From assembly GCA_029259945.1 (NCBI GenBank), contig JAJDEF010000005.1, positions 1 through 64,000 on the forward strand: a stretch of 64,000 nt of DNA, given 5' to 3'. Position numbers and translations under genes: made by a program. How positions within the stretch are numbered: position 1 is the first letter of the stretch; each line of letters opens with the position of its first letter. Below are positions 1 to 64,000 of the stretch, piece by piece. The notes under the pieces are model-generated. The model was not told the DNA's origin, searched no databases, and worked only from the letters and a program-made list of their open reading frames with translations. The DNA comes from Planctomycetota bacterium. GTDB lineage: Bacteria; Planctomycetota; Planctomycetia; Pirellulales; Lacipirellulaceae.

Positions 1-702
<702 letters not shown>

Positions 703-856
703 ATTAGAACGTTGAGACAATCATCTTTGTATGAAAACTCTCGATGAAATTATCTCAACCGGTGACGGTTGAAATAAACAAATGGGGACAGTCCTTGTGA
801 TTGGCATAGAAGTCGGTCAGACCTTCGGGCCTGACACCTAACTAAATTGATTTGAG

Positions 857-897
857 AAACCCACTAGGGAGCTAGCCGTTCCTTAGTGGGTTTTTTT
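857..897 (+). terminator. Intrinsic terminator after the 16S gene
   Basis: A 14-bp stem, AAACCCACTAGGGA paired with TCCTTAGTGGGTTT (one G-T wobble), with a short loop and a run of seven T's. It ends the 16S transcript without any 23S. Just upstream, 816-835 forms a smaller hairpin closed by a TTCG loop, perhaps used in rRNA 3' processing. Nothing else is seen between 696 and 856. Confidence 0.85.
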
Positions 898-901
898 ATG
901 C

Positions 902-933
902 GCTAAGCCGCAAGCGGCCGCTCGTGGCTTAGC
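902..933. repeat. REP palindrome upstream of RAYT
   Basis: A 32-bp imperfect palindrome: GCTAAGCCGCAAGCGG faces CCGCTCGTGGCTTAGC with two mismatches. The left half recurs as GCTAAGCCGCGAGCGGC at 1672-1688, at the other end of the neighbouring transposase gene. A palindromic REP pair framing a RAYT gene is the classical layout for this transposase family. Confidence 0.75.
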
Positions 934-943
934 AAAAAAACAA

Positions 944-972
944 TTGACCCCACCCCACCTTATGATTATAGT
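944..972 (+). promoter_or_regulatory. Putative sigma70-type promoter for RAYT
   Basis: TTGACC (944-949), a 17-nt spacer and TATAGT (967-972) precede the transposase start by about 45 nt. It is a motif match only; planctomycete promoters are often weakly conserved. Confidence 0.4.
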
Positions 973-1016
973 ATACTTGCGTACACTACCTTTCTCCATC
1001 AATCCGGTCCACTCCC

Positions 1017-1676
1017 ATGTCCCGGCCAATCGTCATCGCCCACCACCTTATTTGGACCGTTTACGGTTGGTGGCTCCCCAACGATCCGCGTGGAAGCGGT
1101 TCGAAGATTGTTCGTAATTCTTCTCTCTCCGAGCTCGGTGACTTGCACTACGGACGTAAAACGAATCAACCCTCGGGTAGCGAAGTTCGTGCGTTTTACA
1201 ACCGCGCCAGACCGCTGCTCCGTCACCCACTTCTAAAACTCACCGGTAATGAAGTCACCACAGCCGCTCGCGGCTTTGCCGATGCCATCGCCACACACCG
1301 ATACACCTGTTATGCCGCTGCCATCATGCCCGATCACATACACCTGATCATTCGCAAACACAAACATACGGCCGAAGAAATGATTGAGAATCTTCAAATG
1401 CTAAGCCGAGAGCGACTGGTTTGTTCGGGTTCTCGCGAACCGGGGCATCCCGTCTGGACCGTTGGTGGCTGGAAACGTTTTCTTGATCGGCCCGCTGCAG
1501 TACGACGTGTCATCAAGTATGTCGAAAAAAACCCGCTAGAAATCGGGCTGCCGCGACAGCTGTGGCCGTTTGTTACACTGCACAACGATTGGCCACTACA
1601 CCCTGGGCATAACCCCAATTCGCCCTATGCGCGTCGGTTACGGGCACCTCTGGACGTAGAACGGGAGCTTGGCTAA
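1017..1676 (+). CDS. REP-associated tyrosine transposase (RAYT, Y1/IS200-like)
   Basis: Single-strand DNA transposase of the HUH/Y1 superfamily, thought to act on REP hairpins. The HUH motif is HIH at residues 107-109 in MPDHIHLI. The likely catalytic tyrosine is Y168 in IKYVEKNP, a context typical of Y1 transposases. At 219 aa the protein has RAYT length, longer than the roughly 150-aa IS200 TnpA. It is a lone gene between two REP sequences, and its TAA stop lies inside the downstream REP. No tnpB partner is present. The family call is firm. Whether this copy is active cannot be read from sequence. Confidence 0.85.
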   Translation: MSRPIVIAHHLIWTVYGWWLPNDPRGSGSKIVRNSSLSELGDLHYGRKTNQPSGSEVRAFYNRARPLLRHPLLKLTGNEVTTAARGFADAIATHRYTCYAAAIMPDHIHLIIRKHKHTAEEMIENLQMLSRERLVCSGSREPGHPVWTVGGWKRFLDRPAAVRRVIKYVEKNPLEIGLPRQLWPFVTLHNDWPLHPGHNPNSPYARRLRAPLDVERELG

Positions 1677-1688
1677 GCCGCGAGCGGC
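1672..1688. repeat. REP sequence overlapping the RAYT stop codon
   Basis: GCTAAGCCGCGAGCGGC matches the left half of the palindrome at 902-933 with one substitution. The transposase stop codon TAA (1674-1676) is part of the repeat. Confidence 0.7.
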
Positions 1689-1770
1689 ACGCTTACTCTT
1701 CTGGGGTAGAATTGTAGAAACCGGTGCGTTTTCAGCTTCCGAACAGCTCCTGCAGCACTAGAATGCCACT

Positions 1771-1986
1771 ATGTTGTCACAGAAAATGAATATCGAATTG
1801 GTTGACGATCGTGTCATAGAAATTATGCGTCGCAAGACTCCAGCCGAGCGTATTGCTATGATACTCGACGCGAACGACACTGCTCGATCATTGGCCGCTG
1901 CTGGTATTCGTTACGGCCATCCCAATTGGGACGAAGATCAGCTACAAGCGGAAGTCGCTAGGAGGATACTCGGTGACACTGGGTGA
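1771..1986 (+). CDS. Small conserved-type protein paired with a nucleotidyltransferase
   Basis: A 71-aa protein without a recognised domain. It is rich in charged residues and predicted mostly helical (RRKTPAERIAMILDAND, then a PNWDEDQLQAEVARRIL helix). The start may instead be the second ATG at 1786. It overlaps the following nucleotidyltransferase gene by 14 nt, so the two are translationally coupled. From recall, similar short proteins often sit just before AbiEii-like nucleotidyltransferases in planctomycete genomes. An antitoxin or adaptor role is inference. No signal peptide or membrane segment is seen. Confidence 0.7.
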   Translation: MLSQKMNIELVDDRVIEIMRRKTPAERIAMILDANDTARSLAAAGIRYGHPNWDEDQLQAEVARRILGDTG

Positions 1987-2530
1987 ACTACTGCGACTTA
2001 CCGTCGAGTCGTTGGAACGGCTGCAGATTCCCTATGCCATCGTCGGTTCGTTTGCCAGCGGTGTTTGGGGTGAGCCACGGATGACCCGCGATATCGACGT
2101 CGTTTTGCGTCTGGGCCCGCAAAGCGTCAAGGACTTCTGTAACATCTTTTCCGACGGCCAGTTCTACCTGAGTCGAGCGGCTATCGATGGGGCCGTTTCT
2201 TCGCATCGACCATTCAACGTCATCCATCTCGATTCTGGAAACAAAGTCGATTTCATGGTTATTAGCGCCAGCGGCTGGAACGGCTTGCAGCTGACGCGGC
2301 GTATCGAAATTGAGCTAACCCAAGGCGTTACTGGCTATGTCGCTGCTCCCGAGGATGTGATTCTTGGCAAGCTCGTTTATTACCACGAGGGCGGTTCAGA
2401 AAAACATCTTCGCGATATCGCGGGTATTCTTAAGATTAGCGCCGAACTAGTCGACCGTGATTACATCGCCAAACATGCCAGCGATTTGCAGGTTCTTGAT
2501 ATTTGGCAAGCGGTCCTCGAAAAAGTGTGA
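1973..2530 (+). CDS. Pol-beta-type nucleotidyltransferase (AbiEii/MNT-like)
   Basis: A 185-aa protein of the DNA polymerase beta nucleotidyltransferase fold. The signature is complete: G25-S26 (VGSFASGVWG), D40-x-D42 (TRDIDVV) and a third acidic residue D93 in KVDFMV. A later helix, EDVILGKLVYYHEGG, matches the substrate-side helix seen in this superfamily. Such enzymes act as toxins (AbiEii, MenT), antitoxins (MNT with HEPN) or antibiotic modifiers. Here the only partner is the overlapping 71-aa upstream protein; no HEPN gene follows. The likely reading is a two-gene toxin-antitoxin-like module near a mobile element, but the substrate cannot be told. Confidence 0.8.
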   Translation: MTLGELLRLTVESLERLQIPYAIVGSFASGVWGEPRMTRDIDVVLRLGPQSVKDFCNIFSDGQFYLSRAAIDGAVSSHRPFNVIHLDSGNKVDFMVISASGWNGLQLTRRIEIELTQGVTGYVAAPEDVILGKLVYYHEGGSEKHLRDIAGILKISAELVDRDYIAKHASDLQVLDIWQAVLEKV

Positions 2531-2793
2531 TCTACGTAGGCATCAGAATCGAAACTGCCTCAGCCTGCCCCCTCCGCAGCGCCAAACGCGGCGAAACTCG
2601 GATATTTGTGCAGCAGCTCGATCTGTTAAAAAACCGGCCTTATGCAGCAAATCGAGCCGATTGCTCTGATTTTGGAAAACGCTGGAATTACTCAACGGGC
2701 TAATCGTTTGTAAATGCAGTGGAAATCGCTTATTATGAAGTCTTAATTAGCTAAGTTAACCATCCGTTAGCCAGCCTGAGGGAAGTGATCGTG
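2531..2793. other. Intergenic region without a clear gene
   Basis: Short reading frames run through here, but none has a credible start, composition or recognisable motif. A GAGGGA Shine-Dalgarno-like stretch near 2778 serves the next gene. Confidence 0.4.
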
Positions 2794-3792
2794 ATGCGAC
2801 CAGTGTCTAGGATTGTAGTTGCCCTTATACTTGCTTCTCAAATTTCTTCGTCTTGCCTTGCAGTAGCTCTGCAATTCTCTGGCAGGACTTGGGCAGTAAA
2901 ACCTTCGATTTTCGGAGGCCCAGGCCCCAATAATTGGTCGGATAGTCCCGATTCTGTTTTTGTCGATGGCCTTGGCAGACTTCATTTGAAGATTCGAGAG
3001 ATTTCTCCTGGCAACTGGGTCAGTTCGCAGGTGGCGCTTGTACAGTCGCTCGGCCATGGGACTTATGAGTTTCGACTTGATTCTGACACGGAATTGTTCG
3101 ACCAGAATGCGGTCGTTGGCCTGTTCACTTTTGCGAATAACTTTGAAGAGATTGATATCGAGCTCACCAAGTTTGGAAACCCGGCCAACACCAACGCACA
3201 TTTTACAGTCCAGCCGTATACTATTCCGGGCAATCAGGCCAATTTCGATCTCAACCTCAATAGCAATTTATCCACACATAAATTTACGTGGTCTCCGACG
3301 GGGATTGATTTTTTGAGCCTCCAAGGCCACCAGTCCACGCCATCGCAACCCAGCGATATCATCAGCCAGTTTAATTTCACCGGCCCCTCGAACCCTCCGG
3401 CGAACGGGTTTGAAAGAGCGTTCATCAACTTTTGGCTGAATCAGGGCAATGCTCCTACCAATGGTCTAGAACACGAGTTGATTATTAGCAACTTTGCGTT
3501 TACCCCGTTGGGCGCAACCAGCAACGCAGACTTTGACAGCAGCACGGTCGTCGACGGTGCCGACTTTCTGAATTGGCAGCGTAACTTCCTTGCGACTGGC
3601 CAAATCGACAACAGTAACGGCGACGCAGACCTGAACGGCGTTATCGAATCAGCAGACCTCACCGTTTGGGAGTCCCAGTTTGGCACCTCTCCTGCGATCG
3701 CAGCGGGTGGCGCTGTGCCTGAGCCTGCCTCATGCTGGTTGGCCCTTTGCTGTGGATCTTTGCTGGCCTGGAATGCTCGGCGCAAAAGGTGA
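2794..3792 (+). CDS. Secreted GH16/concanavalin-A-like PEP-CTERM protein with dockerin-like segment
   Basis: A secreted protein with a signal peptide (hydrophobic, ending near SSCLAVA). It then has a jelly-roll domain whose GTYEFR and EIDIEL segments resemble glycoside hydrolase family 16 / LamG-type lectin folds. EEIDIEL has only part of the GH16 catalytic ExDxxE pattern, so hydrolase activity is uncertain. A dockerin-like stretch follows (DADLNGVIESADLTVW, a calcium-loop pattern common in planctomycete exoproteins). The end is a PEP-CTERM sorting tag: VPEPAS, a hydrophobic helix and NARRKR. The ATG at 2794 fits the GAGGGA site better than the in-frame GTG at 2785. Confidence 0.75.
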   Translation: MRPVSRIVVALILASQISSSCLAVALQFSGRTWAVKPSIFGGPGPNNWSDSPDSVFVDGLGRLHLKIREISPGNWVSSQVALVQSLGHGTYEFRLDSDTELFDQNAVVGLFTFANNFEEIDIELTKFGNPANTNAHFTVQPYTIPGNQANFDLNLNSNLSTHKFTWSPTGIDFLSLQGHQSTPSQPSDIISQFNFTGPSNPPANGFERAFINFWLNQGNAPTNGLEHELIISNFAFTPLGATSNADFDSSTVVDGADFLNWQRNFLATGQIDNSNGDADLNGVIESADLTVWESQFGTSPAIAAGGAVPEPASCWLALCCGSLLAWNARRKR

Positions 3793-3898
3793 ATTTGTTT
3801 TCCTTTGGGGCGGCGGTGCTGCGTATAATCGCAGGACTAAGGATTGCGTTCGTGGCGTAGAAATGTTCGCCGGTATCCCCGTATCTTGGCTCATTGCA

Positions 3899-4402
3899 AT
3901 GACCGTGTGTCACCCTGCTTGCTTGTCTGTAGAACGACTTCTGCAAGATTGTAAGGTGAGTCGGACTCGCCGTTCTGGACCCGGTGGGCAACACCGCAAC
4001 AAAGTGGAAACGGCAGTGGTAGTTCAGCATTTGCCAACAGGACTACGCGGTGAGGCCAGCGAGCGGCGTAGCCAACAACAGAATCGCAAAGAGGCGATTC
4101 ATCGACTTCGAATTCAATTAGCGCTCACCGTACGTCAGCCCCCGGCAGCAAGTCTTAGCTCACCTTGGCTAGAACGAGTGCAGGGCGGCCGTATTTCTGT
4201 CAGCAGTCAGCACATGGACTTTCCGGCATTACTGGCAGAGGCTCTCGACGTGGTCTATTCCCACACCTTTGCGATGTCACAAGCTGCTGAGCAGCTGCAT
4301 TTGAGTTCTTCGCAACTGATCAAGCTTTTAAAGGTCGAAGGCGACGCGTTAGCATTAGTCAATCAAGAACGGCAGAAACTGGGCGAATCGCCTTTGCGTT
4401 AA
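3899..4402 (+). CDS. Peptide chain release factor-like GGQ protein
   Basis: A 167-aa protein with the RF-1 catalytic domain: RRSGPGGQHRNKVETAV holds the GGQ (residues 29-31) that triggers peptidyl-tRNA hydrolysis on the ribosome. The codon-recognition domains of RF1/RF2 are absent, as in ArfB and PrfH-type rescue factors. The C-terminal part does not look like the lysine/arginine tail of ArfB. It is predicted helical with a helix-turn-helix-like stretch (QAAEQLHLSSSQLIKLLK). The ATG at 3899 gives the usual distance to GGQ; an in-frame ATG at 3863 is possible. Family is sure. A ribosome-rescue role is inference. Confidence 0.8.
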   Translation: MTVCHPACLSVERLLQDCKVSRTRRSGPGGQHRNKVETAVVVQHLPTGLRGEASERRSQQQNRKEAIHRLRIQLALTVRQPPAASLSSPWLERVQGGRISVSSQHMDFPALLAEALDVVYSHTFAMSQAAEQLHLSSSQLIKLLKVEGDALALVNQERQKLGESPLR

Positions 4403-4483
4403 GGTGCTCGTCAACGCCTGACTTTCCATCTACAATGCCCTCTCGAAGGAAATTAATTAACCGAGTGTAGTGGGTAGAAAATC

Positions 4484-5191
4484 ATGTACTGCGTCTTGTT
4501 TGACATCGATGGCACGTTGGTTCAAACCACCGGAGCGGGCATAAAAGCCTTTGCTGCGACCTTCGCCCAGTTATTCGATGTGGAAGAAATTTCTAAAGAC
4601 ATCCCCTTTGCTGGGCGTAGTGATCGGGCAATCACCCTGGATTTGATGAAAGCGCATGGCATCGACCCATCGGTCGAAAATTGGCAACGATTTACCGAGG
4701 CTTATTTGCAGCAATTAGATGTCATGTTGCCGCAGTGTCAGGGGCAAGTGCTGCCTGGGGTGCTGCCGTTACTTGATGTCCTACAGGGAATCGAGCATGT
4801 TTTGCTGGGTCTTTTGACCGGAAATATCAAGGCGGGAGCCGCTCGCAAACTAGGGCATTACGGCTTAGCCGACCGCTTCGGTTTTGGTGGCTTTGGCGAT
4901 GAATTGACAGATCGCAACGCAATCGCTCAAGTTGCTAAAGAACAAGCCCAAGCTAATGTAGATAGCGAAATCACCGGGGTGATGGTGATTGGAGATACAG
5001 TGCATGACGTTCGGTGCGCCAAGTCGATCGATGCCTTCGCGGTTGCCGTCGCCACGGGAGGGGCCTCGATCGACGAGTTGGCCGCATCTAGCCCCGATCT
5101 GCTGATCGAAGACCTAACCAATTCAGAAGCTCTGCTCGCAGAAGTTCTAGCTTCAGGTTGCACAAAAGAAGATGCGACAACACGTGGCTAA
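4484..5191 (+). CDS. HAD-family hydrolase (phosphoglycolate phosphatase-like)
   Basis: A cytoplasmic haloacid-dehalogenase-type phosphatase of 235 aa. Motif I is DIDGT with D7 (nucleophile) and D9. Motif II is the threonine in GLLTGN. A lysine follows in ARKLGHYGL, and motif IV is GDTVHD with two metal-binding aspartates. The helical cap sits between motifs I and II (subclass IA, as in Gph). Substrate is unknown. It precedes the MOSC gene by 14 nt and may be cotranscribed with it. Confidence 0.85.
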   Translation: MYCVLFDIDGTLVQTTGAGIKAFAATFAQLFDVEEISKDIPFAGRSDRAITLDLMKAHGIDPSVENWQRFTEAYLQQLDVMLPQCQGQVLPGVLPLLDVLQGIEHVLLGLLTGNIKAGAARKLGHYGLADRFGFGGFGDELTDRNAIAQVAKEQAQANVDSEITGVMVIGDTVHDVRCAKSIDAFAVAVATGGASIDELAASSPDLLIEDLTNSEALLAEVLASGCTKEDATTRG

Positions 5192-5205
5192 CCTCATCCA
5201 GTGCC

Positions 5206-6000
5206 ATGCCTGCTCTTCATCGAATCACGATTTACCCCATCAAGTCGCTTGATGGAGTCGAGGTGTCTACCGTCAACGTGCTCCCTAGCGGTGCGCTTGC
5301 AGGTGATCGCCGTTATGCCCTCGTCGACTGCGATGGCGGATTTGTGAATAGAAAACGGTATGCTGCCATTCATCTTATACGCGCGAAGTATAGTGATGAC
5401 TTCGAGAGAGTGACTCTCAGTTCCCCGGATGCGGAAAACTGTTTTTCGCTCAGAAACGAGCAAGATGCGATTGCAAATTGGTGCGGCAATATCTTGGGGG
5501 TGGCTTGCCAGTTGGTGGAAGGCGCTGGAAACGGGTTCCCTGACGATCGTGATGCGCCAGGGCCCACGCTCATTTCTACGTCGACACTTGCTAAAATAGC
5601 TACTTGGTTCGACGAGTTGGAAGTCGACGAGGTGAGACGACGATTTCGTGCAAACTTAGAAATCGATGCCAAACCTGAATTTTGGGAAGACCAACTGGTA
5701 GGCGACCCGAATGAGAACAAGCGATTTTGTGTCGGGAATACGACTTGGCAGGGCCGTGGTATCTGTCAGCGTTGCGTCGTACCGTCGCGCGATACCCACG
5801 ATGGTGCCCTCATCGCAGGATTTGCCCGTGAGTTTTCTCGGCGAAGGCAGACTTCGTTGCCTGAATGGTCGCCGATCCGGCATTTTGACCACTTTTATCG
5901 GGCGGCCATCAACACAGCACTTGAATCGTTGGACAACGGCAATGTCGTTCGAGTCGGCGATTCGGTTGAACTTATCGAAAAACAGTGCCTTGATCGCTAA
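5206..6000 (+). CDS. MOSC domain-containing protein
   Basis: A 264-aa protein with an N-terminal MOSC beta-barrel (ITIYPIKSLDGVEV, typical of MOSC_N) followed by a MOSC domain. The conserved cysteines are in GRGICQRCVVPSRDT. MOSC proteins bind molybdenum cofactor and include the mARC/YcbX reductases, which detoxify N-hydroxylated bases. No C-terminal ferredoxin domain is present, so reducing power must come from elsewhere. A moaA/D/E block lies far downstream. The ATG at 5206 was chosen because the protein then begins directly with the barrel; an in-frame ATG at 5158 would overlap the HAD gene. Confidence 0.8.
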   Translation: MPALHRITIYPIKSLDGVEVSTVNVLPSGALAGDRRYALVDCDGGFVNRKRYAAIHLIRAKYSDDFERVTLSSPDAENCFSLRNEQDAIANWCGNILGVACQLVEGAGNGFPDDRDAPGPTLISTSTLAKIATWFDELEVDEVRRRFRANLEIDAKPEFWEDQLVGDPNENKRFCVGNTTWQGRGICQRCVVPSRDTHDGALIAGFAREFSRRRQTSLPEWSPIRHFDHFYRAAINTALESLDNGNVVRVGDSVELIEKQCLDR

Positions 6001-6189
6001 TCAAGGCCCCCAATGCTTTGCCTGCTAGCGTCGTTTTGACGACTCTTTCTCTCTAGGTGCTAGCCATCACGTGACCCGCACAGGTTACCTCATCGGTGTG
6101 TGCGGAAAAATACTGGCAACTGCTACGGGCTGCATATCAGGTACTCGATAACTACCTCGTTGAGCGTGCTTGTTCTAGTTGGATTGGTT

Positions 6190-7533
6190 ATGATGCTTCT
6201 GAGGATTCTTGCTATCACTCTGCTTATACCGCTAATCGCGGTCTGGTCGGGTTGCGCTTGTCCCTCCTCGTGTCGAGTTCCGGGTACTCCTGTTGCCCCA
6301 TGTCAATGTGAGCCTGCCGTAGCCGGAGGAGAGACTCCTGACCTTGCCTCCTTGAAGTGTGAGGACTGCAAGTTATTGCCGTTACCCTTGCCAACCGAGA
6401 CCTTTCAGCTTCTGGAACCCTCGATATGTCAATGTAGCGCAGTGACCAATGCTACGATGGCAAACATGGTTGAGCTAGAGCGTCATTGGGCAAAGGTGGT
6501 GATTGAATGCGATACCAAGAACGTACGTGAGAACCTCTGCATCGATCGAGATTTGCTGGCGTTACATGCCTATGGCTTGCGCAACGACGCCGCCGCTGCT
6601 GCGTTAGAGACTTTCTACCAATTGGCGGGGATTGAAACTCAAAAGGACTATCTAGCCAAAGGAATCGAGGAGACGGAGCGTACTCTCAAACGCATCGACC
6701 AGTTACGTGCTAACGGACTTGCTTTGCCAAACAGGATTAAACGTAGTTCGATTGTCGTCCGTCTTGGCGAACTCTCTGACAAGCAATGGCAGATGGATTT
6801 CCTGCGAATCCAGCTCAACGGTCAGCTGCAAAGGCTCATCGGCTGTCCACTCAACGAGCACACTTTTTACTGGCCAAATGTGGAGTGGACACCCGACTTG
6901 ACACCGTTGGACGTCGAGGCAGAACTTGCCGAGGGTTTAGCCAGTCGTTCAGATTTGCGTGGGCTGTCGCTCGTGATTTGCAATCTTGAGAAGTCAAAAT
7001 TGCCCGTTGCCCGTGGGGTGCTTAAGTTTGCCGACTCCACCGTCGGCAGCGTAGAGCCGATTGACGGTTTGATCCATGCCGTACGCTGTTTTCGCTGCAA
7101 TCAACACGAGGTGCCGGTTCGCTGTCGGCAGTTGGCGTTGTTCTATACGGAGACAGAAAATCTAGCGACGGCAGAAATAAAAAGTGCCGCCTACAAAGTG
7201 ACTCTGCAACAACAGAGAGTCGTATTAGCTCAAGAAACGGTTTTGGAACTTCGCAAGAACCTGCATGAACTCGAGGAAACTCGAAATATTAAAGACATCA
7301 CAGTCTTCGAAATCAGCCAACTGCGAGGCCAGCTCTATGAAGCAGAATCCAAATTAATCGAACAAGTCATTACTCTAAAATTAGCCTTCATCGGCTTGCG
7401 CAAAGCGCAGCATGCACTTCCTTCGGAATGTGGCTTCTCGCCTACCCTTTGTTGTGAAGGATGTTGTAACGGCGAGTGTATGTGTTGTTCAGAAAGTAAA
7501 TGCGACAAGAAAAAATGCACGTGTTGCCAATAG
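6190..7533 (+). CDS. Cysteine-rich TolC-like outer membrane lipoprotein
   Basis: A 447-aa lipoprotein with a hydrophobic signal and a lipobox-like VWSGC. The body is mostly long amphipathic helices (around residues 90-200 and 310-395) in the order seen in outer membrane efflux (TolC) proteins. It has about 28 cysteines: eleven near the N-terminus, five mid-protein, and twelve in the last 34 residues, arranged CC-x2-CC-x3-C-x-CC like a metallothionein. It converges with the DevABC-type exporter operon, so it may be the exporter's outer-membrane channel. The TolC-like call rests on helix pattern and context. An upstream in-frame start at 6100 is less likely because it would bury the signal peptide. 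Confidence 0.6.
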   Translation: MMLLRILAITLLIPLIAVWSGCACPSSCRVPGTPVAPCQCEPAVAGGETPDLASLKCEDCKLLPLPLPTETFQLLEPSICQCSAVTNATMANMVELERHWAKVVIECDTKNVRENLCIDRDLLALHAYGLRNDAAAAALETFYQLAGIETQKDYLAKGIEETERTLKRIDQLRANGLALPNRIKRSSIVVRLGELSDKQWQMDFLRIQLNGQLQRLIGCPLNEHTFYWPNVEWTPDLTPLDVEAELAEGLASRSDLRGLSLVICNLEKSKLPVARGVLKFADSTVGSVEPIDGLIHAVRCFRCNQHEVPVRCRQLALFYTETENLATAEIKSAAYKVTLQQQRVVLAQETVLELRKNLHELEETRNIKDITVFEISQLRGQLYEAESKLIEQVITLKLAFIGLRKAQHALPSECGFSPTLCCEGCCNGECMCCSESKCDKKKCTCCQ

Positions 7534-7552
7534 CTTTGTCGTTGCTTGACGA

Positions 7553-8695
7553 CTATCGGTTGAACAAAGCCTGACGTAGTTCTTCTTCAAAGGTAGCGCT
7601 AGTGGCGAGCACTGCCCGAAAGTCTTCTTTGCCCAAGGCGTAGAAGACCGATTTCTCTTTGGCGACGATCGTAGCATTTCTTGGCTCGTCGGTAATCAGG
7701 GCTGCCTCGCCAAAATACTGACCTTGTTTCAGTTCTGCGACTTTCTTTTTGCTCTGACCCTCGTCGATCAATACATCCACACTGCCACTTCGTATTAAGT
7801 AGAATAGATTGCCTGCCTCGCCCTGGCGAATGACGGTTTTGCCAGGTTCTGCCTTATGCACCATCATCTGATCTGCAATTTCAGCCAAAGTCGTTGGCGT
7901 AAGATCGGAGAACAGTGGGAAGTCTTTCAGGAATTCACAAATCACCGAGGTTTCTTGTACGGCAACGTCCGACTTAATCGTGCCATCGACCATGTTCACA
8001 ATCCGATCGGCAACATCCAAGATTCGATTGTCATGGGTCACCATAATAATCGTACAACCCTCGTCACGGGCGAGTTCTTGGAAAAGCGTCACTACCTCAC
8101 GGCCGGATTTTTCGTCCAGCGCGGCAGTTGGTTCATCGGCTAGGATTAATTTAGGCTTATGCACCAACCCACGCGCGATGGCGACTCGCTGTTTTTGTCC
8201 TCCCGATAGCGAATTCGGCTTGTAGTGAATGCGATCGCCAAGACCCAGTCGCGTCAGCAACGACGTAATGCGTCCCTCGGCGATCATCGGGTCGAGACCA
8301 ACTAGTTCCGCTGCCATGTTTACGTTTTGGAATGCCGTAAGTGATTCAAAGAGATTGTGTGCTTGAAAAATAAATCCCATCTCACGACGTAGCCGAACGA
8401 TTAAATCACGATCAGCTCCACACAGCTCGTTTCCTAGGACGAGAAGACTCCCTTCTTGCACAGAGCGAAGCGATCCGATGAGAGTCAGCAAAGTTGTTTT
8501 GCCTGAGCCCGAGGGGCCGGTCATAATCACGATTTCACCACGCCGAACTTCCAGATTGTTAGAAAACAAAGCCTGCTTACGTAGCTCGCCCTCGCCGAAG
8601 AAGTGATTGAGATTCTCAACCTTCACGGTCCTCGGCAAAAGCATGCCGTCCGTAAAGGCGCCACTAGTTGCAGGGATTGTCGTTTGTTCAGTCAT
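7553..8695 (-). CDS. ABC exporter ATPase fused to a cyclic-nucleotide-binding domain (DevA-like)
   Basis: Last gene of a four-gene exporter operon. Residues ~25-240 form a MacB/LolD/DevA-type ATPase: Walker A GPSGSGKTT, signature LSGGQKQRVAIARG, Walker B LILADEPTAALD and the switch histidine in VTHD. Residues ~250-375 form a cNMP-binding (Crp/PKA-regulatory) domain with the phosphate-binding-cassette-like stretch FGEAALITDEPRNATIV. The extra domain suggests that transport is gated by a cyclic nucleotide or similar ligand, which is unusual for this ATPase class. The alanine preceding TIV follows the PRxA pattern typical of functional cassettes. It lies 49 nt downstream of the second permease gene. 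Confidence 0.9.
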   Translation of the reverse strand: MTEQTTIPATSGAFTDGMLLPRTVKVENLNHFFGEGELRKQALFSNNLEVRRGEIVIMTGPSGSGKTTLLTLIGSLRSVQEGSLLVLGNELCGADRDLIVRLRREMGFIFQAHNLFESLTAFQNVNMAAELVGLDPMIAEGRITSLLTRLGLGDRIHYKPNSLSGGQKQRVAIARGLVHKPKLILADEPTAALDEKSGREVVTLFQELARDEGCTIIMVTHDNRILDVADRIVNMVDGTIKSDVAVQETSVICEFLKDFPLFSDLTPTTLAEIADQMMVHKAEPGKTVIRQGEAGNLFYLIRSGSVDVLIDEGQSKKKVAELKQGQYFGEAALITDEPRNATIVAKEKSVFYALGKEDFRAVLATSATFEEELRQALFNR

Positions 8696-8744
8696 GGTTA
8701 CTTACTGGTGGTTAGTCATGAATCGAGGTGTTGAGTAATTCTAG

Positions 8745-9935
8745 TTAGAACAAAGAGGCTGGGTCGGCGGAGAGCAGCTTTCGCACGGCAAGCATGCCGG
8801 ACGCTACGCACATGGCTACAGTAGCGGCATAAACAAACGCTACGCCGTGGTCGGTCATAGTCATCAGCAGCCCGGTCTGTGCCGAGAGCCCGCTATAAAG
8901 TACTCGACTTGCGATAGCGCCAGGTATAAATCCTAGTAGTGAAAGTAGCATCGATTCGACGAGGATAAGGCGAATGAAATATCGAGTTGGGTAGCCCATA
9001 GCTTTCAGCGTTGCAAATTCAGGCATGTGGTCGGCGATATCAGAAAAGATCACTTGATAGCAGATGACCATTCCCACCACGAAACCAATCATCTTGCCGG
9101 CTAGAAAGATCGTACCGATCGGGGTGCTTTTGTCCCAGAAGTTGATTTCCTGAGTTCGAAATTCATCGCGTGTAAGGATATCAACGTCGTTGCCTAATGT
9201 CCTGGATAGAAGGTCTTGGACGGATTCAATTTTAAATCCGTCCTGCACATGAACAACTCCGATATCAATAACACTCAAGGGATCGCCAAAACGTTTACGG
9301 TGCGGGAAATATTTGGCGAAATTCTCAGCACCCATGATGAGATTGCCATCGTGAGCGAAATCAGTTCCCATAGCGAACGTACCCACAAGCGTGACTTTTT
9401 TATTGGTTAGTTCTACAGCTTGTTGAGCCAGTAATTGATCGTCATTTCGTGGAAACGCAAACTTCTTCGCCTTGCTTTTTCGGTCGATCAACGCAGTGTC
9501 AGGCTGACGAAGACGGTTGATTTGTTCTCGGATCTCCGGCGCTCTGAATATCGGGTCATCCAAATAGAATCCTATCGAGCGGAGGGGATAGCCAGGGTTT
9601 CCTATTCCTCCCTCCATTTTCCGTAGCATCGAGGTGGTTAACTCCGAAAAGACCGGGTAAGCACCTTGCACGCCTGAACAGGAGCGAGCTTGGTAGATTC
9701 GTGAAAGAGGAAATCGTTTTTCCGCGGCCAACGTGTACTTTGCTTTACTGATTAAGAATAACTCGCCTTGCATATCATCAATGATTTTTACTTGGCTGTC
9801 GAAAAGCGCATTTTGAAATCCAACCTGGGTAAACATCAAAAGCACCGCGAAGGCGATGCCTGCTATCGCCACGGCAAGCCGACGCCAATCGTGCGTCAGA
9901 TTCTTCCAAGCCAGTGGTATGCGTCGATTTGACAT
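8745..9935 (-). CDS. DevC/FtsX-type ABC exporter permease (second)
   Basis: A 396-aa inner-membrane permease of the MacB/FtsX fold. It has one N-terminal membrane helix (~15-38), a large periplasmic domain, then three C-terminal helices, with the FtsX-like stretch EFATLKAMGYPTRYFIRLILVE as the cytoplasmic coupling region. It ends in SADPASLF, closely matching the QADPADLF end of the neighbouring permease. The two are diverged paralogues and probably form a heterodimer with the downstream ATPase. The gene follows the first permease gene by 55 nt. Confidence 0.88.
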   Translation of the reverse strand: MSNRRIPLAWKNLTHDWRRLAVAIAGIAFAVLLMFTQVGFQNALFDSQVKIIDDMQGELFLISKAKYTLAAEKRFPLSRIYQARSCSGVQGAYPVFSELTTSMLRKMEGGIGNPGYPLRSIGFYLDDPIFRAPEIREQINRLRQPDTALIDRKSKAKKFAFPRNDDQLLAQQAVELTNKKVTLVGTFAMGTDFAHDGNLIMGAENFAKYFPHRKRFGDPLSVIDIGVVHVQDGFKIESVQDLLSRTLGNDVDILTRDEFRTQEINFWDKSTPIGTIFLAGKMIGFVVGMVICYQVIFSDIADHMPEFATLKAMGYPTRYFIRLILVESMLLSLLGFIPGAIASRVLYSGLSAQTGLLMTMTDHGVAFVYAATVAMCVASGMLAVRKLLSADPASLF

Positions 9936-9990
9936 TTTTCTGTGTCGATTTTAGGGGTTGGAGGTTTGGGACATGAGGTTTATGGGTTGG

Positions 9991-11256
9991 CTAAAATAAG
10001 TCGGCAGGGTCTGCCTGAAAAAGTTTGCGAAGGGCTCCTAGCCCTGAAAGAACACAAATGACGACCGCCAAGACGAAGACTAGGGCCATGATTTCTTTGG
10101 TCATATACATGGGCATTCCCGATTCGGCTTCGACGATTCTGTAGAGTACCCAAGAGATCGCTAGCGATGGCAGATACCCAACAATTGCAAGCAACACCGA
10201 TTGTTGTAGAACGACACGCGCCAAAAACTTATTGCTATGTCCCATCGCTTTTAAGGTCGCGTATTCGCCCATCATATTGGCAATGTCGCTTGAGAGAACC
10301 TGGTAGACAATCGCGACGCCTACGAACACCGCAACCCAGACTCCAAGCTGAAAGATCTGCCCCAGAGGGGTGTCAACGACCCAACGACGTTCTTCGTGCT
10401 GATTGACTTCTTCGCGGGTTAAGATTTCTACATCTACGTTTGTCAATAAAGCAGCACGGTGATGCTGCTGCGATTTGGCATCGCTAACCGAGGCTGGAAT
10501 TCCAAAAATATGCTGAAGTTTTGCTTTGACCGCTTCAACCTGGCTAGGGTCATGCAGTTTTAGGAGCCCAAAATTCACCTCATTAATCGTTTGCCAGGGG
10601 CAGGCTCGGACATAGCCTTCGGGATTGGTCAGGCAGGCACCGTTCGAGGCCATGCCGGTGCCAAGTTTGAAAAGCCCTACGATACGAACGCGACGCGGAC
10701 CCAGCGCAGTTTCTGTACCAATATCTGCCCGACTAAACTCGTCGCCCTGGGCTGGGCCATATTCTGATTTCGATTCCGAGTCGATGAGTACAAAACGAGG
10801 GTCCGATAACTGACGGGCCTGTTTGCAAATGTCGTCCCGGGTAAATCCGGGGTCGTTGGGATCGGTTCCCATCGTGATAATGCCGCGCCATTGGCCTGAA
10901 AGATCCTCGGTGTCTGATGCCTCTTGGTTTAGTGGTGCGTTACTTGTAATCGGAATCTGCCATTCACTAAGCCCCAAATAGAATGGTCGTGCATGCGAAA
11001 CTTCAGGCAGAGAAGCGGCTTGATAAACACGCGCCCGCGCGAAGTCGCGTGGCTCAGTCAAATGCAAGTAGGCGGGCGAACGCAATAAGAGATCAAAATC
11101 TAAGGCGTCGTAGATTTGGGTTGCCGTCTTTTGGATGGCACCGAGGAAACCCAATTGCATGAAAATTAGAATGACGGCAAAGCCCACTCCAGCCACGCCA
11201 ATCGACGTGCGGACTTTGTTATGCGTTAGATTCTTCCATGCCAGTGGGGTGCTCAT
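9991..11256 (-). CDS. DevC/FtsX-type ABC exporter permease (first)
   Basis: A 421-aa FtsX-fold permease. It has an N-terminal helix (~15-40), a periplasmic domain of about 250 residues and three C-terminal helices, with EYATLKAMGHSNKFL as coupling region. It overlaps the membrane fusion gene upstream by 4 nt (ATGA), so translation is coupled. Cyanobacterial DevC exports heterocyst glycolipids through a DevBCA-TolC complex. The cargo here is unknown. Confidence 0.88.
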   Translation of the reverse strand: MSTPLAWKNLTHNKVRTSIGVAGVGFAVILIFMQLGFLGAIQKTATQIYDALDFDLLLRSPAYLHLTEPRDFARARVYQAASLPEVSHARPFYLGLSEWQIPITSNAPLNQEASDTEDLSGQWRGIITMGTDPNDPGFTRDDICKQARQLSDPRFVLIDSESKSEYGPAQGDEFSRADIGTETALGPRRVRIVGLFKLGTGMASNGACLTNPEGYVRACPWQTINEVNFGLLKLHDPSQVEAVKAKLQHIFGIPASVSDAKSQQHHRAALLTNVDVEILTREEVNQHEERRWVVDTPLGQIFQLGVWVAVFVGVAIVYQVLSSDIANMMGEYATLKAMGHSNKFLARVVLQQSVLLAIVGYLPSLAISWVLYRIVEAESGMPMYMTKEIMALVFVLAVVICVLSGLGALRKLFQADPADLF

Positions 11257-12620
11257 TGTATCGCACTGCCGCCCGTGGGACGGTCTGTTGCTTGATTGTC
11301 GTCGTCAGATGCGCTTTTCCCGAATTCCACAGTCACTTGCATGCCTACATGTTTGGCCGCATGCTGAGTCGGCGTTTCAGATCGGCTACCTGCACTGTCG
11401 GGCTCATCGATTTCTATGCGAACTTCAACGATACTACGGTCAGCGGGGGCGAGGGGATTGCGATTTGATAGCCCTGGAGAAGCAACAAGCCGCCCAATAC
11501 GGACGACATGCCCTCGGATGCCTCCCGATCGCTTTTGTGTCTCTGGGTCGATCTTACCATCTGCATAGATTCCCGAAAACGCGGGACTTCGTAGTGTTAC
11601 TGTTTGCCCTTCTCTAAGCTCTTTGATGTCTGCTTCATACACTTCGGCGATACAGATCATTTTCCGTAGATCTCCCAGCTGCATGATGGGGGCCTGGGTG
11701 ACGACTTCGCCGCGACGCAAAAAAACTTTTAGGACGGTAAACCGTGGTTGCTCTATTGATTCTTCTTCGGTGACTTCGATGTCATTGCTTGCGTCATGAT
11801 TGTCGAGATCCTCGTTGAGAATTTTACTTAAAGCGATTGCTGAAACATTCGGGGCAAGCAATATCGAACGCTTTAAGGCTTCCTGGGCAACTTCGATTTC
11901 TTGTTCAACAACCAGTTTCTCGTAATTTTTGGTGGCTTGCTGAACGGCGGTATTGGCAACTTTGATATTTGCGTCGGCTGCGATCACCGCCAAATCTGCG
12001 GCATGCGATGCTGAAATCAAGCGGCCATAAGCAATGTTGTAATCCTGGCTCGCCAAGTCCATTTGATTTTTTTGTTTGTCCAACTGGTGTTGCGTGACAA
12101 GCTCGGGGTCAGACAATCGTAGATGTTCTAACTTTTGATATTCTTTCGCAGACAGATCACGCGAAACTTTCAACGCCCCGAGTTTACCTTGCTGTAGTTC
12201 AAGCTCAGCTTTCTTGGCTTCAGCCTGAGCTTTGGAAGCCTTGGCCTGTGCCAGTTGGGCTTGAGCAAGCTGAACTTGTTGTAGGTGTTTTTGGTCGGCG
12301 AGGTCTCTCTTCTTGATGAGAGAGACCAGTTGGGCTCGGCCCATGTCGTAGCTCGACAGTCGACCTAGGATGCCATCTTCGGGGGCAAGTTCGTTCTCCT
12401 CAATGCTGTATAGCTCTTGAAGGCCATCGCCAGGGGTTGCTCGGATATCGATGATGCCACTTGCTGGTTCAAGGCGTCCTAGCGAATAGATGGTACGCGT
12501 GCCACCATCCTCAACAGCAGAGGGTTGTGTGGGGGACAGCCACTCGCAGCCTGGCAGGGCGAAGCAAATAGCGATCGCTAATGCCGTTGAAGCTTGCAGG
12601 CGTTGGCAGGTAGAGGGCAT
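11253..12620 (-). CDS. Membrane fusion lipoprotein of the exporter (DevB/HlyD-like)
   Basis: First gene of the exporter operon, 455 aa. It has a lipoprotein signal ending in lipobox ALPGC, a short beta region (GRLEPASGIIDIRA), then a long coiled-coil hairpin rich in Ala, Gln, Lys and Glu (~90-225). The barrel half follows, including GDLRKMICIAEVYEADI and EGQTVTLRSPAF, which are typical of DevB/HlyD adaptors. Most DevB proteins have a membrane anchor rather than a lipid, so the lipobox is worth noting. It bridges the permeases to an outer-membrane channel, plausibly the convergent TolC-like lipoprotein. The ATG at 12620 directly precedes the signal sequence. Confidence 0.87.
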   Translation of the reverse strand: MPSTCQRLQASTALAIAICFALPGCEWLSPTQPSAVEDGGTRTIYSLGRLEPASGIIDIRATPGDGLQELYSIEENELAPEDGILGRLSSYDMGRAQLVSLIKKRDLADQKHLQQVQLAQAQLAQAKASKAQAEAKKAELELQQGKLGALKVSRDLSAKEYQKLEHLRLSDPELVTQHQLDKQKNQMDLASQDYNIAYGRLISASHAADLAVIAADANIKVANTAVQQATKNYEKLVVEQEIEVAQEALKRSILLAPNVSAIALSKILNEDLDNHDASNDIEVTEEESIEQPRFTVLKVFLRRGEVVTQAPIMQLGDLRKMICIAEVYEADIKELREGQTVTLRSPAFSGIYADGKIDPETQKRSGGIRGHVVRIGRLVASPGLSNRNPLAPADRSIVEVRIEIDEPDSAGSRSETPTQHAAKHVGMQVTVEFGKSASDDDNQATDRPTGGSAIQ

Positions 12621-13000
12621 AAGAGGTTTGTTTCTAATGGGGCCGGCCGAAACTTAGCGACGGAGGGAATCTCGAAAAGGTACCGCGCAGTAGGGGGAAA
12701 GTTGTCAAAATCGAGGGCATTATAATAGGATGGATGCCTGCTCGCCGGGTGTCAAGAAAACTACGGCACGCTCTCCTGCCTTCATCCCTATCATCCCTAC
12801 AATTGAACTGCATAGCAGAGCTTTTTTCAGGGAGGGGCACGGTATTGCACTTGGGAGGCATTACCACACCGAACGAAGCCTTTTGGCGACCCGTATTGTG
12901 TTGGATATCGATGCAACGGTAGATTGCAGGTGCTGCAGGATATTTTGACCCGAGCTACCACAGCCATAATCGATCTTTTTAAGCGTTTGGAGTCCTCACT
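12621..13000. other. Divergent intergenic region
   Basis: This must hold the promoters of the exporter operon (leftward) and of the small membrane protein (rightward). A TATAAT box occurs near 12720, but its nearest -35-like TTGTCA is only 13 nt away. Short frames here lack coding character. Confidence 0.4.
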
Positions 13001-13303
13001 ATGCGTCGTCTGATGACTTTTTTCCTCGGCATGGTGACTGGTGGCGTACTGCTTTATGGGGCCCAAAATTACCATGTTATCCGAGCCCAGGATGGCGTGC
13101 ATTTCGTCGAGAAGATCGATTCCAAGCTTGCGGCGACCTACGTTGATATTCGCGGCTTCACTTTCGCCGACTGGAGTCAGCACACAGAGATCGCCGCAGC
13201 GTTAGTGCGTGCAGAAAAGTCGGAGCTTATGCAAAATGCGGCTTCTGACGTCTTGCAGCAAAGCCTGGATACTTGGTTAGGCCCTGACGGCCAGCCCCAG
13301 TAG
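13001..13303 (+). CDS. Small single-pass membrane protein, unknown function
   Basis: A 100-aa protein with an N-terminal membrane segment (MTFFLGMVTGGVLLYGAQ) followed by a soluble, probably periplasmic helical part that includes IRGFTFADWSQHTEIAAAL. No known domain recognised. Coding is supported by the membrane start followed by a charged, non-repetitive body and by codon use like its neighbours. It may be transcribed with the next small membrane protein gene, though 212 nt separate them. Confidence 0.65.
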   Translation: MRRLMTFFLGMVTGGVLLYGAQNYHVIRAQDGVHFVEKIDSKLAATYVDIRGFTFADWSQHTEIAAALVRAEKSELMQNAASDVLQQSLDTWLGPDGQPQ

Positions 13304-13515
13304 GCTTGCTTTCTATCGCAACTTGGGTGTTCAACCATTGATAAGAGATATTGCGGTAACCCGCATGTCCGCTTTCTGCGCTCGCCAGCCCTACGATCGG
13401 TACGATTGTTAAAGTATGCCGTGAGATGTAGAGATGCGGGTCGAGTGCTCGATATTGAACACTGTCGTGCGACCGCTTTTTTCTAGCTAGCCCAGATCAA
13501 ATAAAGGGTGACAAC

Positions 13516-13803
13516 GTGGAACTCAATCGCAACCAGTTTTTCTTTCTGGGCGTAGTGATTGTGCTTTTAGGCGCCCAGTTCCGTATGGTGAGTTCCTATG
13601 TTCTCACTCAAGACGCAACTCGGTTTCTGGCTGAACGGACAAGATCCACGGCTACTGAGAGTGTCTTGGTTTCACTTGCAAGCGATACAGGTAATTTGCC
13701 CCGAAAAGTCATCAGGCCGCCAGAGTGGCTTGGTTGGTGTTTAATCTCGGTCGGCTCTGTGCTGATACTACACAGTTTGGCGATGAAGAAACCGGGATCG
13801 TAG
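13516..13803 (+). CDS. Small two-pass membrane protein, unknown function
   Basis: A 95-aa protein with a membrane helix at ~8-27 and a second near 70-90 (LGWCLISVGSVLILHSLAM). Between them is a polar loop. It starts with GTG, preceded at a good distance by AAGGGTGA. No family recognised. It lies 61 nt before the next secreted-protein gene. Confidence 0.65.
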   Translation: MELNRNQFFFLGVVIVLLGAQFRMVSSYVLTQDATRFLAERTRSTATESVLVSLASDTGNLPRKVIRPPEWLGWCLISVGSVLILHSLAMKKPGS

Positions 13804-13864
13804 CTACAGTAAAGACCTTTTTACGGGCGTCTTTCCAGCATTACGTTTAGGGATCAGTAAAATC

Positions 13865-14314
13865 ATGTCCGCAAGTGTCTGTCGATGGAGTGCAGTTGCC
13901 TTAGGTGCAATCGCTTTGGTCAGCGTCACATCGTTTGATAGAACCACTGCAGCGCCGGGTGGTTCGAGGGTGTCAGGATCGGGCAGTCGTCAAACATCTC
14001 AGTTTGGTGCTGAAGACGATAATAAACAGCGTCTCAGGGAAGGCACCTTGATTACCGACGTGGTAGGATACTTTCGGCAGGATGGCGATGGTGCGACTTT
14101 TGTTACTGACGAGGGGCAAGATTTTGGAGGCTTAGCGAATCTCAACCTCGAACGAGTAGCTCGCACACTAAAGGGCGCAGATGACTCTCAACGCGTACGT
14201 TGGAGCGTGAGCGGCGAAGTGACCGAGTTCATGGGTCGAAATTTTCTTCTCATTAGCCGTGCTGTCCACAAGTCAGCTGCACAGCCAGCAGCGCCAGAGC
14301 AGATCAGCAACTGA
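13865..14314 (+). CDS. Secreted protein, unknown function
   Basis: A 149-aa protein with a signal peptide (cleavage near TTAA) and a low-complexity Ser/Gly/Arg stretch. A compact beta-rich domain follows (LREGTLITDVVGYFRQDGDG through FLLISRAVHK) that could be an OB-like fold. No enzymatic motif. The role is unknown; its position before the STAS/RsbW-like pair may be chance because a promoter-like element separates them. Confidence 0.65.
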   Translation: MSASVCRWSAVALGAIALVSVTSFDRTTAAPGGSRVSGSGSRQTSQFGAEDDNKQRLREGTLITDVVGYFRQDGDGATFVTDEGQDFGGLANLNLERVARTLKGADDSQRVRWSVSGEVTEFMGRNFLLISRAVHKSAAQPAAPEQISN

Positions 14315-14383
14315 TCCTGGCTGCGGATGCCTTACTGAAGATTGTTCTCTATCTTTAGGGCCTTATCTCTAGCTTCCTGTGAC

Positions 14384-14411
14384 TTGACATTGAGTTGAGT
14401 ACGGATATTAT
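14384..14411 (+). promoter_or_regulatory. Putative sigma70-type promoter for the STAS gene
   Basis: A perfect TTGACA (14384-14389), a 16-nt spacer and TATTAT (14406-14411), about 100 nt before the STAS gene start. It is the best promoter match in this part of the window. Confidence 0.5.
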
Positions 14412-14514
14412 CAATTGCAATAGGTTGGTGTAGCTGGGAGATGCGCCCAGCCTGTTACTAGCGCCAAGAACACAGTGCACGACAGTCATTTACTTAATTG
14501 GTAGAATTTCGAGC

Positions 14515-14868
14515 ATGGGTACTTACCGCCGTATCGACGTTAACGAATCGTCCAATGTCAGCGTGGTTCGATTCAAAGATCAGAAAATCATCGACCCCGA
14601 GGCGATTCAAGAGCTAGGGCAAGAACTGTTTGATTTGGTCGAAAACGACGGTCGCAAAAAGTTGGTACTCAACTTTTCTGATGTAGAATTTCTTTCCAGT
14701 GCCGCATTAGGAAAACTCATCACCTTCGAAAAGAAGTCGAAGCGGCACGATGCCGAGTTGATACTCACGAATATTTCGCCGGAGATTTTCCAGGTCTTCG
14801 CGATTACTAACCTAGACAAGTTGTTTCAGATCAAAGATAGCGAAGCAGACGCTCTGGCGGTTCTCTAG
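14515..14868 (+). CDS. STAS-domain anti-sigma factor antagonist
   Basis: A 117-aa STAS domain protein of the SpoIIAA/RsbV type. The phosphorylation loop is DVEFLSSAALGKLI, in which the serine pair before Ala is the expected kinase target. It is followed after 83 nt by an RsbW-like ATPase gene, its probable cognate anti-sigma kinase. Together they form a partner-switching module. No sigma factor gene lies nearby, so the regulated sigma factor or target is elsewhere. Confidence 0.88.
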   Translation: MGTYRRIDVNESSNVSVVRFKDQKIIDPEAIQELGQELFDLVENDGRKKLVLNFSDVEFLSSAALGKLITFEKKSKRHDAELILTNISPEIFQVFAITNLDKLFQIKDSEADALAVL

Positions 14869-14951
14869 TAACGCCCGATGAAGGGTCTAAGTTTACCTTG
14901 ATGTCACCTGTCGTCTGCGTCGAATCGTGCTTTTTTTAGCTGAGCTGCGGA

Positions 14952-15374
14952 ATGTCCCACAACGATCTGCCTCGCACCATTCAGAGTAAACTCTCCAGTT
15001 CGCTCACCGCCTACCACGATCTCGTCCAGCAGATATTGGACGTTCTCACCGAATTAGGATGGCAGAAATCAGATTTGTTTGGTGTCCATATGGCACTCGA
15101 AGAATCAATCAGCAATGCGATCCGCCACGGTAACAATGAAGATCCCACCAAGCACGTTTTGGTCGAGTGCCAGCTTGGCCCCGATCGTTTCTGGGCGAAA
15201 ATCTGCGACGAAGGCGACGGCTACGATCCAGAGCACGTACCTGATTGCTGTGCTTCCGAGAATCTTGAGGTGCCAGGAGGCCGTGGGCTCGCTCTGATTC
15301 GCGCCTACATGACCTCGGTCGAGCACAGCCAGTGTGGAAGTTGCCTGACGATGGAAAAGCGAATAGCCCCCTGA
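14952..15374 (+). CDS. RsbW-like anti-sigma ATPase/kinase (HATPase_c_2)
   Basis: A 140-aa GHKL-fold protein. The N box is ALEESISNAIRHGN, the G1 box is CDEGDGYDP, and the G2 region is GGRGLALIRAYM. This matches RsbW/SpoIIAB-type serine kinases that phosphorylate STAS antagonists and sequester sigma factors. The upstream STAS gene is the likely partner. It has only the kinase domain, with no sensor, so the signal input must come through a separate phosphatase. Confidence 0.87.
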   Translation: MSHNDLPRTIQSKLSSSLTAYHDLVQQILDVLTELGWQKSDLFGVHMALEESISNAIRHGNNEDPTKHVLVECQLGPDRFWAKICDEGDGYDPEHVPDCCASENLEVPGGRGLALIRAYMTSVEHSQCGSCLTMEKRIAP

Positions 15375-15439
15375 CATCCCCGTTGCCTAATCGGTGACTA
15401 TGCACGACTGCCACAGGGCTCCCAAGCCGTTTTCGCCTC

Positions 15440-15468
15440 TTGCTGCCCTCTGCTGCGTCCGATATTAT
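15440..15468 (+). promoter_or_regulatory. Putative promoter for tRNA-Asn
   Basis: TTGCTG (15440-15445), a 17-nt spacer and TATTAT (15463-15468), about 45 nt before the mature tRNA. Motif match only. Confidence 0.45.
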
Positions 15469-15514
15469 AGGAGGTTGTTGGGCGTTTGCTCGATTTCCGC
15501 CATTTTGGCAGCAT

Positions 15515-15587
15515 TCCTCGGTAGCTCAGTTGGTAGAGCAGGCGGCTGTTAACCGCCTTGTCGCAAGTTCGAGTCTTGCCCGAGGAG
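15515..15587 (+). tRNA. tRNA-Asn (GTT anticodon)
   Basis: A 73-nt cloverleaf. The acceptor stem TCCTCGG pairs with CCGAGGA, the D arm is GCTCAGTTGGTAGAGC, and the anticodon stem GGCGG/CCGCC holds loop CTGTTAA with GTT at 15548-15550. The T arm contains GTTCGAGTC. CCA is not encoded. It stands alone, and an AGGAGCTTTTT stretch follows. Confidence 0.96.
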
Positions 15588-15654
15588 CTTTTTGAAACTG
15601 CGGGTGAACGTTACCGCGACTTCTTCGCTTCTTGCTTTTTCGCCCCAGTATCTA

Positions 15655-16089
15655 TCAAAAACGCTTTGGCGACTGCGGATTCTGTGTGCGGCGAGTGCCC
15701 AGGAACCGTATCTTGGAGCCTTCCTCCGAGTCCTCGGAGGGGGCGATCGTCGAAGGAGTGACTTCTTGACGCTGAGGATAGCTTGGCAAAAGCTGGCCCA
15801 ATACGGCGAAGTTCTCAGTTTCAACGAGCGGAAGTGCTGTCTGGAGCGCCTTTTGTAGATCGCCCCGATCGGACTTGTTCGATTTTCTTGCAGGGGATTC
15901 TGTAGCTCGCAGCAACCATTGTGGCACCGTATCACTCTGAGGAGCGACAATCTCTTGCTGGGGTTGAGGCTCGAGACTCTCTATCGGGAGCATCGAGGCG
16001 GGCTGGCGTATCTGCTGGGCAAAGGCAGAAGCAGTGAAAAAGAAGCACGTCAGGGCGAGTGCTGGGGTCAGGCGGAGCATGATGCTCAT
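15655..16089 (-). CDS. Secreted protein of unknown function, Pro/Gln/Ser-rich
   Basis: A 144-aa protein with a clear signal peptide ending in ASAFAQQ. The mature part is low complexity, with one predicted helix (DLQKALQTALPLVETENFAVL). No domain recognised. The signal peptide supports it as a real gene. It converges on the tRNA gene. Confidence 0.55.
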   Translation of the reverse strand: MSIMLRLTPALALTCFFFTASAFAQQIRQPASMLPIESLEPQPQQEIVAPQSDTVPQWLLRATESPARKSNKSDRGDLQKALQTALPLVETENFAVLGQLLPSYPQRQEVTPSTIAPSEDSEEGSKIRFLGTRRTQNPQSPKRF

Positions 16090-16629
16090 AGTGCCACCTC
16101 CGTGGGCATTGGTGATTGATGGCTTGTCCGCAGCCGTTGTTGCAAGCCCAATCCGTACAGGCTTGCTGTATTGTCCGATCCCTGTGCAATAATCATCGAC
16201 CTACCGTACGAAAAGCCAGTTGCTCAGGGAATTGCACGCTATCATCCTGCACGATTTACTGATTGCTACGATCGTTGTGAGTAGACGTGCAGAAAAGGTA
16301 TTACCGGTGAGGTTTCGCACGTAGAACCGCTACTGGATGCACTTTCTGGATACGCGTCGCAACCGTTTCGACGAAGCACCACAAAATAAACGGCAGGGGG
16401 GGTAGGTAGTTACAATACAAACCCTACAACCGACAGGCCAGAAGGCGTCCAGGCAGACAAGAGAGGGGCAATAGGTGAATATCTCACAAGGGCTTGCCGC
16501 CTCGAGCCACTTTGCGGCTAGCCGAGGTCTGCTATGCTGACACCATAGAGTACATCGAAGGAGACGAGACCACATAGCCCGGCCATCCTGGCCGGAAGCC
16601 CCTTTTCTTGCGTTGAGTTTAGTACTGAA
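16090..16629. other. Long intergenic region, no gene seen
   Basis: It separates a secreted-protein gene from ispD. The short frames within it have no start site or protein character. The only structure noticed is the CCGGCCA/TGGCCGG hairpin repeat at 16571-16594. Confidence 0.4.
16571..16594. repeat. Short hairpin repeat, copy 1
   Basis: CACATAGCCCGGCCATCC followed by TGGCCG; the same 24 bases recur at 58392-58415. The core CCGGCCA-TCC-TGGCCGG is a 7-bp stem with a 3-nt loop. It lies about 35 nt before ispD. Confidence 0.65.
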
Positions 16630-17370
16630 ATGTCATCTTTTGCAGTAATACTGCCTGCTGCTGGTGCGAGCCAACGCTTTCGCGATAAGAATTACAAGAA
16701 GCCCTTTGCGCCATTGGCCGGTCAAGCCGTCTGGCTGCACTCAGCAGAACGATTTTTGGCTCGTAAAGACGTGAAACAGTTGATTGTCGTGATAGACGAC
16801 GCTGATCGCGAAGAGTTCAATCGTAAGTTTGGGGCAAACATCGCGATACTTGACCTAGAGATATGCAGCGGCGGTGCAGAGCGAGCTGACTCCATACAGA
16901 ACGCATTGGCACTGGTCAAAGACGATATCGATTTCGTGGCCGTACACGATGCAGCCCGGCCTTGCTTGGCCGACCTCTGGATCGATGCCGTGTTCGAAGA
17001 GGCAGAGAAAAGCGGTGCCGCCATTTTAGCGATCCCTGAGGTGGCTACTCTCAAGTGTGTCAGCAACGAAAAAACCATTATCGAGACGGTCAGCCGCGAG
17101 GGGCTCTGGCAGGCCCAGACGCCGCAGGTATTCCGTCGTGAACTGCTTGTCAAAGCTTACGCCGCCCGCGGCAGCAACGCTGCCACCGACGATGCCGCGT
17201 TAGTTGAGCAGCTTGGCCACCAGGTGGCCGTGGTCGAAGGCTCGCCACTCAACCTGAAACTCACCACACGATCTGACCTGCGGCTGGCCGAGCAGGTGCT
17301 TAAGGTGCTGCCTAGGCCCAAAACTGGTGGGTTGGGGAATCCATTTGCCGATAACGATCTTTGGCGATAA
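16630..17370 (+). CDS. ispD: 2-C-methyl-D-erythritol 4-phosphate cytidylyltransferase
   Basis: Third enzyme of the non-mevalonate isoprenoid pathway; it joins MEP and CTP to CDP-ME in the cytoplasm. The nucleotide-binding start LPAAGASQRF is followed by KKPFAPLAG (lysine for phosphate binding). VHDAARPCL and the late acidic TDDAALVEQLG segments match IspD. The 246-aa length is normal for a monofunctional enzyme, and no IspF domain follows. It lies 101 nt before tyrS on the same strand. Confidence 0.93.
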   Translation: MSSFAVILPAAGASQRFRDKNYKKPFAPLAGQAVWLHSAERFLARKDVKQLIVVIDDADREEFNRKFGANIAILDLEICSGGAERADSIQNALALVKDDIDFVAVHDAARPCLADLWIDAVFEEAEKSGAAILAIPEVATLKCVSNEKTIIETVSREGLWQAQTPQVFRRELLVKAYAARGSNAATDDAALVEQLGHQVAVVEGSPLNLKLTTRSDLRLAEQVLKVLPRPKTGGLGNPFADNDLWR

Positions 17371-17471
17371 AGAGATTTCGGATTTCGGAATTCAAGATTC
17401 GGACTTATGATGTGTGACCGAAGGCCGAAACGGCATCGCTAGTCATTCTCCAACCCCCACTCTACTACCCT

Positions 17472-18764
17472 ATGTCCCTACTTTCCGATCTCCGCCTGCG
17501 CGGCCTCATTCATCAAACAACCGACGATGAGGGCATGGACCAATGGTTGCAAGAACGACCGCGCACCGTCTACGCTGGCTTCGACCCAACGGCCGATAGT
17601 CTTCATGTGGGGAGCCTGTTGGGGCTGGTGGTGCTTCGACGGTTTCAACAAGCCGGGCACAAGCCGATTGCTGTGGTGGGTGGAGCCACCGGCATGATTG
17701 GCGATCCCAGCGGCAAGAGCGACGAGCGGAATCTGCTCTCGAAAGAGGCTCTTGCCCAAAATGTCGCCGGTCTTGGCGAGCAGATGCGAAAGTTTTTAGA
17801 TTTTGACTGCGGAAGTTGTTCGGCAGAGTTAGTCAATAATTTCGACTGGACTGGCCAATGGAGCTATCTGGAATTTCTCCGAGACGTCGGCAAAAATTTT
17901 CCTGTTAATGTGATGTTGGCCAAGGATTCGGTGAAAAGCCGCTTAGGACGCTCAGACGAAGGGCAAAGCGGGGGCATGAGCTATACCGAGTTCAGCTATA
18001 TGCTTCTGCAAGCGTACGACTTTGTTCATCTGAATGAGAAGTTTGCCTGCGAACTGCAAGCTGGGGGCAGCGATCAGTGGGGCAATATCACTGCAGGTAT
18101 CGATCTTGCCCGTCGAATGAACAGCGTTCAACTACGCGGGCTCACTTGGCCGTTGCTGACCAAGTCGGACGGCACCAAAATGGGGAAAACCGAGTCAGGC
18201 ACCGTTTGGCTAGCCGCCGAGCGAACGAGCCCCTATCAGTTCTATCAGTATTGGATCAACGTCGAAGATGCCGACGTGGGCAACTGTCTGCGGATGCTTA
18301 CCGAGTTGAACCAAGGTGAAATCGAAGCCCTCGAAGTTGCTCGAGAAAATGAGGCAGGCAAACGCGAAAGCCAACGTCGGTTGGCCGAGGAAATCACTCG
18401 TCTAGTTCACGGTGACGAAGGTCTGTCGGTGGCGCAGAAAGCCACTGAGATTTTCTTCGGCGCAGAGATCAGTGACCTCGACGATTCTCAGCTTCGCCAG
18501 ATTTTTGCCGACGTACCTAGCAAACAGTTGGCAAAGACCCGGCTCACTGACGGGGGCCTTGCAATCGTAGATGCCTTGGTAGAAGCCGGTTTATCGAAAA
18601 GTAAAGGTGAGGCCCGACGCACGGTAGAGCAGGGGGGGGCCTACGTGAATAACCGTCGCGTCGAAGGCATTGCTACACAGTTGACCGCCGAGCATCTAGC
18701 GAGCGAAACCGTGCTAGTGCTTCGCAGTGGCAAAAAGAAATACGCACTGCTACGGTTCGAGTGA
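17472..18764 (+). CDS. tyrS: Tyrosyl-tRNA synthetase
   Basis: Class I synthetase charging tRNA-Tyr. AGFDPTADSLHVGSLL contains the HIGH-equivalent HVGS, and DGTKMGKTESG is the KMSKS-equivalent loop. The tyrosine-binding region YTEFSYMLLQAYDF and GGSDQWGN are intact. A C-terminal S4 RNA-binding domain (~365-430, SKSKGEARRTVEQGGAYVNN) completes the bacterial TyrS architecture. At 430 aa it has full length. Confidence 0.96.
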   Translation: MSLLSDLRLRGLIHQTTDDEGMDQWLQERPRTVYAGFDPTADSLHVGSLLGLVVLRRFQQAGHKPIAVVGGATGMIGDPSGKSDERNLLSKEALAQNVAGLGEQMRKFLDFDCGSCSAELVNNFDWTGQWSYLEFLRDVGKNFPVNVMLAKDSVKSRLGRSDEGQSGGMSYTEFSYMLLQAYDFVHLNEKFACELQAGGSDQWGNITAGIDLARRMNSVQLRGLTWPLLTKSDGTKMGKTESGTVWLAAERTSPYQFYQYWINVEDADVGNCLRMLTELNQGEIEALEVARENEAGKRESQRRLAEEITRLVHGDEGLSVAQKATEIFFGAEISDLDDSQLRQIFADVPSKQLAKTRLTDGGLAIVDALVEAGLSKSKGEARRTVEQGGAYVNNRRVEGIATQLTAEHLASETVLVLRSGKKKYALLRFE

Positions 18765-18793
18765 TGCGAGTCGTATTGCAGAGAGCGGCCGTG

Positions 18794-19840
18794 CTAATTT
18801 GATGTGATCGTCTCTTCGCCATTTCGGGTTGCCATCGCGCGCCAGATGAGCAGGTCAATATCTCCGGTCACCGATTCGACCGAACCATCCATTTTGGCAA
18901 CATTGACTAGATTGCCACTGTGATAGCTGCGTGAAGTCACGGCCGCGTAGGTGACGCCCGATGATGGTATGGGAGCATTTGGATTCGCAGGATCCCAGCC
19001 CTTCACGCGATGATTATTCCAGTCGATGTCGGCCCCATCGCAATTGACGATGGTGTTGGGAAGAAACGTTGCTGTGAAGCCGGATTGATGAACTCGTCCA
19101 TCGATCCACTCGGTATGTGCGGTTTCCCTCGCCCTGTCACCAGAAGTTGCAATTCCACAGAGGTTGTCTGGCTCGTTGACCACGGTTGACGTCGCATTGT
19201 TCGTGTCGCGCCAATAGGGCTGCCACCCTTTCACCTCTGCCAGCATAAGGGTATTCGAAAGGCCATCAGTAAAGCTGCGACCGCCAAGTCCAGAGTTCGG
19301 GTAGAATGCGCCTGAACCACCTGATCGGTCGCTTGCGTCATAAACTTTCCATATTCCGCAGTTGACTGCATAGTTCAGTAAGTAGTTTTCCGGCACGCCA
19401 GCATTGTCCACTCGTTGCTCGTCTCGAAATTCATCAGGACAAATGTAGGCATCGATTCGTAGCGATTTCAAAAGTTTGCCGTTAATAAAAACATCGTGGT
19501 AATCACGACCAAAGTCAATTTCAGAAGCGATGCCTGCCTGCTCCAGATAGGGCAAAATTCTTGCCTGGGCTGACCAGCGATACTGCTCTTTGCCTATTGC
19601 TATAAGCGGAGGAAACTTTCTTTGGTTAGTCTCATAATTATGCATTGCCAGAGCAACTTGTCTGATTTTGTTTGTGCAGGTCAATCGCCGCGCCGCTTCG
19701 CGAGCTGCTTGAATAGCAGGGAGCAGCAATGCGACCAGGACGCCGATGATTGCAATCACAACCAGTAACTCTACCAAGGTGAAACCATGTGGCGAGCACC
19801 GGAAACTTGCTCGCAGCACTGTTTTTTTAAGGTTTTTCAT
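18794..19840 (-). CDS. DUF1559 domain protein with type II pseudopilin signal
   Basis: A planctomycete-type pseudopilin-like protein of 348 aa. The prepilin cleavage site [15 protein letters not shown] is followed by the hydrophobic helix, then the DUF1559 start [20 protein letters not shown] and the conserved end region [20 protein letters not shown]. Such proteins occur in many copies per planctomycete genome, and their role in the type II secretion or pilus-like machinery is not settled. It converges with tyrS. Confidence 0.92.
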
Positions 19841-20161
19841 GCCAAATTCAGGTTCTGAGCAGTGCTCTTACACACAGACGGCAAATATTTGCTAACGAGA
19901 CTCAATTACAATAACGTCCATTCTCCAGATTTCTAAAGCTGACGCAATAGGTCTTGTGGGAAATATTTGGAGATTAAACCTCACACAGCCTGGATTGGGT
20001 CGCGGCGAGTTTGAAGACCGGTTCTGTGAGCAGATTCGAAGCTTCTTGTGACGATATACGGTCAGATCGCAAAGGGGTATGATGAAGGGTTTGGTAGCAG
20101 GATAAGTTCTGCTAGCTAGTTATTTACGCGCCCTTTCGGGTGTCTTGATAGGAGTTGCACC
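19841..20161. other. Divergent intergenic region
   Basis: It carries upstream regions for the DUF1559 gene (leftward) and for the amidohydrolase gene (rightward). AATATTTG occurs twice (near 19885 and 19964), once as part of a short palindrome. No small gene seen. Confidence 0.35.
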
Positions 20162-21031
20162 ATGTCGAGAATTGTTCGCGGTGCATTAATTCAATCTAGC
20201 TTGTGCGAGCCCGCCACCTCGCCTCTGCAAAAAATCAAGCAGGCGATGATCGATAAAAATGTGGGTTTGCTCGCCCAGGCTGCAGAGCAGGGGGCCCAAA
20301 TTGCCTGTCTACAGGAGCTATTTTACGGCCCCTATTTTTGTGCCGAGCAGAATGCCAAGTGGTATGACCTTACCGAGTCGGTGCCGGATGGGCCTACGAT
20401 CAAGCTGATGCAGGAGCTAGCCAAGCGGTATCAGATGGTGCTTGTCGTTCCTGTCTACGAAGAGGATTTGCCGGGCGTCTATTACAACACCGCAGCGGTG
20501 ATCGATGCTGACGGGAGCTATTTGGGCAAATACCGAAAAATGCATCTCCCGCATTGCGAGCCGGGATTCTGGGAGAAATTTTATTTTCGCCCCGGCAACT
20601 TGGGATATCCTGTTTTTGATACCCAGGTGGGGAAAATCGGTGTCTATCTCTGTTACGATCGTCATTTCCCCGAAGGGGCCCGTTGCCTGGGGCTTAACGG
20701 TGCAGAAATCGTTTTCAATCCTTCGGCAACGGTTGCTGGGTTGAGTGAGTATTTGTGGACGTTAGAACAGCCTGCTCACGCGGTTGCCAATCAATACTTC
20801 GTCGGTGCGGTCAATCGTCCCGGGGTTGAAGAACCTTGGCGAATCGGCGAGTTTTATGGCCAGAGCTATTTTTGCGATCCCCGGGGACAGATCATGGTCC
20901 AAGCCTCTCGAGATCAGGATGAAATCGTCATTGCCGATCTCGATTTAGATTTGATTCGTGAGGTTCGTAACACATGGCAGTTCTTTCGCGACCGACGTCC
21001 TGAAACCTATGACAAGACAGTAGAATTGTAG
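20162..21031 (+). CDS. Nitrilase-superfamily amidohydrolase, probable beta-ureidopropionase
   Basis: A cytoplasmic C-N hydrolase of 289 aa. The catalytic triad is Glu in CLQELFYGPYF, Lys in YRKMHLPH and Cys in YLCYDRHFPEGARC. The GPYFC and HxxxP features fit beta-ureidopropionase / N-carbamoylputrescine amidase. It lies 8 nt before preA, with dihydropyrimidinase converging next door, so beta-ureidopropionase (third step of reductive pyrimidine breakdown, giving beta-alanine or beta-aminoisobutyrate) is the better guess. N-carbamoyl-D-amino acid hydrolase remains possible. Confidence 0.85.
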   Translation: MSRIVRGALIQSSLCEPATSPLQKIKQAMIDKNVGLLAQAAEQGAQIACLQELFYGPYFCAEQNAKWYDLTESVPDGPTIKLMQELAKRYQMVLVVPVYEEDLPGVYYNTAAVIDADGSYLGKYRKMHLPHCEPGFWEKFYFRPGNLGYPVFDTQVGKIGVYLCYDRHFPEGARCLGLNGAEIVFNPSATVAGLSEYLWTLEQPAHAVANQYFVGAVNRPGVEEPWRIGEFYGQSYFCDPRGQIMVQASRDQDEIVIADLDLDLIREVRNTWQFFRDRRPETYDKTVEL

Positions 21032-21039
21032 GTCAGCCT

Positions 21040-22164
21040 ATGCCCACCCTAGAAACGACTGTCGACGGGCTCAAGCTCCCCAATCCGTTTGTGATTGCTT
21101 CGGGCCCACCCGGAACCAATGGCAATGTCATTGGCAAAGCCTTTGACGAAGGCTGGGGGGCCGTTGTCTGCAAGACGCTGAGCCTGGATGCTTCGAAGGT
21201 GGTCAACGTCCAGCCACGCTATGCCCGCCTGCGAGCACGTGATTCCCAGGAGATTATCGGCTGGGAAAATATCGAGCTGATTTCTGATCGTAGCTTTGAT
21301 GTTTGGGCGGAGGAACTCAAAGCGGTGAAGGATAAATATCCCGACCGCATCCTTATCGCTTCGATCATGGAAGAATACAACAAAGACGCTTGGTTCGAGA
21401 TTGTCGAGCGTTGCCAGGAATTGGGGGTCGATGCGTTGGAGTTGAACTTCTCGTGTCCCCACGGTTTGCCGGAACGCAAAATGGGTTCGGCAATGGGCGA
21501 AGACCCCGAGCTTTTGGAGGAGGTGGCCGGTTGGGTTCAGCAAGCGGCGACCGTTCCGGTTTGGGCCAAGATGACTCCGAACGTTACGCATATCGAGGAT
21601 CCTGCACGCGCCGCCTTGCAGGCAGGTTGCCAGGGGATCAGCGCGATCAATACCATTCGCGGTGTCTTGGGGGTGGACCTCGACACGCTGCGGCCGGAAC
21701 CTACGGTCGAGGGTTACTCCACTGTGGGAGGTTATTCTAGTCAAGCGATTTTGCCCATCGCTTTGCGAATGACGATGGAAATTGCTCAGGTGATTCGCGA
21801 TGAATTTTCCGGGCGAACTCTTAGTGGGATCGGTGGAATTGAAACGGGTAGCGATGCGGCCCAGTTTTTGTTGTTGGGGGCCGACACGGTTCAGGTTTGT
21901 ACGGGCGTGATGAAGTATGGCTACGGCATGGTACGGTCGATGAAGGCCGACCTGCTGGCGTTCATGGAAAAGCACGATTTCGAAACGCTCGATGATTTTA
22001 AAGGCCACAGTCTGCAGTATTTCACCTCCCACTCTGATTTGGTAAAGCGTCAAGCCGAAGCCCAAACGGCGAAGTCTAAAGTGAAAGAAGAAACCGTCGG
22101 CGCCGACGACCAATGGCGTGGCAACGAATTTGTCAAGCAAAGCGACGCCTTGGCCCGCGGCTAA
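21040..22164 (+). CDS. preA: Dihydropyrimidine dehydrogenase catalytic subunit, without ferredoxin domain
   Basis: An FMN-dependent TIM barrel that reduces uracil and thymine, the first step of the pathway. SGPPGTNGNVI begins the barrel, the active-site cysteine is in LNFSCPHGLPERKMGSAMG, and the phosphate-binding GIGGIETGSDAAQFLLLGAD region is intact. E. coli PreA (about 410 aa) ends in two 4Fe-4S clusters. This protein stops at 374 aa, with no cysteine cluster in its last 80 residues. No preT (NAD-binding partner) is present in the window. The electron donor is therefore unclear. Confidence 0.85.
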   Translation: MPTLETTVDGLKLPNPFVIASGPPGTNGNVIGKAFDEGWGAVVCKTLSLDASKVVNVQPRYARLRARDSQEIIGWENIELISDRSFDVWAEELKAVKDKYPDRILIASIMEEYNKDAWFEIVERCQELGVDALELNFSCPHGLPERKMGSAMGEDPELLEEVAGWVQQAATVPVWAKMTPNVTHIEDPARAALQAGCQGISAINTIRGVLGVDLDTLRPEPTVEGYSTVGGYSSQAILPIALRMTMEIAQVIRDEFSGRTLSGIGGIETGSDAAQFLLLGADTVQVCTGVMKYGYGMVRSMKADLLAFMEKHDFETLDDFKGHSLQYFTSHSDLVKRQAEAQTAKSKVKEETVGADDQWRGNEFVKQSDALARG

Positions 22165-22177
22165 GTTCGACTCGTCT

Positions 22178-23560
22178 CTAATTAAAATGGGTTGGCTCGC
22201 GGGTGAGCATTTGGCCATGGCCAAGTTCGCCTACGAACTGACCTTCGCGAGCCTGGATCTTTCCGCGTACGGTCACTACACTCGCTTGGCCTTCGATCTC
22301 CCAACCTTCAAACGCGCTGTAGTCGATATCCATGAGTTGCGTTTGGGCGGAAATTTTCCCTCGATAGTCGGGGTCATACACGACTAGGTCGGCATCGCTA
22401 CCAACCTGTACCGTTCCCTTGCGCGGATAGAGGCCAAATAGCTTTGCGGCTTGGGTGCTGGCAGCGTCGACAAACGTGTTCAGGTCGAGGTGCCCACGGC
22501 AAACTCCGTGTGTATAGAGAAGCTGAATGCGGTTTTCGACGGAGGGAATCCCGTTGGGAATTTTGGTAAAGTCGTCTCTGCCCATCTCTTTCTGACCAGC
22601 AAAATCAAACGGTGCGTGGTCGGTTGCGACGGTGCTAATCAACCTTGAGCGAAGAGCTGCCCAAAGCGTTGGCTGTTCGACTGCATCACGTAGCGGCGGC
22701 GACATCACGTATTTCGCGCCTTCAAAATTTGGTCGTTCGGCATAGGTTTTATCCAACGTGAGATACGGAATCACTGTTTCGACCCATGCCCGTACACCAC
22801 GTAGCCGGGCTGCTTGAACCTTTTCTAAAGCTTGTCGGCAAGAGGTATGAACGCAATAGACATGGGCGCCGGTTAGTTCGGCAAAGGTCATGAGGTGGTG
22901 GACGCCTTCGGCTTCGACCTGGGTGGGTCGAGAAGGCTCGTGCCATTCGGGGCCCGTTTTTCCTTCGGCTAATAATTGTTTTTGCAAAGCATCGATAAGG
23001 TTTTCGTTTTCGCAGTGGGCGGTGACAATCACCCCCAGTTCTTTTGCGAGCGACAGCGTTTTGAAAAGCTCTTCGTCGGTGACTCCCAAAGCGCCCTTGT
23101 AGGCCAAGAAAACTTTGAACGAAGCGATGCCTTGATTGACGATCTCGCGTAGTTGGGCTTCGCACTCCGCGTCGAAACGGGAGACGCCCATGTGAAAGGA
23201 ATAGTCACAAGCCGATTTTGCGGCCTTCGATTTCCAAAGCTCGAAGGCCGCCAGAGGTTCTTCCGAGCGGGTCGGGCAACACATTTCTAGCAGCGTGGTG
23301 GTGCCATCCACTAATGCGGCACGGCTGGCTGTCTCGTAAGTGTCCTTGGCATAGGTGCCCATGAAGGGTAAATAAATATGAACGTGCGGATCGATGAAGC
23401 CGGGGAAGACGTATTTTCCGGCAGCATCAATCACCTGGGCGTCTGCTGGGGCGTCGAGATGGGGGCCAATTCGGGTGACGACTTCTGCTTCGCAAAGGAT
23501 GTCGGCGACATAGTCATCGCTGGCCGTGATGATGCGGCCGTTTTTAATCAGTAGGGTCAT
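22178..23560 (-). CDS. hydA: Dihydropyrimidinase (D-hydantoinase family)
   Basis: An amidohydrolase-superfamily enzyme of 460 aa that opens the dihydrouracil ring, the second step of the pathway. The metal ligands are DPHVHIYLPF (His-x-His), the carboxylated lysine in SFKVFLAYKG, histidines in VTAHCENENL and VYCVHTSC, and aspartate in ATDHAPF. All are present, so it should bind two metals. It converges with preA (13 nt between the stops), so it has its own promoter despite sharing the pathway. Confidence 0.92.
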   Translation of the reverse strand: MTLLIKNGRIITASDDYVADILCEAEVVTRIGPHLDAPADAQVIDAAGKYVFPGFIDPHVHIYLPFMGTYAKDTYETASRAALVDGTTTLLEMCCPTRSEEPLAAFELWKSKAAKSACDYSFHMGVSRFDAECEAQLREIVNQGIASFKVFLAYKGALGVTDEELFKTLSLAKELGVIVTAHCENENLIDALQKQLLAEGKTGPEWHEPSRPTQVEAEGVHHLMTFAELTGAHVYCVHTSCRQALEKVQAARLRGVRAWVETVIPYLTLDKTYAERPNFEGAKYVMSPPLRDAVEQPTLWAALRSRLISTVATDHAPFDFAGQKEMGRDDFTKIPNGIPSVENRIQLLYTHGVCRGHLDLNTFVDAASTQAAKLFGLYPRKGTVQVGSDADLVVYDPDYRGKISAQTQLMDIDYSAFEGWEIEGQASVVTVRGKIQAREGQFVGELGHGQMLTREPTHFN

Positions 23561-23572
23561 GAAAAGAATTAT

Positions 23573-23615
23573 GGGGGGGGGAGGGGTCGGGGGCCAGGGG
23601 TCGGGGGTGAGGGGA
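23573..23615. repeat. G-rich tandem repeat upstream of dihydropyrimidinase
   Basis: Nine G's followed by two copies of a 14-nt unit (AGGGGTCGGGGGCC, then AGGGGTCGGGGGTG) and a final AGGGG. At least five runs of four or more G's within 43 nt could fold as a G-quadruplex. It lies immediately before the start of the leftward dihydropyrimidinase gene, in its likely promoter or leader. Confidence 0.7.
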
Positions 23616-23616
23616 G

Positions 23617-23859
23617 TTTTGTCTGGGGATTGGTGGACAAAATGGACAAAACTGTTGGGTGTTTGAGTTGGTTAAGACTATTTTTGTCGAGGTTTCCTAT
23701 TTTTGCGGGGCTGAATTTTGGCACGTATAGGGCTGTTTGGGTGTTTGGTGGACAATATTCAGCAGTTTTGTCCGCTGATATTTTCTTAAACGTTTCAATG
23801 CTAGGCTTTGCGAGATTTGGCTTGGACAAAAGTCGGTGGGGTTTTGTCCTGTTTTGTCC
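23617..23859. repeat. Cluster of GGACAAAA motifs in both orientations
   Basis: GGACAAAA is exact at 23635, 23644 and 23824. Its complement TTTTGTCC is exact at 23766, 23842 and 23852. Near matches occur at 23617, 23682 and 23750. No credible gene covers the stretch. The density far exceeds chance for an 8-mer in 240 bp. It could be a multi-site operator or a degenerate repeat. Confidence 0.55.
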
Positions 23860-23932
23860 GATGTGGGTGACTTTATTGTGAAAAAAGTAAACCGCTGATT
23901 TGCGCTGATACACGCTTATTTTTATTCGGGGT

Positions 23933-24012
23933 GGGTGCCACTGTCTGGCTCATCCAGCAGTGGAACCCTGGTACTCGTATCGCACTGCTGGGCTAGCCAG
24001 GCAGTGGCACCC
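23933..24012. repeat. 80-bp fold-back element, copy 1
   Basis: Begins GGGTGCCACTGTCTGGCT and ends AGCCAGGCAGTGGCACCC, so the ends are inverted repeats. The inner half repeats the pattern (CAGCAGTG facing CACTGCTG). The same element lies in opposite orientation at 63180-63258. No coding capacity; this is a MITE- or REP-like unit. Confidence 0.85.
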
Positions 24013-24045
24013 AACGGGGCTTCGCGTTTTAATTTTCAAAGAACT

Positions 24046-24130
24046 GAGGTACGGCTATTGTCGTGGAATGGTGGGTGGAATTCTATCGGTACTTTTGGCC
24101 GGGTAGATTCTCGCAGAGTCGGCAGAGTTT
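24046..24130 (+). repeat. Direct repeat A flanking a PEP-CTERM gene
   Basis: About 85 bp, beginning GAGGTACGGCTATTGTCGTG and including GCCGGGTAGATT. It is matched at roughly 80% by 25118-25216 in the same orientation, and the two frame the PEP-CTERM gene between them. Confidence 0.75.
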
Positions 24131-24153
24131 GTCAGTGTTCTTTTTCGCAAATG

Positions 24154-24190
24154 CATTTCGGCGAGCACCTAAAAGGCACTCGCCGAAATG
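24154..24190. terminator. Hairpin downstream of a PEP-CTERM gene
   Basis: CATTTCGGCGAG pairs perfectly with CTCGCCGAAATG (12 bp) around a 13-nt centre. It is about 90 nt beyond the stop of the leftward PEP-CTERM gene. No T-tract follows on that strand, so termination by this hairpin is only a guess. Confidence 0.45.
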
Positions 24191-24278
24191 TGGTTTTACC
24201 AGTCGGGGTTTGTTACGTATGGTCGAACGACCGGAATATACGTCGATCGGCCTGTAACCAACACTAAGTTGTCTAACG

Positions 24279-25016
24279 TTACTTACTGACGCAGCTTCTT
24301 GCCAAAGTTCGACCCCTTCTTGTTGCCACTGCAACCATTCCGAGAAGCCCAGCAATAAACGTGCTTGGCTCGGGAACCCGATTGATAGTTCCGAACGACG
24401 GCAAAGCCAGGGTCGTTTGATATCCTTGAAAAAGGCTAAGCGCATGCCCCGGATCGGCGGATCCTGCCGCAAATTGGATGGTGCTTCCGTTCACTTCGTC
24501 GAAATCATCCGGACTTAGTTCGAACTCGAATATGAGCGCGACAATCTGACCAGGTGCGATCGCTGGAAGCGTAAACGGTGACACATCCAGACTGAATCCG
24601 AAAGGCGTTGCACCAGCATTGAATGCCGCTAGGTTGGCCACATCACTTTCAACGGCGCTATCGCGTTCAAAACCTTCGAACGGGATTAAGTCTACATCCC
24701 CGTCATCACTACGGAGGCCGACAATCGCGCCATTCACGTCGAATGATGTAGGTGCCAAAGCTGCCGTCGACCCCAAATTGAGTGCACACTGACACTGAGC
24801 GAGCGAAGTTATTGTATGCACCTCAACCTCTAATTCCACTTTGTACTTCACTACGTCATCAACACTGTCGTAACCTTCGTATTCCACTTCGAGTCCATAC
24901 TCGTTCGATAAAGACTCAGGCTCAGGCAGCGGGATTGTACAGGCAAAACATTCTGTGGATGCCAACCCCCAACACACGGCTCCGGCAAGGAGACATTTCA
25001 TCAAATTTTTCTTCAT
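24279..25016 (-). CDS. PEP-CTERM secreted protein, unknown function
   Basis: A 245-aa secreted protein with a signal peptide (ending near STECFA) and a beta-rich mature region with many acidic residues. It ends in a PEP-CTERM tag: RVPEPSTF, a hydrophobic helix, then ATRRGRTLARS. Two cysteines in QCQC are notable for an exported protein. No enzyme domain recognised; the tag implies sorting by an exosortase/archaeosortase-like enzyme encoded elsewhere. The gene sits between two direct repeats. Confidence 0.75.
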   Translation of the reverse strand: MKKNLMKCLLAGAVCWGLASTECFACTIPLPEPESLSNEYGLEVEYEGYDSVDDVVKYKVELEVEVHTITSLAQCQCALNLGSTAALAPTSFDVNGAIVGLRSDDGDVDLIPFEGFERDSAVESDVANLAAFNAGATPFGFSLDVSPFTLPAIAPGQIVALIFEFELSPDDFDEVNGSTIQFAAGSADPGHALSLFQGYQTTLALPSFGTINRVPEPSTFIAGLLGMVAVATRRGRTLARSCVSK

Positions 25017-25117
25017 GAGATCGTTTTCCTTTCAAAAAGATAGGTACATGACATGGTTTGTCTGGTCAGGAGAGCATCATCGGTCGCCCCGCCCCGCCAG
25101 TTATTATTATGGAAAAC

Positions 25118-25216
25118 GAGGGTACAGCTATTGGCGTGGGATGGTGGGTTGAATTCTCTCGATATTTTTAGCCGGGTAGATTTACCGCGGAGGGCGCAGA
25201 GAGCGCGGAGTTTTTT
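25118..25216 (+). repeat. Direct repeat B flanking a PEP-CTERM gene
   Basis: Counterpart of 24046-24130, beginning GAGGGTACAGCTATTGGCGT. It shares GAATTCT, the GCCGGGTAGATT core and a purine-rich CGCAGAG-type end (CGCAGAGAGCGCGGAG). It lies just upstream of the leftward PEP-CTERM gene. Confidence 0.7.
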
Positions 25217-25393
25217 TGGTTGGGCTTCGCGACACCGAATACCTCTTGCCGCCTCGCGAAGCAAGGCTGCAAGCAACCTGGGTTCCCCAGCTTTATTGTT
25301 CTAGCGAAGGGTCTAAAACCCTTGCCTTTAGGATTTTTTAAGTGCGCAACTTTTGTATGCAAGCACCGATCTTTTGTTGAGAGATGCGCGGCG

Positions 25394-25459
25394 AATGAAC
25401 CCCGGCGCTAGCATTTTGCCCGCTAAACCCGGGTTTCCGCTGGTTGCCCTCGGTTCATT
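25394..25459. repeat. Fold-back element with AATGAACC ends
   Basis: AATGAACC at the left faces GGTTCATT at the right. In the middle lies the perfect 12-bp palindrome AAACCCGGGTTT (25425-25436). No gene. It belongs to the repeat island 25017-25628. Confidence 0.6.
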
Positions 25460-25485
25460 GGCGGCGTAGGAGTCAATAGGCACTA

Positions 25486-25558
25486 TTAGCCGATGGGCAC
25501 TAGCCCCGGTTCCTGCCGGTTCCCGGCAAAAGAACCGGGGCTAGTGCCCATCGGCTAA
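25486..25558. repeat. Long perfect inverted repeat (26-bp arms)
   Basis: The arm at 25486-25511 (TTAGCCGATGGGCACTAGCC then CCGGTT) is the exact complement of 25533-25558. The 21-nt centre holds a further GCCGG-TT-CCCGGC-like stem. As RNA it would form one of the strongest hairpins in the window. There is no T-tract, and it is about 70 nt past the stop of the next leftward gene. Confidence 0.85.
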
Positions 25559-25619
25559 TGTCAAGATTACCAAATCGTGCGTGAACGACTTTAGTCCGAA
25601 GCTCACGAAACTTTCAAAC

Positions 25620-25639
25620 CCACCTGCTTTAGCGGGTGG
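25620..25639 (-). terminator. Hairpin spanning a stop codon
   Basis: On the minus strand CCACCCGC-TAAA-GCAGGTGG forms an 8-bp stem (one wobble) whose loop contains the TAA stop of the PEP-CTERM gene; GTTTG follows. It may act as terminator, or be a repeat that supplied the gene's end. Confidence 0.5.
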
Positions 25640-26258
25640 TAGTTGAGTTTCTTCGATAGAACGAGAGGCTTGCCAGTGCGAGGCTTAGGAGCAGCGCCGA
25701 GGTTGGTTCTGGGATGAGTTCCGCCCGTACGAGCCAGTCGTCGGTGGAATTGGGCGGCAGCAACCAGCCGCGACCCACAGCGGAGTCAGAATCGCCAGCA
25801 ATGCGATGGCCATCGGCCAAGAACCTGAATACCAAGCCCGAGCCATCCTGTTCACCAGTGATCGCTGTCACATTCAACAGAGGGTCGGTCAACGTTCCTG
25901 TACCGGCTGTGGCTGTAAATCCTAGATTGCTTGCGGCGGCCACGACTCCAGTCATAACATAACTGACTTGCCAAATGTCGGTCGTTACGTTGTTGTGTAA
26001 CGTGCCCGAGATCGTAGCGGTAGCACCGCCGTTCCAAGTGAGAAGAGTTTGAACGCTCCCCAACTCGACGCTAAAGAGCTCATTGATAGAGTCGACGCGG
26101 AGGCCATAGTCAGGCCCCAAAGCGCCATCGCCGTGGTCGAGCAAGCGGTAAGTGCCCGGAAAAATCGTGCCGGCAAATGCCGTAGCGGTAGAAAGCACCA
26201 ATAAGAATGAAATGAATCCAACAACGAATAGCGGTGTCCTGATACTAGACGAACTCAT
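25629..26258 (-). CDS. PEP-CTERM secreted protein, unknown function
   Basis: A 209-aa protein with a signal peptide (ending near STATAFAG), a beta-rich domain and a PEP-CTERM tag near the end: LIPEPTSALLLSLALA then FYRRNSTTTR. No catalytic motif recognised. It is adjacent to another PEP-CTERM gene in the same direction, but 612 nt of repeats separate them, so they are probably transcribed independently. The stop codon lies in the loop of a hairpin. Confidence 0.75.
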   Translation of the reverse strand: MSSSSIRTPLFVVGFISFLLVLSTATAFAGTIFPGTYRLLDHGDGALGPDYGLRVDSINELFSVELGSVQTLLTWNGGATATISGTLHNNVTTDIWQVSYVMTGVVAAASNLGFTATAGTGTLTDPLLNVTAITGEQDGSGLVFRFLADGHRIAGDSDSAVGRGWLLPPNSTDDWLVRAELIPEPTSALLLSLALASLSFYRRNSTTTR

Positions 26259-26792
26259 TAGCTTCCCCCAAACCTACTTGAATATAAACAAAAAAACAGT
26301 TAGCAGTGTCGAACCACTCCCTCCGATTCTAACTGGATTCCACTTGCAGAGGAAACGATTGGGTCGAAAATCTTCTATTGTTTTTGAAAAATACGGGAAA
26401 AGTAAGAAGTGGAGATTAACCAATTAGGGTGAGGCGGAAAGAGGATGCTTTTGTCCAATATAGTCCGTGATGCGTTTTTTTCGCCGAAATAGTCAGGCTC
26501 TGTGGTGGAATTGGTTCGATGAACCGTGCGTAAAGCTGGCTTGCCGGACGGTGTTTTTTGGACGAGGATGTCCGTTATGAAGGTTTCAAAGGTGCGTCTA
26601 CAGAGCTTTTTCGCAGGCGACCACCCAACAGACCTGGGTCGGAATCTAGGTGGTAATCGAGACCGACATAAACTGGTATGCTCGCTGTTCTTTAAGGGGT
26701 CTGGGCTGCCCTATTACGTCCCTTCGAGACTCTGATGTTGACGAGAAAATTTGCTGATGATGGCCGCGAAACTGCCTGAAGAGCCAAGAGAG
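26259..26792. other. Divergent intergenic region, no clear gene
   Basis: AT-rich near the PEP-CTERM gene start. A short rightward frame at about 26526-26735 has a poor start and no motif. The region probably holds promoters for both flanking genes. Confidence 0.35.
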
Positions 26793-27227
26793 ATGACCTT
26801 AGAAAAAATCAAAGCGGCGATACCCCATCGCGAACCTTTTTTGCTGATCGACGAAATTGTCGAGCAATCGGACGATCGTATAGTTTGCCGGAAGACGTTC
26901 ACCGGCGACGAGTTTTGGTATGCCGGGCATTATCCAAACTTTCCGATCACGCCGGGCGTGCTTTTGTGCGAAGCAGCGATGCAGGCGGGTGCGGTGTTGC
27001 TCTCCAGCCGCATTGAGGCCAACGAAGATAGTGTGCCGGTGGCGACGCGAGCGAACAACGTGCAGTTCAAAAAAATGGTGCGACCGGGAGACACCATCGA
27101 GCTGGAAGTCGAGTTGACGGAACAGCTCGCCACGGCGTTCTTTCTGAAAGCTCGAGTCACGGTCGATGGCAAGGTCGCAACCCGTTTTGATTTTGCCTGC
27201 ACAATGACCAAGCCCGAGGGGTTGTAA
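26793..27227 (+). CDS. fabZ: 3-hydroxyacyl-ACP dehydratase (FabZ-type hot-dog)
   Basis: A hot-dog-fold dehydratase of type II fatty-acid synthesis. [14 protein letters not shown] opens the domain. [20 protein letters not shown] carries the active-site histidine and the glutamate of the FabZ signature. Length is about 144 aa from the chosen ATG, which gives the usual [13 protein letters not shown] start; in-frame ATGs at 26757 and 26760 are alternatives. The stop overlaps the start of fabI (TAATG), so the two steps of the elongation cycle are translationally coupled. Confidence 0.85.
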
Positions 27228-28057
27228 TGGTTACCGATTTTTTGCAACTCGAAGGACGGCGTGTTCTTGTGTTTGGCGTGGCCAATCGCAAAAGCGTGGC
27301 CTATCACATCGGGCAGGTGTTGACTGAGGCGGGCATCGAAGTGGTGTATGTGGTACGCAGTGAGGAGCGTCGGCAGTCGGTAGCCAAGTTGCTTGGTGAT
27401 GCCGCTGTTTTTGTGTGTGATGTTGAGCACCAAGATCAGATTGATCGCCTAGCAGGTGAACTTGCTGAGCAGTACGACCAGTTTCAAGGAGTCGTTCATT
27501 CGATTGCGTTTGGCGACTATTCCGAAGGCCCAAAACCGTTTCACGAAACCGACCGGGCTCAGATGTTACGCGCATTCGATATTTCGTGTTTTTCGTTGGT
27601 CGCGATTGCCCGTGTGTTGAAACCCTTGCTCGCGCAGGACGCATCGGTGGTCACGATTTCGATTTCCACCACGCGGATGGCGAGCGAGAATTACGGATTC
27701 ATGGCGCCGATCAAGGCAGCCTTGGATTCCAGCCTGGCTTTTTTGGCAAAATCGTTCAGCCGATTTTCGCAAGTTCGATTTAATGCGGTGGCTCCTGGCC
27801 TGCTCAAGACCTCGGCCTCAGCCGGGATTCCCGGATACGTCGATTCTTATCTCTATGCCGAGTGCGCGACTTTACGCGGTCGTGCGATCCAAACCGACGA
27901 GGTCGCCTCCGCGGTGGCGTTTCTGTTAAGTCCTCGATCAAGTGGCATCAATGCCCAGCGCGTGGTGGTAGATGGTGGAATGGAAGTGAATTACTTCGAT
28001 CAACGGCTGGTTGAGGGGTTTTTGCGGGGCGATCAAGGGGGAGAAACCTCGGACTAG
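27227..28057 (+). CDS. fabI: Enoyl-ACP reductase (FabI-type SDR)
   Basis: A short-chain dehydrogenase of 276 aa that reduces the enoyl-ACP made by the upstream dehydratase. The atypical FabI cofactor loop [13 protein letters not shown] replaces the usual SDR GxxxGxG. VVHSIAF and [23 protein letters not shown] follow, with the catalytic Tyr-x6-Lys in YGFMAPIK. The late [13 protein letters not shown] segment matches FabI. It ends about 340 nt before the kinase gene. Confidence 0.88.
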
Positions 28058-28401
28058 TTTGCCGAATGTCCCAAAACGAGCCCTACCACCCAGATAGTCG
28101 TTTCATGCGGCATGTCTAGGACATTTCCGCATTTATCACTTCTCGATTCTGGTAGGATGACGGCTCGGATGATATCCTGGAGGGGAGGTGGAGACGCGAT
28201 TTCCATAGGTTACGGACGGCTTTTCGAGTGGATTTGCGGTGGCCGGTGAGACTCCATGGCCCGACAAGAAGAGCTTCTCTTTAAGCCCGTCGTTTCGGTG
28301 GCCTATGTTTTGGTACGGCAAAGCCTCAGTAGCCGCAGATATTGGTTCTGTGGGCGCTTGTCCTAGATACTGCTTGTCAAACGAACATTCCCTTTTTCTG
28401 C
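28058..28401. other. Intergenic region before the kinase gene
   Basis: No gene seen. It contains GGAGGGGAGGTGG (near 28180), but no start codon follows it at useful distance. An in-frame extension of the kinase to 28342 is rejected for lack of protein character. Confidence 0.35.
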
Positions 28402-29949
28402 ATGTCAAAAACAGTGGCCAGAAGCTTCCTGGATCTTGTCAAAAGGAGCCAGTTGGTCGGAAGCGATCAACTCGAAAAGTTCCTGAAGGAGTTCCGCGCG
28501 CAGCATGGGGAGTTGCCCGAGCGTCAAGAGGCGATCGCCGAGGCAATGGTCGAAGCAGAATTGCTGACCACTTGGCAAACCGAAAAGCTGCTTGCTGGCA
28601 AGCATCGTGGCTTTATCCTGGGAAAGTACAAATTTCTTCGGCAGCTAGGCAAGGGTGGCATGAGCACGGTCTATCTGGCCGAGCACATGCTGATGAACCG
28701 CAAGGTCGCGGTCAAAGTGTTGCCACAAAACCGAGTCGACGACTCGACCTATCTTGAGCGATTTCGCATCGAAGCCCGCGCAGCAGCAAAGCTTGACGAT
28801 CCGCACATTGTGCGAGCATTCGATATCGATAACGAGGGGAGAACCCATTATCTGGTGATGGAGTATGTCGAAGGACAGGATCTTCATCTGCTTGTCAAAG
28901 AAAAAGGACGACTCGATTACAACACGGCAGCCGATTACATCGTCCAGGTCGCCATGGGGCTCGACCATGCCCACGAGATGGGGCTGATTCACCGCGACAT
29001 TAAACCTGCCAACTGCCTGCTCGATAAGAATGGTGTCGTCAAACTGCTCGACATGGGCCTAGCCCGTTTGGTGGGCGACGAAGCTTCGTTGACAATGGAT
29101 AACAACGAAAACGTTTTGGGGACCGCCGACTATCTTGCGCCTGAGCAGGCCTTGAACAGTCACCAAGCAGACCAGCGTGCTGATATCTACAGTCTAGGTT
29201 GTACGCTCTATTATCTTTTGACTGGACACCCACCGTTTCCTGAGGGGTCTATTTCTGAGCGATTGCTGAAGCACCAAGTCGAAACGCCGCCCAGTATCTT
29301 GAACGAGCGTCCCGAAGCTCCGCCGATGTTGTTGTCCATCTGCGAACGCATGATGAGAAAAAAGCCTGACGAGCGCTACCAGACTGCGGGCGATGTGGCC
29401 GAGCGTTTGACCGAGTGGCTAGCCGACCGCGGGCAAGAGGTGGGCGACAGTGCTAAACATTCGGAATCGGGTTCTGGTGTGGGGAGCGATGTGTTCCGGC
29501 GATTTGCGGCATCCATCGGCCGGTCAGAGAGTGGCTCGGGTAGCTCGCTTCAGCGTGGCAGTTCGTTGAATGTTTCGGAGGCGAAAAAAAGTGGCGCTGC
29601 TCTTGAAGACGACGAAAAAGAGATGGAGTTGGCTCCGCTTGAAGAAGAGGCCGAACCTGAAGAAGAAACATTCGACACTTCGGATTCAGACAACGGAGAG
29701 GGCCCACCATCTAATAACGCCGAGCCCGTCGACGAGGGCCCTCGTCGATCGTTGATTGAAGAAGCAATTGAAAAACGCGAAGAGGAAGAAGCGGTGGGGG
29801 CTCGGTTTCTTACCCAGCCAGGGGAGATCAATCCCTTACAGCCACCTGGGTATGTTTCGCCAAGTTCTGGCCCGTCGCCTTGGCTCTTTGTAGGGATAGG
29901 CGTCGGCGTTCTTGTGCTAGGGACGATTGTTTTCTTTGCGTTTTTCTAA
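28402..29949 (+). CDS. Tail-anchored Ser/Thr protein kinase (Hanks type)
   Basis: A 515-aa kinase. An N-terminal helical region (~5-65) resembles the short leader seen before planctomycete kinases. The kinase domain spans ~75-345: glycine loop LGKGGMSTVY, K105 in VAVKVL, HRDIKPANC (197-205) and DMG at 217-219 instead of DFG. APE-like APEQA is intact, so it should be active. The C-terminal third is acidic and low complexity. A single membrane helix occupies the last ~23 residues (WLFVGIGVGVLVLG onward), placing the kinase in the cytoplasm as a tail-anchored protein. No external sensor domain is present. Confidence 0.92.
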   Translation: MSKTVARSFLDLVKRSQLVGSDQLEKFLKEFRAQHGELPERQEAIAEAMVEAELLTTWQTEKLLAGKHRGFILGKYKFLRQLGKGGMSTVYLAEHMLMNRKVAVKVLPQNRVDDSTYLERFRIEARAAAKLDDPHIVRAFDIDNEGRTHYLVMEYVEGQDLHLLVKEKGRLDYNTAADYIVQVAMGLDHAHEMGLIHRDIKPANCLLDKNGVVKLLDMGLARLVGDEASLTMDNNENVLGTADYLAPEQALNSHQADQRADIYSLGCTLYYLLTGHPPFPEGSISERLLKHQVETPPSILNERPEAPPMLLSICERMMRKKPDERYQTAGDVAERLTEWLADRGQEVGDSAKHSESGSGVGSDVFRRFAASIGRSESGSGSSLQRGSSLNVSEAKKSGAALEDDEKEMELAPLEEEAEPEEETFDTSDSDNGEGPPSNNAEPVDEGPRRSLIEEAIEKREEEEAVGARFLTQPGEINPLQPPGYVSPSSGPSPWLFVGIGVGVLVLGTIVFFAFF

Positions 29950-29980
29950 GATGCACAATAAAACCGAGTACAGCGAAGCA

Positions 29981-31063
29981 TCAGAGAGTCGTTGCCTGCG
30001 CATCGGCTGGAAGCTGGCCAAGGACCCCGCATTCTTGCCAGTCGATGCCAATCATTTGGCAATTGATTCCTGAGCCGATTCCGAGCAGCGCGACTCGATC
30101 GTTTGCCTGTAAGTGACCAGCCTTTGAGGCCAGTGCCAGAGTAAGCGGCAACGCGGCAGCACCGGTGTTGCCGAGCGTTTCGTAGGTGGAAAAGTCTTTG
30201 TCGGTATCGAGGTCTAACGATTCGAAGAGCAGCTTACGGTGCGCGACGCCTACCTGGTGGCAAATGGTCTTATCAATTTCGTCTTGCCGCCAATGGGTTG
30301 CATCGAGAAAACGGCCAAACGTGGCAACGCCTGTCGCGACGCCTTCGTTGAGTAGTTGCTCGCTATCGGTCCGCATGAAATTTTCGAGGCCTTCGCTACG
30401 GCAAAGGTGATGCTGATCGGTGTGTGCGAGAACACTTGCCGCCGTGAGATGATTTTTGGTGTGGCTTAGCTCTTCGTCGCAAAGCAGCATGGCAACGCTG
30501 CTAGAACCGATGGTAAGCGACGCGACAAAGTGTTTAATGTCTTGCCTGTTTAGGCTTTGATCTTCGTTCAGTTGCTTGATCGTATTTTCGACCAGTTGCC
30601 TGCCACATTCGGTACCGACGACCAGCCCGGCACGAATTTGCCCAAGTTCAATCATATTGGCAATCTGTAACATGCCGGTGAGAATACCTAGGCACGCATT
30701 CGAGACGTCGTAAATCATGCAGTCTGCCGGCAGGCGAAGTCCGTGGTGAACACTGCAGGCAGTTGCCGGTTCAAGGAAATCGCGGCAGACCGAGCCGTGA
30801 ATCAACGCCCCAATGTGCTCGCGGTCGATGCCGCTTGCTTGGATGGCTTTTTCGCCACTTTCGATGTCGATGCGACTCGGAGCCGTACCCGCGGGGAAAA
30901 ACCGACGTTCGCGGATTCCGGACATCAGCTCCAAGCGACCGTGGGGCAACTGCAGCCGTTCGTAGACTGGGGCAAGCCGATGTTCTAATTCGTCGGTCGT
31001 GACGATTTGCTCGGGGAGCGTATAACCCAGCGATTCGAGACAGACACGGCGATATTGCATCAA
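29981..31063 (-). CDS. KAS III / OleA-like beta-ketoacyl synthase
   Basis: A thiolase-fold condensing enzyme of 360 aa. The active-site cysteine is in DVSNACLGILTGM, the histidine in CHQVGVAHRKLL and the asparagine in ETLGNTGAAALPL, the complete Cys-His-Asn triad of FabH-type enzymes. Length and several segments (SGIRERRFF) also fit OleA-like head-to-head condensing enzymes of hydrocarbon synthesis. No oleBCD genes lie nearby, so the choice between FabH and OleA stays open. It converges with the kinase gene. Confidence 0.85.
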   Translation of the reverse strand: MMQYRRVCLESLGYTLPEQIVTTDELEHRLAPVYERLQLPHGRLELMSGIRERRFFPAGTAPSRIDIESGEKAIQASGIDREHIGALIHGSVCRDFLEPATACSVHHGLRLPADCMIYDVSNACLGILTGMLQIANMIELGQIRAGLVVGTECGRQLVENTIKQLNEDQSLNRQDIKHFVASLTIGSSSVAMLLCDEELSHTKNHLTAASVLAHTDQHHLCRSEGLENFMRTDSEQLLNEGVATGVATFGRFLDATHWRQDEIDKTICHQVGVAHRKLLFESLDLDTDKDFSTYETLGNTGAAALPLTLALASKAGHLQANDRVALLGIGSGINCQMIGIDWQECGVLGQLPADAQATTL

Positions 31064-31137
31064 AGTTTCTTTTCTAGGAACCTATACCCCAGAACGGTCA
31101 GGGTATCGTAACTACCAAAAATAATACCAAGTCATTT

Positions 31138-31200
31138 AACCACAGAGGACACAGGGAACACAGAGGGAAACTTTTTTTCAGGCACTCTGTGGTAATCTTT
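31138..31200. repeat. Fold-back element 1 of a three-element island
   Basis: ACCACAGAG (31139-31147) faces CTCTGTGGT (31185-31193). The interior contains the tandem-like GGACACAGGGAACACAGAGG. It lies between the start of the KAS gene and element 2. Confidence 0.7.
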
Positions 31201-31217
31201 TTTCCCGCTGCAAAAAA

Positions 31218-31288
31218 GGTGGGTAAACCTGCTGGCGGGTAAATTTAATCGAATGCCGACCGCCCACTCGCCAGCAGAACTACCCACC
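31218..31288. repeat. Fold-back element 2 of a three-element island
   Basis: GGTGGGTAAACCTGCTGGCG begins the left arm; the right arm is its complement with about 19 of 23 positions matching, ending TACCCACC. The loop is AT-rich. Confidence 0.75.
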
Positions 31289-31299
31289 CTACGAGAAAC

Positions 31300-31355
31300 T
31301 CCGACGCCGATCGTTTCAGAACTAGCGACTTTCGCCGTCGGAGACGCCTCCCACA
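31300..31355. repeat. Fold-back element 3 of the island, shared with 34612
   Basis: TCCGACGCCGATCG at the left faces TCGCCGTCGGA, followed by GACGCCTCCCACA. The same arms flank the element at 34612-34685. It ends 15 nt before the CPBP protease start. Confidence 0.75.
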
Positions 31356-31370
31356 GAAATAACGACAGCC

Positions 31371-32114
31371 ATGTATCAGACCACAATGCAACCCATCCAT
31401 CCACGAAAAATCGGCGACTGGCTAGCGGTCCTATTTGCCCTCGTGCTACCCACCTTGGTCACGCTGCTTTATTTCGTTTGGGCAGAGCGGTTTGCGCCGG
31501 CCGTCCAACAGGGTTCTTACGCCTTGGGCAAGATCGTCCAATTCGGTTTCCCGTTAGTTTGGGTTTGCTTGGTGTGCAAACGCCGGCCAAAGATTTGGCC
31601 TTGGACAGCGCGTGGTATTGGCGAGGGGCTTGTTTTTGGGTTGGCGATCGCCACGGCTATGTTTGCGCTTTATCACGGCTGGTTGAAGTCGACTGACCTG
31701 TACGCCCATGCCGCCGAAGCGGCTCGCCAAAAGGTTTCTGGGCTGGGGATCAGCCGAGGAAGTTTCATTATGCTGGGCATATTTTACAGCCTGATTCACT
31801 CGCTGTTAGAGGAGTACTACTTTCGTTGGTTTTTGTTTGGTCAGTTGAAAACGCTCATGCGATTGTGGCCAGCGCTGATCATTTCGGGGCTAGGTTTTAT
31901 GGCCCATCATGTCATTGTCTTGAGCAAGTATTTCGGCCCCACTTCGTTGGCCACCTGGCTATTTTCGCTGGCGATTGCGATCGGTGGGATCGCTTGGGCG
32001 TGGCTTTATGAGCGGAGCGGTTCGTTGCTGGGGCCGTGGCTCAGCCATCTGCTTATCGATGCGGCAATCTTTACCATCGGGTACGAGATTACCCAAGAAT
32101 TACTCGCCCGTTGA
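31371..32114 (+). CDS. CPBP-family intramembrane metalloprotease (Rce1/CaaX-like)
   Basis: A 247-aa membrane protein with about seven hydrophobic segments. The ABI/CPBP motifs are present: HSLLEEYYFRWFL (motif 1, EE-x3-R), GFMAHHVIVL (motif 2) and WLSHLLIDAAIF (motif 3). The catalytic glutamates and histidines are intact. Substrates in bacteria are mostly unknown; some members protect against bacteriocins or process prenylated proteins. Its start is directly downstream of a fold-back repeat. Confidence 0.85.
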   Translation: MYQTTMQPIHPRKIGDWLAVLFALVLPTLVTLLYFVWAERFAPAVQQGSYALGKIVQFGFPLVWVCLVCKRRPKIWPWTARGIGEGLVFGLAIATAMFALYHGWLKSTDLYAHAAEAARQKVSGLGISRGSFIMLGIFYSLIHSLLEEYYFRWFLFGQLKTLMRLWPALIISGLGFMAHHVIVLSKYFGPTSLATWLFSLAIAIGGIAWAWLYERSGSLLGPWLSHLLIDAAIFTIGYEITQELLAR

Positions 32115-32616
32115 TCGAATAGGCTTTGTGTAGAAAACGGCTGCAGTCGGCATGTTGTGCTAGCGACTTCTTCGGAGCCCAAGATGTGCCATCTACTTGA
32201 CGATATTGGTGGATCGGATAGTTTCCTCTTCCGACTTGCATCTCACTCCGGCCGCGTGACACGGCCAACAGCAACTAGGAGTATTTGAGGCTAAAAACGA
32301 TAGGGACATCAATCCGACTGAGCCCCGCTAGCCGCGTGGCGCCCTAGGAACAGGGCTGAGGGGAAAGTGTCGGTTCTCGCCTCGTATCATTAACACCAGC
32401 AGGTGCCAGGGAAGGTGCCCGATTTGTGGCTTTGCTAGTTGCCGTTTTTTTCGGTCACTCGCGTTTCCGCCTGCTTTTGGTTGATTGATCTTGGCTGGGC
32501 ACCCATGCTCGGCAAGAAAACAGTCTGTCGGCCGTTGTTCTCTATCGTCACCGCTGAAAATACTCCGCTAGGATCATGGACGGCGTGTTTTACACGTCGG
32601 AAAGGGAGTGAAACCG
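32115..32616. other. Long intergenic region, no gene seen
   Basis: No reading frame with coding character. A small hairpin GGCCG-CGTGACA-CGGCC occurs near 32255. AAGGGAG just before 32608 is the ribosome-binding site of the next gene. Confidence 0.35.
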
Positions 32617-33360
32617 ATGACCAAGCCTTTGATTGGGGTGAATGCAGATTTTCGGTCGGCCAAGGGAGATATGCCGGCTTACTCGTGTGTGGCGGCAGGC
32701 TACTACGACGCAATTTTAGAGGTGGGGGGCCTTCCCGTACTGCTGCCTCCTTACACGACGGCAGAAGATGTCGATCAGGTTTTAGATCGGCTGGACGGGG
32801 TTCTGTTTGTTGGCGGAGCTGATCTTGATCCGCGTCGCGATGGTTGGATGCTCCACCCCTCGGTACGACCTCAGGACGCTCGGCGCGAATCGTTCGACCG
32901 ATGCATGGCAAGAAAAGTGGCTGAGCGCCGGTTGCCTGTCTTCGGCATCGGTGCAGGCATGCAGCTGCTGAATGTTTCGCAGGGCGGAAATCTTCTGCTC
33001 CATATTCCCGAAGACCTGCCGACGGCATTGCCTCACAAAGATCCGCTGGATCCCGCCCATCGGCATACGTTGGAGCTGGCCTCGGGGTCGCTCATGGAAC
33101 GCGTCTACGGCGACGGCGAGTTGCGTGTGAACAGCATGCACCACATGGCGGTCGATGAAGTGGCCCCAGGTTTTGCGGTCACCGCGCGTTGTCCCGACGG
33201 GGTGGTCGAGGCCATCGAGAGCACGCAGCCCGATTGGTTTGCCTTGGGAACCCAGTTCCACCCCGAAGCGGCAACCGCTTCGGCCTTGGACGTACGCATT
33301 TTTGAGGAGTTCCTTGTCGGCGTACATGAATTCGAAGGCGCAATGCGTTTGGTCGCTTAA
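32617..33360 (+). CDS. Class I glutamine amidotransferase-like (peptidase C26) protein lacking the nucleophile cysteine
   Basis: A protein of about 247 aa related to gamma-glutamyl-GABA hydrolase (PuuD). It has VGGADLDP, the elbow region VFGIGAGMQLLNVSQGG and the histidine/glutamate pair in GTQFHPEAA. The elbow should read GICRGMQ. Here the cysteine is replaced by glycine (GIGAG), so hydrolysis by the normal mechanism is not possible. It may bind a gamma-glutamyl ligand or act as a structural homologue. The ATG at 32617 follows AAGGGAG at good distance; GTG at 32608 is possible. Confidence 0.8.
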   Translation: MTKPLIGVNADFRSAKGDMPAYSCVAAGYYDAILEVGGLPVLLPPYTTAEDVDQVLDRLDGVLFVGGADLDPRRDGWMLHPSVRPQDARRESFDRCMARKVAERRLPVFGIGAGMQLLNVSQGGNLLLHIPEDLPTALPHKDPLDPAHRHTLELASGSLMERVYGDGELRVNSMHHMAVDEVAPGFAVTARCPDGVVEAIESTQPDWFALGTQFHPEAATASALDVRIFEEFLVGVHEFEGAMRLVA

Positions 33361-33428
33361 TTTCGCCAAACCCACGGACGAAAAAAATCCCGAAGATTGT
33401 TCGTCGGAGACGAGCAGTCGACCCAGGG

Positions 33429-33467
33429 CCTGACGTTAGCATCGGAGGCTAACGTCAGGTCTTTTTT
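33429..33467 (+). terminator. Strong intrinsic terminator
   Basis: CCTGACGTTAGC pairs perfectly with GCTAACGTCAGG (12 bp) around a 7-nt loop; TCTTTTTT follows. It ends the amidotransferase-like gene transcript. Confidence 0.88.
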
Positions 33468-33707
33468 CGTTTTGATGGAGACGGTGACAAAATAGCAGGC
33501 TGATTCTACTGTAATCATTCTGATAACTTCGTGATCGAATTAGCGACGAAACTCATTGAGTGGGATCGAGAAACGCCTGGGAATGTAGTTTTTCTAGCTG
33601 TAATTGTAGAAAGTGCAAAGTTTGGCACGCTGCTTGCGACTCCTTACTTCCAGAGGGGCAGAAACGAAGACCCGGTTGCCCCGGTCACACGAACAAGGAG
33701 CTTAATC

Positions 33708-34049
33708 ATGAAGAAAATGACACTTAGTTTGGCTGCGGTTGCTGCGTTGGTTTTCGTTGGTTTCGACACAAAAAGTGCAGAAGCAGCCCACGGCTTTGGA
33801 GGTTTTGGATTTCATTATGGTGGCCCGCTTTTTCACGTGGATGTCGGAAATCCACATGGGTTTAGCCGGGTTAGATCACACCGTGTAAGCCACCACACGC
33901 CCGCGCATTATGATTGGCACGACACGAGCCATTTTGATTATGTCCCTGCACGCAACGTGCGGCATGGCAATCACTACGACTATGTCCCTGCCCGAGTAGA
34001 ATACCACGAGACAGGCCACTGGGATCGTCATCACGGCGGGCATCACTAG
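33708..34049 (+). CDS. Small His/Tyr-rich secreted protein
   Basis: A 113-aa exported protein with a signal peptide ending KSAEAAHG. The mature part is rich in His, Tyr, Asp and Gly, with two similar units (HFDYVPARNVRHGN and HYDYVPARVEYHET) and a final HHGGHH. Such content suggests metal binding or a wall/matrix protein. No family recognised. AAGGAG at 33695-33700 places the start exactly at 33708. The 33468-33694 stretch before it has no other gene. Confidence 0.75.
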   Translation: MKKMTLSLAAVAALVFVGFDTKSAEAAHGFGGFGFHYGGPLFHVDVGNPHGFSRVRSHRVSHHTPAHYDWHDTSHFDYVPARNVRHGNHYDYVPARVEYHETGHWDRHHGGHH

Positions 34050-34109
34050 TCTAGAGATCGAAAAATCATTGGAGGTTCGCCGAGGCCGGCTGCGAGAAAT
34101 CGTGGCCGG

Positions 34110-34499
34110 TTAGTTTTTTGCTTCGGCGATTAAGCTATCAGGCATACGTTGAACCGTGCCATCGGTATTCACACAGGCCAACGTGCTATTGCCTTCGGCC
34201 AGCAAGACATCGCCGCGAAAAACCTGGTAGCTGTGGTCGAGTCGAGCGGTGGTCGCTCGCTCGATACGGGTCACGATACGCAGCGTGTCTCCGAAAACGG
34301 CGGGCAGGTGGTACCGACAGGAAATGCTGTGGACCACTAGAAGAATGCCTTGCCGCTCGAGTTCTGCGTAATCATCTCCCACAGACTGGAGCATTTTGAC
34401 TCGAGCCAGTTCGAAGTATTTGAAATAGTTGGTATGGTGAACAACCGCCTGGCCGTCTGTTTCGTAGTAGCGGACTTCAATTTCGATTTCGTGTTGCAT
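34110..34499 (-). CDS. Acyl-CoA thioesterase, YbgC/4HBT hot-dog family
   Basis: A 129-aa hot-dog thioesterase. RYYETDGQAVVHHTNYFKYFELAR matches the YbgC/4-hydroxybenzoyl-CoA thioesterase active-site region with its aspartate and the following histidine. The ATG at 34499 gives the family's usual start; an upstream in-frame start at 34556 would add 19 unconserved residues. Substrate unknown; cleavage of short acyl-CoAs is typical. It converges with the His-rich gene. Confidence 0.85.
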   Translation of the reverse strand: MQHEIEIEVRYYETDGQAVVHHTNYFKYFELARVKMLQSVGDDYAELERQGILLVVHSISCRYHLPAVFGDTLRIVTRIERATTARLDHSYQVFRGDVLLAEGNSTLACVNTDGTVQRMPDSLIAEAKN

Positions 34500-34600
34500 A
34501 GCGAGCGGTAGGTTGAATGGGAGTTCTTTGGAAGATGATATAGCATAGTAGTGCATCGGTCACAGGAAGTCTAAGCCTGCACTGTTGGGCATCATGCGAG

Positions 34601-34707
34601 CTGCAAAGTTGTTGTGGGGAGGCGTCTCCGACGCCGATCGAGCGTCTGAATCGTGCACTTTCGGCGTCGGAGGCGCCTCCCACAATCGTTCGATATCAAC
34701 TTTGCAG
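34601..34707. repeat. Nested fold-back element related to 31300-31355
   Basis: The outer arms CTGCAAAGTTG and CAACTTTGCAG (11 bp, perfect) enclose a second palindrome at 34612-34685, TTGTGGGGAGGCG...CGCCTCCCACAA. Inside this TCCGACGCCGA faces TCGGCGTCGGA. The 34612-34685 core matches the right half of the element at 31300-31355. It lies between the divergent thioesterase and ACT genes. Confidence 0.8.
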
Positions 34708-34815
34708 TCCTCCTGCTAGGAAGTTCGTTTAGTTGCAATTCAGGCTCAATAACTCTATATTGTGCAGCGGTTTAAGTGACGTTAGCAGCGACTCGAAGTT
34801 CATGGAGAGCGAATC

Positions 34816-35307
34816 ATGAGTACTGGCGAAGGAGCAGGCCTGGACTTTTCGACCTTGCGGGGACGCGATTATCCCTCGATTCGCCAATTTACGGTCTTTT
34901 TGGAGAATCGGGTTGGTCAGCTGCTGGAGGTAGTGCGTCGATTTGAAGGGAGCAACGTACGGATTGTTGCACTGACGATTTCAGATTCTACCGAGTGTGC
35001 TGTCGTGCGTTTTTTGTTGAGCGACCCCGAACAGGGGCGAGAGGTGCTTGAACGTGCGGGGTTGGCCATTGTCGAGTCTGACCTGATCGGTGTCGAGTTG
35101 CCCGACAGCCCACAACCGCTGCTTCGGGTATGTACCGCGCTGCTGCAGGCGGAGGTCAATATATCGCAAGTCTATCCGCTGCTGGCTCGTCCACATGGCC
35201 GCCCTGCGGTGGCTTTGATGGTCGATAACATTCAATTTGCGTTAGAAACGTTATCGGCAAAGGGTTTTACACCCATCAACGAGGACGACCTGTTGAACTA
35301 CGAGTGA
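34816..35307 (+). CDS. Tandem ACT-domain protein
   Basis: A 163-aa protein made of two ACT domains: ~20-90 (FTVFLENRVGQLLEVVRRF) and ~95-160 (LLRVCTALLQAEVNISQVYPL). ACT domains bind amino acids and control metabolic enzymes. This is the free-standing two-domain form seen near or apart from aspartate kinase and ilvH-type genes. Its ligand cannot be read from sequence. AGAGCGA before the start is a weak ribosome-binding site. Confidence 0.85.
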   Translation: MSTGEGAGLDFSTLRGRDYPSIRQFTVFLENRVGQLLEVVRRFEGSNVRIVALTISDSTECAVVRFLLSDPEQGREVLERAGLAIVESDLIGVELPDSPQPLLRVCTALLQAEVNISQVYPLLARPHGRPAVALMVDNIQFALETLSAKGFTPINEDDLLNYE

Positions 35308-35406
35308 AGGGTGGTAGCGGGAGGTGAGTGTAGGTCACTTGCTTCAGGGCGAGAGACCGCACCGAGGCTTGAGAGCAAATAGCATTGTGTTAGGAACGAC
35401 AGAGAA

Positions 35407-36102
35407 ATGCCCATACAAGTCACATGCCCTGGGTGTCACACTCGGTTTAAGGTAGGCGACCAGCATGCTGGTAAATCAGGAGCCTGCCCCAAGTGCAAAG
35501 GGGCGATTCAGATTCCCGAGGCGTCGGACGAGGTAGTGATTCACGCCCCTGAGCTTGAGGCTGGAGCGGTCGACTCGAAGGGTCGTTCGGTACTCAAGCC
35601 GATTAAGCGTAAGGAAGCAAAGTTCAGCGCCAATGCCCTTGCGATTGTTATTGGCCTGATACTCTTGAGCATTGCCGTTGCTTGGCTGATCGGCCAGAGC
35701 GACCTCGAAGACGCCCAACGATGGTGGGTACTGGTTGGCGGAGCAATTCTTTTGGGCCCGTTGATTTCGTATGCAGGCTACTCATTTTTGCGTGACGACG
35801 AATTGGGTGTTTACCAAGGGACTGACGTTGTCGTTCGTTCGCTGAGTTGCGGATTGGTCTACGCCTTGCTTTGGGGAGTCTACATGTATGTTGGGGTGCA
35901 ACTCTTTGATTTTGAGGCGGGTTTGAACGTGGCGCAGATTCTCGGCATGGGGGCACCCATTTTAGGTGTCGGGGCTTTGGCGGCGTTTGTCTGTTTCGAT
36001 CTCGACCCAACGTCAGGGTTCTTTCACTATGCGTTATATGTGTTGGTCACCGTCGGGCTGCGTTTTGTGATGCAATTACCATTTCTTCCCGGTATGAATT
36101 AA
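35407..36102 (+). CDS. Zinc-ribbon membrane protein, unknown function
   Basis: A 231-aa protein. The first 35 residues form a zinc ribbon with two CxxC pairs (CPGCHTRF and CPKCKGAI, the MJ0042-like pattern common in planctomycetes). About five membrane segments follow from residue ~80 to the end. A cytoplasmic zinc ribbon on a polytopic protein suggests a regulatory or assembly role, but none is known. The gene ends just before a fold-back element that fills the intergenic space. Confidence 0.7.
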   Translation: MPIQVTCPGCHTRFKVGDQHAGKSGACPKCKGAIQIPEASDEVVIHAPELEAGAVDSKGRSVLKPIKRKEAKFSANALAIVIGLILLSIAVAWLIGQSDLEDAQRWWVLVGGAILLGPLISYAGYSFLRDDELGVYQGTDVVVRSLSCGLVYALLWGVYMYVGVQLFDFEAGLNVAQILGMGAPILGVGALAAFVCFDLDPTSGFFHYALYVLVTVGLRFVMQLPFLPGMN

Positions 36103-36124
36103 GTCTTTGAAGGTGGATAGGCCT

Positions 36125-36383
36125 CTCGCAAAGGCGCTAAGGCGCAAAGGAAAGAATCGATCAAAAAACCCGCGAAACGAAAAAATGCTTCCGATAGAAA
36201 AATAGTTACTAAAAAGGTATCACGCAGAGACGCCGAGACAGCAGAGTCGTTGAGTCGACCAGGGCTTTCCGGCAGCCAGTATTTCGATATTTGCTGCGAT
36301 CGCTATTCCCCACACCTTTTCTCTGCCGCCTCTGCGACTTTGCGTTATTTCCATCACTTTTTCGCGACTTAGGCCTTTGCGAG
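36125..36383. repeat. 259-bp MITE-like element with nested inverted repeats
   Basis: The ends CTCGCAAAGGC and GCCTTTGCGAG are perfect inverted repeats; the similarity extends imperfectly to about 25 bp. Inside, CACGCAGAGACGCCGAGACA (36221-36240) faces CTCTGCCGCCTCTGCG (36321-36336). No gene is contained. It occupies nearly all the space between two same-strand genes. Confidence 0.75.
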
Positions 36384-36407
36384 TAGTTCAACTTCCTTTA
36401 TTTGCCT

Positions 36408-37739
36408 ATGACTTCGCTTCGCCAAATTCCAGAAGTCGCTGCGTTGCGTAGCGGATGTGGATTGATACGGATTCCGCCCGAGCTGGACGTGCCGTTAACC
36501 GCTCGTGTGCGCCAATTGATCGATACGGTGGAGTTCCGGCGTCTGGCTAACATTAGCCAGCTCGGCTTGGTGGGGTTGGTTTACCCGGCTGCGAACCATA
36601 CGCGGTTCGAGCACTCGCTGGGCGTCTATCGCATGGCGCTGCTGTTTTTGGATCGTTTAGCAGACGATCCACGGTTTGGGGCCCTCATCGAGCCTCGCGA
36701 TGCAGAGCGTTTTTTGGTTGCGGCATTGTTGCATGACTTGGGGCATTGGCCATTTTGCCATCCGATCGAAGATATTTCGTTGCCGCAAGTTCCCAGTCAC
36801 GAGCTATTTGCAAACAGTTTTTTGCTGGAAGGCGAAGTCGCCGACGTTTTGCGAGAAGAGTGGGACTTGCAACCTCGTGAGATTGTGGAGCTGCTTTCAG
36901 ACAAAGCCACGGATCGAAAGACTCGGTTGTTGCAGAGCCTGCTGTCGGGCCCGATTGATGTCGACAAGATGGACTATCTGATGCGAGATAGTCTGCACGC
37001 TGGGGTGCCTTATGGGCGCAATTTCGACCAAGCCCGACTCATTCAAAGCTTGTGTCTGAACGAGAAAGGCGACGGGCTCGCTATTTCAGACAAGGGGCGT
37101 ACTGCGGCTGAAATGCTGGTGTTTGCGCGCTATGTGATGTTCAGCGAGGTTTATTGGCACCATGCCGTGCGATCGGCAACCGCGATGTTGCAACGGGCGT
37201 TTATATTGTTGCATGAATCGCTTGATATCGATTTGCTCTTTCGTCAAACGGAGCAGCAAATGGTCGAAGGGCTACTTGCTGCGGCTGGTGATGGGGGGGC
37301 TCGGGACTTGCTAGACGGGCTTTTTGGTCCCACGCGTCGACTTTACAAACGAGTTGCGCAATACAGCCTGTTTCAAGAGAACGATCTTTATCAAATGCTC
37401 GCAAGAAAGCCTTATCCCTGGTTGGTGCGTTGCGCCGAGCATTTTGCGGGGGTGGCGAGCACCGCCTTGTCGCGGGTAATCGCTCCGCACGAGATTCTAT
37501 TTGATGCCCCGCCGATGAAGTTGGAGGTTGAGTTCCAGATCGACGTCTACTTCGCTAAAGAAGATTGCTATCGGCGTCTGGGCGATATTTCGCCGGTTGT
37601 CAAAACATTGGCACGCGAACAATTTGACGACTACGTCAAGCGGGTACGTTTGTTCGTGCATCCCCGGGTCGCTGACGACCTGAAGTCGCTTGTGCAACTG
37701 CCAGAGTTGATTGCGGAAGCAGCAGAGCTAACTGGTTGA
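36408..37739 (+). CDS. HD-domain phosphohydrolase (dGTPase-related)
   Basis: A protein of about 443 aa. The HD motif is split as usual: HTRFEHSLGV (first His), LVAALLHDLGHWPFCHP (HD), then IDVDKMDYLMRDS (last Asp). This arrangement matches the SamHD1/dGTPase-related HD proteins. Substrate may be a dNTP or another nucleotide. The ATG at 36408 was preferred over the TTG at 36402. The gene starts 25 nt after the end of a fold-back element, so its promoter may lie within that element. Confidence 0.85.
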   Translation: MTSLRQIPEVAALRSGCGLIRIPPELDVPLTARVRQLIDTVEFRRLANISQLGLVGLVYPAANHTRFEHSLGVYRMALLFLDRLADDPRFGALIEPRDAERFLVAALLHDLGHWPFCHPIEDISLPQVPSHELFANSFLLEGEVADVLREEWDLQPREIVELLSDKATDRKTRLLQSLLSGPIDVDKMDYLMRDSLHAGVPYGRNFDQARLIQSLCLNEKGDGLAISDKGRTAAEMLVFARYVMFSEVYWHHAVRSATAMLQRAFILLHESLDIDLLFRQTEQQMVEGLLAAAGDGGARDLLDGLFGPTRRLYKRVAQYSLFQENDLYQMLARKPYPWLVRCAEHFAGVASTALSRVIAPHEILFDAPPMKLEVEFQIDVYFAKEDCYRRLGDISPVVKTLAREQFDDYVKRVRLFVHPRVADDLKSLVQLPELIAEAAELTG

Positions 37740-37751
37740 GACGACGTTTGC

Positions 37752-38141
37752 TTAAGTCGCCGATGCGGGCTGCAATTCTTCCGGCGCATGAGTCACTGCC
37801 CGATATTTAGCTAGGCTATTTTCGATGACCTCAACGGTAGCAAAGCCCAGGTCGGTAACAATGCTTTCCATGGGCCGGACACGGACGGATTGGTGATAGA
37901 GTAAGCTGGATAAGTCGTCTTCGGTAAGTATGCCCGCTTTTAACGCCAGATCACCAAAGAGTTCCTTAGGTTCGTCTGCTTGCGTACGTAGCACTTTGAA
38001 AACGTCTTTGACGGTGAGCTTGCCTAGTTCGATGGCAAGAGCACCTACCTGCGGGCGGGAAGCCAATTGGCATTCGAGTGCTTCAATAAATTGTGAAGGC
38101 GTGATCGCGCCCTGTTTTACAAGAAAAAGTCCAAATTGCAT
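37752..38141 (-). CDS. MSHEN/GspE-N-like regulatory protein
   Basis: A 129-aa protein with repeated short helix pairs (LFLVKQGAITPSQFIEAL, then FGDLALKAGILTEDDLSSLL) like those in the N-terminal MSHEN domain of type II secretion ATPases, some of which bind cyclic di-GMP. It is free-standing. Whether it has the RxGxxL/GxxL nucleotide-binding pattern is unclear (the first unit has FGLFL). The role is unknown. It converges with the HD gene. Confidence 0.7.
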   Translation of the reverse strand: MQFGLFLVKQGAITPSQFIEALECQLASRPQVGALAIELGKLTVKDVFKVLRTQADEPKELFGDLALKAGILTEDDLSSLLYHQSVRVRPMESIVTDLGFATVEVIENSLAKYRAVTHAPEELQPASAT

Positions 38142-38760
38142 CGTCTGCCCCTTTTCGATTACATAAAGTTTGGGTTTCGGCTCACTTATAAGGTCATCTG
38201 GTTGGTGATCTGAAGCTACTATTTTCCGTATTTATTTTAGAAACTTAGGAAAGGTTAGGTCAGCAATTGCGAGCATCTTGGTGAGAAGCAGGAAACCATC
38301 TGAGAAATTCGTTCTAGAGATTGCAAAACACCTACGATCGTTACAGCCTGAGCGCCAATTTGATGGCCGTCGATTGTCTGTACAAAAGCAGGGCAGATTT
38401 TTTTGTACACAGTCGCAGTTTGTGTTGTTTTCGCTTGGTTACCGCGGATGGTGTTTCGGCATGTGCAGGTTATTCGAACTAAAACACCGCCATGATAATC
38501 TGGAGAAAATACGCCTTGTCTGCCGATAGGGTATTTAGAGTCGGTTTCAGAACTCTATAACAGGCATCCTACGGCCAGAATTTTTTGTGCAGAAGTGGGT
38601 TTTGAAACCGGCGGTAGAACAGAGTGGTTGCTCTTGTTCGGCTCGCAATGGATGTGTGTCGTTTGAAACTCCCCCCTGATTGCATCAAGCAGACGAGGCT
38701 TGGCGCTAACTCCCCCGATTGGTAGTTGAGCAGTTTCCCGTACTGTTTGGCTTGCAAACG
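38142..38760. other. Long intergenic region with a weak reading frame
   Basis: A GTG-started frame at 38278-38529 (83 aa) has no motif or clear ribosome-binding site and is not called. A hairpin-forming TGTACAAAA (38379-38387) faces TTTTGTACA (38401-38409). Nothing else supported. Confidence 0.35.
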
Positions 38761-39396
38761 ATGACTTCTAGTAGCCCCCATTACTTGCTTTTCGCTGAGG
38801 CAAGTCGTAGTAGCCGGTCCATTCAGACTTGGCGGTTTGTCCTTCAAAACGTCGAAACGCATCGTCGTTTCTGTGCCACCGATACCGAGCCGACAGAATG
38901 TAGCGAGAGGCTAGAGCTGTTAGCTGTGGTGAGAGGTCTCGAAGCACTCGATGGCCCGGCTCGTGTTACCTTGGTGACGAAAAGTCGATACGTGAGTCGA
39001 GGTTTAAAGTCTGGCTTGGAAGAATGGCGAGCCAATCGATGGTGCTGGGAACGTTTTGGTCGAATGGTGCCCGTGCGTGATCGTGATCTGTGGCAACGCG
39101 TCGATCGGGCCTTACAGTATCACCTAGTCGATTGTCAGACTTGGCATTTCGACGACAAGGTTTTAGGTGACGTGGTTGATGAAGCATCTTCGACACTACA
39201 GCGTAAGGACCCGCCTACCAGAAGGCTGACACCCAAGTATCGACTTAAACAGGCAAATGGATCATCGCGGCGGATTCGCACGGACCGTCAGCAAGTGCGG
39301 TCGCAGCCTGCAGCCCTGACAATCGATACCGTCTGGAAGAATACAAAATCGTGGGCCTACGCGCTCACTCGCCCTGCCTTGAGGTCTACGGCATAG
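38761..39396 (+). CDS. Degenerate RNase H-like protein
   Basis: A protein of about 211 aa. Its central part follows the RNase HI pattern: the helix ERLELLAVVRGLEAL (with the conserved Glu), then VTLVTKSRYVSRGLKSGLEEW, in place of the usual VxxxTDSxYVxxGIxxW. The catalytic aspartate of TDS is lysine here, and the first-strand aspartate (TDGS) is replaced by FAEAS. The active site is therefore lost. It may still bind RNA/DNA hybrids. The C-terminal tail is basic. It lies 159 nt before glgB. Confidence 0.65.
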   Translation: MTSSSPHYLLFAEASRSSRSIQTWRFVLQNVETHRRFCATDTEPTECSERLELLAVVRGLEALDGPARVTLVTKSRYVSRGLKSGLEEWRANRWCWERFGRMVPVRDRDLWQRVDRALQYHLVDCQTWHFDDKVLGDVVDEASSTLQRKDPPTRRLTPKYRLKQANGSSRRIRTDRQQVRSQPAALTIDTVWKNTKSWAYALTRPALRSTA

Positions 39397-39555
39397 TTGT
39401 CTTCTTCTCGGTAAGTCTGCTGGGGGATGCGCTTTAACCCCTGGTTTTATAGAGCCGATAGATTGAAAAGAGCAAATAGGGTAGAGGATTATCAATTTCT
39501 AGTCGGCAAAGTGACTTTGTTTCAAGTACAACAGAACACAAGAAGGACGATTCCC

Positions 39556-41778
39556 GTGCGATCTCAGGTAGATGTGAGTGCCATTGCTCCGGTAGTTTAC
39601 GGCCACCATGAAAATCCGTTCGAGGTTTTAGGGCCTCACGAAATCGAAGAGGATGGTCGCCGTGCATTAGCGGTACGGGCCTACTTGCCAGAATCGAAGC
39701 AAGTATGGCTCGTGGATCAGAAACATGGGATTTCGCAGCCGATGCGTCGGATCCATCCGACGGGACTCTTCGAAGCAATTTGTTCTTCCGAAGTTTATGA
39801 CAAACAAGATGGCCCGACCTACCAATTTCGCGCAGTGAACCAAGCAGGTACGCAGACAACAATGCACGACCCCTATGCCTTTCCGCCGCTTTTGACCGAC
39901 TACGACCTCCATCTGCTTGCCGAGGGGCAGCACTGGGACAGTTACAACAAGCTGGGTGCGCACCAGCGCGAGATCAACGGAGTGGTGGGCACGAACTTCG
40001 CTGTTTGGGCTCCGAATGCGGACAGTGTTAGCATTGTCGGTGATTTTAACAATTGGGATCGTCGCCCCCATGCGATGCGCAAACATATGCCGAGTGGAAT
40101 TTGGGAATTGTTTTTACCCGAGTTGCCGTTCGGCACGTTGTATAAGTTCGCAGTAAAAGACCGTTGGGGCAAGGTCGTCGAAAAATGCGACCCCTATGGT
40201 TTTGCTGCCGAGTTGCCGCCACGCACTGCGAATATCGTGACGGACCTAGAGAGTTATGAGTGGGCAGACGCCGATTGGCTGGCGAAGCGCGAGCAACACA
40301 ACGGTCTGGATGCCCCGATTTCGATCTACGAGGTTCATCTGGGCAGTTGGAAGAAGGATCATCATGGCGAAACACAATGGTTGAATTACCGAGATTTGGC
40401 GCATCAGTTGGTCGCGTATTGCAAGGAGTTGGGCTATACGCATCTGGAGCTGATGCCGATTAGCGAGCATCCTTTTACCGGGAGCTGGGGCTATCAGACC
40501 GTGGGCTACTTTGCGGCAACGAGTCGATATGGGTCGCCCGAGGATTTCAAGTATTTTGTTGATCACTGTCACCAGAACGATATTGGGGTGCTGATCGACT
40601 GGGTGCCGGCACATTTCCCTAAAGATAGCCACGGCCTCGACACCTTTGACGGCACGGCACTGTATGAACACGCTGATCCTCGGCAGGGCGAGCATCCTGA
40701 CTGGGGAACGAAGATTTTTAATTACAGCCGTAACGAAGTGCGGAACTTTTTAGTTTCGAACGCGTTGTTTTGGCTTGACCAATATCACATCGATGGGCTG
40801 CGGGTCGATGCGGTGGCGTCGATGCTGTATCTGGACTACAGCCGCGAAGATGGGGACTGGGTTCCCAATATGTATGGTGGTCGCGAAAATCTAGAGGCGA
40901 TTTCGCTTGTCAAAGAATTTAACGAACAGGTCCATCTGCAGCACCCTGGCGTCTTGACGGTTGCTGAGGAATCGACAGCCTGGGGCGGTGTCTCGCGACC
41001 GACCTACCTAGGTGGCTTGGGATTCAGCCTGAAATGGAATATGGGCTGGATGAACGATACGCTGCAGTACATGCGACACGATCCGATTCACCGAGGTTAT
41101 CACCACGATGAATTGACCTTCTCGCTGATCTATGCGTTTACCGAAAATTTTGTTCTGCCATTCTCACACGACGAAGTGGTACACGGCAAAGGGTCGATGC
41201 TTGACCAAATGCCGGGCGACCTCTGGCAGAAATTCGCTAATCTGCGGTTGTTGTACGGCTACCAATGGACACACCCTGGCAAGAAAGTTCAGTTTATGGG
41301 CGGCGAGATCGCTCAGTGGAAAGAATGGGATTGTGACAACGAATTGCAGTGGGATCTTCTGCAGTGGGAGACGCACCAAGGAATCCAAAAGCTAGTAGGC
41401 GACCTGAACAAGGTTTACCAGCGTGAGCCAGCTCTGCATCAAGTCGATTTCGAGAACGGCGGGTTTGAATGGATCGATAGCCACAACCACAACGATAGTG
41501 TGTTGGTTTATATTCGTCGGGCAAAGGATCCTGAAGACTATGTGGTGGTCGTTTGCAACTTCACGCCGGTCGTGCGAACCAACTATCGACTTGGTATGCC
41601 TGAAGGTGGCTGGTACGACGAAATTCTTAATACCGACTCGCAATACTACGGCGGAAGCAACGTGGGCAACGCCCCGGGTGTGAACGTCAAAGAACGCGAA
41701 AGTCACGGCCGGCCGTTTTCTGTTGAACTGACGTTGCCGCCCCTGTCGGTCATGGTGCTGAAGCCGAGAAGAGAGTAA
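39556..41778 (+). CDS. glgB: 1,4-alpha-glucan branching enzyme
   Basis: GH13 branching enzyme of glycogen synthesis, ~740 aa. The N-terminal carbohydrate-binding domain is [15 protein letters not shown]; a CBM48 follows ([20 protein letters not shown]). The catalytic (beta/alpha)8 domain has [12 protein letters not shown] (nucleophile Asp), VAEESTAW (acid Glu) and [14 protein letters not shown] (third Asp). The GTG at 39556 has AAGGACG at good distance and starts a normal N-terminus; an upstream ATG at 39427 would add 43 residues unlike the family. No other glg gene is nearby. Confidence 0.95.
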
Positions 41779-41888
41779 TCGATAGCCCTATTCTTTTTTG
41801 CCCTAGCATCAAAGTAGGTGGGATAGGCCAAAGTGAAGCGACGGCCCATCGGTTCAGGTGGGGAATCAAATTTCTGGTCGTGCAGCTA

Positions 41889-41916
41889 TTGACATCCCAT
41901 AAATAGCATATATACT
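41889..41916 (+). promoter_or_regulatory. Strong promoter of the toxin-antitoxin pair
   Basis: TTGACA (41889-41894), a 16-nt spacer and TATACT (41911-41916). The first codon of the toxin gene begins 8 nt after the -10 box, so transcription would start at or next to the ATG and give a leaderless mRNA. Confidence 0.6.
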
Positions 41917-41923
41917 TTAAGTT

Positions 41924-42205
41924 ATGTGGGATATCTTTGAACACCGAAGGGTGGGTAGGCAAATAAAGACGGCCCCGGCAGAGGTGTTGAAACGATATGA
42001 AAAATGGAAAGATATCATTGCAATATCCGGTCCAAGTGGGGTGAGGAAAATCAAAGGATTTAATGATGAAGCGTTAAAGGGAGAATGGAAAAAGCACCGC
42101 TCCTCCCGCCTGGGGCTCCAGTATCGTGTTATTTACAAGGTAGCTAAAGAACAGGTTCTGGTTCAAGTCGTGACTCTAACGCCTCATGATTACAGGAGGA
42201 AATGA
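41924..42205 (+). CDS. RelE/HigB-type toxin
   Basis: A 93-aa protein of the RelE/ParE/HigB fold, probably a ribosome-dependent mRNA endonuclease. The end RLGLQYRVIYKVAKEQVLVQ followed by VTLTPHDYRRK matches the beta-sheet core and C-terminal His/Tyr region of HigB-like toxins. The antitoxin gene follows at once; toxin-first order is typical of higBA. The gene has a strong promoter and an AT-rich composition unlike its neighbours, which suggests transfer. Confidence 0.85.
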   Translation: MWDIFEHRRVGRQIKTAPAEVLKRYEKWKDIIAISGPSGVRKIKGFNDEALKGEWKKHRSSRLGLQYRVIYKVAKEQVLVQVVTLTPHDYRRK

Positions 42206-42206
42206 C

Positions 42207-42461
42207 ATGAAAGATTATCGTCGCGCTAAAAAAAATGTGGATGTCACGGTCGGAGAATCGGTTCGAATCATCCGAGAGCTTCAAGAGCTTAGCCAGAATG
42301 ACTTGGCTGAGATAACAGGTATCGCTCAGTCAACGATCTCGGCGATTGAAAACGATCGGGTTAAGCTCGGCGTAGAGCGGGCAAAGGTTCTTGCTAGAGC
42401 CTTGCGGTGCCATCCAGCAGTGTTAGTGTTTCCCGGTTGGGATACTGAGGTCGCCGCATAA
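42207..42461 (+). CDS. HigA-like XRE-family antitoxin
   Basis: An 84-aa protein with an XRE helix-turn-helix: SVRIIRELQELSQNDLAEIT then GIAQSTISAIEND. The start ATG at 42207 has AGGAGGA at 42194-42200, and lies 1 nt after the toxin stop. The protein is expected to bind the toxin and repress the shared promoter at 41889-41916. Confidence 0.87.
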   Translation: MKDYRRAKKNVDVTVGESVRIIRELQELSQNDLAEITGIAQSTISAIENDRVKLGVERAKVLARALRCHPAVLVFPGWDTEVAA

Positions 42462-42521
42462 CGAGTCATTTGGGGCTAAGAGGTAATCGCCACCTATACT
42501 TCTTGTTCGGCGGAGCGAGAT

Positions 42522-42851
42522 ATGAGCACACGCAAAATTGACTTTTTGTCGCAGCCCTGGGAGACGCCTGCCCCAAATGTGCGGATGAAGGTTCACAAGG
42601 GCCTCGAAACGCAACTCAGGATGGTTGAGTTTACGAGCGGCTTCGTCGAAGCTGACTGGTGCTTACGCGGACACACCGGCTACGTACTCCACGGACGGAT
42701 GGAAGTGGACTTCGACGGGACTGTGGAGACCTTCGAGGCGGGTGACGGTTTGCTTATCCCGTCGGGTGAAGAACACAAGCACAAGGCCAGAATCCTAACA
42801 GAGACTGTGACGTTGATTCTGGTAGAAGCCATCGCTGAGCAAGCGAGTTGA
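42522..42851 (+). CDS. Cupin-domain protein
   Basis: A 109-aa single-domain cupin. GYVLHGRMEVDFDG (motif 1, with the usual first His pair reduced) and GDGLLIPSGEEHKHKARI (motif 2 with His) are seen. Most cupins bind a metal, but motif 1 lacks the HxH pair, so metal binding is doubtful. It follows the toxin-antitoxin pair in the same direction and may belong to the same acquired block. Confidence 0.75.
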   Translation: MSTRKIDFLSQPWETPAPNVRMKVHKGLETQLRMVEFTSGFVEADWCLRGHTGYVLHGRMEVDFDGTVETFEAGDGLLIPSGEEHKHKARILTETVTLILVEAIAEQAS

Positions 42852-42883
42852 TCACAACTTTCTGAAGGTATCGGTATAAGACG

Positions 42884-43381
42884 GTGTTCTCAGCAGGTAG
42901 ACGAAATGGGCGAAGAAAAAAAGTTGAAGAGGAATCCCTGTGGTCCTATTCGGTCATTTTCTTCGGGAGTGCTTTCGTTTATTGGGTTCCCGGAGTTCTT
43001 GTTCATGCCGCGATAAATAAAGAGCGATTTGGCTTAAAGAGCGTCATATTTATGACGTTACTGATGTCGATAGTATCGCTAATTGCAATACCCCGACTCC
43101 TACGTTTTTACCCTAAAGTATCTTCCGCCCGAAGAGTATTGGTTGCGTTACTCGGCATTTGGATGGCGGGGCCAGTTTATATGCATGTTTCGGCTGTTCT
43201 GTCGGGAAGAGGGTTTGCAACGCCAGACTTTACGTGGATTGAGGAACTCGCTTTGAGCTTGCTGCTGTTTCCAATCATCACATTCTCATTTGCAACCTAT
43301 GATGGTTCCTTGTACGCATTGCTAATTACTACGGTAGGCTTAATTGCTTTCGGAGGAGAGGCTGCGAGAAAAAGAGAGTAG
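42884..43381 (+). CDS. Four-pass membrane protein, unknown function
   Basis: A 165-aa protein with about four membrane segments (~22-42, 52-70, 85-105, 118-160) after a basic N-terminus. No family recognised. It is the last gene of the AT-richer block beginning at 41.9 kb. GGGCC/GGCCC at 43397-43414 forms a small hairpin between this gene and the converging acpS. Confidence 0.6.
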   Translation: MFSAGRRNGRRKKVEEESLWSYSVIFFGSAFVYWVPGVLVHAAINKERFGLKSVIFMTLLMSIVSLIAIPRLLRFYPKVSSARRVLVALLGIWMAGPVYMHVSAVLSGRGFATPDFTWIEELALSLLLFPIITFSFATYDGSLYALLITTVGLIAFGGEAARKRE

Positions 43382-43413
43382 GCTTTTCGCCCAAATGGGC
43401 CATCTAAGCGGCC

Positions 43414-43815
43414 CTATTCGGTGGGCGGGACGCCTTCGGCCACGGCGTAGGCGGTGGCGTGGCCTCGGCAGTGGGAGATGCTGATGTGCATGTGATGGAT
43501 GCCTGACTGTTCGCAGACCTCGCGTGCACCGCCGGCTAGGGCGATGATCGGGGCGCCGCCGGGCTTGTTGCGGACTTCGATGTCTCGCCAGCTAATGCCG
43601 CGTCGCCAGCCGGTGCCTAAGGCTTTTAGTACGGCTTCCTTCGCTGCCCAGCGTCCGGCGTAGTGTTGGGTCGCCGCTTTTTTAGTGGAGCAGTAGGCGA
43701 TTTCATGTTCGGTGTAGACGCGGCTGATGAATAGCTCGCCGTGGCGTTCAATCATCTGTGCGATTCGTAAACACTCGATAATGTCGGTGCCGATGCCTAG
43801 GATTTGCAATGCCAT
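43414..43815 (-). CDS. acpS: Holo-[acyl-carrier-protein] synthase
   Basis: Transfers 4'-phosphopantetheine from CoA to ACP. GIGTDIIECLRI carries the magnesium-binding aspartate, and HYAGRWAAKEAVLKALGTG the glutamate and lysine of the AcpS signature. Length ~133 aa is normal for a trimeric AcpS. The ATG at 43815 starts right before the first strand; an upstream extension to 43947 would overlap trpS. Only 11 nt separate it from trpS, so the two are cotranscribed. Confidence 0.92.
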   Translation of the reverse strand: MALQILGIGTDIIECLRIAQMIERHGELFISRVYTEHEIAYCSTKKAATQHYAGRWAAKEAVLKALGTGWRRGISWRDIEVRNKPGGAPIIALAGGAREVCEQSGIHHMHISISHCRGHATAYAVAEGVPPTE

Positions 43816-43826
43816 AGCTGTGCCTA

Positions 43827-44795
43827 TTAATATCCCTTGATGCCGCAGGCTTCTTGGGCTCGGTTTAAGACGTCGCCCGCTTTTTTGCGGGCCCAGCTTG
43901 CCCCGGTGGTGAGGATGTCTCTTACGTCGTCGGGTCGCGAAGCCCAATCGTCTCGCTGGGCACGCGCTTCGGCAAAGAAATTTTCAGCCGTTTCGGCCAA
44001 GGTTTTCTTGATGTCCCCATAGCCAAAGCCGCCGTTCCGATAGGTGTTGGCCATCTCCTCGCGTTGGGCGTCGGTGGCCACCAGCGAGTAGAGTTGGTAG
44101 AGCACATCGGTTTCGGGGTCTTTCGGGTCTTCCATCGGTCGGGAGTCGGTGGCGATGCGCATGATTTGTTTTCGTTGTGCTTTTGGGGTCTCGAAAACAG
44201 CCAGCGTGTTGTTGTAGCTTTTCGACATCTTCTCGCCATCGGTGCCGGGGACGCGCGCCGAATTGTCGAGCACCTTCGCTTTGGGCAAGACAAACACCTC
44301 GCCGAAGAGATGATTGAAACTGCCTGCAATGTCGCGACAGACTTCGATATGTTGCACTTGGTCTTCGCCCACGGGGACGGTGTCGCTGTCGAAGGCGAGG
44401 ATGTCGGCCGCTTGTAGGACGGGGTAGGCAAATAGCCCTGCATCAGCCGAGAGCCCCTTAGCCTTTTTGTCTTTGTAGGCGTGACAGCGTTCGAGCAAAC
44501 CCATAGGGGTGCCGGTCATGAGCAGCCAGCAAAGTTCGCTTACCTCAGGAACCTCGGACTGGACAAACAAAACGGCTTCGCACGGATCGAGACCGAGGGC
44601 CAACAGGTCGATCGCCGAGTCGAGCGTGAGCTGCGCAAGTCGTTCTTGATCTCGTACCGTGGTCAGCGCATGCAAATTGGCAATAAAATAAAATGCTTGA
44701 TCGGCCTCTTGCAACGCAATGTATTGCGTAATGGCGCCAAAGTAGTTGCCCCAATGAGGTCGGCCAGTAGGTTGGATACCGCTGAGTACGCGCAT
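43827..44795 (-). CDS. trpS: Tryptophanyl-tRNA synthetase
   Basis: Class I synthetase of 322 aa. [18 protein letters not shown] carries the HIGH-equivalent. The KMSKS loop [11 protein letters not shown] is exact, and the tryptophan-binding [11 protein letters not shown] and [10 protein letters not shown] segments are present. It lies between pyrD (15 nt upstream) and acpS in one leftward operon. Confidence 0.95.
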
Positions 44796-44810
44796 GGGGA
44801 GGAGTTCGGG

Positions 44811-45761
44811 CTAGGGATTAGAGGCTAGGGTTCCGACGACTTCGTCGACGCTGGTGGCGCCCGCCTCAGCAATCGCTTCGGGTAAGGCGTCCAGAATTGT
44901 TGTTGAAGCGGTAGGATTGTAGAAGTTTACGGTCCCGAGTTGAACGGCAGAGGCTCCGGCGACGAGAAATTCCATGACGTCGTCGAGGTTGGCAATCCCG
45001 CCGATGCCAACAATGGGCGTTTTGACGGCCTGAGCGGCCTGATAAACCGCTCGCAGGGCAATGGGCTTGATGGCAGGGCCACTGAGACCGCCGATGACGT
45101 TGCCTAGCAGCGGCCGCCGTCGTCGCCAGTCGATGGCCATGCCCTGGCAGGTGTTGATCAGAGAAATGGCGTCGGCCCCTCCCGCTTCGGCGGCAATGGC
45201 CATTTGAGAAATGCTTGTCACATTGGGGGTGAGCTTGGCGAGGATGGGGTGGCTGCCCGCAGCGCGGCAGGCGGCGACCAAACGCTCGCACATGCTGGGA
45301 TCGGTTCCGAAATCAACGCCCCCACTGACATTGGGGCAAGAGATATTCAATTCGATGGCGTCGACCCCGTCTACATCGGCGAGCTGGGTGGTCATTTCGA
45401 CAAATTCATCATGAGTCCGCCCGGCGACACTCACCACCATGGCGGTCTGCAAACTGCCCAGATAGGGCATGTGGTGTTTTATGAACGCATCGATGCCATC
45501 GTTATCCAGGCCAATCGAGTTGAGCATGCCTGAGGGTGTTTCGATTGTCCGCCAGGGGGCGTTGCCTTGGCGAGGCAGTTTGGTAATCGTTTTGGGTACG
45601 ATACCGCCAAGACGCGACAGGTCGACCATCGCCTGCATTTCGCGTGCGTAGCCAAAGGTGCCCGACGCGACCAGCACAGGATTGGCCAAACGAAGACGGC
45701 CGAGTTGGACCGTGAGATCGATTGTGGTGGCGGGGGTTGTAGAGTCGTTGTCAGAAACCAA
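44811..45761 (-). CDS. pyrD: Dihydroorotate dehydrogenase, class 1B-like
   Basis: FMN enzyme of pyrimidine synthesis (dihydroorotate to orotate). NPVLVASGTFGY opens the barrel, the active-site cysteine is in NISCPNVSGGVDFG, and GIGGIANLDDVMEFLVAGAS binds FMN phosphate. The cysteine (not serine) marks class 1. No pyrK partner is next to it. The TTG at 45761 gives the family's ~315 aa; an ATG at 45863 would add a 34-aa hydrophobic leader, which is less likely for this cytoplasmic class. Confidence 0.88.
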   Translation of the reverse strand: MVSDNDSTTPATTIDLTVQLGRLRLANPVLVASGTFGYAREMQAMVDLSRLGGIVPKTITKLPRQGNAPWRTIETPSGMLNSIGLDNDGIDAFIKHHMPYLGSLQTAMVVSVAGRTHDEFVEMTTQLADVDGVDAIELNISCPNVSGGVDFGTDPSMCERLVAACRAAGSHPILAKLTPNVTSISQMAIAAEAGGADAISLINTCQGMAIDWRRRRPLLGNVIGGLSGPAIKPIALRAVYQAAQAVKTPIVGIGGIANLDDVMEFLVAGASAVQLGTVNFYNPTASTTILDALPEAIAEAGATSVDEVVGTLASNP

Positions 45762-45908
45762 GGGGGTCGCCGGCGGTAGGAGTGGTGTTGCGAAAGCTAG
45801 AAAGCACAAGTTGCTACGAACCAACCAATCTACACGGCTTTGGAGGCAATACGCAACGCGCATACCTCTAGAATGAAGCTGCCAACAGGTCTGCCGCACT
45901 GTGTCTGC

Positions 45909-46127
45909 CTAGATGATTCCGCCGTGGACGCTGTGAGGCGTCAAATGCGATGGCATATCGAGAAACCAAATCCGTTCCCACTCGTCGAGCATAGCACGGA
46001 GGTTTTCCGAGGTGTAAATCAACTGTTGGGCTCGCCGAGCCGGATCAGCCGAATATCCGGGCAACAAACAGCCCGTATTGGCTGCCAACGAGCAGGCAGT
46101 AACGATGGTTAAGAGCCACTTACGCAT
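45909..46127 (-). CDS. Small lipoprotein, unknown function
   Basis: A 72-aa protein with a lipoprotein signal MRKWLLTIVTACSLAANTGC, then an amphipathic helix (ARRAQQLIYTSENLRAMLDE). It resembles short lipoproteins seen in planctomycetes, from recall. No enzymatic motif. It has its own start 46 nt upstream of pyrD's reading frame, in the same direction. The stretch 46137-46433 has no other gene. Confidence 0.65.
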   Translation of the reverse strand: MRKWLLTIVTACSLAANTGCLLPGYSADPARRAQQLIYTSENLRAMLDEWERIWFLDMPSHLTPHSVHGGII

Positions 46128-46433
46128 CACCAACACTCCTCCATGAGCTTTGAAGCCATTCTTCGCCAGGAAGGCTAAAACGGCTCAAATACAGTGTTTT
46201 CGTTGGACAAATGAATATCCTAGAAACACCTAGTCCCGCAAAATGAAAAGTCTTTTTAGCAGTACATTCACGGCCCCACGGCCCGCTGGATGCATCTGCT
46301 AGGTAGAAAAGCTGCGGAAAGGTAGCGATTGCGCCGCAGTGCGTCGAGGCCAAAATTCGCTAGGAAAGAAGAAATTTACTGGGCAACGTGAGGCGAGCAC
46401 AAGGTTTATGTCAGCTAATGGCAGGGGATACGG

Positions 46434-46832
46434 CTAGGCGGTTCCGCCAGCACCCGCTTCGTAAGGTGTTGCCGGAGAATGACTTTGGTCGTGTGGAGTG
46501 GCTGAGTTACTGGCTGCGCGATGGGCTGCCTCGGCCTCTTCAGCAGCTCGCCTTTCTAGCTCACGGACGCGCTCTTCCATCTCTTTGCCAGGCTTGAAAG
46601 TCACGACGAACTTTTCTGGGACAAAGACTTTTTCACCCGTGCGAGGATTGCGAGCTTTGCGTGCTGCACGCCGTTTGACCTCAAAAACGCCGAAATTTCG
46701 GAGTTCGATCCTTTGATCTTCAACCAACGTGTCTACGATGGCGTCGAAGGTTTTCTGAACGATCTCTTTCGTCTTCAGTTGGGTAAGACCGATTTCCTCG
46801 GAAATGGTCTTTACGATCTCTTTTTTGGTCAC
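46434..46832 (-). CDS. HU/IHF-family DNA-binding protein with extended tail
   Basis: Nucleoid protein. [15 protein letters not shown] begins the helices, and the DNA-binding arm carries [18 protein letters not shown] with the intercalating proline. The body is a normal ~90-aa HU. A further ~40 residues ([20 protein letters not shown] then PHDQ...) form an acidic/alanine then low-complexity tail not found in HU. The tail may be disordered and modulate DNA binding. Confidence 0.92.
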
Positions 46833-47143
46833 GACGAGGTCCCCTATGAGAAAGTTCGCTGCTCCGGTCTAGTTAAGGGAATGACCGTATCAGAGGAGCA
46901 TCAGTATTGTCCCAAGTGTAATTGGCGTAAGCACTAGTGTCAAGATTAGGCTGGTGTAAAAGTGTCTCGACCGAGAGTGGAATCGTGCTTGGCGGTGTGC
47001 CTTTGGTTGTTTTAGGGAGGCTGGGTAATAGAGTGTTCGGCAGCCGAAACTAGCACCATTCTGGTTCAAGAGACCCGAAGAGGACACATCAAGGAAGGAT
47101 TGCGATCTTGCTCAAACAGGTTCGTTAGCAGCATCGAGGCAGA
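46833..47143. other. Intergenic region, no gene seen
   Basis: Lies between two leftward operons. Short frames here have no start or motif. The HU promoter must be within it. Confidence 0.35.
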
Positions 47144-47587
47144 CTAGACCGAGATGACTGACGCTTGCTTTTCGATTTCTTCGAGTTGGTAGAGTTTTCC
47201 TTTACCAGCGCCTGGACAGGTCTCGCACATGACATCCCACGATTGGGGGGTATGTAGATTGGATTTCCAGAAGGGCCAAGTGCGACACTGGCGGGGCCGC
47301 TGTTTATAGACTTGGCATTTTCGGGTCTTGTTGTCAAAAAAAGCGCAGTCGCCGTTCGAGTACTCGACCAAGCTACGGCGTATGCCAATGTAGCGGGTAT
47401 ATCTCGACTCGAAATCGTCGACCTCTAGTCCCAGCTGGGCTGCCATGGCGTTGATTTCGGCTTGGTTGACCCATACAAAGCCCTCGGCTCCCGTGCAGCA
47501 GTCACCGCAACCGGTGCATTTGAAACGGAGCCCGTCGTGGTACCAGGGTGGTTGCTGATCGCCGTTGCTGCTGGATGCTTTACTCAT
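47144..47587 (-). CDS. YkgJ-family cysteine-cluster protein
   Basis: A 147-aa member of the UPF0153/YkgJ family, predicted to bind zinc or iron. FKCTGCGDCCTGAEGFVWV carries the CxxCxxCC cluster, and a second group includes NKTRKCQVYKQRPRQCRTWP. These are conserved family positions. Last gene of the Moco/cysteine desulfurase operon, 12 nt after it. Role unknown. Confidence 0.85.
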   Translation of the reverse strand: MSKASSSNGDQQPPWYHDGLRFKCTGCGDCCTGAEGFVWVNQAEINAMAAQLGLEVDDFESRYTRYIGIRRSLVEYSNGDCAFFDNKTRKCQVYKQRPRQCRTWPFWKSNLHTPQSWDVMCETCPGAGKGKLYQLEEIEKQASVISV

Positions 47588-47599
47588 GATGTTACTTGG

Positions 47600-48766
47600 C
47601 TAGATGGCAGGGACGGCTGCAAGGGCGGCGATCGCAGTAATGGCTTGCTCGATATCCTCGTCGGTCGTGGCCCAACCGGGGCTGAGACGAACCAGTCCGC
47701 CCGACTGGTCGGTGCCCAATGCAGTATGCATTCTTGGGGCACAATGCAACCCAGCTCGGCATTGAATACCGTGAGTGACATCGATCACCGAGGCAAACTC
47801 TTGGGGATCATAGCCCTCGATCGAAAAACTCACAACGCTTGCTCGCGGTTGGTCGTGACGTGGGCCGAAGATGCGCAGGCCACGGATTTCGGTGAGTTGA
47901 TCGAGGAGTTGCTTGGTTTGGAGAGCTTGTCTGTCACTGTCTGGCTGACGGTTGAGAAATTGAACGGCAGCGCCAAGGCCAGCTAGCGCCGGAACATTTA
48001 GGTTGCCTGACTCCAGCATTTCAGGCATTTCTAGTGGCTGGGTCTCGTCGTGGCTGTGGGTTCCGGTGCCCCCCTGTCGAACTGGGCAAATGCTCTTGGC
48101 CAATTCTTCTCGAATGTAAAGCAAACCGGTCCCCAAGGGCCCGAGAAGTCCCTTGTGACCGCCGGTAGCTAGGATATCGATACCAAGGTGTTCAACATCC
48201 AGGGGCAAGCACCCAGCCGTCTGGGCAGCATCGACGAGGACGAGCGTGTCGCGCTCATGTGCAAGCCTGGAAATATCTGCGATCGGTTGGATAGCACCAG
48301 TGACATTCGAGGCATGCGTGATGGCTACAAATCGAGTGTGAGGTTGAATCGCTTGGGCGATTTCCTGAGGGTCGACATAGCCTTGCGAGTCGCAACCGAC
48401 ATAAGTCACGGTGACGTTGTGATTCGCGGCTTGATGGTTCAAAGGGCGTAAAACGGAGTTGTGCTCACAAACGGTGGTGACCACATGATCGCCCGGTTTC
48501 AGCAAGCCGTGGATGGCAAGGTTAAGGGCATCGGTGCCGTTTGCGGTAAAAGCCAATTGTTGAGGATTCGTAATTCCAAGTAGCTGAGCACAAGCGGTAC
48601 GAGTTTGTTCTACCGTGCGAGACGCAACTTGGGCCTGCTCGTAACTAGCGCGCCCAGCCGCAGCCCCAATGTTGCGTTGGTAGCGGTCGATAGCGGCATA
48701 GACCGCTTCGGGTTTCGGCCAACTGGTGGCCGCGTTGTCGAGATAGATGCGAGGGTGCTTATTCAT
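47600..48766 (-). CDS. Cysteine desulfurase-like aminotransferase (class V)
   Basis: A PLP enzyme of 388 aa. YLDNAATSWPKPEAV is the N-terminal signature, the PLP lysine is in ATGGHKGLLGPLG, and a cysteine-containing loop near the end (GIQCRAGLHCAP) provides the candidate persulfide cysteine. It overlaps moaA by 4 nt. Placement in a moaADE operon suggests it supplies sulfur for the MoaD thiocarboxylate, as IscS does in E. coli. A general SufS-type role is also possible. Confidence 0.88.
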   Translation of the reverse strand: MNKHPRIYLDNAATSWPKPEAVYAAIDRYQRNIGAAAGRASYEQAQVASRTVEQTRTACAQLLGITNPQQLAFTANGTDALNLAIHGLLKPGDHVVTTVCEHNSVLRPLNHQAANHNVTVTYVGCDSQGYVDPQEIAQAIQPHTRFVAITHASNVTGAIQPIADISRLAHERDTLVLVDAAQTAGCLPLDVEHLGIDILATGGHKGLLGPLGTGLLYIREELAKSICPVRQGGTGTHSHDETQPLEMPEMLESGNLNVPALAGLGAAVQFLNRQPDSDRQALQTKQLLDQLTEIRGLRIFGPRHDQPRASVVSFSIEGYDPQEFASVIDVTHGIQCRAGLHCAPRMHTALGTDQSGGLVRLSPGWATTDEDIEQAITAIAALAAVPAI

Positions 48767-49779
48767 CCGCCGATTTGGTACATCGCGAGGGTTGGTTTTT
48801 TGAAATCAGGTTGGCCAATTCCGTGGGCTGGCAGTTTTGCTGCAACACATTCGCGAAGGAGCTGGGCCAACTCGTGGTCGCTTCTCGTGTTGCGGAGAAT
48901 CGATTTGGCGTCCCATTCGGTGTCTGAAAAAAGACAGTTTCGGATTTGGCCCTCAGCAGTTAGCCGTAGGCGGTTGCAATCGCCGCAGAAGGGTTCGCTC
49001 ACGGGGTTGATAAAACCAATTGTCCCTAGCCCGTCGGTAAAACGATAGTCGGTTGCTGGTTGGCTGGGATCGTCGCGTTCGATGGGCTCAAGAGGGCAAA
49101 GTTCGTTTTCAAGCAGACTCCTGATCGTAGCGCCGGTTAGGATATCCTCTGGTTCCCAATGTCCTTCGGCATCGAGTGGCATGAACTCGATGAAGCGAAG
49201 TTCAAGAGCGTGGATTCTGGCAAATTGAGCCAGTGGAATGACTTCGGCTTCGGTCAAGTTGCGTATGGCAATGGCGTTGAGCCGAATTTTTTTGAAGTCA
49301 GCTTGCTGCGCAGCAAAAATGCCCTCGAGCACTCGTTCGAGACCCGGGCGTCGAGAGATTTTTTCAAAAGTCTGTTCGTTGAGCGTATCGAGGCTAATGT
49401 TCACTCGATCGAGACCGGCGGATTTGAGCGCCGCAGCTTGCTCGGCCAATAGAAGGCCGTTGGTGGTCAGTGCTAAATCGCGGATGCCAGGTATGGCTGC
49501 CAACCGTTTGATGAGCTTGGAAAGGTCTTTTCGTAGAAGAGGTTCTCCGCCGGTGAGCCGAAGCTTGCTAACGCCCAGGGTCGCGGCCACGGTAACGAAT
49601 CGTTCGATTTCTTCGTAGGTGAGTAGCTCCTCGCGGGGTTGGAATTCGATGTTTTCCGCTGGCATGCAATAAAAGCAGCGAATGTTGCAGCGATCGGTGA
49701 CACTAATGCGCAGATTGTTGTGGACGCGCCCTAACGAGTCGATCAGTTGCTTTTCTTCGGTGGTGTGGATACGAGACAT
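48763..49779 (-). CDS. moaA: GTP 3',8-cyclase (molybdopterin synthesis)
   Basis: First enzyme of molybdenum cofactor synthesis, a radical SAM protein of 338 aa. The N-terminal cluster CNIRCFYCMP and the C-terminal cluster CGDCNRLRLTAEGQIRNCLF (CxxCx13C) are both present. TGGEPLLRKDLSKLI fits the SAM-binding GGE motif. No moaC was seen in the window, so the second step is encoded elsewhere. Coupled by overlap to the cysteine desulfurase; 4 nt after moaE. Confidence 0.95.
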   Translation of the reverse strand: MSRIHTTEEKQLIDSLGRVHNNLRISVTDRCNIRCFYCMPAENIEFQPREELLTYEEIERFVTVAATLGVSKLRLTGGEPLLRKDLSKLIKRLAAIPGIRDLALTTNGLLLAEQAAALKSAGLDRVNISLDTLNEQTFEKISRRPGLERVLEGIFAAQQADFKKIRLNAIAIRNLTEAEVIPLAQFARIHALELRFIEFMPLDAEGHWEPEDILTGATIRSLLENELCPLEPIERDDPSQPATDYRFTDGLGTIGFINPVSEPFCGDCNRLRLTAEGQIRNCLFSDTEWDAKSILRNTRSDHELAQLLRECVAAKLPAHGIGQPDFKKPTLAMYQIGG

Positions 49780-49783
49780 GCCT

Positions 49784-50227
49784 TTAGTTGTCGCTTTTGG
49801 TCGTGTGATTGGAAAGAGGCATGGGGTGAACCCAGTCGGTCGTGCCGTCGGCCCAGTGTTCTTGTTTCCAAATGGGTACGCTCTGTTTAAGCGTATCGAT
49901 CAACCACTGCCCCGCATCAAATGCGTCACGTCGATGCGGGCTGGCGACCACAATGGCCACGCTTGCTTCGCCAAGAGGCACCTCCCCAAGGCGGTGGATG
50001 ATAAAACACTCGGTAAGCGCCCATCGCCGTCGGGCTTCGGCCTCTAGGTTCGTCAATTCTTTTTCGGCCATTTCCTCATAGCTATCGTAGAATAATGTCC
50101 GAGTTTCACGGCCATTGGTCATGCGGCGCGTGGAACCGAGAAACAGGACTACGGCACCGGCGTCGGGAGACTGAGCTTGGCGAACGAACGCGGCAGAGTC
50201 AATCGTTTGGTGGGTCAGTTGAATCAT
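49784..50227 (-). CDS. moaE: Molybdopterin synthase catalytic subunit
   Basis: A 147-aa MoaE. VLFLGSTRRMTNGR is the active-site arginine region, YEEMAEKEL binds the partner, HRLGEVPLGEASVAIVVASPHR is the family signature, and WKQEHWADGT carries the catalytic lysine region. It pairs with MoaD, encoded 18 nt upstream, to convert cPMP to molybdopterin. Confidence 0.95.
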   Translation of the reverse strand: MIQLTHQTIDSAAFVRQAQSPDAGAVVLFLGSTRRMTNGRETRTLFYDSYEEMAEKELTNLEAEARRRWALTECFIIHRLGEVPLGEASVAIVVASPHRRDAFDAGQWLIDTLKQSVPIWKQEHWADGTTDWVHPMPLSNHTTKSDN

Positions 50228-50245
50228 TGGGTTTTGTAACTCGAA

Positions 50246-50491
50246 CTAGCCACCACTGACGGGGGGAATACAGGCGACGGTCGCATTTTTTGGAATCGGG
50301 GTCGCGTCGTCGCAGTAGGTCGTTTCGATGGCGAACATCGCATAGGGGAGAAGCGGCTGTAAAGCAGGATGTTGGTCGATCAAACGTGTCCGCAACTCCC
50401 CGATCGTGATAGGCGACTCGAATTCGAGGGCAACTTCATTTTTGCCGACGATATCGCGAGCACCAGCGAATAATTTCACCACGATGTTCAT
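50246..50491 (-). CDS. moaD: Molybdopterin synthase sulfur carrier subunit
   Basis: An 81-aa ubiquitin-fold protein ending in PPVSGG. The C-terminal Gly-Gly is the site of adenylation and thiocarboxylation. The start overlaps the upstream FAD/Fe-S gene by 4 nt. Confidence 0.94.
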   Translation of the reverse strand: MNIVVKLFAGARDIVGKNEVALEFESPITIGELRTRLIDQHPALQPLLPYAMFAIETTYCDDATPIPKNATVACIPPVSGG

Positions 50492-53472
50492 GTTACCACC
50501 AAGTCTTCGCTTGAGCTATTCAGAAGCTGGTGTAGTTCTGGCATAAGGCCATAGGCCAGCGCGACAAGCTTAATGGGATGGATCGTTGGTTTGGTGGTGC
50601 CTTGTTCCATTTGAACACGGCAGGTGCTGCACTCGGTGGCGCTAACGGTGAACTCTCCAGTGCGTATCGCGGTGAGCAGCGGCAAGCCTGCACGGAGGCT
50701 GTTGCGGTAGTTGCGGCGTTGAAATCCATAGAGTCCGGCGATCCCGCTGCATCCTTTTTCTAGGTGCTGAACACGGACACCAGGAATGAGTCGTAGCAAG
50801 TTTTCGGCCGGAGAGCCCACCTGCAGCGCTTTCGTGTGGCAAGGGGTATGGTAGCCGATCGTGGTGTTGAGTGGCGAAAAATCGAGTTGCAGTTGCCCAC
50901 GCTGGTGACAACGCCAGAGGTAGTGACATGCTTCGTACGAGTGCTTCGCTACGAGTTCTGCGTCATGGTCTCCGGGCAAGAGCATCAAATATTCATGGGT
51001 GAGGGCGAGCACCGCGGAGGGTTCGGTGGCAACAATCGTGTAGCCTTGTCGAACCGCTTCAGCGAGTAGCGCCACATTTTCTTCCGCAACTTTTCTTGCC
51101 GGTTCGAGTATGCCGCGTGCTATTAGTGGCATGCCTGCCTGCTGCTGACTATTGGGAACATAAGTCGAGATGCCGTTGTGTTCGAGGGTCGCGACAAAGG
51201 CGTTGGCTAATTCAGGGTCGCAATAATTCGCATAGGTATCGACGAAGTACAATACTTTTTCTGCCGCAACACGCTGGGGGCGATTGAGTCGGCGCTCGGC
51301 GGCTTGCAGTAGAAAGGGCCGTGGGCTAAATCGGGGGAGTTTGCGGCCTTGAGCGATGCCCAACAGTCGTTCGAGGAGCCAGCGTACGGGGCGGTTTTTT
51401 ATCGCCCAGTTCGAAAGTCGTGCGAATCGCGATCCCAAGGCACAAAGTTGGTCGATACGTGCCATCAGCCAATCTTGGAAAGGTTCGCCGTTGGTCGCCG
51501 TGTAGCTCGCCTTGGCTTCGACCATCAGCTTCGGAATATCGACATTCGCAGGACACTCGAGCCGACACATGTGGCAATGAACGCAGAGGTCGGCAACTTC
51601 TTTGCAAGAATCCTCGAGGACGGTACTTGCTGGAAGGCTGCCGGTGAGAATTCCACGAGCCAAATTTGCTTTCGCTCGCGGAGAAGCTTCTTCGCGCGGG
51701 GCAAAGCGATAGATGGGGCACATCCGTAACGTTTCATCCAGGGTTCGACAGGAGGCACAACCATTGCAAGAGCGTGCCGCGTGGGCCATCTCTTCTGGCT
51801 GCCAATCGAGTTGCAGTCCAATTTTCTCTGGGGCTTTCTTTGCCTTGGTGACAGAGCCGTCGTCTGGATGGTTCAGTACGTCGAGCAAGGGATAGGTGAT
51901 ACGGCGAAGATTGCCAGATTGGGTGTAGGAGCTGTCAGAAACGATTTTTCCAGGGTTGAAGAGTCGCTCTGGATCGAAGAGAGATTTGATTTCGACAAAG
52001 GCGTTGGCAAGCGGGCCATACTGTTTTGCGACATAGGGGGTACGGCTTAGTCCGTCCGCATGCTCGCCGCTGATCGTGCCGCCAAATTCCCAAACCGTTT
52101 CGTAAAGTTGGTCTGTGATCGATCGCATTTTTCGTAGGTCGGCTTCGTTTGCCAGATCGAGAAACGGTCGGATGTGCAATTGGCCATGACCCACATGGCC
52201 AAATAACGAAGCGGTCACCTCTTCTGCCCTTAGTATTTGTTGCAAGCGGGGCAGAAAGTCAGGGAGTGTGTCGGGTGGGACGGCGATGTCTTCGACGATT
52301 GGGATTGGGCGCGTTGATCCCTTGAGCCGGTAGAGTGTGGGCACGAAGTGGCGGGCAAGCTGCCAAAGCATCTGGTGGTCGTCATGGTCTTCGGCAATGT
52401 AGGAACCAAATATCAGTTTGTTTTTTTCTACAAGCCTTGCAACCGCTTCTTTGAGTCGTTCGCTGACCTGTTTAGCTGAGTCGGCTTGGAATTCAATCAG
52501 TAGTACAGCCTCTGCAGCTTGGGGGATAAGTAGTTCGTAGCGAGGGTCACTCTCGCGTGCGAGGCTTAGGTGTCGGCGGTCCATCAGATCGCAGGCGCTG
52601 GGGCCGAGTGGCATAAGCTCTTGGACTGCGTGGGCGGCTTTGTCTAGCGACTCGAAAAACAGCAAAACACTGCCCATGTCATGGGCCAGTGGGACGATTT
52701 TTACCGTTGCTTGGGTGATGAGGCCGAGTGTCCCTTCGCTACCAGCGAGCAAGCGAGCCAGATGGAGTTGGCGGTTTAGTTGAAGATCGTCGAGTCGGTA
52801 CCCACAACGGTTGACGAGGCTGCGCGGTTGACAAGATTTGATCTCGTTATCGTAGCGGTGAAGGATTTTTGCGAGTCCAGTCAGAAGCGAGTCACGGTTG
52901 AGTTTATCCGAGTTGGCTTCTGATGTGGGAACGTCGTGCGTCGAAAACTCAACTAATTCGCCGTTTGCAAGAACCACTTCTAGCGATTCCACCTGCTGAC
53001 GGGCTGAACCATAGATGGGCCACCGACTTCCCGAGCCGTCCACGGCAATGGTGCCACCCATGGTTGTAACGTGGCTTGTCGCTGGGTCGGGGCCAAACAC
53101 TCTGCCATGTTTTGATAGACGAGCATTCAAGTGGTCCACCACGACGCCGGCCTGAACTTGGGCCGTGTGATCGGTGACCTCGAGCACACGATGCATGTAG
53201 CGCGAGAAATCGAGAATCAGCCCGCGGCCTAACGATTCGCCAGCAAGCCCAGATCCGCTACCTCGTGCATGGACAGAGATTTTGTTTTCTGCGGCGTAGC
53301 GAACCGTAGCGACCACATCGTCCACCGTCCGAGGTCGAATTACGCCGAGGGGCGTGAGTTCGAAGATGCTGGCGTCGCTGGAGTAGAGCTGGACGAACAG
53401 ATCGTCGCACCGAACATCACCGGCAATCTGTCCACGCAGATCCTCTTCGATGCGCTGCTGTTCGATGTCCAT
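50488..53472 (-). CDS. Large FAD- and Fe-S-binding oxidoreductase (GlcD/GlpC-type fusion)
   Basis: A 994-aa flavoprotein. The FAD-binding PCMH domain (~20-270) contains RGSGSGLAGESLGRGLI. The FAD-linked oxidase C-terminal domain (~270-540) contains HVGHGQLHIRPF. Two 4Fe-4S clusters (CNGCASCRTL...MCP near 600 and CVHCHMCRLECPANV near 655) and CCG domains near 850-960 (TPCHTKALQVG, CSTCRVQM) follow. This is the D-lactate/2-hydroxyglutarate dehydrogenase layout, feeding electrons to quinones or a cytochrome. The substrate is unknown. First gene of the operon with moaDEA, though it uses FAD rather than Mo. Confidence 0.92.
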   Translation of the reverse strand: MDIEQQRIEEDLRGQIAGDVRCDDLFVQLYSSDASIFELTPLGVIRPRTVDDVVATVRYAAENKISVHARGSGSGLAGESLGRGLILDFSRYMHRVLEVTDHTAQVQAGVVVDHLNARLSKHGRVFGPDPATSHVTTMGGTIAVDGSGSRWPIYGSARQQVESLEVVLANGELVEFSTHDVPTSEANSDKLNRDSLLTGLAKILHRYDNEIKSCQPRSLVNRCGYRLDDLQLNRQLHLARLLAGSEGTLGLITQATVKIVPLAHDMGSVLLFFESLDKAAHAVQELMPLGPSACDLMDRRHLSLARESDPRYELLIPQAAEAVLLIEFQADSAKQVSERLKEAVARLVEKNKLIFGSYIAEDHDDHQMLWQLARHFVPTLYRLKGSTRPIPIVEDIAVPPDTLPDFLPRLQQILRAEEVTASLFGHVGHGQLHIRPFLDLANEADLRKMRSITDQLYETVWEFGGTISGEHADGLSRTPYVAKQYGPLANAFVEIKSLFDPERLFNPGKIVSDSSYTQSGNLRRITYPLLDVLNHPDDGSVTKAKKAPEKIGLQLDWQPEEMAHAARSCNGCASCRTLDETLRMCPIYRFAPREEASPRAKANLARGILTGSLPASTVLEDSCKEVADLCVHCHMCRLECPANVDIPKLMVEAKASYTATNGEPFQDWLMARIDQLCALGSRFARLSNWAIKNRPVRWLLERLLGIAQGRKLPRFSPRPFLLQAAERRLNRPQRVAAEKVLYFVDTYANYCDPELANAFVATLEHNGISTYVPNSQQQAGMPLIARGILEPARKVAEENVALLAEAVRQGYTIVATEPSAVLALTHEYLMLLPGDHDAELVAKHSYEACHYLWRCHQRGQLQLDFSPLNTTIGYHTPCHTKALQVGSPAENLLRLIPGVRVQHLEKGCSGIAGLYGFQRRNYRNSLRAGLPLLTAIRTGEFTVSATECSTCRVQMEQGTTKPTIHPIKLVALAYGLMPELHQLLNSSSEDLVVT

Positions 53473-53508
53473 GAATCATCAAGCCTTGGCCGGAGCTAGG
53501 GAATTTTT

Positions 53509-53976
53509 TCATGCAGAGGGGGTCGACTTGATCCTTGCCGCCATCTGTCGATGTTTTTCGTGGGTTTCCAGATCAAACTGTCCGTGGGTGTCCATCTCTT
53601 CGACGCCACGGTATTGGGCATCGCAGCGGTAGCACATTAGGGCGTCGCCTACCAAGGTATAAAGCAGGACGTCGGCAAGTGCGGTCGCGAACAAGATGCC
53701 GAACGTCCAGGTAAGGTTGGTGTGATACCAGGCAATCGAACTGCCGATGATTCCGATGCCCACCAAAGCGACGCCGATTCGCTGAGGAAAGTCTTTACGG
53801 ACATAGAGGTCGGTGCTTGGACAGGCTAGGCAGCGTTTTATCCGATTTTCGTTGATCGCGTCACTTTTCACGGCGATTTGCCCGTTGCAATGGGGGCATG
53901 AGAGTTCGCACGTCTTGGAATCGAATTCAGCGCGGACACCTTCATGACAAGTCGGGCAGGCATAGGTGATGTTCAT
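53509..53976 (-). CDS. Zinc-ribbon membrane protein, unknown function
   Basis: A 155-aa protein. It starts with a zinc ribbon (ACPTCHEGV, then LSCPHCNGQIAV), followed by a second cysteine pair (RCLACPST). Two membrane helices follow (~75-92 and ~97-117), then CYRCDAQYRG, a third cysteine pair. Reading frame upstream to 54366 is not part of the gene: the ATG at 53976 gives MNITYACPTC. It is close to the FAD gene (36 nt upstream of it) and may share its transcript. Confidence 0.65.
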   Translation of the reverse strand: MNITYACPTCHEGVRAEFDSKTCELSCPHCNGQIAVKSDAINENRIKRCLACPSTDLYVRKDFPQRIGVALVGIGIIGSSIAWYHTNLTWTFGILFATALADVLLYTLVGDALMCYRCDAQYRGVEEMDTHGQFDLETHEKHRQMAARIKSTPSA

Positions 53977-54026
53977 GGTCAGGTTCTTTTTTTGGGGTAC
54001 GCGCTGTGGCAACTCTTGTGGCTGTA

Positions 54027-54794
54027 TTATAGCGGGAAAAGTGACTCGGTAGAAAGTAGTAGAGACATGGTTTCGCCCACGAAGGTGCCAATCACAGCCA
54101 CATAAAGCAGGCCGGTGGCGCTTTGGGTGTTGGGGATATCGAGAGTCTTCCAAGTCATCCAAGTCAAGATGGCGACCCCAAGAAGTCCAAAGGTCCATCG
54201 CAACGTAACAAACATGAGGAGAGAGGTTGCCAATGGGCTTGCGTAGGTAACTTCTCCCCAGAACCCAAGGCCGGCTACGATGATCTGGAGCAGGGTTGCA
54301 AATCCTAGGGCAATGAGCAGATGTCTGAGTGGGACGAGTTCCATCGTCGGCGAATTGAGATACCAATGGCCGAGTAGCATGGCAGCCATGGTGAGGCCTA
54401 GCAACATGCCTGAGCTGACGGGGGCAATGTGGCGGAGCGCATTCGCATAGCTATTTTCGATGGCGCCTTCTGGTGAATAAAGCGATGTGGCTGCTAGCGA
54501 ACTACCAACTAGAGCGCAAAGTGCTACTACGACCAGCGACATGCGACCGCCCCTAGGCTTTTCGTACAACCAAAAGACCGAACCGAAATAGCTGCCGACT
54601 GCAGCGAAAACAGCAGGCCAAAAAGCAGAGGGTGCCACCGAGTTGCTTAGAAACGCGGCGAGTGTTGCTAGGCCGAGCGTTACGTATAAATGGTTGCGAT
54701 AATACCCACTCGCTATTTTCTGTGGCGACGTTATCGCCATGCCGGCTGCGAGGCCGAACGTGAGCCGTAAAAGAAACTGAATGAGAAGTCCCAT
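54027..54794 (-). CDS. Polytopic membrane protein, unknown function
   Basis: A 255-aa protein with about eight hydrophobic segments and short loops, no recognised domain. It follows folE by 15 nt in the same direction, so it may be cotranscribed. Confidence 0.65.
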   Translation of the reverse strand: MGLLIQFLLRLTFGLAAGMAITSPQKIASGYYRNHLYVTLGLATLAAFLSNSVAPSAFWPAVFAAVGSYFGSVFWLYEKPRGGRMSLVVVALCALVGSSLAATSLYSPEGAIENSYANALRHIAPVSSGMLLGLTMAAMLLGHWYLNSPTMELVPLRHLLIALGFATLLQIIVAGLGFWGEVTYASPLATSLLMFVTLRWTFGLLGVAILTWMTWKTLDIPNTQSATGLLYVAVIGTFVGETMSLLLSTESLFPL

Positions 54795-54809
54795 GGCATA
54801 CGGTCCAAA

Positions 54810-55472
54810 TTATCTACGATTTCCGTAGATCAGCGTCATTACTTCTGAACGGCTGGAGAGATTCGTGCGGAAGATGCCCTTCATCGCCGAGGTCACACAG
54901 ATGCTGTTCGGCTTTCGGATCCCTCGAATTGCCATGCAAGAATGGGAGGCTTCGATCACGACGGCTACGCCTTTGACATTGAGTTCTTCGATCAGAAGAT
55001 CGGCGATTTGCTCGGTCATGCGTTCTTGAACTTGTGGGCGGTGTGAGACTTCTTCGACCACGCGAGCCAGTTTGCTTAGTCCCACCACTTTTCCGTTCGG
55101 GACGTATCCAATGTGTGCATTGCCCTGGAACGGCAACATGTGGTGCTCGCACATACTGTTGAATGCAATGTCGCGAACCAAGACCATCTCGTCGTACTTT
55201 TCGGTGAAGAACTTTTTGAGATGGATGCGAGGATCGCTGTGGAGCCCGCTGAATAGCTCTGCGTACATGCGAGCGACTCGGGCAGGGGTTTCGAGAAGTC
55301 CTTCTCGGTCGGGATCTTCGCCCACGGCTGTGAGAATTTCGCGGACAGCCCGTTCGATGCGAGGTAAGTCGACCTTCGGGTGGGTTGGGGGCGACGAACC
55401 TTCGTCGAGCTCACCAGCCAAACTACCCAGGTCGACCGAGTCTGTGGTATCTTGCGAAGGAGACGGGGTCAT
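54810..55472 (-). CDS. folE: GTP cyclohydrolase I
   Basis: Enzyme producing dihydroneopterin triphosphate, first step of folate and tetrahydrobiopterin synthesis. [20 protein letters not shown] carries the zinc Cys and His; [10 protein letters not shown] carries the second zinc Cys. [10 protein letters not shown] and [13 protein letters not shown] match the family. At 220 aa it is full length with a low-complexity N-terminal lead (~1-30). Confidence 0.96.
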
Positions 55473-55587
55473 GCATCCACCGTAGAAACTTGCAGTGTGA
55501 AGTAAACCGTTGATGTTACGGTTTAAGCAGCAAGACCGTCAACCTACGCGAAAACGGCTAATCCTGAAATTGGGCTGTGGTGAATCA

Positions 55588-56304
55588 CTAGTTAAGGCTG
55601 AACGGAGGCAGGTAGAAACCTGGGCTCTGCGATTCTGGCTGATTGGCTGAGGGTGGCGTTGAATCTAGGGCATCGAGCAACATCATCGCGCGACGGTCGA
55701 TATCCGATTCGCCGAGCAGTTTGCACTTCAAGTCAAACTCTAGCGGGAGGGCGAAGCTTACTAAGTCGGTAAGCACTCCTAAGGGGACATCGGTCGAAAG
55801 TAGCTCACTGAGATTGAGATTCGTAGATTGGTCGCCGGGGAGTGCCTCTTCAAACTGCTGGGTGAGAGCTGTCTGTAGACTGAGGCGCTCGGGCGTGTTT
55901 TCTGTTTCGTAATAGTCGTCAAGGAGCGTTACATTCGCTTGGCGAAATGATTCTTGGGGAGGTAATTCGCTGTCGATCTGAATGCGACGCAGGCCTAGCA
56001 GCAAAATATTGTATTGCCCGTCCTCTGTGCGCTCGTGCGTGACCACCCTGCCCAGGCAGGCGTGAGGAAGGATCTTTGGGCTTCCTTCGTAGTCCTGTTC
56101 CCAACCTGGCGCGAGGACACTCATGGCGATTAAGCCATCGCTGTCCAAGGCTTCGTTGAGTAAGTCTCGATAGCGCGGTTCGAATATATGCAAAGGTTGC
56201 ATGACGTGGGGAAACATGACCAAGTCGGGCAAGGGGAAGAGTCGCACTTTGCCGGTGAATTGTGTTGGGTCGAATGTGAGATCTTCAGCGTTCCAAGGAA
56301 GCAT
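55588..56304 (-). CDS. Lon-N-terminal (LON substrate-binding) domain protein
   Basis: A 238-aa protein of the LON-domain family (PUA-like fold), without the ATPase or protease domains. VRLFPLPDLVMFPHVMQPLHI begins the domain, then IFEPRYRDLL; the end region carries helices through LLGESDIDRRAMMLLDAL. The role of such free-standing proteins is unclear, perhaps substrate binding. The ATG at 56304 was chosen; the upstream frame to 56475 has low-complexity, non-conserved residues and overlaps the next gene. Confidence 0.85.
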   Translation of the reverse strand: MLPWNAEDLTFDPTQFTGKVRLFPLPDLVMFPHVMQPLHIFEPRYRDLLNEALDSDGLIAMSVLAPGWEQDYEGSPKILPHACLGRVVTHERTEDGQYNILLLGLRRIQIDSELPPQESFRQANVTLLDDYYETENTPERLSLQTALTQQFEEALPGDQSTNLNLSELLSTDVPLGVLTDLVSFALPLEFDLKCKLLGESDIDRRAMMLLDALDSTPPSANQPESQSPGFYLPPFSLN

Positions 56305-56365
56305 AGTTTCACCTTGAGCGGTGTGAAATAGAAACAAGATTGGGAGTTTGCGACGGGAGGACAGT

Positions 56366-56776
56366 TTAGGTGTCGCAGGTGGTGGTTGGCGTCGGGGAGA
56401 GATGGATTTCGGGGATGTATTCAGGATTGATTTCGATTTGGGTAGGTTCGTCGTCGCTGGCCAATACGTCGGCAAAGCATCGTTCGTATTGAATTAAGAA
56501 TTCGTCGAGGTCGAGTCCTTCATAGGTGGGGCAGTATTCTTTTAAGTAGTTGCAGCTGGTGAGATAAACTTTTTTGGCTCCACGGAGATTGCCATTTCCA
56601 AAATGATGCAGGGCAACGGCAGCTTGAATGAGTCCTTGATAGTATTTTCTTCCAGAGCCGCGATACTCGGTCCAAAGCTCCTCCCAGGTTTCGTGGGCTT
56701 CGAAAAAATCGCAGTCGTTGAAAAAGGCAATTCCTTGTAGGTAAAGCGGCGAGTAAAGTGGTGCTTCGGCAATCAT
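56366..56776 (-). CDS. DUF309 protein
   Basis: A 136-aa small helical protein of the DUF309 family: FFEAHETWEELW followed by YYQGLIQAAVALHHF is the family signature. The conserved His and Glu residues suggest a metal site. No function is established. It lies upstream of the LON-domain gene with a 61-nt gap, in the same direction. No other gene is seen in 56777-57031. Confidence 0.88.
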   Translation of the reverse strand: MIAEAPLYSPLYLQGIAFFNDCDFFEAHETWEELWTEYRGSGRKYYQGLIQAAVALHHFGNGNLRGAKKVYLTSCNYLKEYCPTYEGLDLDEFLIQYERCFADVLASDDEPTQIEINPEYIPEIHLSPTPTTTCDT

Positions 56777-57031
56777 ACAAACTTCTCAACAATACGCTTA
56801 GAGACCTTGGAGTGATCCTTTCGCCTAAGATTATAGGCATGCACTAGGTTTTGGGCCAGGAAGATTTTTCGAGCATCCCTGTATGTTTACGGCACCTTGA
56901 CATGATTGCAGAGGCACTCACAATGGGTCGCAGCAGACTACTCGCCCGCCGTAGAGAAACAGCAAAAAACTAGGGCGCAGAGCGATTTCTATCTTTTCGC
57001 TTTCGACAATTCACGTTCTCGACCACGTTAG

Positions 57032-57721
57032 ATGAAAGTGTTCATGGCCGTCCCGCGTGCAATGCCCGACGATCAGGCGACTTTGGCATCGAAACGGCAA
57101 GCAGCCAAGGTGTTGCGGCGGCTCAAGGCAGACTATCCGCAGGCCCCCTGTGCGTTGTCGCATAAAAATCCTTTTCAGTTGTTGATTGCCACCATCTTAT
57201 CGGCACAATGTACCGACGTACGGGTCAACATGGTGACCAAAGATTTGTTTCGTAAGTACGCCACTCCAGCGGCTTTTGCAACGGCTCCCCTACGGGAGAT
57301 CGAGAAAGCGGTGAAAAGCACCGGGTTCTATCGAAACAAGGCGAAGAACATTAAGGCGTGTAGTAAGGAGTTGCTCAGTCGTTTTGATGGAAACGTGCCG
57401 CAAGATCTCGACTCGTTGGTGAGTCTTGCGGGCGTGGGCCGAAAAACGGCGAATGTGGTGCTGGGCACGGCGTTTGGTTTGGCATCGGGGGTTGTGGTTG
57501 ACACCCACGTGGGACGTCTCAGTCGTCGGCTGGGGCTCACCGAACAGAAGGATGCGGTGAAAGTCGAACGCGACTTAATGCAGATGTTGCCGAAGAAGGA
57601 GTGGATACAGTTTTCGCATCGGATGATTCATCATGGACGACAGGTCTGTTCCGCTCGTCGACCAACTTGCGAAGTGTGTTCGATGAAGAAGTTTTGCCCG
57701 AAGATTGGGCTCGTAAGTTAG
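57032..57721 (+). CDS. nth: Endonuclease III
   Basis: DNA glycosylase/AP lyase of base excision repair acting on oxidised pyrimidines. The helix-hairpin-helix LVSLAGVGRKTANVVLG holds the catalytic lysine, VVDTHVGRLSRRLGL the aspartate, and CSARRPTCEVCSMKKFC is the 4Fe-4S cluster (C-x6-C-x2-C-x5-C). Full length at 229 aa. The start could be slightly downstream (ATG at 57044 or 57062). Confidence 0.95.
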   Translation: MKVFMAVPRAMPDDQATLASKRQAAKVLRRLKADYPQAPCALSHKNPFQLLIATILSAQCTDVRVNMVTKDLFRKYATPAAFATAPLREIEKAVKSTGFYRNKAKNIKACSKELLSRFDGNVPQDLDSLVSLAGVGRKTANVVLGTAFGLASGVVVDTHVGRLSRRLGLTEQKDAVKVERDLMQMLPKKEWIQFSHRMIHHGRQVCSARRPTCEVCSMKKFCPKIGLVS

Positions 57722-57791
57722 TTTGTTGCCAGAGAGAAATGGTGGACACCTAGTGTTCGCTTCAAGAGGGTTCGCCTCACGAGGAGAGATG

Positions 57792-58367
57792 ATGATACTT
57801 TCAGGCCGAGAAATTCAAAATCGCATTGGTGAAGATATCGAAATCGATCCGTTCGATGCTTCGAGTCTAAATCCAAACAGCTACAATCTCACCTTGCACA
57901 ACGAACTGATGGTCTACGAAGAGGTGGTGCTTGACATGGCTAGGGCGAACCGTGTGCGACGATTGACGATTCCAGAGGAAGGGATTGTGCTTAGCCCAAA
58001 CCAGCTTTATCTCGGACGAACCGTCGAACGAACCGTGACACATAACCTGGTGCCACAAATCGAAGGACGGTCGTCCGTCGGGCGACTCGGGTTGTTTGTG
58101 CATGTCACCGCTGGTTTTGGAGACGTCGGTTTTGCAGGCTACTGGACCTTAGAAATGTTTGCCGTCCAACCGGTACGGATTTACCCGGGAACCGCAATCT
58201 GCCAGATCTTTTACCATGAACTGACGGGCCAGATCGAAGAGTATTCCAGCAAGTATCAACACAATCACGACATTCAGCCGAGCTTGCTGTTCGAAGAGTT
58301 GGATCCCGACTGCAAGGGGGACCCTCAGATGCCGCTGGACTTTGGCCTCGAACGGTCACACAGCTAG
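57792..58367 (+). CDS. dcd: dCTP deaminase
   Basis: A 191-aa trimeric nucleotide deaminase (dUTPase fold) giving dUTP. The start ILSGREIQNRIGEDI and NSYNLTLHNEL match, and EGRSSVGRLGLFVHVTAG carries the catalytic Ser-Arg and Glu-adjacent residues. GFAGYWTLEM and IYPGTAICQIFYHEL follow. The ATG at 57792 follows GAGGAGA; an upstream frame start at 57723 would add 23 residues and is rejected. Separated from nth by 70 nt. Confidence 0.9.
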   Translation: MILSGREIQNRIGEDIEIDPFDASSLNPNSYNLTLHNELMVYEEVVLDMARANRVRRLTIPEEGIVLSPNQLYLGRTVERTVTHNLVPQIEGRSSVGRLGLFVHVTAGFGDVGFAGYWTLEMFAVQPVRIYPGTAICQIFYHELTGQIEEYSSKYQHNHDIQPSLLFEELDPDCKGDPQMPLDFGLERSHS

Positions 58368-58391
58368 GGAGTTTGTTTCGTCCCCCAGGGT

Positions 58392-58415
58392 CACATAGCC
58401 CGGCCATCCTGGCCG
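58392..58415. repeat. Short hairpin repeat, copy 2
   Basis: CACATAGCCCGGCCATCC then TGGCCG, identical over 24 nt to 16571-16594. It lies between the converging dcd and AAA-ATPase genes. Confidence 0.65.
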
Positions 58416-58470
58416 AGAGCAGCGGTACCTACCGCTGCGACGCAATTGGAGCAAGCCCACTTCGCATCGA

Positions 58471-59976
58471 TCACATGATGGCAAAGTAGTTTTCCACTGC
58501 GTAGTCAAAATACTCAGTACACATCTTGGGCGGCACATCGAGGTAGTGGCAATAGTTGCGAATCTGCAGTAGCAAGTCGCGCGGTTGACAGCAGCGGTAC
58601 GGCCGGTGGATTGGCTTATAGTGCTTGTCGATCAGGTAATCGAGCGCATCTTGTTCGAAATCGATCCCGACGATCGGGGCCATGATTTCAAAGAGTTTCC
58701 GAAATTCTTCTTCGCTCGGATCAGGGACTTCAATTTTATAGGGAATACGACGGAGGAACGCATCGTCGACCAAGTCTTTGGGTTCTAAGTTGGTCGAAAA
58801 GATAATGAGTTGGTCGAAGGGCACCTGAATTTTTTTGCCATTCACGAGCCGTAGGAAGTCGTATCGCTTTTCCAAAGGCACAATCCAGCGATTCAGTAGT
58901 TCGTCGGTGGTCATGCGCTGGCGACCGAAGTCGTCGATGACCAGCGTGCCGCAATTGCTTTTTAGTTGCAGTGGGGCTTCGCTTACGTTCTTGCCCGAAC
59001 TCGGGAGGACTTCCAAGGCGTCCATTGTGAGTTCACCGCCAACAACAATCGTCGGTCGACGAATTCGAACCCACCGATTGTCGATAGCGTGAGCGAGAAT
59101 AGGCCCCTCGGATTCCTCAAGAGGCACTTCTTCGTGTAAGCCAGGGTCATAGACTCGCATGATTTCGCCGTCGATTCCGATTGCTTTTGGAATCCATATT
59201 GCATCGCCAAACGCCTTCGTAATTCTTTCAGCAATACTTGTCTTACCGTTGCCAGGGGCACCAAATAGGAATAGCCCCCGACCCGAGTTGACTGCGGGGC
59301 CAAGTCGCCGCAGCATGTGTTGATTGACTAGTAGATCAGAGAATGCCCCTTGTAAATCGGTGACGGTAGGATGTTGATTGGAGAGCGTTTGTGCCGTAAC
59401 ACTCTGGACGTAAGCCTCTAGGGGCACCGGTGCAGAACCAAAGTAGCTGCAGAGTTTGCTTAGTTTTTTCGCCGTTTCGCGGCCCATGTCGGTGAGCTGA
59501 TAGATGTAATCGTTCATCGGGGCAGAACCGCGATAAGCAACCATCTGTGTTTGCTTGAGGTCCGCGAGAATAGGTTCGATCAGCCGAAATGGGACGCTGT
59601 GATGTTCGGAAATCTGGCGGCCAGAAAGATCGCCTAACGAGGCCAGGCACTTCAGGGCTAGATGTTCGAGTTGACCTTCGCTAATGCCAGCTTCGGTGAG
59701 TGATCTAGGCTCCTCAGGTTGCCAGGGGACATTTTCTGAGGCCGTGTGCTCAGGCTTGCTGTTCGTTGCTGGCGTGGGAAGCGGGGTATGTACGGAAGTT
59801 GCTGTCGGTGGTCCGGAAGTATAGTTGTCGTTCCCCGTCATTCGGTTGATCCGATTGAGTAGCGAATTGAGATCGTTGTCTGTGTCGGTTGAGCTCTCGG
59901 GGACTGCCGTGATGGCTCCTTGAGCAAGAGAATCGCTATGGAGTCCTGAGAGAGAGTCCAGATTTTCGGATGGCAT
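58471..59976 (-). CDS. AAA ATPase with a winged-helix-like N-terminal domain
   Basis: A 501-aa protein. Residues ~1-105 are low complexity. A helical domain (~105-205: [31 protein letters not shown]) resembles a winged helix. The AAA domain has Walker [10 protein letters not shown], Walker B TLVIDDFG and an arginine near the sensor region ([11 protein letters not shown]). A C-terminal lid follows. Planctomycetes encode many such ATPases. The role is unknown; a DNA- or protein-remodelling function is plausible. ATG at 59976 chosen over the upstream frame start. Confidence 0.82.
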
Positions 59977-60271
59977 ATCGGGTGTTCCTCTCGGCACTGC
60001 ACTATCGTGGGTGGATCGCCCCCTAAATCGATGTGCATAGCTGCTTTGAAAGCGTAGTTCTAAAATCGAGGACAGGCAAATCACTAGTGCGGATGTTCCG
60101 GTGGTTCCTAAATTACCGACTACAAAGACGCGAAGGGTATTTTAGGGGTAAATTCCATCTGTTAAGTGTAGTATCCGGTCGAAATCACGTAGTAGAGTTT
60201 TTCAAAGCTAACCTAAATATCCTGATATCCTTCAACCTCACAAATCCTGCAAAAAGTGCGAGATTAGCCGC
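59977..60271. other. Divergent intergenic region
   Basis: Promoter region for the AAA ATPase and HDOD genes. AAAAAGTGCGAG precedes the HDOD start. No other feature seen. Confidence 0.3.
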
Positions 60272-61174
60272 ATGAGTGCGACTGCGATGAGCCAGACCGT
60301 GGCTCAGAATGTTCAATCTGAAGAGCACAACACTGCGTTAGAGCAACTCTTTCGGCGGATCGGGCAGCTCTCTTCATTACCGTCGGTTGCGGGACGTATC
60401 CTGCAAGTGGCTGCGGATGGGGAGTCGAATGCGTCCGATTTGCTGCAAGTTGTAAGCCTCGATCCCACTCTGGCGATTCGCATAGTCAGGACCGTCAACA
60501 CTTCATATTACGGCTTGAAAAATGAAGTCGCCGATTTGAAGACGGCTATTTCGATGTTGGGGTTTATCGAAGTTCGTAAACTGGCAATGACCGTTTATGT
60601 GGCCCGACTGTGCGAAGAGCAATCAAGCTATCGTGGCTATTCCCGCGAGGGATTATGGAAACATCTGGTGGCAGTTGGAACCATAGCGCGTATGGTTTCG
60701 CAAGTTCTTCAGCGTGAGGAGCCTGAAGAGGCGTACATGGCGGGGTTGCTGCATGACATCGGCCTATTACTCGCCGACCAGTATATGCATGACAAGTTTT
60801 GTCAGGTCATTGACAGGGTTGAGGATGGCGCAGAAACGGACGGGGTAGAACGGGAAATTTTTACTTTCGATCACACCGATCTTGGGGCTTTTATCGCTAC
60901 TCAGAGTAATCTTCCTGAGCGGATTGTGACTGCCATTCGATACCACCACCGCCCATCAGAGTACCAAGGTTCAGAACGCGGCCTGCTTGATATTATTGCG
61001 GTAGCAAATTATTTGGCCTCGCAAAAAAACATCACTTCGTTAGGCGTACAGCATATTCCAGCTCCCACAGACGTCGTCTGTAAGTCGCTTGATTTGCATA
61101 AGCAGAGAATGGCAGCAATTATCGAGGAGCTTGATGGGGCCTTGGAGTCTGCCGGCATATTGGCCAGCATCTAG
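60272..61174 (+). CDS. HDOD-domain protein
   Basis: A 300-aa signal-transduction protein of the HDOD family, related to HD phosphohydrolases. LSSLPSVAGRILQVAADGE opens the domain; LDPTLAIRIVRTVNTSYY and AISMLGFIEVRKLAM follow; AGLLHDIGLLLADQY contains the HD residues. YHHRPSEYQG is the late His region. HDOD proteins usually act with two-component or cyclic-nucleotide pathways and often lack enzyme activity. No attached sensor or output domain is seen. Confidence 0.88.
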   Translation: MSATAMSQTVAQNVQSEEHNTALEQLFRRIGQLSSLPSVAGRILQVAADGESNASDLLQVVSLDPTLAIRIVRTVNTSYYGLKNEVADLKTAISMLGFIEVRKLAMTVYVARLCEEQSSYRGYSREGLWKHLVAVGTIARMVSQVLQREEPEEAYMAGLLHDIGLLLADQYMHDKFCQVIDRVEDGAETDGVEREIFTFDHTDLGAFIATQSNLPERIVTAIRYHHRPSEYQGSERGLLDIIAVANYLASQKNITSLGVQHIPAPTDVVCKSLDLHKQRMAAIIEELDGALESAGILASI

Positions 61175-61287
61175 CAGCGATTCTGACGGCTACTTGAAGA
61201 AAGTTGGCAACTCTCTGTCTTTGAAACTCTTGTCTCGTCTAGTCAACTTAACTTGACGGATGATCACTTTGTCTCTCTGCTATTGAT

Positions 61288-62142
61288 ATGCAACTCATCA
61301 TCACTGCTGTCGGACCTGACCATCGGGGACTCGCAGATCCCATTGTTCATTGCGTCACCAAGCTTGGCGCGAACATCGCTGAAATTCAGATGTTCGATCA
61401 CGATGAGGAATCGGTCTTTTCGATGCTGACTCGTGTGGAGTTGGAAACTGAGCTCGTCGAACAGTTGCAGTCTTCTTTGCAAGAGATCAGCACCCGAACC
61501 GGTTTGTCGATCCGTACGTGGTCGCCAACGATCACGGATCGAAAGCCTCGCCTTGCCATTTGTGCGACCTATCGTCAAGAGACCCCCCTCGCGGTGCTTC
61601 AGGCAGTAAGCGATGGCATCATTCAAGCAGAAGCGTCGGTGATGATAAGCAATCGCGGTGCTTGCCGAGGTTTAGCGGAGCAGTTCGATATCCCCTGGTT
61701 TTCGATTGGCGATGCCGATGGCCGCGTGGATGATGAACGCATGATCGACATCTGTGATGAGTTTGATGTCGATTACATTGTGCTAGCCCGCTACATGCGT
61801 ATTTTGCCTCCTTCGAGCGTATGGAAATATGCCGGGGGCCGCATTATTAATTTGCATCATGGGCTGCTGCCTAGTTTTCCTGGGATGCGACCCTACCACG
61901 ATGCGTTTGCGGCGAGGATGCTCACCTACGGAGCTACTTGTCATTTTATTGTGCCTGAACTTGATGCCGGCAATCAGATCATCAACCAGACAACCTTTGC
62001 GGTTGCTCCGGGAACGCCGCGTGACGAGATCATTCGGCGTGGGCAAGAGGAGAACGAGCCATGCTGTCTTGTAGAAGGGGTGCGGCGGGTCGTAGCTGGC
62101 GAGGTGCAGTTGCATTTCAATCGGGTGGTAGCAACGCCGTAA
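61288..62142 (+). CDS. purU: Formyltetrahydrofolate deformylase
   Basis: Releases formate from 10-formyl-THF. An N-terminal ACT domain (~1-80: ITAVGPDHRGLADPIVHCV) is followed by a formyltransferase-type catalytic domain (~88-284). NLHHGLLPSFPGMRPYHDAF carries the catalytic His and the following loop; GATCHFIVPELDAGNQIINQ completes the fold. The 284-aa length is normal. The ACT domain suggests regulation by an amino acid or related metabolite, as in E. coli PurU (glycine, methionine). Confidence 0.93.
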   Translation: MQLIITAVGPDHRGLADPIVHCVTKLGANIAEIQMFDHDEESVFSMLTRVELETELVEQLQSSLQEISTRTGLSIRTWSPTITDRKPRLAICATYRQETPLAVLQAVSDGIIQAEASVMISNRGACRGLAEQFDIPWFSIGDADGRVDDERMIDICDEFDVDYIVLARYMRILPPSSVWKYAGGRIINLHHGLLPSFPGMRPYHDAFAARMLTYGATCHFIVPELDAGNQIINQTTFAVAPGTPRDEIIRRGQEENEPCCLVEGVRRVVAGEVQLHFNRVVATP

Positions 62143-62325
62143 TCGAACTGTCCGCTTACACGGCCAAAACCGGTTATTAGGGCCATTTCGATCGTAGGCC
62201 ATCAAAGCCATTCCCGCAGTCGCATTTAGTAGCGAATTTCTTGACGGAATTAGCAGGCGTGAATAGGGTGGAGATAGCTAAGTCCTGTTAAGAGGCCTTC
62301 TTTCTCCACCCTTCTGCGAGTTTTT

Positions 62326-63150
62326 TTGATGCCTTCACGATTTACGAGTGCTGCGATTTTTAGTTTATTGTTGGTCACTGCGGTCGCGGGGCAGACGATA
62401 CGTTTTGATACCAATGTCGGCACATTCGACATGGAATTGAACCCGACCGGAAACGCGAGTCTTCAACCACACGTTGACAATATCCTGGCTTATGTGAATG
62501 CAAAACGGTACGACCTGACTGTGATCAATCGTGCTGCCACAGGATTTGTCATGCAGATGGGCGGTTTCGAGGCGGACTCGTTTACCTTGCCCACGAATTT
62601 CTCAGACTTTAATTCCGTAAATACTTTTGACCCGTTGATCGTTGATGCTGACGGCGATGGTCAGGTTGATTTCGACTTGACAGGTTTGGATAACACTGAA
62701 GATACCGTATCGCTAGCGCTTAGTACTAGTGCGAATACTGGGACTGCCAGCTTCTTTGTCAACCTCGGAACCAACACGAGCTTGGATGCTGCGAATTTGC
62801 GATTCGTGCCATTTGCGCGAATCCGAAATATGGCAACGATTGATCTCATCATGAGTCTTGATCAAAACAACTATGCAGACGGTGGCTTGGCCGGCGATAA
62901 TGTCCCTATCTTGTCCGAGAATCGAATCGTGTTTGTAGAGCGAGCGTTTGTGCTAGAGGAGCCCATCGTAGCGCCAGCGGCATTAGCGGCGACCGCAGCA
63001 GGCGGCAGCTCTTCGGGGCTATCCGCAGCCGCCGCAACCTCGCTCGCCCCCGCCATCGCCCTGAACGCTGTGCCTGAGCCTTCGACGTTCGCCTTGGCTG
63101 GATTAGCCTTACTAGCATCCGCCGGCATGAATCGCCGCAAGATTTGCTAG
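62326..63150 (+). CDS. Secreted cyclophilin-like PEP-CTERM protein
   Basis: A 274-aa secreted protein with a signal peptide ending VTAVAGQT. A cyclophilin-type (peptidyl-prolyl isomerase) domain follows: IRFDTNVGTFDMELNPTGN, and VINRAATGFVMQMGGFE with the glutamine of the active-site FxxQ region. PEP-CTERM end VPEPSTFALAGLAL then NRRKIC. A calcium-like DADGDGQVDFDLTG stretch sits inside the domain. Isomerase activity is not assured. Confidence 0.8.
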   Translation: MMPSRFTSAAIFSLLLVTAVAGQTIRFDTNVGTFDMELNPTGNASLQPHVDNILAYVNAKRYDLTVINRAATGFVMQMGGFEADSFTLPTNFSDFNSVNTFDPLIVDADGDGQVDFDLTGLDNTEDTVSLALSTSANTGTASFFVNLGTNTSLDAANLRFVPFARIRNMATIDLIMSLDQNNYADGGLAGDNVPILSENRIVFVERAFVLEEPIVAPAALAATAAGGSSSGLSAAAATSLAPAIALNAVPEPSTFALAGLALLASAGMNRRKIC

Positions 63151-63179
63151 CACAGAAGTTTCGCTCTGCTAGCCGTTTT

Positions 63180-63258
63180 GGGTGCCACTGCTGGCTTGTC
63201 CAGCAGTGCGAAGCGGGTACCAGGGTTCCACTGCTAGGCAAGCCAGACAGTGGCACCC
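63180..63258. repeat. 80-bp fold-back element, copy 2 (inverted)
   Basis: Begins GGGTGCCACTGCTGGCTTGT and ends CCAGACAGTGGCACCC. Its reverse complement matches 23933-24012 closely, including CAGCAGTGGAACCCTGGTAC at corresponding positions. It lies just after a PEP-CTERM gene. In 63259-63571 nothing else coding is seen. Confidence 0.85.
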
Positions 63259-63571
63259 CTCAATTCAGCTGTGTCGGTCCACCAGCCGCTTCTTTTCATT
63301 GCTTGCAGACCGAAAACTGACCTTGCTGGTCTCTCGGTCTCTTTCTACTATCCCGCCCGCTATGGGATTCCCTGGCAGCTCTTCTACCATTCTTATCTTT
63401 CGAGCTTGTCTAAATGGGTGACAACTATCAATGCGTAGTGACGCGTTCGGTCTGCCGATGCGCGACTACCATAAACAGTGATAAAGTGATTGCCCTACTA
63501 AGATCCTGGGTTAGGTGTTTGATGTGGTCGGATCAACCGTGTCGAACAACTCGGAACTGGAGACTTTTTGC

Positions 63572-64000
63572 ATGAGTACGTCCATTTGCCTCTGGAAACG
63601 ACAACTTTGTTGCGGCGCGCTAGGGCTAGTATTGGCGATGTCGGCAGCCCTTCCTGCGTTAGCGCAGGGGAGTGGCATTAGCCCCGACCAGGCTGGCTAC
63701 GATTCGGTCGTGCCCGCGAGCTATACCGGCTCGGGTAGTTTCTTTAATCGAAAACTCGGTACGGCGCTACGGTTTAGCTACCACACTGAAGGCTACGGGA
63801 CACAAGAAGGCGTCGTGAGCATCGGTGGTATGAAAGTCATGACCATTGATGATAGCTCGACTTGGTTTATTGACGGACAGGGCACTTTAAGCGACGACTT
63901 TGGAGGTGGATTCAACCTTGGGCTAGGTTATCGTGTTTTGATGGATACGGAATTCGGCTACGACCCCCAGCGGATTTATGGGTTTGGATTTTGGACCGAT
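63572..64000 (+). CDS. Secreted/outer-membrane protein, partial (cut by window end)
   Basis: Begins ATGAGTACGTCC and stays open to the window end (143 codons). A signal peptide with cleavage near LPALAQG is followed by a glycine- and aromatic-rich sequence (STWFIDGQGTLSDDFGGG, LGLGYRVLM) with alternating hydrophobic residues, suggesting beta-strands of an outer-membrane barrel or porin-like protein. No family name can be given. Confidence 0.65.
   Translation, partial: MSTSICLWKRQLCCGALGLVLAMSAALPALAQGSGISPDQAGYDSVVPASYTGSGSFFNRKLGTALRFSYHTEGYGTQEGVVSIGGMKVMTIDDSSTWFIDGQGTLSDDFGGGFNLGLGYRVLMDTEFGYDPQRIYGFGFWTD

Follow-up and report, generated by a model that had tools for sequence, protein, structure and literature searches.

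The window, a stretch of 64,000 nucleotides from a planctomycete genome (3.48 Mb, 92% complete), encodes a protein of 447 residues in which 28 cysteines (6.3%) are combined with what looks like the helical body of an outer-membrane efflux protein. The locus thus raises the question of what a TolC-like protein would do with so many cysteines, and whether it can be an exit channel at all. The original prediction had described it as a TolC-like lipoprotein with a metallothionein-like tail that faces an exporter operon, and that may bind metal or be cross-linked while acting as the exit channel. The features on which we base our analysis are collected in Table 1.

Table 1. Positions in the window of the TolC-like gene, its parts and the facing exporter genes
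Feature	Coordinates	Strand	Basis
Cysteine-rich TolC-like lipoprotein, 447 aa	6190..7533	+	ORF; hhalign against TolC/OEP profile, prob 97.4, E 9.5e-12
Predicted lipoprotein signal peptide and lipobox, residues 1-22, lipidated Cys22	6190..6255	+	Cys22 conservation; L/V at -3 and G at -1 in homologues
N-terminal Pro/Cys-rich extension, residues 23-69	6256..6396	+	Alignment; Cys24 and Cys38 invariant in closest group
'CQC' motif, residues 80-82, start of helix H1; ancestral in the order, judging by the alignment	6427..6435	+	Cys82 in 23/23 (closest group) and 20/28 (more distant)
Loop 1 (Cys107 to Cys117), site of TolC hairpin S1/S2; ~35 aa below canonical length	6508..6540	+	Constant 72-76 aa segment in all homologues; H1-to-YF distance; strandless in models
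Loop 2, residues 281-312 (Cys300, Cys303, Cys312), site of TolC hairpin S4/S5; ~28 aa shorter	7030..7125	+	TolC alignment; Cys conservation
Cys-rich C-terminal tail, residues 413-447, core EC-x6-C-x3-CC-x3-C-x2-C	7426..7530	+	Core spacing in 13/24 members of the bacterial family
DevA-type ABC ATPase with C-terminal cNMP-binding domain	7553..8695	-	TIGR02982, 338.7 bits (cut-off 295.8); PF00027, 3e-22
DevC permease 2	8745..9935	-	TIGR01185, 312.8 bits (cut-off 290.35)
DevC permease 1, probable heterodimer partner	9991..11256	-	TIGR01185, 249.8 bits, below cut-off 290.35; FtsX domain above cut-off
DevB-like membrane fusion lipoprotein (HlyD type)	11253..12620	-	PF16576, 27.8 bits (cut-off 30); one Cys outside signal/lipobox

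A lipoprotein homologous to TolC

The opposite strand of the reading frame is full of stops and was ruled out as an alternative coding frame; translation may instead begin at the second ATG (6193), as in most homologues. The product has a hydrophobic stretch and a lipobox with Cys22 and a G at -1. In our alignment, Cys22 is kept in all 23 members of the group of closest homologues and in 26 of 28 more distant ones, and this conserved lipobox bears out the predicted lipoprotein.

The homology to TolC is much clearer for the family than for the single sequence. Searched alone, the window protein matches the Pfam OEP family (PF02321) with an E-value of 0.058 and 13.6 bits, below the 22-bit cut-off. 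At E ≤ 0.01 the family is matched by 17 of 23 homologues, and 6 of 10 homologues scanned singly exceed the gathering cut-off (22 bits). A profile of 51 sequences, compared using hhalign with TolC, CusC and the canonical OEPs of the same genome, aligned over residues 140-412 (prob 97.4, E 9.5e-12), and repeat 2 alone aligned with TolC at E 6e-15. The first ten matches in a profile search of the PDB were TolC, with the register kept over helices 7-8, though at E-values of only 0.02-0.07. Two structure predictions of monomers, made with three sequences, reached pLDDT of 40 and 48, and were used only for helix positions and for ranking by Foldseek. With a low-confidence model, the top 22 Foldseek matches were all outer membrane factors (OMFs; best E 5e-3), so that the structural comparison with TolC and OprM originally proposed as a check went in the expected direction, on a model of low confidence. 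On the hhalign score, the OEP matches in relatives and the Foldseek ranking, the product is a TolC/OEP homologue, as had been predicted for its body.

Full-length homologues occur across the class Planctomycetia, and two 'Planctomycetota bacterium' MAGs carry homologues that are 72% and 65% identical. None of full length was seen beyond the class, matches in the rest of the phylum being partial and in proteins mostly of more than 500 aa. No relatives were found on viral contigs, no paralogue was detected in the same genome at E ≤ 0.001, and in the open literature neither this protein family nor any TolC homologue without a barrel was found described. Another protein of this genome that matches OEP (contig C38, C38:96800-99800; 862 aa) has a Cys-rich N-terminal stretch (NCVDCKKGSKCWKC).

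A dedicated partner of a DevBCA-type exporter

The operon on the other strand (DevB-DevC-DevC-DevA) ends 19 bp downstream of the TolC-like gene, tail-to-tail with it. Its DevA and DevC2 score over the curated cut-offs of their models and DevC1 under, and we assign it to exporters of the DevBCA type. We found the TolC-like protein in the genome under study and in 29 of the relatives listed. Across 59 genomes, the gene and a DevC over the cut-off are both present in 29, only one of them in 4 and neither in 26 (Fisher p 2e-12, shared ancestry not corrected for); three of the four discordant genomes are 76-87% complete and the remaining one has a single DevC. The TolC-like gene does not adjoin devBCA in every genome, but wherever the two are linked they lie tail-to-tail, both in the host's family and in further families of the order and of the class. 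This co-occurrence and the conserved convergent gene order are strong evidence that the TolC-like protein is a dedicated partner of the DevBCA-type exporter, and they support the predicted functional link between the facing genes.

Near-full-length DevA matches recur in relatives, and the cNMP-binding domain of DevA suggests that export could be cNMP-controlled. The two different devC genes in tandem (8745-11256, minus strand) recur as a pair with the TolC-like gene across relatives, and suggest a heterodimeric permease as in LolCE. Genes for MOSC-domain and HAD proteins lie upstream of the TolC-like gene (5158-6000 and 4484-5191, plus strand), and are found close to it again in many genomes from the bacterial family. 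As to cargo, DevBCA in cyanobacteria (Anabaena) exports heterocyst glycolipids together with HgdD (PMC8277102), and a lipid is therefore the default guess here.

The barrel-building segments are missing or truncated

Outer membrane factors are generally described as including a transmembrane beta-barrel, to which TolC brings two transmembrane strands per repeat (PMC8277102). The proteins of this family are too short at the corresponding sites. From the start of H1 to a Y-F anchor in H3 there are ~70 aa, compared to ~102-110 in TolC, CusC and the OEPs of the same genome, and from H5 to helix 7 in repeat 2 there are ~95 aa, compared to ~123 in canonical proteins (distances counted by eye from sequences and alignments). 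By length and alignment, the two strands per repeat that define a canonical OMF are thus short of ~35 and ~28 residues. The segment comprising H1 and H2 is near-constant over the 51 homologues (72-76 aa), which leaves ~10 residues between the two helices, and this connection is therefore too short for a membrane-spanning hairpin. Against the Pfam OEP profile, no best match in the family begins before position 78. TolC and CusC, by comparison, align from positions 2 and 6, and most of this genome's canonical OEPs cover almost the full profile. Both models are strandless at the hairpin sites; their confidence is low at these loops, so the absence of a barrel rests mainly on length. On these lengths, a 12-stranded outer-membrane barrel looks impossible for the family, although the models do not prove that strands are absent, and loop 2 could conceivably form a short hairpin.

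The protein could still be an ordinary TolC/OprM exit channel that spans the outer membrane through a short or divergent beta-barrel, with the tail merely decorating the equatorial domain. The OEP homology and the tripartite context would fit such a channel, as would the ~30 residues remaining in loop 2, but the very short H1-H2 connection, the near-constancy of the segment around it and the contrast with the profile matches of canonical OEPs make it unlikely. The original term 'exit channel' is thus doubtful in its usual sense.

Cysteines crowd at the outer-membrane side

The cysteine counts given in the original prediction proved exact on recount: eleven in the N-terminal part (residues 22, 24, 28, 38, 40, 57, 60, 80, 82, 107 and 117), five in the middle (219, 264, 300, 303 and 312) and twelve in the last 34 residues (414, 421, 422, 425, 426, 430, 432, 433, 438, 443, 445 and 446). 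With 28 cysteines in the protein, such a cluster of 12 at the C-terminus has a hypergeometric probability of 7e-8, and among the 41 non-overlapping ORFs of at least 200 aa in the window, whose median is 1.4%, this protein ranks first in cysteine share. Elsewhere in the window, an ORF of 229 aa (53509-54198, minus strand) has 11 cysteines, CxxC pairs and a hydrophobic segment, with weak zinc-ribbon-like matches only.

The cysteines are also strikingly uneven along the fold. In the closest group their share is 0.13% in helices H2-H4 and 0.05% in H7-H8, compared to 9.9% in the N-terminal extension, 12.8% in loop 1, 9.0% in loop 2 and 23.7% in the C-terminal part. More distant members have the same pattern in weaker form (0.25% and 0.15% in the helices; 2.0%, 6.3%, 3.8% and 5.3% in the other parts). 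Placed on a TolC-like topology, every Cys-rich part sits on the outer-membrane side, and the periplasmic helices avoid cysteine. Judged from the alignments, this one-ended bias is older than the tail itself. Among the distant members, those with cysteines in loop 1 tend to have them in loop 2 as well (p 0.003, or 0.06 once close relatives are removed). However, several homologues lack the loop cysteines, so a disulfide clamp formed by them would not be universal.

In the closest group, Cys82 and Cys414 are present in 23 of 23 proteins and Cys421 in 22, and the alignments indicate that Cys82, where H1 begins, and Cys414, where H8 ends, were already present in the ancestor of the order. What follows 'EC' in the tail, and most cysteines of the body, occur in one bacterial family only, that of the host, and not in homologues from the rest of the order. 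The tail is therefore an elaboration that the basic function of the protein family does not need. Within the bacterial family the tail has mostly 5-14 cysteines, with exactly six in several of the shortest tails. One genus (g3) without the tail core is also without Cys312, and this joint absence hints at a contact between the two. A frameshift or chance origin of the tail was ruled out, as its cysteines are kept over genera. Homologues lacking cysteines at both ends had been named as what would speak against the original prediction, and on this point the outcome is mixed; the cysteines and the core spacing turned out to be conserved within the bacterial family, while the tail is lacking elsewhere in the order.

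Disulfides, metal or wall

Two chemistries could explain such a tail. Its density of CC, CxC and CxxC motifs, and a length and number of distal cysteines that vary as in metal-chelating tails, would suit a periplasmic metallothionein-like or metal-sensing module in which reduced thiols of the tail and cap coordinate Cu(I) or Zn. However, no metallothionein or other metal-binding family in Pfam or NCBIfam is matched up to E 1, the conserved neighbours include no metal-handling genes, the exporter belongs with the lipid/drug exporters of the DevBCA type, cysteines also occupy the two loops and the N-terminal part, and the genome encodes an oxidising VKOR-DsbA-like enzyme. We regard a metal module as improbable, and have dropped the label 'metallothionein-like'.

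In the enzyme in question, VKOR is joined to a DsbA-like thioredoxin domain that has a CTHC motif (contig C23, C23:64300-67500); it is a likely envelope disulfide catalyst. DsbA itself was ruled out as the oxidase: PF01323 has no match in the genome, and the VKOR fusion was found instead. VKOR was not detectable in several tail-bearing genomes. Because the genome encodes this fusion and the neighbours include no metal genes, disulfides are favoured over metal, and a disulfide clamp appears more likely than a metal-binding tail. Of the two fates originally offered for the cysteines, cross-linking thus fits better and metal binding is unsupported. The mature cysteine count is odd in many members, leaving unpaired thiols; we dropped its parity as a test of full disulfide pairing, as odd and even counts are both common and hence uninformative. 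DevB is an unlikely disulfide partner of the tail, having one cysteine outside its signal and lipobox.

Disulfides could also be intermolecular, with the cap tying the exporter to the Cys-rich protein wall (YTV-type) of planctomycetes instead of stapling its own trimer. Preparations of planctomycete cell walls contain Cys-rich YTV proteins (PMC8567305), and the tail differs between genera. On the other hand, no wall protein partner was identified, and the conserved core spacing suggests bonds that are intramolecular or between protomers; the TolC-like protein has no Pfam match to the YTV domain at E up to 1. We therefore consider attachment to the wall very doubtful.

A proposed disulfide-capped conduit

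These observations are best accommodated, and in our view fairly probably explained, by an exporter conduit that is anchored to the outer membrane and in which a disulfide-stapled cap replaces the barrel as the clamp. The TolC-like protein would be the outer-membrane-side part of a tripartite exporter of the DevBCA type (MacB/LolCDE superfamily), anchored in the inner leaflet of the outer membrane by the lipid on Cys22. Its two long helical hairpins per protomer would probably form a trimeric alpha-helical tube, as in TolC, which the DevB adaptor probably meets at the tip. At the end where TolC has its barrel, the loops, the N-terminal extension and the C-terminal tail, all Cys-rich, would make up a cap, and we infer that oxidation of its cysteines to disulfides staples termini and loops, probably also between protomers. 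By analogy with cyanobacterial DevBCA, the cargo would most likely be a lipid or glycolipid destined for the outer membrane.

A further and more speculative possibility, which we put forward only tentatively and would not expect to hold in full, is that Planctomycetia have a tripartite exporter with no outer-membrane pore, whose lipid-anchored, barrel-less and disulfide-capped tube passes lipids from DevBCA into the inner leaflet of the outer membrane rather than secreting them. The argument is that a closed cap implies delivery to the inner leaflet in place of secretion. If a class-wide, exporter-linked tube without barrel segments is real, tripartite pumps would not need a pore in the outer membrane and could act, for example, as lipid bridges across the periplasm, and cysteine bonds would be seen to take over as the clamp. 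It would also give planctomycete envelope biology a concrete target.

Comparison with known systems

Like TolC, OprM and CusC (PF02321), the planctomycete protein has a two-repeat body of long helices with helical tips, and partners in an adaptor and an inner-membrane transporter; the lipoprotein anchor is shared with OprM and CusC. It differs from all three in that its beta-hairpins are deleted (repeat 1) or truncated (repeat 2), and in its Cys-rich cap and tail, E. coli TolC having no cysteine and CusC three. The YTV proteins are likewise Cys-rich envelope proteins of planctomycetes, but are unrelated in sequence. The permease pair of MacB/FtsX type with one ATPase gene resembles LolCDE, whereas the adaptor and the TolC-like partner do not, and the subunits match models of DevA and DevC rather than LolC/E. 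Anabaena DevBCA-HgdD likewise has DevA, DevC and subunits like DevB working with a TolC homologue. However, the planctomycete operon has two DevC genes where Anabaena has one, and a cNMP domain on DevA, and its TolC-like gene is dedicated and linked to the exporter and has no evident barrel, whereas Anabaena uses one shared HgdD.
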